A stretch of DNA of 35,517 bases from Desulfobacterales bacterium GWB2_56_26 (GTDB lineage Bacteria; Desulfobacterota; Desulfobulbia; Desulfobulbales; Desulfocapsaceae), in the NCBI GenBank assembly GCA_001799365.1, contig MGTI01000013.1, positions 13,479 to 48,995 on the forward strand, in the 5' to 3' direction. The stretch's first letter is position 1, and each line of letters starts with the position of its first letter. The notes under the pieces are model-generated. The model had not been told where the DNA came from. It did not search any database and was given only the letters and a program-made list of their open reading frames with translations. Shown piece after piece: positions 1-35,517 of this stretch. The position numbers were made by a program, and so were the translations under genes.

Positions 1-2
1 TC

Positions 3-236
3 GGCAACCGCCCGCGCTATAAGGGAACGGTCGAGAAATGCACTTTCTGCGTGCAACGGACGAGAGCCGGCAAGTATCCGGCCTGTGTGGAGGCATGCCC
101 GGTCGGGGCGAGAAAGTTCGGCAACATTCTCGACCCGGACAGCGAGATCCGCTACCTCATCGACAACAAACGGGTTTTCCGGCTCAAGGAAGATTTGAAT
201 ACTGAGCCGAAATTCTTCTATTTCTACGCCACCTAA
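3..236 (+). CDS. 4Fe-4S electron-transfer subunit, DsrO/PsrB-like (3' part only)
   Basis: The reading frame is open from the left edge, so the true start lies outside the window; only about 77 C-terminal residues are seen. They contain KCTFC and PACVEACPVGAR, the last cluster-binding block of the four-cluster DmsB/PsrB/DsrO ferredoxin family, followed by a hydrophilic tail ending KFFYFYAT. In this family the subunit passes electrons between a membrane NrfD-type quinone protein and a periplasmic catalytic subunit. The DsrP-like membrane gene begins 22 bp downstream, which supports an electron-transfer pair. All visible cluster ligands are ordinary cysteines, unlike the second Fe-S subunit of this operon at 4502-5128. 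The family is secure; the exact subfamily is not, because the N-terminal half is missing. Confidence 0.9.
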   Translation, partial: GNRPRYKGTVEKCTFCVQRTRAGKYPACVEACPVGARKFGNILDPDSEIRYLIDNKRVFRLKEDLNTEPKFFYFYAT

Positions 237-257
237 CACAGAAAGAGGAAAGCAGCC

Positions 258-1502
258 ATGAGTTCGGTTTTATACAGGGCGTTTCAAGGAATCATGCAAG
301 GTGATCGCAAGTACTGGACGTGGGTCGGTTTTCTGCTGGTCATCATCCTGGTCGGTTTCGGCGCATATATCAATCAGGCGAGCCGGGGCCTGATAGTCAC
401 CTCCATGCGGGACCAGGTCTCCTGGGGGTTCTATATCGCCAACTTTACCTATCTGGTGGGGGTGGCGGCCGCGGCCGTGCTGCTGGTTATTCCTGCCTAT
501 CTCTACAACTTCAAGCCGATCAAGGAAATAGTCTTATTTGGCGAACTTCTGGCCATCACCGCCGTGGCCATGTGCATCTTCTTCGTGGTCATCGACATGG
601 GGCAGCCGCTTCGGGTCTGGCACATGCTTCCGTTGCTGGGAACCATGAATTTTCCGGATTCGCTGCTGGTGTGGGATGTATTTGTGCTCAACTCCTACCT
701 GGTGGTGAACCTGCTGCTGGTGATATACGCCCTCTCACGCCTTGCTGCCGGCAAGGAATACAAGCTGGGTCGGATCATGCCGCTCATCCTGCTCTCGATT
801 CCCATGGCCGTCAGCATTCATACAGTCACTGCCTTTCTCTACAACGGCCTTTCGGCCAGACCCTTCTGGAATGCCTCGATACTGGCGCCTCGTTTTCTCG
901 CCTCGGCGTTTTGCTCAGGTCCGGCCATCATGCTGCTTCTGCTCCAACTCATTCGCAGGTTTACCAAAGTGGAGATAGATAACCGGGCACTGTTCAAGAT
1001 CGCGGAACTTATTGCCTATGCGATGGCAATCAATCTCTTCCTGTTGGGAGCCGAAGTCTTCAAGGAATTTTACTCGGGCAGTGTCCATGTGGCCCCCCTC
1101 GAATATCTCTATCTCGGGCTCCACGGCAAGAGCATGCTCACTCCCTGGATGTGGCTTGCCCTGGGTTTCAATGTCAGCGCCTTCTGCATCTTTCTGATTC
1201 CACGCTGGCGCCAGAACATTGTCCTGCTCAATTGCGGGGCGGTCCTGATCGTTATCGGCGTCTATATCGAAAAAGGGTTGGGCTTGGTCGTCCCTGGATT
1301 TGTCCCGGATGTTCTCGGAGAAATCTATGAGTATTGGCCTTCTGCAACCGAAATTATGATCACTGCGGGGATCTGGGCTATGGGGGCACTGCTCTACACC
1401 GTAGCGATCAAGTTCGCAGTGCCTATTTACACAGGGGAGTTTTTAAACAAGCTCCCGGGGCAACGGCCCGCACAGGTAACAACCACCAAGGAGGAAGCTT
1501 AA
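258..1502 (+). CDS. NrfD/DsrP-family membrane quinone oxidoreductase subunit
   Basis: This 414-residue polytopic protein has about ten hydrophobic segments. Segments such as QVSWGFYIANFTYLVGVAAA and SIHTVTAFLYNGL are very like DsrP of the DsrMKJOP complex and other NrfD/PsrC proteins. The family exchanges electrons with menaquinone in the membrane, here presumably through the Fe-S subunits to the molybdopterin subunit. The ATG has an AGAGGAA ribosome site. Its TAA stop overlaps the ATG of the catalytic subunit by one base (TAATG), indicating translational coupling. It could belong to a DsrP-like, polysulfide reductase or tetrathionate reductase complex; the fold is certain, the substrate system is inferred. 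Confidence 0.9.
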   Translation: MSSVLYRAFQGIMQGDRKYWTWVGFLLVIILVGFGAYINQASRGLIVTSMRDQVSWGFYIANFTYLVGVAAAAVLLVIPAYLYNFKPIKEIVLFGELLAITAVAMCIFFVVIDMGQPLRVWHMLPLLGTMNFPDSLLVWDVFVLNSYLVVNLLLVIYALSRLAAGKEYKLGRIMPLILLSIPMAVSIHTVTAFLYNGLSARPFWNASILAPRFLASAFCSGPAIMLLLLQLIRRFTKVEIDNRALFKIAELIAYAMAINLFLLGAEVFKEFYSGSVHVAPLEYLYLGLHGKSMLTPWMWLALGFNVSAFCIFLIPRWRQNIVLLNCGAVLIVIGVYIEKGLGLVVPGFVPDVLGEIYEYWPSATEIMITAGIWAMGALLYTVAIKFAVPIYTGEFLNKLPGQRPAQVTTTKEEA

Positions 1503-4489
1503 TGAACACGTTAATGAAGAGGCGAACATTTCTCAAAATGTCCGCCGCTGCGCTTGCAGCCACGGCTGTTGCCGGCAGTTTCAAAAATGCCGATGCCGAG
1601 GAATGGAAGGACCAGATCGGCAAATCCGGTTCTCAGCCCAACCCGGGCGATGAAGAGGCAAAAATTGTCCGCAGCGTGTGCCTGATGTGCCACGGTGGCT
1701 GCGGTATCCAGGCCAAGGTGGTTAATGGCGAACTTGTACGGCTCACCGGCAACCCATATCACCCGAATACCTACGACTACATCGCCAAAAACGAGATAGC
1801 GGAGGAATCCGATCTCGATGCCGGTCCCAACGGCAAGGACGTAGGGTCTCTCTGTCCTAAAGGACAATCGGGCATTTTCGCCCTGTACAGCCCCTTCAGA
1901 CTGCAACATCCCATGAAACGGGTGGGACCGCGGGGCTCCGGGAAATGGAAGGTCATATCCTGGGAACAGGCGATCAAGGAAATCAGCCAGGGCGGCAAGC
2001 TCTTTCAGGATGTTCCGGGAGAGGAAAGTCGAGAGGTGGAAGGGTTGAGTCAGATTCTCAACAACGATCAGCCCATCGGAGCGGAAGATTCCGCTTTCAT
2101 GGACGAAGCCCCTATGGAAGGTTGGGGGCCGAAACGAAACCAGTTCGTCTGGGCCCATGGCCGTAATGAACAGACGCCCCTGACCCCGCGGTTTGTGCTG
2201 AATGCGGCCGGGGTGCCGCATATGCTCAACCACTGAAGCCGCTGCGCCGGCACCTTCTACAGTGTTGTAGAGGCAACTTTGAATTTACCGCCCTATGAAA
2301 TAGGGAATTACTGCGATTACGAACATTGCGATTACCTCATCAGCGTGGGTTCCAATATTACCCAGGCGGATTACCCCATGCAGACCAGGACCCGTTACCT
2401 GCAGAAGTTTGCCAAACGAACCGGTCCCGATGCGAAAAAATTTAAACATGTCGTGGTTGATCCCCGCTTTTCCAATGCCGCGGCCAAGGCTACGCACAAC
2501 GGCGTAGGTGAGTGGGTACCGCTGAAACCGGCATCGGATGGCTATTTCCTCCTGGGGATGATCCAGTGGATACTGGCTAATAACCGCTTCAAGAAGGAAT
2601 ACCTCACCATTCCCAACGAACTGGTGGCCAAGGAAAAAGGGTATAGAACCTGGACCGACATGACCTACCTGGTCGGAATCACGGAGCCCAGGACATTTTT
2701 GAGCGGCAAAAATGCCGGGCTTGGCCAGAGTGACTATGTGGTTCTAGTCAACGGCAAACCCACCATGTTTCAGGAAGCCACGGGCAAAGCCGACCTTGAC
2801 GCGAGCATAACGATCAAGGGGGTGGAATATAAGACGGTTTTCCGGTTGCTCAAAGAAAGAGCCGCCGAGAAAAGCCTGGCGGAATGCGAGGCCGTCTGCG
2901 ATATCCCCGCCGGCACGATCGCCCGCCTTGCGGGAGAGTTCACCAGTGCCAAGCGTCCGGTCATCGAGATGTTTCGTGGCCCGGTACAGCAGACGAACGG
3001 ATGGTACAACGGCCAGGCGCTCTGCATTCTCAACATCCTGGTCGATAACATCGACCGAAAAGGCGGGTACATCTCCGGACACGCCGCGTACAAAGGTGAT
3101 GTCAAGGCTGAGAATGGCCGCAAGCCCGCCGGCATTCGGGTCGATACGGCCAAGGCTATCTACAACGGCAAAAAGCCCGTTTCCACCAGGCCATGGTACT
3201 CCGCGTACAGCACCATGCGCGGCGTCACCCCCAATTTCTTCTCCAATGTCAGAATGGGGTATCCCTATCGCATCAAGGCCTACCTCAACTATTACAACGA
3301 TCCGGCCTATACCATGCCCTACAACCAGGAGACCATCGAGGCCCTGCTCGATCTGAAGGCAATGCCCCTGACGTTCTCCATCGATGCCTATATGGGAGAA
3401 ACCACGTCTCTGTGCGACTACGTTCTGCCGGACACGGAATATCTTGAGAGGATCGGCGGCTTCAAGACCTATCCGCCGGTGAAGACCCAGGTCTGGGGTG
3501 TCAGACAGCCGGTGGTGGGCACCATAGATCCGGTCACCCATGATTACAAACCCATAAGGCCCGACAACAGGACCGGCGACGATATCCTGATCATGCTCGC
3601 CAAGGAGTGCGGCCTGCCGACATTCGGCAAGGATGGTGGCGGCAAGGGCGTGGATCTCAACAACTCTTGGCAGTTCTGGGACGAGTATTACAAACACAAG
3701 GATTTTGGCGATGGCCTCGATCCAGAAAAACCTTTAGTCAAGATGGGCGGGAAATTCCAGAATCCCTCGCCGCAGAATCAGTACGAGAGCTGGCCCTCAG
3801 GTGACTACACCATCTTCCACGGCGGCCGAAAGGTGAGGATGTTGATGACCTACCAGGAAAAGGTAGCCACCTATAAAAATTCCATGACCGGCAAGTACAT
3901 GGATGGTCTGCCTCTCTATCGCACCATAGTCGATTGCCTGGAACAGCCTCTCGATCCGGCCATATACCAGGAGTACCCGTTCCAGCTCCACACCTGGAAG
4001 GAGACGTTCCATACCCAGTCGCGGACCATGAACAATCTGTGGCTGGCTTCGATCAAGCCGCAGAACTACGCCGAGATAAATCCGGCCGACGCCGAGCGTC
4101 TGAACGTGAAGACCGGTGATTGGGTCAAGGTGAAATCGCCTTCCAGCGAGATGATCGAATCCGATCAATACCAGAACTATCGAAAGAATATTTCCCATTA
4201 CTATCCGAATTACCTGGGGAAAGGCTGGTTCAAGTTTCAGATACAGGTGACCAGCAGGATCCGTCCCGGCTTGTTTTCCGTCAGTCAATCCTACGGCCGT
4301 TTTGGTGCGGGAGCCCGAAAGTGGTACATGGGCGATAAGGAGCAGCCCAATGATCAGAGGGTTGCGGCAGGTTTCCACATTAACCCGCTCTACATGACAG
4401 ACCCGGTTCTCAAGAACAGGGTTCTGATCGATCCGGTCGGCGGTGCGACCCAGAGCTATGGAACTCCCCTTCGGGTGGAAAGGATTTAG
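1502..4489 (+). CDS. selenocysteine-containing Tat-exported molybdopterin oxidoreductase (polysulfide/thiosulfate/tetrathionate reductase-like)
   Basis: A 995-residue catalytic subunit read through an in-frame TGA at 2234-2236 (Sec245). The start follows an AAGGAGG site. The N-terminus has a Tat signal (RRTFLKMSAAA). A [4Fe-4S] motif, CLMCHGGCG then LCPKGQ, lies near residues 60-120. The Sec falls in MLNH-Sec-SRCAGTFYS, the region of the Mo-ligand Cys/Sec in DMSO-reductase-family enzymes. Downstream are typical segments such as VVVDPRFSNAA, LPDTEYLER near residue 645, and a C-terminal cofactor-binding domain. A stop at 2234 would leave a useless 244-residue fragment, and the remainder has no convincing start (only a TTG at 2279). 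A stem-loop follows the TGA. It is co-transcribed with membrane and Fe-S partners and a TorD chaperone. The exact substrate (sulfur compound, or possibly an oxyanion) is not readable from sequence. Confidence 0.88.
2234..2273 (+). promoter_or_regulatory. Sec TGA and SECIS-like hairpin of the molybdopterin subunit
   Basis: TGA (2234-2236) is followed 17 nt later by a 7-bp stem, CTTCTAC (2254-2260) with GTAGAGG (2267-2273), including one G-U pair. The loop is AGTGTT, with G at its second position, as in bacterial SelB-binding hairpins. Its distance from the TGA matches the classical E. coli arrangement. Confidence 0.75.
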
Positions 4490-4501
4490 GAGGAATGGAT
4501 T

Positions 4502-5128
4502 ATGTCTGAACGCGAAACATTCATGCCGGATGAAGTTTTGGCCGCCAGTCTGGCCAAAAAAGGACCGAAGCAGTACACCCTCTGGGTCGACCTTGAATAC
4601 TGCGTGGGTTGCCACGCCTGTACCATGGCCTGCAAGGCGGAAAACAATACACCCCTGGGAGTGGATTACAACCGAGTGACCGAGGTGGAAATCGGTGAGT
4701 TCAAGGATCCCCAAAAAAGTCCGGATGTGAGGGTCTACTTTATTCCAATGCCCTGCATGCACTGAGGCAAGCCTGCCTGTAAGGCAGCTTGCCCGGTCGG
4801 GGCAATCACCAAGAGAGAGGAAGACGGGATCGTTCTCATCAACAAGGACAAGTGCATCGGGTGCCGCTACTGCGCCTGGGCCTGTCCCTATGGCCATCCG
4901 CAATTCAACGCCGAGGCCAAGGTTACGGAAAAGTGCATCCTGTGCGTACACAGGCTGGAAAAAGGGCTGCGCCCTGCCTGCGTTGACGCATGCATCGCCC
5001 GTACCAGATTTTTCGGCGAGATGGATGATATGGTGAAATTGATAAGAAAGAAACGATCGACCAGGGTTTCTCTCGGTTTCATCGGCGGAGAAACCACAAC
5101 CGATCCGTCTGTGATCTATACCAGGTAA
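4502..5128 (+). CDS. four-cluster ferredoxin subunit with selenocysteine at a cluster-ligand position
   Basis: A 208-residue protein read through TGA at 4763-4765 (Sec88). Four cluster motifs are visible in order: YCVGCHACTMACK (about 34-45), PCMH-Sec-GKPACKAACP (85-98), KCIGCRYCAWACP, and KCILC with ACVDAC. The standard second motif is CxxC-x4-CxxxCP, so Sec occupies the second ligand. A stop there would remove three of the four cluster blocks; the rest of the family sequence continues perfectly in frame. The ATG has an AGGAGG site overlapping the stop of the molybdopterin gene. The protein is the electron-transfer partner of that subunit (DmsB/TtrB/PsrB type). There is no obvious Tat signal, as is usual for subunits exported with their partner. 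A selenolate-ligated cluster is inference. Confidence 0.88.
4763..4793 (+). promoter_or_regulatory. Sec TGA and SECIS-like hairpin of the Fe-S subunit
   Basis: Directly after the TGA lies an 11-bp stem, GGCAAGCCTGCC (4766-4777) with GGCAGCTTGCC (4783-4793), with one bulged C and a TGTAA loop carrying G at its second position. The stem begins with no spacer after the TGA, tighter than the classical layout, so part of it would have to melt as the ribosome arrives. Confidence 0.65.
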
Positions 5129-5150
5129 TTCAGGAATAGATCCTGCTCCA

Positions 5151-5188
5151 GAGCGGTCCCTTCCGGGATTGGGGGGCCGCTCTTTTTT
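5151..5188 (+). terminator. rho-independent terminator after the Fe-S subunit gene
   Basis: GAGCGGTCCC (5151-5160) pairs with GGGGCCGCTC (5173-5182), giving ten pairs with one G-U, followed by six T. It lies 22 bp past the stop of the Fe-S subunit gene and just before the polyferredoxin gene. It may end or attenuate transcription so that the enzyme subunits are made in excess over downstream genes. Confidence 0.85.
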
Positions 5189-5207
5189 AACCAGAGGAGT
5201 TTTGTGT

Positions 5208-6380
5208 ATGTCGATTGCCGAAAGAATAACTGCGGCAGTGCTCGAGCGAACCGTAAACATCCGGCAGGCGCTGTGCACGCGCTTTCTCACCCCGAAGAGC
5301 GACTGTACCTTCTGTAGCGATTCGTGTCCGGCGGGAGCGATAACATGTGGGGACTCCGGTGTCGAAATCGGACCGTCCTGCCTGAACTGCGGAGTCTGTC
5401 ACGCGGCGTGTCCCACCGGCGCCCTGGGCCTCTCGCAACACGATGACGCCTCGATATTCGAAGACATTGAGCTGCCGGAAGGCCGGGAGAAATTTGTCAT
5501 CTCATGCCTTCGAGGAGAGGGAGACGCCGATCTGCAGGTGAGTTGTCTCGGGCGGCTTACCGAACTTCTCTTGCTGCAACCGCTGCACCTGAGCCGTAGT
5601 GTCCAACTGGAAATCATCCAGCCGGCCTGTGATGAATGTCCAATGAAGAGGGCAATGGCTCGTTTTGAACATCTATTGATCCGCGCCGGGCATCTATTCA
5701 CCTTGGCCGGGGCGGAACAGTTGACCATTTCTGTCCGCAGGATCCCCCTGCAGCCTCCTACTCGAAAATACGCAACTCGGGAAAACGGTTCCCGCCGCGA
5801 ATTCCTGCACGCCATAGGGAAAAAAACAACGGATGTTATGGCTGCGGCTCTGCCTCAGACAGAACAGCAGGCAACCCCTCCGGTACCGGCTCATCGGGAG
5901 GGAAAAACCACGAGCCATAAACGCATCAAGCTCCTGGCATCATTACGAACGCTCACGGAAAAAAGCCTCAACCAGCCACTCTTCATTCCCGCCGCTGAAG
6001 CACTATTTGCGGAGATCTCCATCAATTCCCGCTGTACGGCATGTGGTGTCTGTGCCGCCATCTGTCCGACCGGCGCCCTGAAAATGAACAAGGATCAGGA
6101 GACTGTCAGCATTCATTTTCATGCAGGAACGTGCGCGGGTTGCGGCATCTGTGCCGCCGTCTGCCGCTTATCCGCCATCGAGCGGGGCGAAACGGTTCTG
6201 CTTGAGAGACTGCTGGCTGAAAGCGAGGTCCAGGTGTTTACCGCGACCCGCCGGGAGTGCCGTGTCTGCCGTCTCGATTTTACCGGTCAGGGTGTCGACG
6301 GGATTTGCCCCCTCTGCGTACACCGGGCCCAGCGGAGGCAGGCTGCTTTACATAATCTTTTACAAACCAGAGAGCTTTGA
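5208..6380 (+). CDS. polyferredoxin-like multi-cluster 4Fe-4S protein
   Basis: A 390-residue protein with no signal peptide, probably cytoplasmic. Cysteine blocks come in pairs: CTFCSDSCPAGAITC and CLNCGVCHAACPTGAL near the N-terminus, then CTACGVCAAICPTGAL and CAGCGICAAVCRLSAI near residues 280-320. CDECPMKRA lies in between, and a C-terminal CRVC...CPLC pair resembles a zinc-ribbon or rubredoxin knuckle. It therefore binds at least three or four [4Fe-4S] clusters. The ATG at 5208 is chosen for its AGAGGAG site. It sits between the catalytic complex and its chaperone, suggesting a role in electron delivery or enzyme maturation; that role is inference. Confidence 0.85.
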   Translation: MSIAERITAAVLERTVNIRQALCTRFLTPKSDCTFCSDSCPAGAITCGDSGVEIGPSCLNCGVCHAACPTGALGLSQHDDASIFEDIELPEGREKFVISCLRGEGDADLQVSCLGRLTELLLLQPLHLSRSVQLEIIQPACDECPMKRAMARFEHLLIRAGHLFTLAGAEQLTISVRRIPLQPPTRKYATRENGSRREFLHAIGKKTTDVMAAALPQTEQQATPPVPAHREGKTTSHKRIKLLASLRTLTEKSLNQPLFIPAAEALFAEISINSRCTACGVCAAICPTGALKMNKDQETVSIHFHAGTCAGCGICAAVCRLSAIERGETVLLERLLAESEVQVFTATRRECRVCRLDFTGQGVDGICPLCVHRAQRRQAALHNLLQTREL

Positions 6381-6387
6381 AAGAACT

Positions 6388-7077
6388 ATGAATACTTATC
6401 ACACATCGTTTGGTGAACGCCGGGACATGTACCACTTCCTTTCCGGCCTTTATCTTGGGCCGCCGACTCCGTCAATGCTGGCTCTGATCAAGGAAAAAGG
6501 CCCGGCTGCATTTTTCCCTGTCGATGAGGAATCATCCCCATGGGTGAATGAAATGGAAAAATTTCGACACGAACTCATGGCAATGGCCGACCCCGCCTCG
6601 GAGATGGAGGCGGAACATACCTCTCTTTTTGTTTTGCCTTCAGGTGTCCTGCCGCACGAGGCCGTCTATCTCGATGAAAAAAAACGGCTGGGGGGAAAGA
6701 TCACCATGGCGGTTGCCGGATTTTACAGGGATGCGGCTATTGAAATAAGCGACGCATGTATCGAAATGCCCGACCATCTCGGCATGGAGCTCGAGTTCAT
6801 GGCGCGCCTGTGCGGACTGGCGGAAACGTTTCTGCAGGGAAACGATCAAATCTCGCTCCATCTTTGCCTGAAATTGCAGCAGGATTTCATGAGCCGGCAT
6901 CTTGGTCTCTGGGCGCCCCAGTGCTGCAATGAAATATTACGTCAAGCGACACACGGCCTATACCGTGCGGCAGCAATGATCACCCTGTCATTTCTTGCCG
7001 CCGAAAAGGAATACCTTCAAGAGTGCCTCGAACAGACAGGCAAGGAGAATTGGCTATGGGAAAGTTCAACAGTTTGA
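6388..7077 (+). CDS. TorD/DmsD-family molybdoenzyme maturation chaperone
   Basis: A 229-residue, mostly helical cytoplasmic protein. It carries TorD-family features: MYHFLSGLYLGPP at the N-terminus, E-x-x-S-L-F then LPHEAVYLDEK in the middle, and MPDHLGMELEFMARL near residue 130. The family binds the Tat signal of a partner molybdoenzyme and holds it until cofactor insertion. The obvious client is the Tat-exported molybdopterin protein at 1502-4489. It starts 7 bp after the polyferredoxin stop, and its 3' end overlaps the cytochrome gene by 22 bp. Family assignment is firm; the client is inferred from position. Confidence 0.88.
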   Translation: MNTYHTSFGERRDMYHFLSGLYLGPPTPSMLALIKEKGPAAFFPVDEESSPWVNEMEKFRHELMAMADPASEMEAEHTSLFVLPSGVLPHEAVYLDEKKRLGGKITMAVAGFYRDAAIEISDACIEMPDHLGMELEFMARLCGLAETFLQGNDQISLHLCLKLQQDFMSRHLGLWAPQCCNEILRQATHGLYRAAAMITLSFLAAEKEYLQECLEQTGKENWLWESSTV

Positions 7078-7973
7078 TCGGCGCATTGTCTCTGTTGTTC
7101 GTTGCCGGCTTATGCCTTCCGCTACGGGCGGAAGAGACGGATCCCGGTGAAAGGCCGGGGAAGCTTTATCCCGATCCTCACAGCGTTCATTTGAGTGTAA
7201 TGGATCAGAACGTCCCAGAACTTAACCGGGATGATGTCGTGGATTGGGCGGCTCTCATCCGTGAGATGCAGAAGGTATCGCCGGATGTATCTCTCAGCCC
7301 CGAGATCAAAATGCTGCTCGACGTGGTCACTCCCGCTGCGATGAGCGAGAGCGACCAGGACGCCTTCATCAATGAACTGAATACCATCCTCAGGTTCTGG
7401 GCCGAAGCCGAGAGAAGTAAGGAAACAGTGCAGGATGATCTGGGTCTCAGATGGCGGCTCCGGGCCCGGCTGATCGGCTATTTGCCGAGCCTTGCGCCAA
7501 GACAGGCCGGTTCCGAATTGCCGGCGATGACCTGCCTCACATGTCATAGCGGCGAAGAACTGCAGGCCGGAACGTATCTAAAGAGGCAGCGCCTGGCCCC
7601 TCTCAACACGGAAACCGTTCTCGACTGTGTCGCCAAGGCGCTGGCGGAAGGCAGGAGGTTGGAGGAATGCGAGAAACTTGCCGAAACACCGACGCAGACG
7701 GAAATCGAGCCCTATGGGGGATCGGGCAATTATATCCAACGAAAGAAAAACGATACCGACATCAGCTTCCACGTCGGGATTCAGCCTGAGAATCCGTATA
7801 CATTCAAGCCGCTGTTGAAGAATCTTTTATGTGTCGAATGCCACAGTGTCGGCAGAAAAATCAATGAAATCAAAAAGAAAGACGGCACAGTGAAAAAGGT
7901 CCCTCTTTTTTACGGGCTTGGGGCGGGAGTCGCCGACTCGGCGCAAGAGGCCACCCATTTGGGGGAGAATTAA
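7056..7973 (+). CDS. periplasmic cytochrome c-like protein with two CxxCH motifs
   Basis: A 305-residue protein with a signal peptide (hydrophobic residues about 5-22, ending LRAEE). Two haem-attachment motifs are present: CLTCHS near residue 165 and CVECHS near residue 262. The ATG at 7056 is chosen because it has an AAGGAG site and gives a clean signal peptide. No wider family was recognised. Between the chaperone and an outer-membrane barrel, it could carry electrons across the periplasm to or from the molybdoenzyme. Low-complexity KINEIKKKDGTVKK follows the second haem motif. Haem binding follows from the motifs; the partner is inference. Confidence 0.78.
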   Translation: MGKFNSLIGALSLLFVAGLCLPLRAEETDPGERPGKLYPDPHSVHLSVMDQNVPELNRDDVVDWAALIREMQKVSPDVSLSPEIKMLLDVVTPAAMSESDQDAFINELNTILRFWAEAERSKETVQDDLGLRWRLRARLIGYLPSLAPRQAGSELPAMTCLTCHSGEELQAGTYLKRQRLAPLNTETVLDCVAKALAEGRRLEECEKLAETPTQTEIEPYGGSGNYIQRKKNDTDISFHVGIQPENPYTFKPLLKNLLCVECHSVGRKINEIKKKDGTVKKVPLFYGLGAGVADSAQEATHLGEN

Positions 7974-7976
7974 GTT

Positions 7977-9719
7977 ATGCAGTACATCTTTAAGAAATTG
8001 CTCCCGGCAATCGGCGTAATGACCTTTTCCTTGACTGCAGTCCAGGCAAGCGCCCAGTCCGCGCAGGATAACCAGCAGGAGTATATCAAAAAACTTGAGC
8101 AACGAATTGCCACCCTGGAATCGATGGTCAACACCCTGGTAACCAAACCGAAGGAAAATGCATCTCCCGAGACCAAGGCAGCGCCGGCGCCGGCAGAAGA
8201 TACCCAAACACCGGACGATGAATGGGGGGCGCCGGCGGTGGCTGTCGACACCGCCACAGGCCGGGACGAGGAAGCCAGAAGACGGCTTTCCGAGATTGAA
8301 ACCTGGCAAAAGAAAACGGAAGCAAAAGCTGCCAAGGAGGCTGAAGAACAAGAACAATTGGCGAAGTTCGATTTTAGCGGAAAGTACAAGCTGCGACTGA
8401 ATTCACGCGATAACCTGCATCTGAACAATCCGGCTCAGTTCTGGAGCTTCGACGATGATACGTTTATCGACCAGCGGTTCCAACTCAAAATAGATGCCGA
8501 ATATGGCCCACTCTCCTCTGTCCTGGTGCTCGACAAGGGCAACTTTGTTTTTGATTGGAAAGAGGGAAGCGAAGGGACCCTGGATCGCTGGGGAGAATTC
8601 CAGACCGTCACCTCGGCTCTGGTCAGGGAGTTGTATGCGCAATATACCGGCGCCTTCGTCGTCAAGGGCGGACGCCAGAGTCTCATGCTGGGAAATGGCG
8701 GTGTGGTCCTGGAAGGTCCTACCGACGCCGTCAAACTGGTCTACCCCATCGGCGACCTTCCCCTGGCGGGGCAAACTTCTTTGACAGCTGCCTATCTTGC
8801 CGTATCGGGTGGCTTTCGTAATTATGACAATTTCACCTATCCGGCCGGAGACCGTTCCGCCGTTCTGGGTCTTGCCAATGAACTCGACGGCTACCTCCTG
8901 AGTTTCGACCTGAAACCGTTTCGTAATTTCAGGGTCGAACCTTATTTCCTTAAGGTTTTCGACGATGGCTCATTTGGTGATCCTGACCTTAATCTCGACA
9001 AGGATTTCGATGTCGCGACAACCCCCAGGGACGGTCAGTTCGAACCCTTCTGGTCCGGCCTCGCCATCAACGGCACGGCGGGGAACTACAGTTTTACCGG
9101 CGACCTCGTGTACCTCACGGGTTCGGCCACTTCCGATCGGGATTATGATGCGTATGCCGCCCTCTTGAGAGGTGACTACGCTTTCAGCGATGGGAGCTTC
9201 TTTGAAAAATTCTCTCTCGGCCTCGAAGCAGGCAGAGGGTCGGGGAACAGCGCCGAAGAACAATTGCTCGGAACCGGGGATGTCAAAAATTTCAACGGGC
9301 TATTCCTGTGCAAGGAACGGCGCAAATTCGGCAACATTTTCAGCCAGGACCTTCATGCCGGCTACTTTTTTGCCGACAGCAACCTGGCCAATGTCACGTT
9401 CGCCAGGGCGATAGCGGGATACGAACCTTTTGCCGGGGTGAAAGGCGAGCTTTCCCTGGCCTTGCTTCGGACTACGGAATCGGTACTGCAGGGCAGGGGG
9501 CCGACGGGGGACTGGAGCCGGGGGGCCGCTTCCTTCTCGGAAACGACCAACGATATCGGCTGGGAGGTCGATTTCAATCTGAGCTTTCCCATCATGAAAC
9601 GATTAAACGGCTTTTTCGAGAGCGGCTATTTTGTTCCGGGCGATGTTTATCGTCTCGCGAACGGGGATGATCCCGACCCGGCGTATGTGTTGGTGGCAGG
9701 GATTGAATTCGTCTTTTAA
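7977..9719 (+). CDS. outer-membrane beta-barrel protein with N-terminal coiled coil
   Basis: A 580-residue protein with a signal peptide (about 1-26, cut after QASA). Residues about 30-60 and 90-125 are rich in E, K, Q and A and look like a periplasmic coiled coil separated by an Ala/Pro linker. The rest alternates hydrophobic and polar residues like a porin, with many Y, F, G and D, and ends with Phe (AGIEFVF), the usual outer-membrane insertion signal. It starts 3 bp after the cytochrome stop, so the two are coupled. It could be a channel for the substrate of the complex or a barrel holding a redox protein. No specific porin family was recognised. Confidence 0.8.
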   Translation: MQYIFKKLLPAIGVMTFSLTAVQASAQSAQDNQQEYIKKLEQRIATLESMVNTLVTKPKENASPETKAAPAPAEDTQTPDDEWGAPAVAVDTATGRDEEARRRLSEIETWQKKTEAKAAKEAEEQEQLAKFDFSGKYKLRLNSRDNLHLNNPAQFWSFDDDTFIDQRFQLKIDAEYGPLSSVLVLDKGNFVFDWKEGSEGTLDRWGEFQTVTSALVRELYAQYTGAFVVKGGRQSLMLGNGGVVLEGPTDAVKLVYPIGDLPLAGQTSLTAAYLAVSGGFRNYDNFTYPAGDRSAVLGLANELDGYLLSFDLKPFRNFRVEPYFLKVFDDGSFGDPDLNLDKDFDVATTPRDGQFEPFWSGLAINGTAGNYSFTGDLVYLTGSATSDRDYDAYAALLRGDYAFSDGSFFEKFSLGLEAGRGSGNSAEEQLLGTGDVKNFNGLFLCKERRKFGNIFSQDLHAGYFFADSNLANVTFARAIAGYEPFAGVKGELSLALLRTTESVLQGRGPTGDWSRGAASFSETTNDIGWEVDFNLSFPIMKRLNGFFESGYFVPGDVYRLANGDDPDPAYVLVAGIEFVF

Positions 9720-9736
9720 GCGATGACCGCAACACA

Positions 9737-9997
9737 ATGCCGGGCAAAGTCGAAATACTGGCCATTCCCCGCAAAGGCATGGGGCCGATGGATGTGCAGT
9801 TCGAGGCAATCGTGACGGAACTCCAGGGAACGATACGTTTCCGATGGCATTTCGGCGATGGCGAAGAAAGTTGCGACAAGGTTCCCCCGCCTCATCTCTA
9901 TCAAGCCGGCCAATACAGTGTCGTGCTTGAGGCGGTGGATGTCTCGGGCAGGCGATATACGGCAAGCATTGGCATAGACGCGGCATCACCGGGCTGA
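9737..9997 (+). CDS. small PKD-domain protein
   Basis: An 86-residue protein that is almost entirely one PKD-type immunoglobulin-like domain: FRWHFGDGEES followed by YQAGQYSVVLEAVDVSGR. PKD domains are usually extracellular or periplasmic binding modules, yet no signal peptide is visible from the ATG at 9737 and the ribosome site is weak. It may be translated by coupling to the barrel gene 17 bp upstream, or its true start may be missed. The next gene also ends in a PKD domain, so a partial duplication is possible. Function unknown. Confidence 0.6.
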   Translation: MPGKVEILAIPRKGMGPMDVQFEAIVTELQGTIRFRWHFGDGEESCDKVPPPHLYQAGQYSVVLEAVDVSGRRYTASIGIDAASPG

Positions 9998-10091
9998 GGA
10001 GGAGGCTCCTGCGCCCTGGATGGGCCGCGATAATCGAGACTTTTTAAACTCAACTCAACTCAAGCAAACAACAACCAAAGGAGTAGGACAA

Positions 10092-11021
10092 GTGTTGCGA
10101 ATCGTAAAAGCGTTACAGGCAGTATTGATGTTGGGAGTATTTTTTTCAGCGTGTCTTCCGGCTTTCGCCGATGAGGCCTCCACCGTAAGGGCCACCCGGG
10201 TTGACGGCGCGGTAACAGTGAATGGCGCGCCTCTCAAGGAAGGCACGGTGATCTCCAGGGACGATAAGATTGAAGCTCCGGTTAACGCCGCTGCCGTACT
10301 CAGCTGGTCGAACGGCAGCATGATCGAGGTGTACCCGGGGGCTGCGGTGGTATTGCGCGGTGTAATGTACGAAGCGGATCGAAAACTCGAAAAGTCATTG
10401 ATCACCCTGGAAAAAGGTCGAATTTTCGTCAAGGCGCAGGTTCCCGAGCACCTCTTCGCCCATTTCAGTATCTCTGTCGGCAACAGTTCCTTGATGTGCC
10501 AGGGGGCGGAATTCGGCCTGAGCTACAATGAAAAAAGCAAGGAATTTTCACTTCTGTCCCTGCTCGGGACTGTGGTGACGGAAATAAACGGCAGCAAAAT
10601 CCGGGTGGACGAAGGCAAACAGCTTACCCAAGGGGCTGGACCTGCAGGAACCGTGGCGCCTGTGCCTGAGAAAACCATTGCGTCATTATTGCAGACCTCG
10701 AAACGCCTGGGGGGAAGCCTGCTCATGGAGGAGGAAATGGGCAAGGCCGGCGGCCCACTTTCCGTGAAGATCGGAGGGGTTCGGAATCGTCGCGGCAATG
10801 CCCCCTACACCGTTCAATTCAAGGCGCTTGCCGGAGGAGGCAGCGGGAAATTAGCCAAGGTTCACTGGCAGTTCGGCGGCGGGGAAAACGCCGAGGGCCA
10901 GCAGGCATCACATACCTTTACTCAAGGCGTGTATGTCGTCGTCCTTACGGTGGAAGATGCAAATGGCGAGAAAGCATCCGCGCAAATGAACATCTCGGTT
11001 GAAGAGGATTGCGGGTGTTAG
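10092..11021 (+). CDS. FecR-domain protein with C-terminal PKD domain
   Basis: A 309-residue exported protein. The GTG at 10092 is chosen for its AAAGGAG site and because it opens directly into a signal peptide (LQAVLMLGVFFSACLPAFA). Next comes a FecR-like domain near 35-180, with a typical beta-rich core (TVRATRVDGAVTVNG, AAVLSWSNGSMIEVYPG). A PKD domain follows near 225-305 (KVHWQFGGGENAEG, ASHTFTQGVYVVVLTVEDA), and the protein ends EEDCGC. FecR-domain proteins of this exported type are thought to be envelope or surface scaffolds; no sigma-factor gene is nearby. It is the last gene before the strong hairpin at 11027. Confidence 0.78.
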   Translation: MLRIVKALQAVLMLGVFFSACLPAFADEASTVRATRVDGAVTVNGAPLKEGTVISRDDKIEAPVNAAAVLSWSNGSMIEVYPGAAVVLRGVMYEADRKLEKSLITLEKGRIFVKAQVPEHLFAHFSISVGNSSLMCQGAEFGLSYNEKSKEFSLLSLLGTVVTEINGSKIRVDEGKQLTQGAGPAGTVAPVPEKTIASLLQTSKRLGGSLLMEEEMGKAGGPLSVKIGGVRNRRGNAPYTVQFKALAGGGSGKLAKVHWQFGGGENAEGQQASHTFTQGVYVVVLTVEDANGEKASAQMNISVEEDCGC

Positions 11022-11026
11022 AGGTC

Positions 11027-11068
11027 CACTCTGGTGGCCTGCGATAGCTGTCTCAGGCCACCAGAGTG
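11027..11068. terminator. bidirectional hairpin terminator between convergent genes
   Basis: CACTCTGGTGGCCTG (11027-11041) and CAGGCCACCAGAGTG (11054-11068) form a perfect 15-bp inverted repeat with a 12-nt loop. It lies exactly between the FecR-PKD gene and the convergent response regulator gene. There is no long T tract, so termination is inferred from position and stem stability. Confidence 0.7.
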
Positions 11069-11071
11069 ATT

Positions 11072-12475
11072 TCAATCATCGGAGATATCATCGGCACAGG
11101 GGAAATCGTGTTCTTTCAGTTTTCGCCATAACGTTCCCCGGCTGACCCCCAATCGTTTGGCGACATCCTTTTTCACCCCGCCCATCTCCTCGAGCGCCTG
11201 GGCAATAAGCTCTTTCTCCATAGTTTTGATCTTCTCCGGGAGAGGCAAGGTATCAAGGGCCCCCGGACCGGCCTCGAGACCGCACTTTTTGCCCTCCGTC
11301 TCTGCTGCCCTTGCCATAGCCTCCGGAAGGTCGTAAGGCTCAATGATGTTGCCCTTGCAGAAAGTAGCAGCCATTTCAATCGCATGCTTCAGTTCCCGGA
11401 CATTGCCGGGAAACTCGTGCGACATCAACACCCGCATGGCTGCCGGTGATACGGTGACTTGGGCGGTACCGTTTTTTTTCGCGATCTTTTCTGAAAAATG
11501 TCGCACCAGCAGAGGGATGTCATCCCGGCGCTGCCGCAAGGGAGGCAGGGTAATGGGCAGGACATTGAGACGGTAATAGAGATCCGCCCGGAAGCGATGA
11601 GCATCTTTTTCTTGCTCGAGATTTTTCGCGGTGGCATAAATAGTTCTGACATCGACCTTCACCGATTCATTGCTCCCCAAGCGTTCGAATGAAAGGTTCT
11701 CGATTACGCGCAAAAGTTTTGCCTGCAAGGCAAGAGGCATGTCGCCTATTTCGTCAAGAAAAAAAGTGCCGCCGTGGGCCGCCTCGAATTTTCCCATTCT
11801 TCGCTGTAAAGCTCCGGTGAAGGCACCTTTTTCATGCCCAAAGAGTTCCGATTCGAGCAGGGCTTCCGGAATAGCGGCACAATTGATTTTGACCAAGGGT
11901 TTATCGCGCCTGGCACTCAGTTCATGGATGGCGTTTACCACCAATTCCTTGCCGGTGCCCGACTCACCCTGGATAAGTACTGCCGAATCGGTTCGTGCCA
12001 CGGCGCTGATTTTTTCGAAAAGAGCCTCCATGACCGGCGTTTCCGCTATAATTTTTTCAGAAAAACGGCATTGCTGCAGTTCTTCTTTCAGTCTGGAATT
12101 TTCGCACTCGAGTTCTCGCTGTCTCAGAAACCGAGCGATGATCATTTGCAGTTCTTCCTGGTCGAAGGGCTTTGCCAGATAATCGTAGGCGCCATCTTTT
12201 ATGGCTGCGACCGCATTCTTCACTTCAGCGAAGGCAGTGATAATGACAATTCCCGTATCCGGTGAAAAGTTCTTCACCCTTCTCAAAACCTCAAGCCCGT
12301 CAGTATCAGGCAACCTTACATCGGTCACAACAAGATCGAAATATTGCTGTGCAGCGAGTTCGATACCCTTGGTGCCCTTATCGGTTGCAACAACATTGTA
12401 GCCGGCAGCCTTGAGGCCGTGCATAAGGCCCAGGCGCATGGATCGTTCGTCTTCGATCAACAATATTTTGTACAT
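11072..12475 (-). CDS. NtrC-family sigma-54-dependent response regulator
   Basis: A 467-residue protein with the three classical domains. The receiver (1-120) has acidic EDE near residue 9 and phospho-acceptor Asp52 in VVTDVRLP. The AAA+ sigma-54 activator domain (about 140-375) has Walker A GESGTGKE near 171, the GAFTGA sigma-54 contact loop near 221, and LDEIGD. A Fis-type helix-turn-helix near the C-terminus reads KKDVAKRLGVSRGTLWRKLK. No histidine kinase gene is in the window. It is divergent from the exporter operon at 12864, whose upstream DNA holds a near-consensus sigma-54 promoter and inverted repeats, so it probably activates that operon. Confidence 0.93.
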   Translation of the reverse strand: MYKILLIEDERSMRLGLMHGLKAAGYNVVATDKGTKGIELAAQQYFDLVVTDVRLPDTDGLEVLRRVKNFSPDTGIVIITAFAEVKNAVAAIKDGAYDYLAKPFDQEELQMIIARFLRQRELECENSRLKEELQQCRFSEKIIAETPVMEALFEKISAVARTDSAVLIQGESGTGKELVVNAIHELSARRDKPLVKINCAAIPEALLESELFGHEKGAFTGALQRRMGKFEAAHGGTFFLDEIGDMPLALQAKLLRVIENLSFERLGSNESVKVDVRTIYATAKNLEQEKDAHRFRADLYYRLNVLPITLPPLRQRRDDIPLLVRHFSEKIAKKNGTAQVTVSPAAMRVLMSHEFPGNVRELKHAIEMAATFCKGNIIEPYDLPEAMARAAETEGKKCGLEAGPGALDTLPLPEKIKTMEKELIAQALEEMGGVKKDVAKRLGVSRGTLWRKLKEHDFPCADDISDD

Positions 12476-12618
12476 TTGCTTGGCTAATCTTTCCTAAACT
12501 CATGGGTGATAAGAGTGGATGAAACATTGGTTTATTGCGAGATTAATACTACCCCATACCACGCTGTAATAGCAAATCCCGATAAACGCCACATGGCCGT
12601 GCGGAGCTGTCCACTGCC

Positions 12619-12718
12619 TGTTTCAAGTCTGAAACATTTCCACTTGATTCGGTTGAATTCTTGAAACATCTTTTTTGATCCCTCCCTGGTGAACTGGGAA
12701 AAATTCTGAAATTTCAAG
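12619..12718. promoter_or_regulatory. candidate upstream activator sites (TGTTTCA-N4-TGAAACA and half-sites)
   Basis: A perfect 7-bp inverted repeat with 4-bp spacer, TGTTTCA then TGAAACA, lies at 12619-12636. Further half-sites are CTTGAAACA at 12660-12668 and TTTCAAG at 12712-12718. They lie roughly 25 to 140 bp upstream of the sigma-54 promoter, the usual place for NtrC-family enhancer sites. Binding by the adjacent regulator is inference. Confidence 0.5.
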
Positions 12719-12742
12719 CAAGTTAGGTCTTACTTCAGGGAG

Positions 12743-12758
12743 TGGTACGCATGTTGCT
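12743..12758 (+). promoter_or_regulatory. sigma-54 promoter for the exporter operon
   Basis: TGGTACGCATGTTGCT matches the sigma-54 consensus TGGYACR-N4-TTGCW, with the required ten bases between GG and GC. Expected transcription start is near 12769, giving a leader of about 95 nt before the ATG at 12864. The neighbouring divergent gene is a sigma-54 activator. Confidence 0.75.
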
Positions 12759-12863
12759 CTGCCGGAAGAAATGTGGGGACGCGGTTCGGTGACTGAATGT
12801 CGCCTCCAGGGCGGGAAACCGCTGCTGCAAGTGAAGCGTCTTCAAAACTAACGCGAGGAAACA

Positions 12864-15206
12864 ATGAAAAAATTTTCTCTGGTGGGATTTTCGGTTGATC
12901 ATCCGAAGCTGGTCGTCTTTCTTTCTCTTCTGATCACAGTCGTTTTCATGACGCAGTTCCCGAAGATCAGGATCGACACCAACCCGAAGAACATGCTTCC
13001 GGCCGACTCCGATGTGCGGGTATGGAACGACGAGGTGGACAGGACCTTCGGCCTTTACGAAGACACCATCGTCCTCGCCGTGGTCAACGAGAAGGGCGTG
13101 CTGAATACGCAGACTCTCGCAAAGATCGGCCGGATCACTGACGGCATACTCGGCATCAAGGGAGTGGCAGCGAGGGACGTGAACAGCTTTCCCACCATCA
13201 CCAACGTGACGGCCGAAGACGGCATATTGCGGGTGGCGCCCCTCATGACCAAGGTTCCAGAGACCGCGGAGGAGCTGGAAGCCCTGCGCCGGCAGCTCTT
13301 CGGCAATCCCCTCTTCGTCGACCGGATTATCTCCCGGGACGGCAAGACGGCCGCGATCTACGTACCGCTGGAACAAGGCGCGAGCGGCAAGGAGGTGGCC
13401 GACCGGATCCGGGAGATCGTCGGGAACGAGCAGGGGGACGAGAAGTATTTCATCGCCGGCGATCCGGTCGCCCGGGATACCTTCGGCGCCGAGATGTTCA
13501 AGCTCATGGCGATCTTCGCCCCGATCGCGGGGATGATCATGCTGCTGGTGCGCTACCTGATGTTCCGGGACCTCTTTCTCTCCGTTGCCCTGATGATGGA
13601 TGCGATGATCAGCATCGTCTGGAGCATGGGGCTGCTGATCGGGCTCGGCTTCCCCGTGCACATCATGGCCTCGATGGCCCCGGTCTTTTTGATGGCGATC
13701 GCCACCGACTCCATCCACATCTTCAACGAGTTCTATTTCCGCTACCGGGAGCGAAAGGACAAGCGGGCCGCCATCATCGAAACGATGCGGGCGGTGGCCA
13801 GGCCCGTGCGTTATACGGCGCTCGCGACCGCCGCGGGTTTTGCCGTGCTGCTCTTTATGAACATCGTGCCCGTGCAGGTCTTCGGCGGCGCCATCGCCTT
13901 CGGCACGGTGGCTCTCAGGATCCTCAGCTTCAGCTTCATCCCCGCCATGTTCACCTTCGTGAAAGATGAAAAGATCGCCCGAATCGCCGCAAGCGAGGAT
14001 GCCGCCGCCGGCCGGACCTCGCGGTTTCTCCGCTCTCTGGCCGGCTGGGGAGCGCACCACCCGAAGGCCACGGTGCTGGCCTGCCTGGCGCTCTTCGTCG
14101 TGGCGCTCCTCGGGATCTCCCGGCTTCATGTCAACAACAACATGGTGGAATGGTTCAAGCAGGAGAGCGAGATCCGGGGCGCCGACCGGGAGATCAACCG
14201 GGCCCTCGGCGGCACCTCCCTCGGCTATGTCGTCGGCATCTCCGAGGAGGAGGGGTTTGTCAAAAATCCGGAGACGATGAAGTATCTGGAAGGGCTCCAG
14301 CGCCATCTGGAACAGCTCCCGGTAGTCGGCAAGACTTTTTCGGTAGCCGATTACGTCAAGCGGATCAACCGCGTTCTGCACGATGACGATCCCCGGTACG
14401 ATCAGATTCCGGACTCGAAGGAGGCGATCGGCCAGTACCTCTTTCTCTTCAGCATGTCGGCCAAACCGTCCGATCTGGACAACGTCGTCGACCCCTCCTT
14501 CCGGGAGGCGAACATCTGGGTTCAGCTCAAGACGTGGGACGCCCAGGGGATGGAGACGGTTATTCGCGCCGTGGACGAATACAGGAGGACGCACCCCATC
14601 GCCATGGAGCTGAAGCCCGCGGGGATTGCTTACTTCAACCTGGTGTGGAACCATGAGGTCCTGTGGGACATGGTCAAGGGCTTCATCCTGGCGCTGGTGG
14701 TGGTTCTGGCCATCCTCGCCTTCGACTTCCGGTCGATCAAGTGGGCGCTCATCGGCTATGCACCCCTCCTGTTCACCATCCTCCTCATCTACGGCGCCAT
14801 AGGCTACGCCGGCAAGGACTTCGACATGCCGATATCCGTGCTGTCGTGCCTCTCCCTCGGCATGGCCGTCGATTTTGCGATCCATTTTGTCAGCCGGTTC
14901 CGCCAACGATTGGCCTCGGATCCAAACGCCGATCTCACCGAAGCCCTGTTGTGGACCGCTGCCCGGCCGGGCAAAGGGATCCTGCGCAATGCCATCCTCT
15001 TTGCGGCGTCATTCGCGGTGATGCTCTTTGCCCCCCTCACCCCCTATATCACGGTCGGGGCCTTCATCGTCACCATGATGCTCCTGAGCGCCGTCATGAC
15101 GATCATCTTCCTGCCGGCCCTGATCACCCTGGCGCAGGGGTGGCTGCCCGAGTTGAGGCAGCGGGCCAGCGATCGGCAATCGGGGAAACACAATTTCGTT
15201 CAGTAA
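12864..15206 (+). CDS. MMPL/RND-superfamily exporter
   Basis: A 780-residue inner-membrane protein with the duplicated RND layout. TM1 (about 15-33) and a large periplasmic loop precede a five-helix bundle near 210-370. TM7 (about 405-425) and a second loop precede another bundle near 610-765. It resembles the MMPL group that moves lipids or hydrophobic compounds (HpnN-like) rather than AcrB drug pumps, and no membrane-fusion gene is present. A weak GAGGAA ribosome site precedes the ATG. The next two genes encode a LolA-like periplasmic protein and an outer-membrane barrel, together forming a possible trans-envelope route. The cargo is unknown. Confidence 0.88.
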   Translation: MKKFSLVGFSVDHPKLVVFLSLLITVVFMTQFPKIRIDTNPKNMLPADSDVRVWNDEVDRTFGLYEDTIVLAVVNEKGVLNTQTLAKIGRITDGILGIKGVAARDVNSFPTITNVTAEDGILRVAPLMTKVPETAEELEALRRQLFGNPLFVDRIISRDGKTAAIYVPLEQGASGKEVADRIREIVGNEQGDEKYFIAGDPVARDTFGAEMFKLMAIFAPIAGMIMLLVRYLMFRDLFLSVALMMDAMISIVWSMGLLIGLGFPVHIMASMAPVFLMAIATDSIHIFNEFYFRYRERKDKRAAIIETMRAVARPVRYTALATAAGFAVLLFMNIVPVQVFGGAIAFGTVALRILSFSFIPAMFTFVKDEKIARIAASEDAAAGRTSRFLRSLAGWGAHHPKATVLACLALFVVALLGISRLHVNNNMVEWFKQESEIRGADREINRALGGTSLGYVVGISEEEGFVKNPETMKYLEGLQRHLEQLPVVGKTFSVADYVKRINRVLHDDDPRYDQIPDSKEAIGQYLFLFSMSAKPSDLDNVVDPSFREANIWVQLKTWDAQGMETVIRAVDEYRRTHPIAMELKPAGIAYFNLVWNHEVLWDMVKGFILALVVVLAILAFDFRSIKWALIGYAPLLFTILLIYGAIGYAGKDFDMPISVLSCLSLGMAVDFAIHFVSRFRQRLASDPNADLTEALLWTAARPGKGILRNAILFAASFAVMLFAPLTPYITVGAFIVTMMLLSAVMTIIFLPALITLAQGWLPELRQRASDRQSGKHNFVQ

Positions 15207-15217
15207 AGGAGGACACA

Positions 15218-16018
15218 ATGAGAATCCTGTTTGCATGTTGCTTGATGGCAGTTTCGACGCTCTTCTTCTCACCGAATTCCTATGGCCTGGAGGCAAGGGA
15301 AATCATCCGGAATTCCCAGGCGGCTTTTCTCTACCCCGGCGATGATTTCAAGGCCAGGGTGCTGATGAAGCTCGTCGGTAAAGGCGGCCAGGAGAGGATC
15401 AGAGAGTTGACTCTCCTGCGGAAGAATTATGGGGAGACCGGCGGCGACCAGAAGTATTTCATGTACTTTTTCCAGCCGCTGGATGTGAAGGACATGACCT
15501 TCATGGTCTACAAATACCCGGGCAAGGACGACGACCGCTGGCTTTTCATCCCCGCCCTCAACATGGTCAGAAGGATTGCCGCCCAGGACAAGAGATCGAG
15601 CTTCGTCGGCTCTGATTTCACCTATGAGGACGTTTCCGGGAGGGATCCGGAAGAGGACACTCACGCTATCGCCAGGGAGGAGAAGCTGGGCGATCGGGAC
15701 TGCTACGTGATCAAAAGCACGCCGAAAGAGGGGGGGATGGAATACGAATACAAGCTCTCCTGGATCGACAAGGTCACCTTCCTGCCGGTCAAGGAGGAAT
15801 ACTACGACCGCCAAAGTGAACTGTACAAAGTCTTTACGGCCGAGGAAATGGCGGAGGTGAAAGGGTTCCCGACGGTGACGAAAAGATCGATGAAGAACCT
15901 GCAGAGCGGCCACAGGACGGAGGTAACCTACCTGAAAACCGATTACAACCTCGGGGTCGGCAACAGCCTGTTTACCGAGCGGTTTCTCAAACAGCCGCCG
16001 AAGAAATGGATCGATTAG
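15218..16018 (+). CDS. periplasmic outer-membrane lipoprotein-sorting (LolA-like) protein
   Basis: A 266-residue protein with a signal peptide (about 1-23, ending NSYG). The mature part begins LEAREIIRNSQAAF and is beta-rich, with FMVYKYPGKDDDRWLFIPAL and RRIAAQDKRSSFVGSDF. These are typical of the LolA-like family found beside MMPL exporters. A strong AAAGGAGG site lies 6 bp before the ATG. It probably shuttles a lipid or lipoprotein between the exporter and the outer membrane; this is inferred from fold and neighbours. It is distinct from housekeeping LolA. Confidence 0.83.
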   Translation: MRILFACCLMAVSTLFFSPNSYGLEAREIIRNSQAAFLYPGDDFKARVLMKLVGKGGQERIRELTLLRKNYGETGGDQKYFMYFFQPLDVKDMTFMVYKYPGKDDDRWLFIPALNMVRRIAAQDKRSSFVGSDFTYEDVSGRDPEEDTHAIAREEKLGDRDCYVIKSTPKEGGMEYEYKLSWIDKVTFLPVKEEYYDRQSELYKVFTAEEMAEVKGFPTVTKRSMKNLQSGHRTEVTYLKTDYNLGVGNSLFTERFLKQPPKKWID

Positions 16019-16043
16019 CAGGGCGCGAGAAGTGGGGGGTGTG

Positions 16044-17288
16044 ATGAAAATCGTCTGGCAGATAGTATTCGGCGCGGCGCTGCTGTTCGTGTGGTTCCCC
16101 TACGCCTGGGCGCTCGATCTTTCCTTCCAGGGCTTTCTTCAGGGCAATTACACCGCCGACACCGCCGCCTCCAACCCGGACGGCGGCGATTTCAAGTGGG
16201 CGGAAGAAAGGGCCCAGTTGCAGCTGGACGTGGCGAAAGACTACGTTCAGCTGCACCTCAAGACGGACGCCTTCTACGATCACGTCGATACCGATGCCGA
16301 TGTCGAACTCCGGGAAGGCTACCTCGATTATGTGGCGCCGAGCTGGGATGTCCGCGCCGGCAGGCAGATCATAACCTGGGGGGTGGGCGACCTGGTTTTC
16401 ATAAACGACGTTTTTCCCAAGGATTATGAGGCGTTTTTCTCCGGACGGCCGCTGGAATATCTGAAGAAGGGGGTCGACGGAGTAAAAGCCGGCTTATATC
16501 CGGATTTCGCTTCCTTCGAAATAGTCGTCATCCCCTTTTTCGAGCCGAACAACTTTCCCGATCCGGCGCGATTCCACCTGTTCGATCCGATACCGGGGAT
16601 TGACAGGAAGGAGGAGGAGCCGGCCACCAGTCTCGACAACGTGGAGGTAGCGGTGCGGGCATACCGGAACCTCGCCGGCTTCGACGCCTCCTTGTACTCT
16701 TACCGCGGCTTCTTCCGGCAACCGTCGGCGCTGCCGGATGACTCGTCCGCACCGACCAGGCTGACCCTCTTGTATCCCGAACTCTCCGTGTACGGCGCCA
16801 GCCTGCAGCGAAACGCTCTTGACGGCCTGGTGAGCCTCGAGGCAGGTTATTACGATTCGCGCGAGGACAGAGATGGCGCGGATCCCATGCTGCCCAATTC
16901 CCAGACGCGATTTCTGGCTGGTTATCAGAGGCAGCTATGGGAGGACTGCACCCTGGGACTGCAATATTATGTCGAGTACATGAACGATTATTCCGAGTAC
17001 GAGCGGAACGTCCCGCCCGGGTTTCCCAGGGAAAAAGAGTGGCGCGACCTGGTCACGGTGCGGCTGACCCAACTGCTGCGGCATCAGACCCTTGCCCTTT
17101 CCTGGTTTTCCTTCTGGAGTCAGGCGGATAACGACTACCTGCTCAATCCCGAAGTAAAGTATAACCTCACCGACCATCTTTGGGCGGCCGTCGGCGGCAT
17201 GATCTTCGGCGGCGAAGAGGAGTCGACCCAGTTCGCCCAGCTGGATGAAAACGACAATGTTTATTTGCAGATGAGATACAGTTTCTGA
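16044..17288 (+). CDS. outer-membrane porin-like protein of the exporter operon (DUF1302-like)
   Basis: A 414-residue protein with a signal peptide (ending PYAWA) followed by LDLSFQGFLQGNYTAD. The body is beta-barrel-like with alternating aromatic residues and ends in Phe (YLQMRYSF). The segment RAGRQIITWGVGDLVFINDVFPKDY is typical of DUF1302-type porins often found beside MMPL exporters. An in-frame GTG at 16032 would only add MGGV, so the ATG is preferred. It completes an inner membrane, periplasm and outer membrane set with the two preceding genes. No clear terminator follows. Confidence 0.78.
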   Translation: MKIVWQIVFGAALLFVWFPYAWALDLSFQGFLQGNYTADTAASNPDGGDFKWAEERAQLQLDVAKDYVQLHLKTDAFYDHVDTDADVELREGYLDYVAPSWDVRAGRQIITWGVGDLVFINDVFPKDYEAFFSGRPLEYLKKGVDGVKAGLYPDFASFEIVVIPFFEPNNFPDPARFHLFDPIPGIDRKEEEPATSLDNVEVAVRAYRNLAGFDASLYSYRGFFRQPSALPDDSSAPTRLTLLYPELSVYGASLQRNALDGLVSLEAGYYDSREDRDGADPMLPNSQTRFLAGYQRQLWEDCTLGLQYYVEYMNDYSEYERNVPPGFPREKEWRDLVTVRLTQLLRHQTLALSWFSFWSQADNDYLLNPEVKYNLTDHLWAAVGGMIFGGEEESTQFAQLDENDNVYLQMRYSF

Positions 17289-17382
17289 CGGAAAGAACAG
17301 GACGTTGCTTGGTCTCTAACTCGTTGTTGAGGACGACGCGGAGATCGCAACGCTTTGTTTGCCAGGATCTCAAAAATTATTA

Positions 17383-17424
17383 TTGACAGTGTGCTGCAAA
17401 ATACATAAATAGATATTTATGTAT
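17383..17424 (+). promoter_or_regulatory. arsR promoter with palindromic operator
   Basis: A consensus -35 box TTGACA (17383-17388) is followed at 15 to 17 bp by AT-rich -10 candidates lying inside a perfect inverted repeat, ATACATAAAT (17401-17410) with ATTTATGTAT (17415-17424). An operator covering the -10 region is typical of ArsR-family repression, so this is probably the self-regulatory site controlling the downstream selenoprotein genes. Confidence 0.65.
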
Positions 17425-17502
17425 TGTTCCGGTGTGACCATAAAGCCCATGACGGGATTTACTGGGCCGAAACGGGGCAGGATAATGGCAGGAGAACAAA
17501 CG

Positions 17503-17862
17503 ATGCATGATGATTTTGATAATCCGACGGCAGTACCGGTCGATGAGGAATTCATGTTGGTCAATGAAGAATTTCAGACAGTTGCCTTTCTGGCAAAGTG
17601 CCTGTCCGACGAAAACAGATTGAAGATCCTCTTCTGCATCAGCCGGGGGAAAAAGGCCGTGGGCAGCATTGTCGAAGAACTGGGCCTCTCCCAACCGCTC
17701 GTTTCCCATCATTTGAAGGAACTGAAACGCTCCCTGCTGGTGAAAATCGAACGCAGTGGCCCTTTCATCTATTACGAACTGTCCAACCTCGCCATTCTTG
17801 AGGCAATACGGGATTTGCACACGGTGGCAAAAGATCTGCTGTCGGCACGGACAACCTTTTAG
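17503..17862 (+). CDS. ArsR-family winged-helix transcriptional regulator
   Basis: A 119-residue regulator with an ArsR fold: CLSDENRLKILFCIS, SIVEELGLSQPLVSHHLKEL (recognition helix region), then the wing LLVKIERSGPFIYYELSN. The ATG at 17503 is chosen because AGGAG lies 8 bp upstream; an in-frame ATG at 17485 has no good site. The only two cysteines are in AKCLSD and LFCIS. The metal-binding ELCVC motif of classical ArsR is absent, and no C-terminal cysteine suggests the known SqrR/BigR persulfide pair, so the effector is uncertain. It is the first gene of the selenoprotein island. Confidence 0.88.
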   Translation: MHDDFDNPTAVPVDEEFMLVNEEFQTVAFLAKCLSDENRLKILFCISRGKKAVGSIVEELGLSQPLVSHHLKELKRSLLVKIERSGPFIYYELSNLAILEAIRDLHTVAKDLLSARTTF

Positions 17863-17915
17863 TACCTTACAGGTTATTTCTTGCTTTTTTGCAAGAATAA
17901 CCTGTCTAAAGGTAC
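17862..17915. promoter_or_regulatory. long hairpin between arsR and the next selenoprotein gene
   Basis: GTACCTT-ACAGGTTATTTCTTGC pairs with GCAAGAATAACCTGT-ct-AAGGTAC, about 22 pairs with one bulged base, a small internal loop and a T-rich loop. It starts within the arsR stop codon. No T tract follows, so it could be an mRNA-stabilising or processing hairpin rather than a true terminator. Confidence 0.6.
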
Positions 17916-17967
17916 TTATACCCCCTTGTGGGGTGTTAATTACATTGCAGGAGGTTAGAGGCTGCTC

Positions 17968-18417
17968 ATGAACGAAATTGAAAAAATACTCAACAGTTTG
18001 GACCCCGCAGAAGCGGCAACCCAGACCGCAGCCGCGCTGAAACAGCTGCTCCCGCTGCTCGGCGAGGAAGGCCGGAACCGGTTTATCATGGATCTCTTGG
18101 GCGAAACCGGGCAGGACAAGATTTCCAGCATGGTCCATCTCTGACTTGCCGAGTGCATGGGCGAAGGTGTCGACCCAACGCAAATGTGTCAGAGCCTGGT
18201 GGACAAAGTGGCGCAGTCCAAACAACTGATGGCGATAACCGATCCCGATCTGCTGGTGCTGTTCGAAGACTGGTTTGAAGAACTGGAGGATGAGATCATT
18301 ACACTTATCGATAGATACGGCCCGCAGAATGCCGAGGAGCTTGCCCGAAGAATCGGGCTCTCTCTGCGGGGCTCGACATTTCTTCTGTCTAAACTCAAAC
18401 GCGAAGGAAAGATATGA
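17968..18417 (+). CDS. selenoprotein of unknown family with C-terminal winged-helix-like segment
   Basis: A 149-residue protein read through TGA at 18142-18144 (Sec59). The first 58 codons, from an ATG preceded by AGGAGG and AGAGG, and the downstream 90 codons share one frame. A SECIS-like hairpin sits at the right distance after the TGA. The Sec is in MVHL-Sec-LAECMGEG, a Sec-x3-Cys pair (Sec59, Cys63), with Cys74 nearby. The N-terminal half is helical. The C-terminal part, EDEIITLIDRYGPQNAEELA then RRIGLSLRGSTFLLSKLKRE, reads like a helix-turn-helix with the start of a wing. I do not recognise the family. A redox-sensing DNA-binding selenoprotein is a hypothesis. It lies between arsR and the rhodanese-CcdA gene. 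Confidence 0.75.
18142..18182 (+). promoter_or_regulatory. Sec TGA and SECIS-like hairpin of the winged-helix selenoprotein
   Basis: After the TGA, TGC-a-TGGG-CGA (18154-18164) pairs with TCG-a-CCCA-ac-GCA (18170-18182) around an AGGTG loop (18165-18169) that starts 21 nt past the TGA. An AGGU-type loop at about this distance is the classical bacterial SelB recognition geometry. Confidence 0.75.
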
Positions 18418-18461
18418 TTTCAATGAGTTGTGATTTTAACGGGTTGTGTGCCCATCCTGTT

Positions 18462-18482
18462 GGTGCGCATGGCGCACCCTAC
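18462..18482. repeat. partial copy of the dispersed GGTGCGC palindrome
   Basis: GGTGCGCATGGCGCACCCTAC is the right arm, with one mismatch, of the 21-bp palindromic repeat found intact at 25778, 31603 and 32058. The left arm has decayed here. Confidence 0.6.
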
Positions 18483-18491
18483 GAAGCACCA

Positions 18492-18525
18492 ACGCAGTTC
18501 GAAATAAGACGCAGTTCGAAATAAG
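18492..18525. repeat. 17-bp tandem duplication
   Basis: ACGCAGTTCGAAATAAG occurs twice with no spacer (18492-18508 and 18509-18525), directly after the decayed palindrome and just upstream of the rhodanese-CcdA gene. Confidence 0.8.
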
Positions 18526-18549
18526 GTTGATCTCAAGAAGGACCTCGCT

Positions 18550-20307
18550 ATGCAAAACAACAAAACGACATTTGCCGCAATCATAGCGGTATTGCTGACA
18601 ATCGGCAGTCTCTGGCTGACCAATCAGGCGGTTACGCCCAAACAGGCCACGTGGGACGATGTGCTGGTCGAAGGGAAAAATGGTGGGTACCAGATAATTA
18701 CCACCGATGAACTTGCCAAGCGCTACCAACAGGATGCCGGCAGCCTGCTCCTGGTCGATACCCGCCAGGAGTGGGAGTACCGGACCGGGCATCTCAAAGG
18801 AGCTGGAAATTTCTCCATGGAGCCGACAGCCTGGGCAAGATGGCGCAAGGCGGCGGCACTCGAGAACTTTCTCGGGCCGGATAAAGATCGAGCCCTCGTC
18901 TTCTACTGAGCGGGCCTGACATGAGTCCGCAGTGACTCGGCGGCCCGGGTGGCCGTAAAACTTGGTTACAAAAACGTCTATCGCGATCCGTACGGCTACC
19001 CCGAATGGCAGGCGAGGGGCTTGCCGGTGGCGAGTGCTCCCGCCGGCCTCGCGCAGGCAAGCGAGGAGGCCAAAGCACCGGGGCCGCTCTACGGTTGGGC
19101 GATGATCTGGACACTCCTTGGCATTTTTGCCGGCGGCATGGCCTTGAACCTTACCCCCTGCGTCTATCCTCTGATCCCCATCACCGTTTCCTATTTCGGC
19201 GGCCAGGTAAGTAAAGGAGGGGAAGGGCGCGGCAGACTCGTGGTGCACGGCCTCTGTTACATGCTGGGCCTCGCGCTTACCAACTCGGCGCTCGGGGTGG
19301 CGGCCTCTTTGACCGGCGGTCTCATGGGGGCGATGCTGCAGAATCCCATCGTCCTCGTCGTCGTTGCCGCCGTACTGGTTCTTTTTGCCACCAGCCTCTT
19401 CGGCCTGTGGGATATGCGCTTGCCGAGCGGCCTCACCCAGGCTGCGGCAAAATCCTATACCGGCTATTTCGGCAGCCTCTTCATGGGACTCACCCTCGGC
19501 GTGGTTGCCGCCCCCTGCATCGGTCCATTCGTGCTCGGCCTGCTTACCTGGGTCGCGAGTATGGGCAGTCCGTGGCTCGGCTTCATCATCTTTTTCACCT
19601 TGAGTCTGGGGCTTGGGCTACCGCTCTTCTTCCTGGCGATTTTTTCCGGACAATTGGAGAAACTTCCCCGTTCCGGCGGCTGGATGATCTGGGTGCGAAA
19701 ACTGATGGGCTGGGTGTTGGTCGGCATGGCCGCTCATTTCATTCGGCCCATTCTTCCCGGCCACGGGGGAACCATTCTGCTGGCCGTCGTTGCCTTGGCA
19801 GCGGGAGTGCACCTCGGCTGGATCGATAAAAGTCAGGCAAATTTCCGCGTTTTTCCCCTGCTGAAGGGTATCGCCGGTGTTGCCGGTCTGGTCCTGGCGA
19901 CTTTTCTTGTGGCATCCTGGGCGATGCGAGGCGAGGGCGTCGCCTGGCAGCCGTATGATGAGAAAATTCTCCAGGAAGCAAAAACTCTGGAAAAGCCGGT
20001 CATCATCGATTTTTACGCCACCTGGTGCACGCCATGCCGGGAATTGGAGGAAGTTACCTTTCATAATGCGGCGGTGGTCAAGGAGGCCGGAAGCGATTTT
20101 GTCATGGTCAAGGTGGATGTCACCAAGGGCGGCAATCCGCTCTATGAACGGTTGCTGCAGCAATATGGCGTGAAAGGCGTGCCGACCATCGTCTTCCTCG
20201 ATGCAAGCGGCAAAGAAAGGCCGGATCTTCGTCTGGTGGATTATCTTCCGCCGGACAAGTTCCTGCAGCACATGGCTGGTATAAAGGATGTTCCGATTAA
20301 AAACTAA
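18550..20307 (+). CDS. rhodanese-CcdA/DsbD-thioredoxin fusion with two selenocysteines
   Basis: A 585-residue membrane protein read through two TGA codons, 18907-18909 (Sec120) and 18922-18924 (Sec125). An N-terminal anchor (about 7-25) leads to a rhodanese domain (about 45-160; VDTRQEWEYRTGHLKGAGNF). Its active-site loop reads VFY-Sec-AGLT-Sec-VRSDSAA, so Sec120 sits at the catalytic cysteine position and Sec125 at the loop end. The DsbD/CcdA transmembrane domain follows (about 190-470) with the paired-cysteine helices NLTPCVYP and APCIGP. A C-terminal thioredoxin domain has CTPC in IIDFYATWCTPCRELEE. The layout suggests electron flow from the membrane core to an outward rhodanese domain handling sulfur or selenium species. 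Without readthrough the rhodanese would be cut at its active site. Confidence 0.87.
18907..18947 (+). promoter_or_regulatory. double Sec TGA and composite SECIS-like hairpin
   Basis: The outer stem CGGGCC (18911-18916) pairs with GGCCCG (18942-18947). The inner stem GAGTC (18923-18927) pairs with GACTC (18934-18938) around a CGCAGT loop with G at position two. The second TGA lies inside the structure. One hairpin may serve both codons. Confidence 0.65.
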
Positions 20308-20322
20308 CAAAGGAGATCAACA

Positions 20323-20643
20323 ATGTTGAAGGTGCGATTTTTTCTTAACGAACCAAACGGCAAGCCGTGAAAGAATTTTCAGGAAATGATGCCCAGGTTG
20401 GGCGGGAAATATCAGGATATTGAAATCGAGGTCATGTCCAAACCCATCGCCGAATACCAGAACGACGAGTACTTCGCCCTTGACCTGCCGGTAGCTCCGG
20501 CCGTCATGGTGGGTGACGAGATTGTGGTGGAAGGGGCGAATATCGCCCAGGATAAAGTGGAGAAGGTAATCTGCCGATGCCTGGGGATAGCCGAACCGGA
20601 GACGGAAAAGAAGGGGATTCTGGGGCGTCTTTTTGGCCAATAA
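20323..20643 (+). CDS. small thioredoxin-like selenoprotein (first of tandem pair)
   Basis: A 106-residue protein read through TGA at 20368-20370 (Sec16); an AAAGGAG site precedes the ATG. The N-terminus has a short beta strand (LKVRFFLNE), then PNGKP-Sec-KNFQEM entering a helix. That is the place where thioredoxin folds carry CxxC, but with Sec alone and no first cysteine. LPVAPAVMVGDEIVVEGANI resembles the cis-proline strand and following hairpin of thioredoxin-like proteins. A CRC pair lies near residue 84. It begins 15 bp after the rhodanese-CcdA gene, suggesting it is a redox partner. The specific family was not recognised. Confidence 0.78.
20368..20403 (+). promoter_or_regulatory. Sec TGA and SECIS-like hairpin of first thioredoxin-like selenoprotein
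   Basis: GCCC (20391-20394) pairs with GGGC (20400-20403) around an AGGTT loop that begins 24 nt after the TGA. The stem is short, but loop type and distance fit the bacterial pattern. Confidence 0.6.
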
Positions 20644-20667
20644 TCACCTTCAATGAGGATACCTTGT

Positions 20668-20922
20668 ATGAAAAAGAACATGATTACTCTGTATGTAAAT
20701 GATCCAATGGGCAAGCGCTGAAGCGGGAATATGCAGGCCGCCAGGCAGGCGGCCGAGGAGTTGGGTGCGGAGCTTACCGTGATAAAAAAGACTTCCGAGG
20801 AATACGGCCGGGAAGAAAATCCGCCACCGTGTCCATCGGTGGCAGTGAATGATCATTTCATAGTTCGCAACGGTACGGTCACCTATGAGGATCTCAAGCA
20901 GGCAGTCGGTAAGAATGGATAA
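20668..20922 (+). CDS. small thioredoxin-like selenoprotein (second of tandem pair)
   Basis: An 84-residue protein read through TGA at 20719-20721 (Sec18). The N-terminal strand MITLYVND is followed by PMGKR-Sec-SGNMQAARQAAEE. This matches the upstream gene in the shared motif N-[D/E]-P-x-G-K-x-Sec. ENPPPCPSVAVND then HFIVRNGTVTYEDLKQAV has the cis-proline strand and terminal helix of thioredoxin-like proteins, with a cysteine just before the proline. Start codon and length are supported by the frame reaching a TAA that overlaps the next gene's start. It is probably a diverged tandem duplicate of its neighbour and a redox partner in the same pathway. Confidence 0.78.
20719..20754 (+). promoter_or_regulatory. 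Sec TGA and SECIS-like hairpin of second thioredoxin-like selenoprotein
   Basis: A perfect 7-bp stem, GGCCGCC (20736-20742) with GGCGGCC (20748-20754), carries an AGGCA loop. The stem starts 14 nt and the loop 21 nt after the TGA, as in classical bacterial examples. Confidence 0.75.
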
Positions 20923-21598
20923 GAAAATTGTCATCAAGGCGGCAATCCTGGCGCTGTTCATCGGTGCGGCGATTGTTACGGTACGCTTCACTCCGATAAA
21001 AGATTCGCTCACCCCGGCGCATATCGCTGCCCTGCTGGAGACCGCCGGTATCTGGGCGCCGGCGGTATATATTCTCTTCTACGCCGTTGGTGCGTGCCTC
21101 TTTATTCCCGGCACACTGCTCACGGTGATCGGCGCCGCCGTGTTCGGCCCGTACCTGGGTTTCGTCTATGTTTGGCTGGGAGCGATGCTGGGGGCTTCCG
21201 GCGCCTTTCTGATCGGCCGCTATCTGGGCAGGGATTTCGCCGCCTCGCTCATCGGTCCGCGTCTGAAGAAATACGATGAGGCCATCGGTCGGAATGGCTT
21301 TGCCACGGTCCTTTATCTGCGGCTTATTTATTTTCCGTTCACCCCGATGAATTTCGGCATGGGACTCACGAAGGTACGGTTTCGGGAATATTTCTCGGGA
21401 ACGGCCCTCGGTATCATGGTGGGCACCTTTATTTTTACATTCTTTGTGGGGACGATACAAGAGGTCTGGGCCGGTGGTCGGTGGGAGGAGTTGTTGAGCT
21501 GGAAGGTCGTGGTCTCACTCGCGCTCTTCGTCTTCTCATTTTTCATCCCCAAAATCCTGAAAATGTCACGGATGACCAAAGAAGCCGAAACTGTTTAA
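20915..21598 (+). CDS. TVP38/TMEM64-family (VTT domain) membrane protein
   Basis: A 227-residue inner-membrane protein with about five or six hydrophobic segments. The VTT/DedA-like core is clear: FIPGTLLTVIGAAVFGPYLG, GASGAFLIGRYLGRDF, then LRLIYFPFTPMNFGMGLTKV. The ATG at 20915 overlaps the end of the preceding selenoprotein gene, so the two are co-translated. Members of this family are often found in clusters with thioredoxin- or mercury/selenite-related genes and have been linked to lipid scrambling or selenite handling. Its role here is unknown but its operon membership is clear. Confidence 0.87.
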   Translation: MDKKIVIKAAILALFIGAAIVTVRFTPIKDSLTPAHIAALLETAGIWAPAVYILFYAVGACLFIPGTLLTVIGAAVFGPYLGFVYVWLGAMLGASGAFLIGRYLGRDFAASLIGPRLKKYDEAIGRNGFATVLYLRLIYFPFTPMNFGMGLTKVRFREYFSGTALGIMVGTFIFTFFVGTIQEVWAGGRWEELLSWKVVVSLALFVFSFFIPKILKMSRMTKEAETV

Positions 21599-21631
21599 GC
21601 AAGAACTGCCAGCAAAGGAGGGCGCTTTCCA

Positions 21632-22456
21632 ATGGTCTTGCTGGAAACTGAGAAAATCGTTCGCTTAGGCATCTTCTTCGCCATCTTCGTCGTGCTGGCC
21701 ATCGTGGAAATTTTCAGGCCGCGGAGGAGGTTGACCGTTTCCAAGGCCGGGCGGTGGTTCACAAATCTCGTTATCATCGCTCTCAATCCTTTGACGGTAG
21801 CCTTGATCTTCCCCGTTCTGCCCACCGGGGTGGCACTGCTCGCCGCCGAACACAATTGGGGGCTGCTCAGCCATCCGGCCATTCCCACATGGCTGAAATT
21901 TGTCGGCGGCTTTGTCCTGCTGGACTTGGTCGTTTATGTGCAACATGTCCTGCATCACGCCGTCCCGGTCCTCTGGCGCCTCCATCGGGTGCATCACACG
22001 GATCTCGATTTCGATCTGACTACCGGCCTGCGGTTTCACCCCCTGGAAATCGTCGTATCGATGGCCGTCAAACTGGCGGCCGTGGCCGCTATCGGCCCGC
22101 CGCCGCTGGCGGTTCTGCTCTTCGAAGTGGTCTTGAACGTCACCTCCCAGTTCAACCACAGCAATATTCACCTCCCTGAAAAGATCGACCGGCTGCTGCG
22201 CTTGCTGGTCGTGACGCCGGATATGCACCGGGTCCATCACTCGGTAATCGTCCGGGAGACGAACAGCAACTTCGGCTTCAATCTGCCATGGTGGGACCGG
22301 CTCTCTGGAACATACAAAGATCAACCCGTGGGAGGCCACCAGGATATGACGATCGGTCTAGCTCAATTCCGGGACCTGCGGCAACTTTCCCTGTTGCGGT
22401 TGCTGAGGTTGCCATTCTCAGGCGATGCCGGGGCGGTGCCCATAAACCGGCATTGA
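21632..22456 (+). CDS. sterol desaturase / fatty-acid hydroxylase family membrane protein
   Basis: A 274-residue membrane protein with the di-iron histidine motifs of the family: H105-x2-HH in QHVLHHAVP, H118-x2-HH in LHRVHHTD, FHP near 136, NHSN near 176 and H199-x2-HH in MHRVHHSV. Hydrophobic segments occupy about 10-28, 45-72 and 90-105. The family uses a di-iron centre and normally O2 to hydroxylate or desaturate lipids, which is unexpected in an apparent anaerobe. An AGGAGG site lies before the ATG. It follows the TVP38-type gene by 33 bp. The substrate is unknown. Confidence 0.85.
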   Translation: MVLLETEKIVRLGIFFAIFVVLAIVEIFRPRRRLTVSKAGRWFTNLVIIALNPLTVALIFPVLPTGVALLAAEHNWGLLSHPAIPTWLKFVGGFVLLDLVVYVQHVLHHAVPVLWRLHRVHHTDLDFDLTTGLRFHPLEIVVSMAVKLAAVAAIGPPPLAVLLFEVVLNVTSQFNHSNIHLPEKIDRLLRLLVVTPDMHRVHHSVIVRETNSNFGFNLPWWDRLSGTYKDQPVGGHQDMTIGLAQFRDLRQLSLLRLLRLPFSGDAGAVPINRH

Positions 22457-22682
22457 TCATACGCAAGGCCATTGAGTTTTTGGGCGATGGCTCTCAAAAT
22501 AAAGCCGGTCGGACGACATGAAATGACCCCATTGCTCATCTCTTTGCCTGCCGATAGATTCGGCTGTGTGATCGGCCTTCGTCGGCGAATGTTTTTGCAG
22601 ACGAATATCCAACCGACAAAGCTGAATTTTGTACACCGTCGGCCCATGAATTGTTAATAAAGAGGGCAGGAGGAAAGAATCT

Positions 22683-23039
22683 ATGAAATGTGTCGACCCC
22701 TGCATCATCAATTCCGTTACACTGGGAAACAAAACCTACCTGGTGAACGACAAGAATTACCTGAAAAACTTCCACGACTGGGATGAACGGATCCGGGACT
22801 GGCTGGCGTCCGCCGAGCAGGTCGAGTTGAGCCCGGAGCATATTCATATCATCGAGCTGCTGCGCAGGCTGTACTCCCAAAACAGCAAGCATCCGGTCCT
22901 CAGGATGATTACCGCCGATATGACCGGCCGGTTCGGCGCGGAAAAAGGCACGGTGAAATATTTCCACAGCCTGTTCCCGGGAGGGATTCACCAGGCCTTC
23001 CTCGTTGCCGGTTTGCCCATGCAGGATAGCTGCTGTTGA
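22683..23039 (+). CDS. DsrC/TusE-family protein ending in Cys-Cys
   Basis: A 118-residue protein with an AGGAGG site. The DsrC fold is visible: YLVNDKNYLKNFHDWDERIR at the start, LRRLYSQNSKHPVLRMITADM in the middle, and a C-terminal arm HQAFLVAGLPMQDSCC. True DsrC carries one cysteine in the ACKIAGLPKP segment and one at the penultimate position. Here the first is replaced (AFLVAGLP) and the arm ends with two adjacent cysteines. CVDPC near the N-terminus is another possible redox pair. It follows the selenoprotein island by a 226-bp gap with no gene, and probably acts as a sulfur carrier or sensor rather than the dissimilatory DsrC substrate. Confidence 0.83.
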   Translation: MKCVDPCIINSVTLGNKTYLVNDKNYLKNFHDWDERIRDWLASAEQVELSPEHIHIIELLRRLYSQNSKHPVLRMITADMTGRFGAEKGTVKYFHSLFPGGIHQAFLVAGLPMQDSCC

Positions 23040-23079
23040 CAGGCATCGTATACTTTTCCCCTTGAAGCCATTCGCCCTG

Positions 23080-23820
23080 ATGAAGACAAGCCACCCTGGA
23101 CCACCGATCGACAATTCTGAGATCCTGCTGATCCTCGGCACCGATCTGGCCGGTAAGGATCATTTTGCCAATGTCGTAACCGATGCCGCCGCCGTCGCCG
23201 GCATCAGGGTGGAGCGGCGGCGCGGTCGCTTCAGCGCCCGGCCTGACACGCGAAGGACCTCCGAGGGCAAAGGAGCCGTCAAGCTGTGTCTGGAATGGCT
23301 CTTCCTCGCCACGCTGCCGCTCTATTGCCGGCTGCTTCCCTATATCATTGCCGTTCTCGTCCGCTGCGATCTGCGGCTTTTTCGTGCTCCCAAGTCCGTT
23401 TCGCTGATTGTCGTCAGCCACACCGCGCTACGCCTGCTGGCTTTCGCCCTGGGCCATATCTTCGACAGAGTCGAGGACATCAGGCTGCCTTCCGTAGTCG
23501 ATGCCACGCTCCGGACCCTTGCTCCGGCCACCGGGGCGCGCACCGTGGTGCTCGATGTCGACCACGAGGTGAGGGCAGCGAGGCTGCAGGAACGGTTGCA
23601 GCGCGGCACCGTCGACTTCTTCGATAGCTATATGGAAAAGGATCCCCTCCGCTCCGAACGGATCGAGAGCTTTCTGGTCTGGATCGGCACGACCTATCTC
23701 GAGGCTGTGCGGATCGAAAACAACAATCTGAGCGATGCCGAGCTGCTGGCCTCTCTGCCGGAGGATCTGCGGAGAAGGTGTGGAACCGTCAGCCGCCCAA
23801 TTCCCCCCGCACCAGATTGA
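23080..23820 (+). CDS. P-loop nucleotide (thymidylate) kinase-like protein
   Basis: A 246-residue protein with a Walker A-like loop GTDLAGKDHFAN near residue 25. LDVDHEVRAARLQERLQRGT and FDSYMEKDPLRSERI near 165-205 resemble the lid and product-binding parts of dTMP kinases. The middle part is unusually hydrophobic (YIIAVLVRCDLRLF). The ATG at 23080 lacks a good ribosome site, and a longer start at 23005 would overlap the DsrC-like gene, so the start is uncertain. Its 3' end overlaps the convergent aconitase gene by 32 bp. It may phosphorylate a nucleotide or be a non-canonical kinase. Confidence 0.6.
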   Translation: MKTSHPGPPIDNSEILLILGTDLAGKDHFANVVTDAAAVAGIRVERRRGRFSARPDTRRTSEGKGAVKLCLEWLFLATLPLYCRLLPYIIAVLVRCDLRLFRAPKSVSLIVVSHTALRLLAFALGHIFDRVEDIRLPSVVDATLRTLAPATGARTVVLDVDHEVRAARLQERLQRGTVDFFDSYMEKDPLRSERIESFLVWIGTTYLEAVRIENNNLSDAELLASLPEDLRRRCGTVSRPIPPAPD

Positions 23821-25723
23821 GCATCCCGCCGGCGATCAGGCTCTGGCGCTGCCGCGTGGATACCTCCAGCAGGGTGGGGATAACGGTGCGGTCGATCATC
23901 ACCGGGATTTCGCTATCGCCCCGTTCGATGCGGCTCTTGATGTCCAGGAGCTGGAGCACCGAGCTGGAGCTCAGCCGATCATAATCCGCCGGGTTCTTGA
24001 AAGTCAGCGGCAGGATGCCGAAATTGCACAGGTTGGCCTTGTGGATCCGGGCGTAGCTTTTGGCGATCTTGACCCAAACACCGAGATAGCGGGGGGCGAG
24101 CGCCGCATGTTCGCGGCTCGAGCCCTGGCCGTAGTTCTCGCCGCCGATCACTGCGCATTCGCCGAGCATCCGGCAGCGCAGATGAAACTCCGGGTCGAGC
24201 TGATAATAGACGAACTCGCTGATCGCCTCGATATTGGAGCGCAACGGCAGCACCTTGTTGCCCGCCGGCATGATGGCATCGGTCGAAATGTTGTCCGCCA
24301 CCTTGATCGCCACTTTCACCGTTAGGTTCTCCGGCAGGGGACCCAGCTGCGGGAAGGGCTTGATGTTCGGTCCGCGCACCAGTTCCGTTGCTGCTGTCTC
24401 CTCGGTCGGGAGGGTGATGGAGGTTCGGTCGATCAGCCGCACTTCCGGCTCGTCGACCTTGGGGTAGGCCATTTCCGCCGAAAGCGTTCGCGGATCGGTG
24501 ATTACCCCTTTCAGGGCGGCGGCCGCCGCGGTTTCCGGCGAGCAGAGATAGACTTGGTCGTCCTTGGTGCCGGAGCGGCCGGGGAAGTTCCGGGGAAAGG
24601 TGCGCAGGCTCACCTGACCGGTCCCCGGCGCCTGACCCATGCCGATGCAGCCGAGGCAGCCGGACTGATGGATCTTCGCCCCCGCCTGCATGAGGTCCAT
24701 GATGCCGCCCGCGGCGATGGCATTCTCCAGAACCTGTCGGCTGCTGGGATTGATATGGAAATCGGTCTCCGGGCTGCTGTGCCGCCCCTGCATGATCTTC
24801 GCCACCCGGAGCAGGTCTTTCAAGCCGGTGTTGGCGCTTGAGCCGACGATGACCTGGTCGACTTTGGTCCCGGCGACCTGGGCGATCGCCACCACGTTGC
24901 CGGGCGACGAGGGACAGGCGATGAGCGGCTCGACTTTTGCGAGATCGATTTCGTCATAGAGATCATAGGCGGCGCCCTCGTCAGCGGAGAGGGGCTGCCA
25001 GTCTGCCTCGCGCCACTGGGCCGCCAGATACCTGCGGGTGTTGTCGTCGGACGGGAAAATCGAAGAGGTCGCCCCGAGTTCCGTGCCCATATTGCCGATA
25101 GAGGCCCTGTCCTCCACCGAGAGCGTTGTAACCCCCGGCCCGTAATATTCCACCACCATGCCCAGGCACCCTTTGACCCCGTAGCGGCGCAGCATCTCCA
25201 GAATAATGTCCTTGGCGCTGACCCATTCCGGCAGCCGGCCGACGAGTTTTACGCCCAATACCTTGGGGCAGGGCAGGTAATAGGGGCGTCCCGCCATGGC
25301 CAGCGCCACGTCGAGGCCGCCGGCCCCGAAGGACAGCAGGGAGAGCCCGGCGGCGGCCGGGGTATGGCTGTCGGCGCCGATCAGGGTGAGGCCCGGCTTG
25401 CCGAAATTTTCCAGATGGACCTGATGGGAGATGCCGTTTCCCGGCTTGCTGAAATGGATGCCGTACCGGGCGCAGGCGCTTTGCAGGAAGCGGTGATCGT
25501 CGGCGTTGCGAAAGTCGGTCTGGAGCAGGTTGTGGTCGACATACTGCGCGGCCAGGTCGACTCGGACCCGGGAGAGCCCTAAAGCCTCGAACTCCAGCAT
25601 CACCATGGTGCCGGTGGCGTCCTGGAGGAGGGCGTGATCGATTTTGAGGGCGATTTCTTCGCCAGGCGTCAGGGTGCCCGCGAGTAGGTGGGGTTCGATG
25701 ATTTTATGCGTTAGGTTTGCCAT
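23789..25723 (-). CDS. aconitate hydratase
   Basis: A 644-residue aconitase interconverting citrate and isocitrate in the TCA cycle. The [4Fe-4S] cluster cysteines are visible: IACPSSPGNV near residue 270 and HQSGCLGCIGMG near 355-358. Other motifs are LIGADSHTPAAAG near 115 and the C-terminal swivel domain GGENYGQGSSREHAALAPRY. The ATG at 25723 is chosen because AAGGAGG lies 5 bp upstream; a GTG two codons earlier is inside that site. It is last in the minus-strand TCA operon, separated from the E3 gene by palindromic repeats. Whether to call it AcnA or the smaller single-chain type is left open. Confidence 0.92.
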   Translation of the reverse strand: MANLTHKIIEPHLLAGTLTPGEEIALKIDHALLQDATGTMVMLEFEALGLSRVRVDLAAQYVDHNLLQTDFRNADDHRFLQSACARYGIHFSKPGNGISHQVHLENFGKPGLTLIGADSHTPAAAGLSLLSFGAGGLDVALAMAGRPYYLPCPKVLGVKLVGRLPEWVSAKDIILEMLRRYGVKGCLGMVVEYYGPGVTTLSVEDRASIGNMGTELGATSSIFPSDDNTRRYLAAQWREADWQPLSADEGAAYDLYDEIDLAKVEPLIACPSSPGNVVAIAQVAGTKVDQVIVGSSANTGLKDLLRVAKIMQGRHSSPETDFHINPSSRQVLENAIAAGGIMDLMQAGAKIHQSGCLGCIGMGQAPGTGQVSLRTFPRNFPGRSGTKDDQVYLCSPETAAAAALKGVITDPRTLSAEMAYPKVDEPEVRLIDRTSITLPTEETAATELVRGPNIKPFPQLGPLPENLTVKVAIKVADNISTDAIMPAGNKVLPLRSNIEAISEFVYYQLDPEFHLRCRMLGECAVIGGENYGQGSSREHAALAPRYLGVWVKIAKSYARIHKANLCNFGILPLTFKNPADYDRLSSSSVLQLLDIKSRIERGDSEIPVMIDRTVIPTLLEVSTRQRQSLIAGGMLNLVRGELGG

Positions 25724-25743
25724 GCGCACCTCCTTTGGAGTGC

Positions 25744-25767
25744 AGGGGCGAAAGATTTTTCGCCCCT
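25744..25767. repeat. dispersed palindrome, GGGGCGAAA type
   Basis: AGGGGCGAAA (25744-25753) and TTTCGCCCCT (25758-25767) form a perfect 10-bp inverted repeat around GATT. A second copy lies at 32165-32192. Both sit next to a GGTGCGC-type palindrome. Confidence 0.8.
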
Positions 25768-25777
25768 ACGCAGACCT

Positions 25778-25836
25778 GTAGGGTGCGCCGTGCGCACCAA
25801 CGGAACGACAAGAGCGGTGCGCACGGCGCACCCTAC
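25778..25836. repeat. dispersed palindrome, GTAGGGTGCGC type (intact)
   Basis: A perfect 21-bp inverted repeat: left arm 25778-25798 beginning GTAGGGTGCGCC, right arm 25816-25836 ending GGCGCACCCTAC, with 17 bp between. It lies between the aconitase and E3 genes and could also form a strong mRNA hairpin there. Confidence 0.85.
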
Positions 25837-25837
25837 G

Positions 25838-27247
25838 TCATCCGTGAATGGCGCTCCCCGTCACATTCAATGCGGCTTCCTTCACTGCCTCGGCAAGCGT
25901 CGGATGGGCGTGGCAGACGCGGGCCAGATCCTCGCTGCTGGCGGAAAATTCCATCGCCGCCACCGCCTCGGCGAGCAGGTCCCCAGCCGCAGGACCGATG
26001 ATGTGGACGCCCAGCAGCCTGTCGGTATCCCGGTGGGCGATAACCTTGACCATGCCGTCGGCATCACCCAGGGCGAGAGCCCGGCCGTTGCCTTTGAAGT
26101 AGAAAGAGCCGGTTTTGACCGGGATATTTTCTTCCTTCAGGGCCTCCTCGGTCCGGCCGACCCAGGCCACCTCGGGATGGGTGTAGACGATGCTCGGCAC
26201 CGCCTGATAGTTGACATGGCCGTAGCCGGTGAAGAGTTGCTCGACGCAGGCCACCCCTTCTTCCGAGGCCTTGTGCGCCAGCATCGCTCCGCCGATGACA
26301 TCGCCGATGGCATAGATTCCGGAAATCGAGGTCTGCCAGTGGGAGTCGGCAACGATAAAGCCCCGGTCGTCGACGGTACCGCCCAGTTCGGTAAAGCCTA
26401 AGGCCGCCGTGCACGGTTTCCTGCCGGTGGCGATGAGCACCTTGTCGGCTGAGAGCATTTCCCGGCCGGCGACGGCTATTCGGCAGCCTTCGTCCGTCCG
26501 GGCGATGCTCTCGATTTTCGCCCCGAGCAAAAACTTCATACCCTGCTTTTTCAGGAGGCGCAGGGCGAGCTTGCCGATGTCCCGGTCGGCGGTCGGCAGC
26601 ACCCGGTCGAGATACTCCACCACCGTGACCTCCGCGCCCAGCCGCTGCCAGACCGAGCCGAGCTCCAATCCCACCGCGCCGGCCCCGGCCACCACCAGGC
26701 TTTTCGGGATCTCGGTAAAGGAGAGCGCCTCAGTGCTGGATACCACCTGCCTGCCGTCGATGATAACGCCGGGGATGGTGGCGGCCGTGCTGCCCGTGGC
26801 AATGAGGATGGCGCGGGCCGTCAGCTTACGACTCGTTTTGCCTTTCACCTCGACGGTATCGGAAGTCAGGAGCCGGGCCGTGCCGACAAACCTGTCGATC
26901 TTGTTTTTCTTGAAGAGAAACTCGACGCCTGCGGTGAGAGTTCCCACCACCGCATTCTTCCTCGCCATCATCGCCTGCAGGTCAAGCGTTACCTCCCCCA
27001 CCGCAATCCCGTGGGCGGCAAGCCCGGTTGTACACGCCTGGTATTTGTGCGACGATTCGAGCAGGGCCTTGCTCGGGATGCAACCGACATTGAGGCAGGT
27101 GCCGCCCAGGGTCTGGTCTTTTTCCACGCAGGCGACCTTTTTCCCCAGCTGGGCCGCGCGGATGGCGGCGACATAACCGCCGGGGCCGGCGCCGATCACC
27201 AGGAGATCGTAGATTTTTTGGTCCTCTTTTTGGTTCTCGACGGCCAT
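25838..27247 (-). CDS. lpdA: dihydrolipoamide dehydrogenase (E3)
   Basis: A 469-residue flavoprotein that reoxidises the lipoyl groups of E2 with NAD+. It shows an N-terminal FAD fold (VIGAGPGGYVAAIRAA, 17-32), the redox-active disulfide C51 and C56 in GGTCLNVGCIPSK, an NAD-binding core VVAGAGAVGLELGS near 190, GIYAIGDV near 310, and catalytic His448 and Glu453 in HAHPTLAEA. Two bases separate its ATG from the E2 stop, so it belongs to the 2-oxoglutarate dehydrogenase operon. Length and motifs are complete. Confidence 0.95.
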   Translation of the reverse strand: MAVENQKEDQKIYDLLVIGAGPGGYVAAIRAAQLGKKVACVEKDQTLGGTCLNVGCIPSKALLESSHKYQACTTGLAAHGIAVGEVTLDLQAMMARKNAVVGTLTAGVEFLFKKNKIDRFVGTARLLTSDTVEVKGKTSRKLTARAILIATGSTAATIPGVIIDGRQVVSSTEALSFTEIPKSLVVAGAGAVGLELGSVWQRLGAEVTVVEYLDRVLPTADRDIGKLALRLLKKQGMKFLLGAKIESIARTDEGCRIAVAGREMLSADKVLIATGRKPCTAALGFTELGGTVDDRGFIVADSHWQTSISGIYAIGDVIGGAMLAHKASEEGVACVEQLFTGYGHVNYQAVPSIVYTHPEVAWVGRTEEALKEENIPVKTGSFYFKGNGRALALGDADGMVKVIAHRDTDRLLGVHIIGPAAGDLLAEAVAAMEFSASSEDLARVCHAHPTLAEAVKEAALNVTGSAIHG

Positions 27248-27249
27248 GG

Positions 27250-28503
27250 TCAGATCTCCAGGAGAAGTTTCTGCGGCTCTTCTATCCGCTCCTTGATGCC
27301 CTTCAGGAAGGTCACCGCCTCGCGGCCGTCGATGATGCGGTGGTCGTAGGAGAGGGCCAGATACATCACCGGCCGGATCACCACCTGGCCGGCCACCGCC
27401 ACCGGCCGATCCTTGATCGCGTGCAGGCCGAGGATGGCGCTCTGCGGCGGATTGACGATAGGCGTCGACAGCATCGAGCCGTACACCCCGCCATTGCTGA
27501 TGGTGAAGGTGCCGCCGCGCAGTTCCTCGGGCGTGAGCGTATTGTTCTTGGCTTTTTCGCCGAGAGCCGCGATCTGCCGCTCTATTTCGGCAAAGGTCAG
27601 CCGTTCGGCACGGCGGATCACCGGCACCACCAGTCCCTTGCCGCCGCCGATGGCCACACCGACGTCGATACTGTCCCGATAGACGATCTCGTTGCCGTCA
27701 ATCATGGCGTTGACCAGGGGGAATTCCCGCAGCCCCGCCACCACCGCCCTGACGAAGAAGGACATGAAGCCGAGCCGCACCCCGTATTTTTCGGCAAACT
27801 GGGGGCCCAGATCTGCCCGCAGCTGCTTCACCGCCGACATATCCGCCTCGTTGAAGGTGGTCAGGATGGCCATGGTCCGCTTGGCTTCCAGGAGCCGGGT
27901 GGCGATGGTCCGGCGCAGCAGGCTCATGGGCACCCGGCGCTCCCTGCCCGGTTCTTCGCCACTCACTTCCGCCGCGGCAGGCGGCGCGGCCGGTACCGGC
28001 TCCGGCATGATGTCCTGCGCCTCGGTCCGGGCGGGGGCGCCAGGGCGCAGGCCGGCCGCCGCCCGAATGGCGTCCTCCTTCAATATCCTGTCGCCGGGGC
28101 CGGTGGGCGTCACCTGCTCGGCCGCAATCTTTTCCTGCGCCAGAATCCGCGCCGCCGCGGGCATGACCTTGGCCTCCAGGTCCGTGGCTTTTTCCTCTTC
28201 CTCTGGCGGCGGGGCTTCTACCGTCTCGGCAGCCTTCTTCTCCGGCTTTGCGGCGGCCGACCCGGATTCGGTGTCAATCCGGGCAATGACGTCTCCGGAA
28301 TGAGCCTTTTGCCCCTGCGGCTTGACAATTTCCACCAGAACCCCTTCCCGGGGCGAGGGCAGCTCCACCGTGGCCTTTTCCGACTCGATGGCGACCAGCG
28401 AATCGTCCGTATGGACCATGTCGCCGATATGTACCAGCCACTCGCCGATCTCCACTTCGCTGATCGATTCCCCCAGGTCGGGCACTCTGATTTCGATGAT
28501 CAT
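27250..28503 (-). CDS. sucB: dihydrolipoamide succinyltransferase (2-oxoglutarate dehydrogenase E2)
   Basis: A 417-residue E2. One lipoyl domain (1-75) has Lys43 in ESEKATVEL. An Ala/Pro/Glu-rich linker leads to an E3/E1-binding domain near 115-150 ([13 protein letters not shown]). The catalytic domain follows, with His388 and Asp392 in [11 protein letters not shown]. It moves the succinyl group from E1 to CoA. ATGA overlap with the E1 stop shows translational coupling. The upstream gene is an OdhA-type E1, which fixes the substrate as 2-oxoglutarate. Confidence 0.94.
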
Positions 28504-31298
28504 CCTTTTCCCCCTCTCTTGAATGCTTGATGGATCAACAGTGACTGTTCGAGCTTGTGGCTGGCGGCCGATCCGGTCGCAGGCGTGGCCGATTCGGGCC
28601 GGCCGACCTTGTCGAATTGCCAGTGTTCCCGGAGGAGTTCCCCAAATTTCATGCGGATGAAGGGATAGGCACCCATATTGAGGGGCTCTTCCTGCACCCA
28701 GGTGAGTGGAATTCCTCCGGGGTAGCGGGATAAAGCGGTCATGAGCGTCACCTCCGGCAGGGGGTAGAGCTGCTCCAGACGGACGATGGCGACATTGGTC
28801 AGGTCCCTCTCCTTGCGGCCGTTCAACAGGTCGTAATAGACCTTCCCGGTACAGAGCAGGATATGGCGGACGTCTTCGGGCGGAACCTCGGGATCGGCAA
28901 GGATTTTATGGAAGGTGCCGGTGGTCAGCGCCGTCAGCGGCGATACGGCCAGGGGATGGCGCAAGAGACTCTTCGGCGACATGACGATCAGCGGTTTTCT
29001 GATCCGGCGCATCACCTGACGGCGCAGGAGGTGGAAGATCTGGGCCGGTTCGGTGGGCGACACCACCTGATAGTTGTCTGTTGCTGCCATGGCGAGGAAG
29101 CGCTCCAGTCGAGCGCTGGCATGCTCCGGCCCGGTGCCTTCAAGGCCGTGGGGCAGAAGCAGCACGAGCCCGGACAACAGGTTCCATTTGGTCTCGGCCG
29201 AGGCGATGAACTGATCGATATAGACCTGGGCGGCGTTGGCGAAATCGCCGAACTGCGCCTCCCAGATCACCAGGGATTCGGGGAAGGCAGTGGAATAGCC
29301 GTACTCGAAGCCGAGCACCGCGCCCTCGGTGAGCGGGCTGTTGACGATATCGATCCGGCCCTGAGGCTTGGCGATACCAGCCAGGGGCATGAAGGTGGCC
29401 CCGGTTTCCGTGTCGTGGAGGACGCTGTGCCGGTGGCTGAAGGTTCCCCGCTGGGTGTCCTGGCCGCAGAGCCGGACCGGCACCTGCTCGTCGACCAGCG
29501 CCGCGTAGGCGAGGGTCTCGGCCGCGCCCCAGTCGAGCGGCACCTTGCCTGCGCACATCTGCCGGCGTTGTTCGAGGAGCCGTGCGACCTTCGGATTGAC
29601 CTTGAAGCCCTCCGGCACCGCCGTCAGCAGGCCGCCCAGCCGCCGCAGGGTCTCCATTGCGACCCCGGTCTCGACCTCCGGCACCTGATCGTCGGGACCG
29701 CCCACATAGGGGCCGTGCGAGGGCATAAACAGACCCGCCCGCCTGGAAGCACTCTCCTTGTCGGCTACCAGCCTGCTGTATTCCTCCTCCAGGTACTGCT
29801 CGCGGGAGCGGCGGATGGTTTCCGCCTCCTCCTGGGTCAGTTCGCCCAAGGAGACCAGATGCTCGGTGTAGCGCTTCATGACCGTCGGCCGCCGGTCGAT
29901 CTCTTTGTACATGAGGGGCTGGGTGAACCGCGGCTCGTCGCCTTCATTATGACCGCGCCGCCGATAGCAGTACATGTCGAGCACCACATCCCGCTGGAAC
30001 TCTTTGCGGAAGTCTAGCGCCAGATCGAGACACTGGGCCACCGCGTCGGGGACCTCGCCGTTGACGTGGAAGATCGGGGATTGCAGCATCTTTGCCACAT
30101 CGCTCGCGTAGGTGGTGGAGCGGCCTTCCGAGGGCAGCGTGGTGAAGCCGATCTGGTTGTTGACCACGATATGGAGCGTCCCGCCGACCGAAAAACCGGT
30201 AAGGCCGCTGAGATTCAGGGTCTCCTGGACGATGCCTTCGCCGGCGATGGCGGCGTCGCCATGGATGAGGATCAACAGCCCCTTCTGCGACGTGTCGTAG
30301 CCCTGTTTGGCCTGGCGGGCCTTGAGTGCCCCTTGCGCCACCGGGCCGACGAATTCCAGATGACTCGGGTTGAAGGAGAGGTCGAGGATGACCTTCTTGT
30401 TGTCGTCGGTACTCCAGACCCGGTGATATCCTTTATGGTATTTCACGTCGCCGCGGCCGATGTTCAGCTCCGGGTCGGCATCCTGGAATTCGCTGAAGAT
30501 TGTATGGGTGTGCTTGCCCATGATGTTGACCAGCACATTGAGTCGGCCGCGGTGGGCCATGCCGATGACGATGTTGTCCACCCCCTGCGCCGCCGCCTTT
30601 TCGATGGCCTGATCGAGGAGAGGAATGAGGGTCTCCGCCCCTTCCAGGGAAAAGGACTTGGCGCCGACGAATTTCTTCTGGATGAAATGCTCGAAAACCA
30701 CCGCATCGGTCAGCCGCTCGATGATCCGAATCTGCTGCCGGCGGCTGAGCTTCATGATGTTTCTGGTGAGTTCCATCCGGTCCTGCAGCCACTCCCGTTC
30801 GTCCAAGGCATCGATATGCATGAATTGAACGCCGATGAAGCCGGTGTAGGTCTCCTTCAGGATGTCGATGATTTCGCGGAGCGGTATGGCCTCCTTGCCG
30901 GAGATGTGGCCGAAGTTGAACAGCAGATCGAGGTCTTCGTCGGCCATGCCGTAATAGGCAGGATCGAGTTCGGGCAGCGAGGTCCGAGGATTGCCCAAAG
31001 GGTTGACTTTTGCCAGCAGATGGCCGCGCACCCGGTAGTTGCGGACCAAGAAGCTGACGTTGTACTGCAGAAACGACATCGCCTCGGCCCGGCCGCAGCC
31101 GGCGCAGACCTTGCCGCCGGGGCCGAAGCCCTGATGCAGCTGCTGCATGCCCAGGGTGAGGTCGGGCGGCGCCGGCCGTTCGAGTGCCTCGAAATAGCCT
31201 CGCCACTCCGGCGGCACGGTCTCGGGATCCTGGCGATACTGCTGCCATAACTCTTCGGCGTAGTCGATATTGTCGAAAAGAGGATACTCGGTCTTCAT
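28500..31298 (-). CDS. sucA: 2-oxoglutarate dehydrogenase E1
   Basis: A 932-residue thiamine-diphosphate enzyme of the OdhA type. The N-terminus [20 protein letters not shown] matches the E2-docking segment of the family. The body has [17 protein letters not shown] near 265, the cofactor-binding [10 protein letters not shown] near 340, NNQIGFTT near 378, and [18 protein letters not shown] near 445. It decarboxylates 2-oxoglutarate and transfers succinyl to the lipoyl group of E2. AAAGGAG lies 6 bp before the ATG. A small in-family extra, [17 protein letters not shown] near 55, carries a CxxC pair. First gene of the operon. Confidence 0.95.
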
Positions 31299-31458
31299 CG
31301 TCGCTCCTTTCTGCGTATGTTCGGCACATCCACCGCCACCTTATCTTAACCAAAGTCGGCGGGGATGAGCAAGGAAATGCTTCATGAAAAGGATAGAAAA
31401 TGGTGTTTGGTCCGTCAACCGATTGTGTGGCACGTGTCGTCGCGGGAACCTCGAATCA

Positions 31459-31486
31459 TTGACAATTGCCATTCTAATCCTACACT
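31459..31486 (+). promoter_or_regulatory. candidate sigma-70 promoter for the DsrC-like gene
   Basis: A perfect -35 TTGACA (31459-31464) is followed, after 16 bp, by TACACT (31481-31486), four of six matches to the -10 box. The leader to the ATG at 31690 would be about 200 nt and would include the palindrome at 31603. Confidence 0.4.
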
Positions 31487-31602
31487 GTAGTATAAGCAGG
31501 TCGGCACCGGAAATAAGCAAAAATTGTGTCTTTTCAAATGGCGTTCTCCCGGTCGGGTCACTTTGTTACCAACGTCGGCGGTGCGTACAACATCGGGGGT
31601 AC

Positions 31603-31651
31603 GTAGGGTGCGCCGTGCGCACCATCCTTTGGTGCGCACGGCGCACCCTAC
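31603..31651. repeat. dispersed palindrome, GTAGGGTGCGC type (intact)
   Basis: Left arm 31603-31623 and right arm 31631-31651 are identical to the arms at 25778, with only a 7-bp spacer. The structure lies about 40 bp upstream of the DsrC-like gene. Confidence 0.85.
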
Positions 31652-31689
31652 AAGAAAGTGGGCCGACCGACGATGCAATGGAGGTGGCT

Positions 31690-32046
31690 ATGTCTCAACT
31701 ATTAGTCGGTAATACCGGAATCGAACTCGATAAAGACGGTTTCCTCAGCAGCCCGGATCAGTGGAATGAGGAGGTAGCCCGCGCGCTGGCCGAGCACGAG
31801 GGCATAGAGACGCTGAATCAAGCGAAAATCGTCATCCTGAAGTATTTGCGCGAGTATTTCGAGAAAAATCACAACTTTCCCATTCTGCGCTCCGTGTGCA
31901 AAAAAGTCGGTGCATCCGCCAACTGTATAACGGATGAATTCGTCGACCCGATGAAGGCCTGGAAGATCGCCGGCCTTCCCAAACCGCCTTCGGTATTTTT
32001 TACCAGCTTCGACGGCAAGAATTACTTCGCCAATCCCTTTTATTGA
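31690..32046 (+). CDS. DsrC/TusE-family protein lacking both redox cysteines
   Basis: A 118-residue protein with the full DsrC fold: LDKDGFLSSPDQWNEEVARA, then HNFPILRSVCKKVG, and a C-terminal arm AWKIAGLPKPPSVFF. In dissimilatory DsrC the arm reads ACKIAGLPKPTGCV, with two cysteines that carry trisulfide. Here the first is Trp and the penultimate one is Ser; the tail is extended by about 14 residues (to NPFY). Two other cysteines remain at positions not known to be catalytic. The ATG is supported by GGAGG just upstream. It resembles the non-catalytic or regulatory DsrC-like group rather than a sulfur carrier. Transcribed alone, between palindromes. Confidence 0.87.
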   Translation: MSQLLVGNTGIELDKDGFLSSPDQWNEEVARALAEHEGIETLNQAKIVILKYLREYFEKNHNFPILRSVCKKVGASANCITDEFVDPMKAWKIAGLPKPPSVFFTSFDGKNYFANPFY

Positions 32047-32057
32047 TTTGGGGAGAT

Positions 32058-32114
32058 GTAGGGTGCGTCGTGCGCATCATCCTGGTGTTCCTTGGTGCGC
32101 ACGGCGCACCCTAC
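32058..32114. repeat. dispersed palindrome, GTAGGGTGCGC type (one arm decayed)
   Basis: Left arm 32058-32078 carries two changes from the consensus; right arm 32094-32114 is intact. It lies just after the DsrC-like gene, where it may also act as an mRNA 3' hairpin. Confidence 0.8.
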
Positions 32115-32164
32115 GCTTGCAAACCCCTTCTCTTGATTTCGGTTAGCCTGATTTCGGTGGGCCT

Positions 32165-32192
32165 GTAGGGGCGAAAAATCTTTCGCCCTTAC
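32165..32192. repeat. dispersed palindrome, GGGGCGAAA type
   Basis: GTAGGGGCGAAA then AATC then TTTCGCCCTTAC, a near-perfect 12-bp inverted repeat, is related to the copy at 25744-25767. Confidence 0.8.
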
Positions 32193-32300
32193 TGAACACA
32201 AAAAAACCACCGGCCTTTGATAGGGTTCATGGTCGTGTTCATGATCCCAAGGACGCGGTGGCTGGGTTTTTGTGGTGCGGTTGGACGGGCTGGCCGATAA

Positions 32301-32513
32301 TCACCTTATCGGGCTGGGATTGCAGAGATTGGTTGCTTCCGCCGAAACGGACCCGCAGGCATCGCAGCTATATTTCATGTTGTCGAGTTTCTCTTCGCAG
32401 ACTTGAAGTGCCGGAGCGCCGCAGAACTTGGCGTCGAATTCCTCGCTGGTTGGATTGCAGAGGCTGCTGAAATCATCTGCGGCCGCGCCGCAGTTTTGGC
32501 ATGTATATGACAT
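32301..32513 (-). CDS. small duplicated cysteine-motif (zinc-ribbon-like) protein
   Basis: A 70-residue protein with an AAGGAG site seven bases before its ATG. Two copies of one motif, Y-x-C-x2-C-G-x9-L-C-N-P, lie at residues 3-21 and 48-66 with identical spacing (C5, C8, C19 and C50, C53, C64). C31 and C39 lie between them. Eight cysteines in 70 residues point to metal binding, possibly one or two zinc or iron sites. The family was not recognised beyond this. A longer frame starting at 32705 is rejected because its upstream part has no such pattern or ribosome site. Confidence 0.75.
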   Translation of the reverse strand: MSYTCQNCGAAADDFSSLCNPTSEEFDAKFCGAPALQVCEEKLDNMKYSCDACGSVSAEATNLCNPSPIR

Positions 32514-32610
32514 CGTCGTTCTCCTTGTGCTGAAGTTGAAGAGGCCCCGTTCAGGATGGCCGGGACATTTTTCCGCCCATGGCGTTGGGGAAACGGGAAG
32601 CCTAGGAAAA

Positions 32611-32639
32611 CTGTTAAGCGGTGTACGGAAGGTTGTCAA
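32611..32639 (-). promoter_or_regulatory. candidate promoter for the small cysteine-motif gene
   Basis: On the minus strand a perfect TTGACA (32634-32639) is followed, after 17 bp, by TAACAG (32611-32616). The start would lie about 90 nt upstream of the ATG. Confidence 0.4.
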
Positions 32640-32845
32640 TGCCGGCCGGGACCTGCAGGACATCCCTGGAGGGCTATCGATCGTTTCCGGCGAAAGAATG
32701 TGCATGTTGTAATGCCGCCGTCTGTCCCGGCAAGGGCGAGGTCATATTTATGACATACTTTGTCGGCTAGGACTGTTATTTAATTTTCTTGCGGAATGGT
32801 CGGGTAGATGTTAGTTATTCTTTCATATTGAGGCCTTCATCAAGC

Positions 32846-32869
32846 CTGCGGCCCTGCGGCCCTGCGGCC
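32846..32869. repeat. 8-bp tandem repeat, three copies
   Basis: CTGCGGCC is repeated three times without spacer, followed by CG. It may be prone to slippage; it lies about 60 bp upstream of the CheB-CheR start. Confidence 0.85.
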
Positions 32870-32881
32870 CGTAATTCTTCC

Positions 32882-32929
32882 GGCCTCTTTGCCAACCAAA
32901 GGCCTGTAATCAGCCGACCCGGCTTTTTT
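32882..32929 (+). promoter_or_regulatory. paired hairpins ending in a T tract immediately before the CheB-CheR gene
   Basis: The first hairpin is GGCC-tc-TTTG with CAAAGGCC (32882-32904). The second is AGCCG-acc-CGGCT followed by TTTTT (32912-32929), the shape of an intrinsic terminator. It ends 3 bp before the ATG, where a ribosome site would be expected and none is seen. It could be the terminator of an upstream transcript or a leader attenuator. Confidence 0.45.
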
Positions 32930-32931
32930 GA

Positions 32932-35517
32932 ATGACCAAAAAAACACGAACAGCCAAACAGAACGAAAACAAGACCATTGAACCCCCAGCCGAAAATTTT
33001 CCAGTTGTCGGCATCGGCGCCTCGGCCGGCGGTCTGCAGGCCTTCGAAGAATTCTTCTCGGCAATGCCGGCGGACAGCGGCCTTGCCTTTGTCCTGATTA
33101 CCCATCTCGATCCTTCCCAGATCAGCATCCTTCCCGAACTCATCCAGAAAAAAACCGGGATGAAGGTCTTTCAGGCGGTCGATCACATGACGATTGCCCC
33201 CAATCATGTATATATCATTCCCCCGAACAGAAACCTGGCCATCTACAAAGGGAATCTGCAGCTCTTCGAAGTAGACAAGCCCCGCGGCACCAACATGCCG
33301 ATCGACTCTTTCCTGCGCTCGCTCGCCCAGGACCGGGGCAATGGAGCCATAGCCATCATTCTCTCCGGCACCGGGACAGACGGCACCCTGGGCATCCGCG
33401 CTATCAAGGGCGAGGCCGGCCTGGTCATGGTGCAGGACCCGCAAACCGCCGGTTTCGACGGCATGCCGAGAAATGCCATCGCAACCGGTGCGGCCGATTA
33501 CGTGCTGTCGCCGCGGCGGATGACGGAAAAGCTGAGCGAATATGTCCGCTACCGTCGGCCGGCCGGAAAAAAAAGCGTATCGAACGATGAAAAGATGGCC
33601 GGGGCCCTGCAGAAGATCTATCACCTGCTGCGCACGGCCACCAGTCGCGATTTTTCCCAGTACAAGAGAAATACCATCTGCCGCCGTATCGAAAGAAGGA
33701 TGAGTCTGCAGCGGATCGACGATATCGACGATTATGTCCGGTACCTGCAGGATTCGGAGGTGGAAATGAACATCCTGTACAAGGAACTGCTGATCGGCGT
33801 CACCAGCTTCTTCCGGGACCCCGCCGCCTTCGAACTGCTGAAAGAAAAGTACCTGCCGGAGCTGTTACGGGACAAGCCGGACGATTACCAGGTGAGGGTC
33901 TGGGTCCCCGGCTGCAGCAGCGGCGAAGAGGCCTACAGTATCGCCATTGTCCTGCGGGAATGCATGGAAGCGCTGGGCCGCCACTTTCTGGTCCAGATCT
34001 TCGGGACCGATCTCGATGAAGACGCCATCGGCGTGGCCAGGGGCGGCAGGTATCCCGAATCGATCGTCGCCGATCTCACGCCGGAGCGGCTGGCGAAGTT
34101 TTTTGTCCGGGACGAAAAACGATACACGGTCGCCAAGACCATCAGAGAGATGGTGGTCTTCGCCGTCCAGGACATCATCAAGGACCCGCCCTTCACCAAG
34201 CTCGACCTGCTCTGCTGCCGCAATCTCCTCATCTATTTCGGCCCGCAGCTGCAGGATAAATTGCTGCCCGTCTTCCACTACAGCCTGAAACCGAACGGCC
34301 TGCTCTTTCTCGGGTCTTCGGAAACCATCGGCCATACCAGCGACATTTTTGCTGTCCTGGATAAAAAATGGAAAATATTCAAACGCTTGCCGGCATCAAG
34401 CCCGGATCGTCCACCGGTGTATTTTCCGCTCGCCGAAGCTATCGAATCTGCCGGGCCTGCCGGGCAGCCGGACAAAGGGAATCCTCAGCCCGCCGAACAA
34501 TCCAGGGAGGTCCGGATGGAAAAGCTGCTCAAGACGGTTCTTGCCCACAGCGACATGCCTCCCTGCGTGATCGTCGACGGCTCGGCGAACATCATTTATG
34601 TCCATGGCCGGACCGGACGGTATCTCGAACCCGCCGAGGGAGAGGTCAGCAGCAATCTGCTGGAAATGGCCAGGCCCGGCCTGCGGCCCGGGCTCATCAG
34701 TGCCTTCCGCAGGATGGCGACGGAGCGGCGGGAGATAATCCTGAAAAAGCTGCGGATCGAAGAGAGCGGCGGCTACTGCGAGCTGAACCTGGTGATCCGG
34801 CCGTTGCCCGATCTCCAGATCGGCCTTCGGAGCCTGATGATGGTCATATTCGATGAGGTCGCCGGGGCCAGGGAAAGGGCCGGCTGGCCTTCGCCTTCCG
34901 GCCGGCCGGAGAAATCCGAGGAAGTCAAGAGACTCGAAGACGACCTGCAGTACACCAGGGAAAATTTGCAGATCACCATCGAGGAGCTGGAAACCTCCAA
35001 CGAAGAGCTGAAATCGGCCAACGAAGAACTGCAGTCCACCAACGAGGAACTGCAAAGCACCAATGAAGAGATGGAGACCTCGAAAGAGGAACTGCAGTCC
35101 TTAAACGAGGAGTCCGTTACGGTCAATGCCGAACTGCAGAGCAGGATCGATGAACTGGTCGCCGCCAACGACGATATCAGAAATCTCCTCGACGCCACCG
35201 ACATCGCCACCATCTTCCTGGACATCAACCTGGATGTCAGGCGGTTCACCCCCAAATCGACCGAACTCTTCCATCTGACCGGAGCAGATATCGACCGGCC
35301 CATCGAGCATTTCGCCACGACCCTGAAAGATGTCCGACTGGTCGAAAAGGCCCGGACGGTCCTGAGCGATCTGAGTCCGCACGAATCCGAGGCGGAAGAC
35401 CATAAAGGCCGGCGCTACCGCATGCGGGTGCGACCCTACCGGACCTCGAACAATGTGATAGCGGGGGTTGTCATCACCTTCGAGAATATCTCCAAATACC
35501 GCGAGCTGGTCGATGCC
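32932..35517 (+). CDS. CheB-CheR-coiled coil-PAS signalling protein (3' end outside window)
   Basis: The frame is open to the right edge, so only the first 862 residues are seen. A CheB methylesterase domain (about 24-200) has VVGIGASAGGLQAF, ITHLD and GTGTDGT, holding the Ser-His-Asp triad. A CheR methyltransferase domain follows (about 235-485) with YKRNTICRRIERRM, the SAM-binding VWVPGCSSGEEAYS near 323, and LLCCRNLLIYF. A long Glu-rich coiled coil (about 660-747) repeats ELQSTNEEL-type heptads, and a PAS domain begins near 750. No receiver domain precedes CheB. Such fusions usually end in a histidine kinase or cyclase, which cannot be seen here. The ATG directly follows an in-frame TGA and lacks a clear ribosome site. 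Confidence 0.92.
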   Translation, partial: MTKKTRTAKQNENKTIEPPAENFPVVGIGASAGGLQAFEEFFSAMPADSGLAFVLITHLDPSQISILPELIQKKTGMKVFQAVDHMTIAPNHVYIIPPNRNLAIYKGNLQLFEVDKPRGTNMPIDSFLRSLAQDRGNGAIAIILSGTGTDGTLGIRAIKGEAGLVMVQDPQTAGFDGMPRNAIATGAADYVLSPRRMTEKLSEYVRYRRPAGKKSVSNDEKMAGALQKIYHLLRTATSRDFSQYKRNTICRRIERRMSLQRIDDIDDYVRYLQDSEVEMNILYKELLIGVTSFFRDPAAFELLKEKYLPELLRDKPDDYQVRVWVPGCSSGEEAYSIAIVLRECMEALGRHFLVQIFGTDLDEDAIGVARGGRYPESIVADLTPERLAKFFVRDEKRYTVAKTIREMVVFAVQDIIKDPPFTKLDLLCCRNLLIYFGPQLQDKLLPVFHYSLKPNGLLFLGSSETIGHTSDIFAVLDKKWKIFKRLPASSPDRPPVYFPLAEAIESAGPAGQPDKGNPQPAEQSREVRMEKLLKTVLAHSDMPPCVIVDGSANIIYVHGRTGRYLEPAEGEVSSNLLEMARPGLRPGLISAFRRMATERREIILKKLRIEESGGYCELNLVIRPLPDLQIGLRSLMMVIFDEVAGARERAGWPSPSGRPEKSEEVKRLEDDLQYTRENLQITIEELETSNEELKSANEELQSTNEELQSTNEEMETSKEELQSLNEESVTVNAELQSRIDELVAANDDIRNLLDATDIATIFLDINLDVRRFTPKSTELFHLTGADIDRPIEHFATTLKDVRLVEKARTVLSDLSPHESEAEDHKGRRYRMRVRPYRTSNNVIAGVVITFENISKYRELVDA

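Follow-up and report, generated by a model that had tools for sequence, protein, structure and literature searches.

Predicted selenocysteine at a cluster-ligand position and near the molybdenum site in a respiratory molybdoenzyme operon of a Desulfobacterales bacterium

We identified an operon for a putative respiratory molybdoenzyme in which UGA appears to be read as selenocysteine (Sec) at two sites, one in the four-cluster electron-transfer subunit (B) and one in the catalytic subunit (A). The operon lies in a stretch of 35,517 nucleotides from the metagenome-assembled genome (MAG) of Desulfobacterales bacterium GWB2_56_26, which we refer to as the window. In the reading that we favor, with a probability of roughly 0.77, Sec88 of B is a ligand of an iron-sulfur cluster and Sec245 of A is a selenol near molybdenum. 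The support comes from sequence comparison and consists of the UGA codons themselves, the occurrence of these codons in distant loci, Cys at the equivalent positions of homologues, the presence of SelB, SelD and tRNA-Sec, and a conserved RNA segment downstream. Coordinates of the features are collected in Table 1.

Table 1. Features of the operon and its predicted recoding sites (positions in the window)
Feature	Start	End	Strand	Remarks
NrfD/DsrP-type membrane subunit, presumably quinone-reactive	258	1502	+	NF045798 (DsrP) 419 bits, above cut-off 350; PF03916
A subunit, molybdopterin oxidoreductase, TtrA/PhsA/ArrA-like, one predicted Sec	1502	4489	+	995 aa; RRTFLK twin-arginine motif
Second in-frame TGA, predicted Sec245 of A	2234	2236	+	301 in P0002 numbering; NHUSRC motif
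Candidate SECIS hairpin of A, CUUCUACA-GUGU-UGUAGAGG	2254	2273	+	18-37 nt past UGA
B subunit, four-cluster (16-Cys) ferredoxin-type electron-transfer subunit, one predicted Sec	4502	5128	+	208 aa
In-frame TGA, predicted Sec88 of B, second ligand column of motif II	4763	4765	+	column is TGA in 9 of 80 loci
First hairpin of B, directly past UGA	4766	4793	+	overlaps and competes with the hairpin at 4789-4805
Better SECIS candidate of B, UUGCCC-GGUCG-GGGCAA	4789	4805	+	24-40 nt past UGA
Polyferredoxin-like operon protein	5208	6380	+	ordinary TGA stop at end
TorD/DmsD-type chaperone	6121	7077	+	ORF as listed, true start probably later; TGA stop; below NCBIfam cut-offs
Outer-membrane porin-like protein (Alginate_exp)	7977	9719	+	Pfam

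An earlier note on this DNA had reported an in-frame TGA at 4763, at the second ligand of the second [4Fe-4S] motif of a ferredoxin subunit whose other ligands are all Cys and whose cluster blocks continue past the codon. Each of these statements held. The TGA lies in frame within the open reading frame of B, and translation through it gives a protein with the segment PCMH-U88-GKPAC, in which motif II has the layout C85-x2-U88-x4-C93-x3-C97. When 32 homologues are aligned and Sec is treated as Cys, the twelve columns 34/37/40/44, 85/88/93/97 and 118/121/124/128 are invariant and the four columns 145/148/160/164 are nearly so; the row of one locus (L058) stops earlier, at a contig end. It is this alignment of the 16 Cys columns that assigns U88 to the second ligand column of the second motif, and phmmer alignments likewise place it on a motif-II Cys of PsrB, ArrB, PcrB and EbdB. 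Beyond the TGA the frame completes motif II and contains motifs III and IV in full.

With its four Cys motifs and all 16 ligand columns present (Sec counted as ligand), B belongs to the four-cluster CISM subunits. It matches the Pfam family Fer4_11 with 101 bits. The best NCBIfam model is DmsB (TIGR02951), at 175 bits against a cut-off of 214, and TtrB reaches 150 bits against a cut-off of 416; since B scores below the cut-off of the best 25 of the 54 NCBIfam models matched, it is none of the enzymes that these models name. A twin-arginine motif was not seen at the start of B. The assembly contains no Cys paralogue of B, the next match being 40% identical. A structure model of B is weak (pLDDT 65), and its best PDB matches, which are formate dehydrogenase (FDH) beta-type subunits with Z scores of 6.7 or less (rmsd 3.4, 93 aligned), are only consistent with the assignment.

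Each cluster of a 2[4Fe-4S] ferredoxin is bound by three Cys from the start of one motif and by the final Cys of its partner motif. By this pairing rule U88 would share a cluster with C85, C93 and C128. The TGA at 4763-4765 is real and very likely encodes Sec, although the decoding itself is inferred. The proposal that Sec here replaces a cluster-ligand Cys is well supported by the alignments, since TGA and Cys alternate at this column in distant lineages, the Sec machinery is mostly present and the RNA of the Sec forms is more conserved. Bonding of selenium to iron at U88 is, however, inferred from homology alone, and we found no experiment on it. A shift of the redox potential caused by a selenium ligand is also an inference and has not been shown.

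The earlier note overlooked a second in-frame TGA, located in the gene for the catalytic subunit directly upstream of B. The standard code breaks A at this codon into two open reading frames. A is nearest to TtrA and PhsA, although its TtrA score of 359.5 bits is far below the cut-off of 1750, and the Pfam TAT_signal model is matched at 20.2 bits, slightly below its cut-off of 22.7. The sequence around the codon reads NH-U245-SRC248-AG, and in 31 aligned A proteins both Cys/Sec245 and Cys248 are invariant. Cys248 (304 in P0002 numbering) aligns to the Cys of the ArrA segment SHSSVCAE, chain residue 153, which in our reading is Cys193 of the precursor, the known Mo ligand. U245 is therefore most likely not the metal ligand itself but predicted to lie three residues before it, with the reservation that this stretch of the ArrA alignment is weak (16 bits). 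Because it precedes by three residues the Cys that most likely ligates Mo, we infer that Sec245 is a near-active-site selenol. A structure model of A was unusable (pLDDT 41). The standard-code list of open reading frames splits both A and B, and enzymes of this class may for that reason be mis-annotated.

The phylogenetic distribution of both codons was determined in a set of homologous loci, 80 of 135 having been kept from one scan of a genome collection. A search of homologues for TGA or Cys at the B column, which the earlier note had suggested, gave TGA in nine of the 80 loci (L020, L023, L024, L025, L028, L029, L030, L033 and L058) and Cys in the other 71. The nine comprise Nitrospirae relatives and a Desulfobacula (L033). 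The A column is TGA in five of the 80, four of which also have TGA in B (L023, L028, L029 and L058) and one of which does not (L054). Among loci readable at both columns, the window included, five are Sec/Sec (the window and the four just named), four have Sec in B only (L020, L024, L025 and L033) and one, L054, has it in A only; L030 has Sec in B, and its A gene is cut off. The remaining loci of the close clade have Cys in B, and Cys in A wherever A is readable. The nearest relatives of the window are Cys/Cys, with TGT in B and TGC in A in L017 and TGT in both genes in L018; between the window and L017, the B subunits are 85% and the A subunits 89% identical. UGA codons that align with Cys of homologues and are common to separate lineages, as found here, are what is expected of selenoprotein genes. 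Use of Sec by the host does not by itself explain Sec in B, since six of the more distant loci, all with a Cys-type B (L072, L079, L081, L087, L088 and L092), carry, in the same locus, a formate-dehydrogenase-type gene with the usual Mo-ligand Sec (ARIUHS).

Forty more distant loci (L056, L057 and L059-L096), with Cys in B, were excluded from the phylogenetic trees. The distribution of Sec on the B tree (43 rows, of which L032 and L105 are identical) needs four changes on the best tree, and at least two are forced by well-supported branches; the Desulfobacula lies apart. On the A tree (38 rows, 600 residues; not counting L044 and L046, which lack a readable column) one clade (100/100) unites the six Sec rows with the Cys-bearing L017, L018 and L025; it has three changes, for which one gain and two losses would be the simplest history.

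Occurrence of the operon is sporadic. At E <= 1e-70 and with the window's own genome counted, homologues are present in 2 of 395 genomes of the window's phylum and in 3 of 257 of its order, and its 14 congeners have none. The phylum of the Nitrospirae MAG that carries L028 (G012) has 13 in 395, six of them with TGA, and nearly all of the 13 are already within the 80 loci. Two congeners encode a counterpart of the 2-oxoglutarate dehydrogenase E1 found on the window's contig, with identities of 84% and 73%; the other 12 give no match at E <= 1e-100. The contig seems native to its genus, and the operon was likely acquired by horizontal transfer. A search of plasmids returned 713 records, one at 60-80% identity and 712 below 60%, and among the five listed none exceeded 41%.

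Bacterial SECIS-like hairpins carry a G at the start of the loop. This feature, kept in the Sec forms, is present at both UGA codons, with strong support in A and moderate support in B, where L033 is an exception. In A, all eight pairs of the candidate hairpin form in the six Sec rows and in the Cys relatives L017, L018 and L025, whereas the other 27 Cys rows form four to seven. Across the nine rows of this clade, the 13 codons (39 nt) past the UGA column have a nucleotide identity of 0.977 against a mean of 0.760, which makes this segment the most conserved of the gene (1 of 986). It is also at the top of the 986 segments in the use of identical codons at shared amino acids (0.932 against a gene mean of 0.509). 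For the six Sec rows alone the identity is 0.991 against 0.763, with 2 of 985 segments as high. In contrast, the same place is ordinary in the 27 other Cys rows, where 225 of 972 segments are as high. We regard the conservation downstream of the codon in A as strong evidence for an RNA element. The complete hairpins of L017, L018 and L025, which have Cys codons, are apparently relics of a lost Sec.

For B, the hairpin that had been noted immediately after the TGA does exist. However, its fold is unexceptional (-25.6 kcal/mol over 71 nt, z -1.8, with 11 of 200 shuffled sequences folding as well), and its mean pairing, out of nine pairs, is 7.8 in Sec rows and 7.0 in Cys rows (p 0.015 against 31 Cys rows, 0.11 against the 8 near ones). 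With UGA in the ribosomal A site, the 5' arm of a hairpin directly after the codon would sit inside the ribosome. We set this hairpin aside as the main Sec signal because the Cys homologues form it nearly as well and because of the position of that arm. The hairpin at 4789-4805 separates Sec from Cys genes better. All six of its pairs are present in eight of the ten Sec rows (five in L024, three in L033) and in none of the 31 Cys rows, which form three to five (Mann-Whitney p 3e-5 against all Cys rows and 0.002 against the 8 near ones, uncorrected for kinship). Its GGUCG loop, to our eye reminiscent of the E. coli fdhF loop, is also found in four Cys rows (L018, L026, L027 and L041).

Past the UGA of B, too, the Sec rows are the more conserved, at 0.880 against a mean of 0.771 in the ten Sec rows (12 of 195 segments as high), compared with 74 of 198 segments as high in 33 Cys rows. 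By inspection, minimum free energies over 45 nt from the codon did not separate Sec from Cys rows. Structural evidence for B is only modest, given that L033 lacks the shared hairpin and that four Cys rows have the loop; Sec insertion in L033 may depend on a different structure. Rfam gave nothing at gathering score at either UGA and only chance-level non-SECIS matches in loose scans, and it is unconfirmed that Rfam includes a bacterial SECIS model.

The components needed to decode UGA as Sec are mostly found in the window's own genome. SelB is present (352 bits), as is a tRNA-Sec (53 bits) that is cut at the end of contig C125 (L001) and shows UCA where the alignment puts the anticodon; ARAGORN did not call this tRNA gene. 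SelD (L122, C124:4916-5845) is itself a selenoprotein, with one in-frame TGA and a GUAAK active-site loop. SelB, SelD and tRNA-Sec being in place, what is missing is SelA, which was not found in this MAG (89% complete, 263 contigs). We read its absence as a gap in the MAG, because SelA is encoded by 12 of the 14 congeneric genomes, including all 10 of high quality. SelB does not discriminate between the two forms of the operon: in 22 genomes it is above the cut-off in nine of the ten other genomes with Sec in B or A but also in eight of the 12 Cys/Cys genomes. The Sec-bearing genome without SelB above the cut-off is G009 (L025), in which a small fragment at a contig end reads as EF-Tu.

The surroundings suggest an operon for an anaerobic respiratory reductase located in the periplasm, perhaps together with a sensor of its own; no substrate can be named. 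The DsrP score of the membrane subunit does not imply a DsrMKJOP complex. The region upstream of the window (L121) encodes a periplasmic binding protein of the phosphonate type, a histidine kinase and a multihaem cytochrome; next, ahead of the NrfD/DsrP gene, comes an Fe-S protein of the Fer4 type that has a twin-arginine motif and is DsrO-like by its place. The binding protein and the kinase are a possible oxyanion sensor as in TtrS-type systems. Open reading frames of comparable size, in a comparable order, follow B in the seven related loci that were inspected, and the porin-like frame has a counterpart of similar size and place in the seven listed, a comparison without homology data. The protein encoded at 7023-7973 (316 aa) has no Pfam or NCBIfam match at E 0.001. 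Farther downstream lie a sigma-54 response regulator (11072-12475), an MMPL-type transporter and a LolA-like lipoprotein-sorting protein (12864-16018). When the NrfD, polyferredoxin and TorD genes were scanned for a common in-frame TGA, only end stops or isolated cases were found. Identity as a selenate reductase was considered because of the homologue in Sedimenticola selenatireducens, whose genome paper favors a ser-like cluster instead, and is not adopted here.

We propose that the operon product is a molybdoenzyme of the PsrABC/TtrABC/ArrAB type, periplasmic by inference, composed of catalytic A, four-cluster B and the NrfD-type membrane subunit. UGA would be decoded as Sec once in A and once in B, presumably by SelB acting on the hairpins within about 40 nt downstream. 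In B, Sec88 would stand for one Cys of the motif-II CxxC and most likely bind the [4Fe-4S] cubane of that motif through selenium; this cubane would be part of the electron wire that links the membrane subunit to the Mo site. In A, Sec245 would provide a selenol near the active site, three residues before the likely Mo-ligand Cys. Since Sec and Cys have been exchanged at both sites over evolution, we expect selenium to be a tuner of rate, potential or damage resistance and not to be strictly required. A fuller form of the proposal is a two-selenium enzyme with a native selenium ligand to a cubane in the wire of B and, beside the Mo-ligand Cys, a selenol with the potential to enter a Se-S redox pair or to bind a chalcogen substrate; we consider the odds on this even.

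Several other explanations of the two codons must be weighed. The window comes from a metagenome assembly in 263 contigs and its closest relatives have Cys, so that a sequencing or assembly error, or a decaying pseudogene, deserves mention. Cys codons in close relatives, with this assembly in error, were what the earlier note would have accepted as refutation, and L017 and L018 do have TGT in B. Against the second half of that condition there is strong evidence, however, as distant loci share the TGA, the two codons fall at exactly both columns where other assemblies also show TGA, and the remainder of both frames is open and conserved. With TGA at the same codon in nine of 80 loci we do not find an error credible, although no probability was computed. 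It is very improbable, too, that UGA is read here as another amino acid, Cys or Trp, by general reassignment or suppression. Nothing specific favors it, UGA is the normal stop of two other genes in the operon, the genome has SelB, SelD and tRNA-Sec, and in A the RNA past the codon is conserved within the Sec clade but ordinary in the remaining Cys rows.

Other alternatives accept Sec and question what it does. One is a selenium gate, in which cells produce A and B at full length only if they have selenium, the codon being selected more than the chemistry of the residue. The occurrence of two separate UGA codons in one complex is compatible with this, as is the distant likeness of A to TtrA and to the DMSO/selenate families. 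Nevertheless, we judge it unlikely, as there is no evidence that a selenium compound is the substrate, the homologue in the selenate respirer Sedimenticola selenatireducens (L038) is Cys/Cys, and the genome paper of that species, in the part available, links selenate reduction to a ser-like cluster (PMC5052931). A less easily dismissed, though still doubtful, possibility is that Sec is made but its selenium at position 88 of B is functionally neutral, a drift from Cys to Sec tolerated in selenium-using cells. Repeated exchange of Cys and Sec in both trees and the Cys/Cys state of the closest relatives would fit such drift. However, the upkeep of Sec needs a conserved RNA element, which in the A clade is the most conserved stretch of the gene, and both sites are Sec not only in the window but also in L023, L028, L029 and L058. 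We thus retain the reading in which Sec88 is a cluster ligand and Sec245 a selenol near Mo.

Sec is usually catalytic. Here it is predicted at what is expected to be an electron-transfer position, as a ligand of a cubane, and at an unusual position near Mo, in an arrangement common to distant lineages. The high identity between the window and L017 in both subunits means that the effect of a selenolate ligand on a biological [4Fe-4S] cluster is directly testable with natural Sec/Cys pairs. If the reading is true, the switching of both sites between Sec and Cys over evolution supplies such pairs for probing selenium in an Fe-S wire.

Among the matches listed in our literature search, we found no report of a Sec pair in PsrB/TtrA/TtrB/PhsA/ArrB-type enzymes; preprints and most subscription journals were outside its scope. 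No such Sec is named in the accessible portions of PMC9723677, PMC2398784, PMC1242214, PMC12054007, PMC6019823, PMC2500031 and PMC10100899. A 2026 review tabulates 119 prokaryotic selenoprotein families; as far as its text was available, the table has no TtrA-, PhsA-, PsrB-, TtrB- or DmsB-type entry and includes FdhA, FwdB, HdrA, HgcB and an 'Fe-S cluster domain-containing protein' with UxxC (PMC13188914). The Fwd/Fdh-type homologues checked in PMC7331816 have, in the sections at hand, no Sec off the active-site column. The author of the earlier note knew of no Sec in this subunit family, a statement that needs qualification at the level of the superfamily. In the available part of the 2025 deep-Sep study, Sec is predicted in one COG0437/HybA-type protein, the 'FDH3 subunit beta' of Desulfosediminicola ganghwensis, which resembles B in this respect (PMC12013277). 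The same portion of that source differs from the present case in that the prediction concerns one genome, without TGA homologues elsewhere, and no Sec is named in a catalytic partner (PMC12013277).

The PsrB/TtrB/DmsB/ArrB-type (COG0437-like) subunits likewise have four Cys motifs, 16 Cys columns and a molybdopterin catalytic partner. B differs from them in that one Cys of motif II is predicted to be Sec. Formate dehydrogenase alpha is a MopB molybdoenzyme with a Sec decoded by SelB, as is predicted for A. However, the Sec of formate dehydrogenase is the Mo/W ligand, whereas that of A, which belongs to the TtrA/PhsA/ArrA branch, is predicted three residues before the presumed Mo-ligand Cys. 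HdrA, in which Sec is a cluster ligand, is a soluble flavin-bifurcating protein, and its architecture differs from that of B. According to the part of the 2026 review that was available, HdrA selenoproteins are nonetheless Fe-S proteins that, like B, have their Sec in a CxxU motif (PMC13188914).
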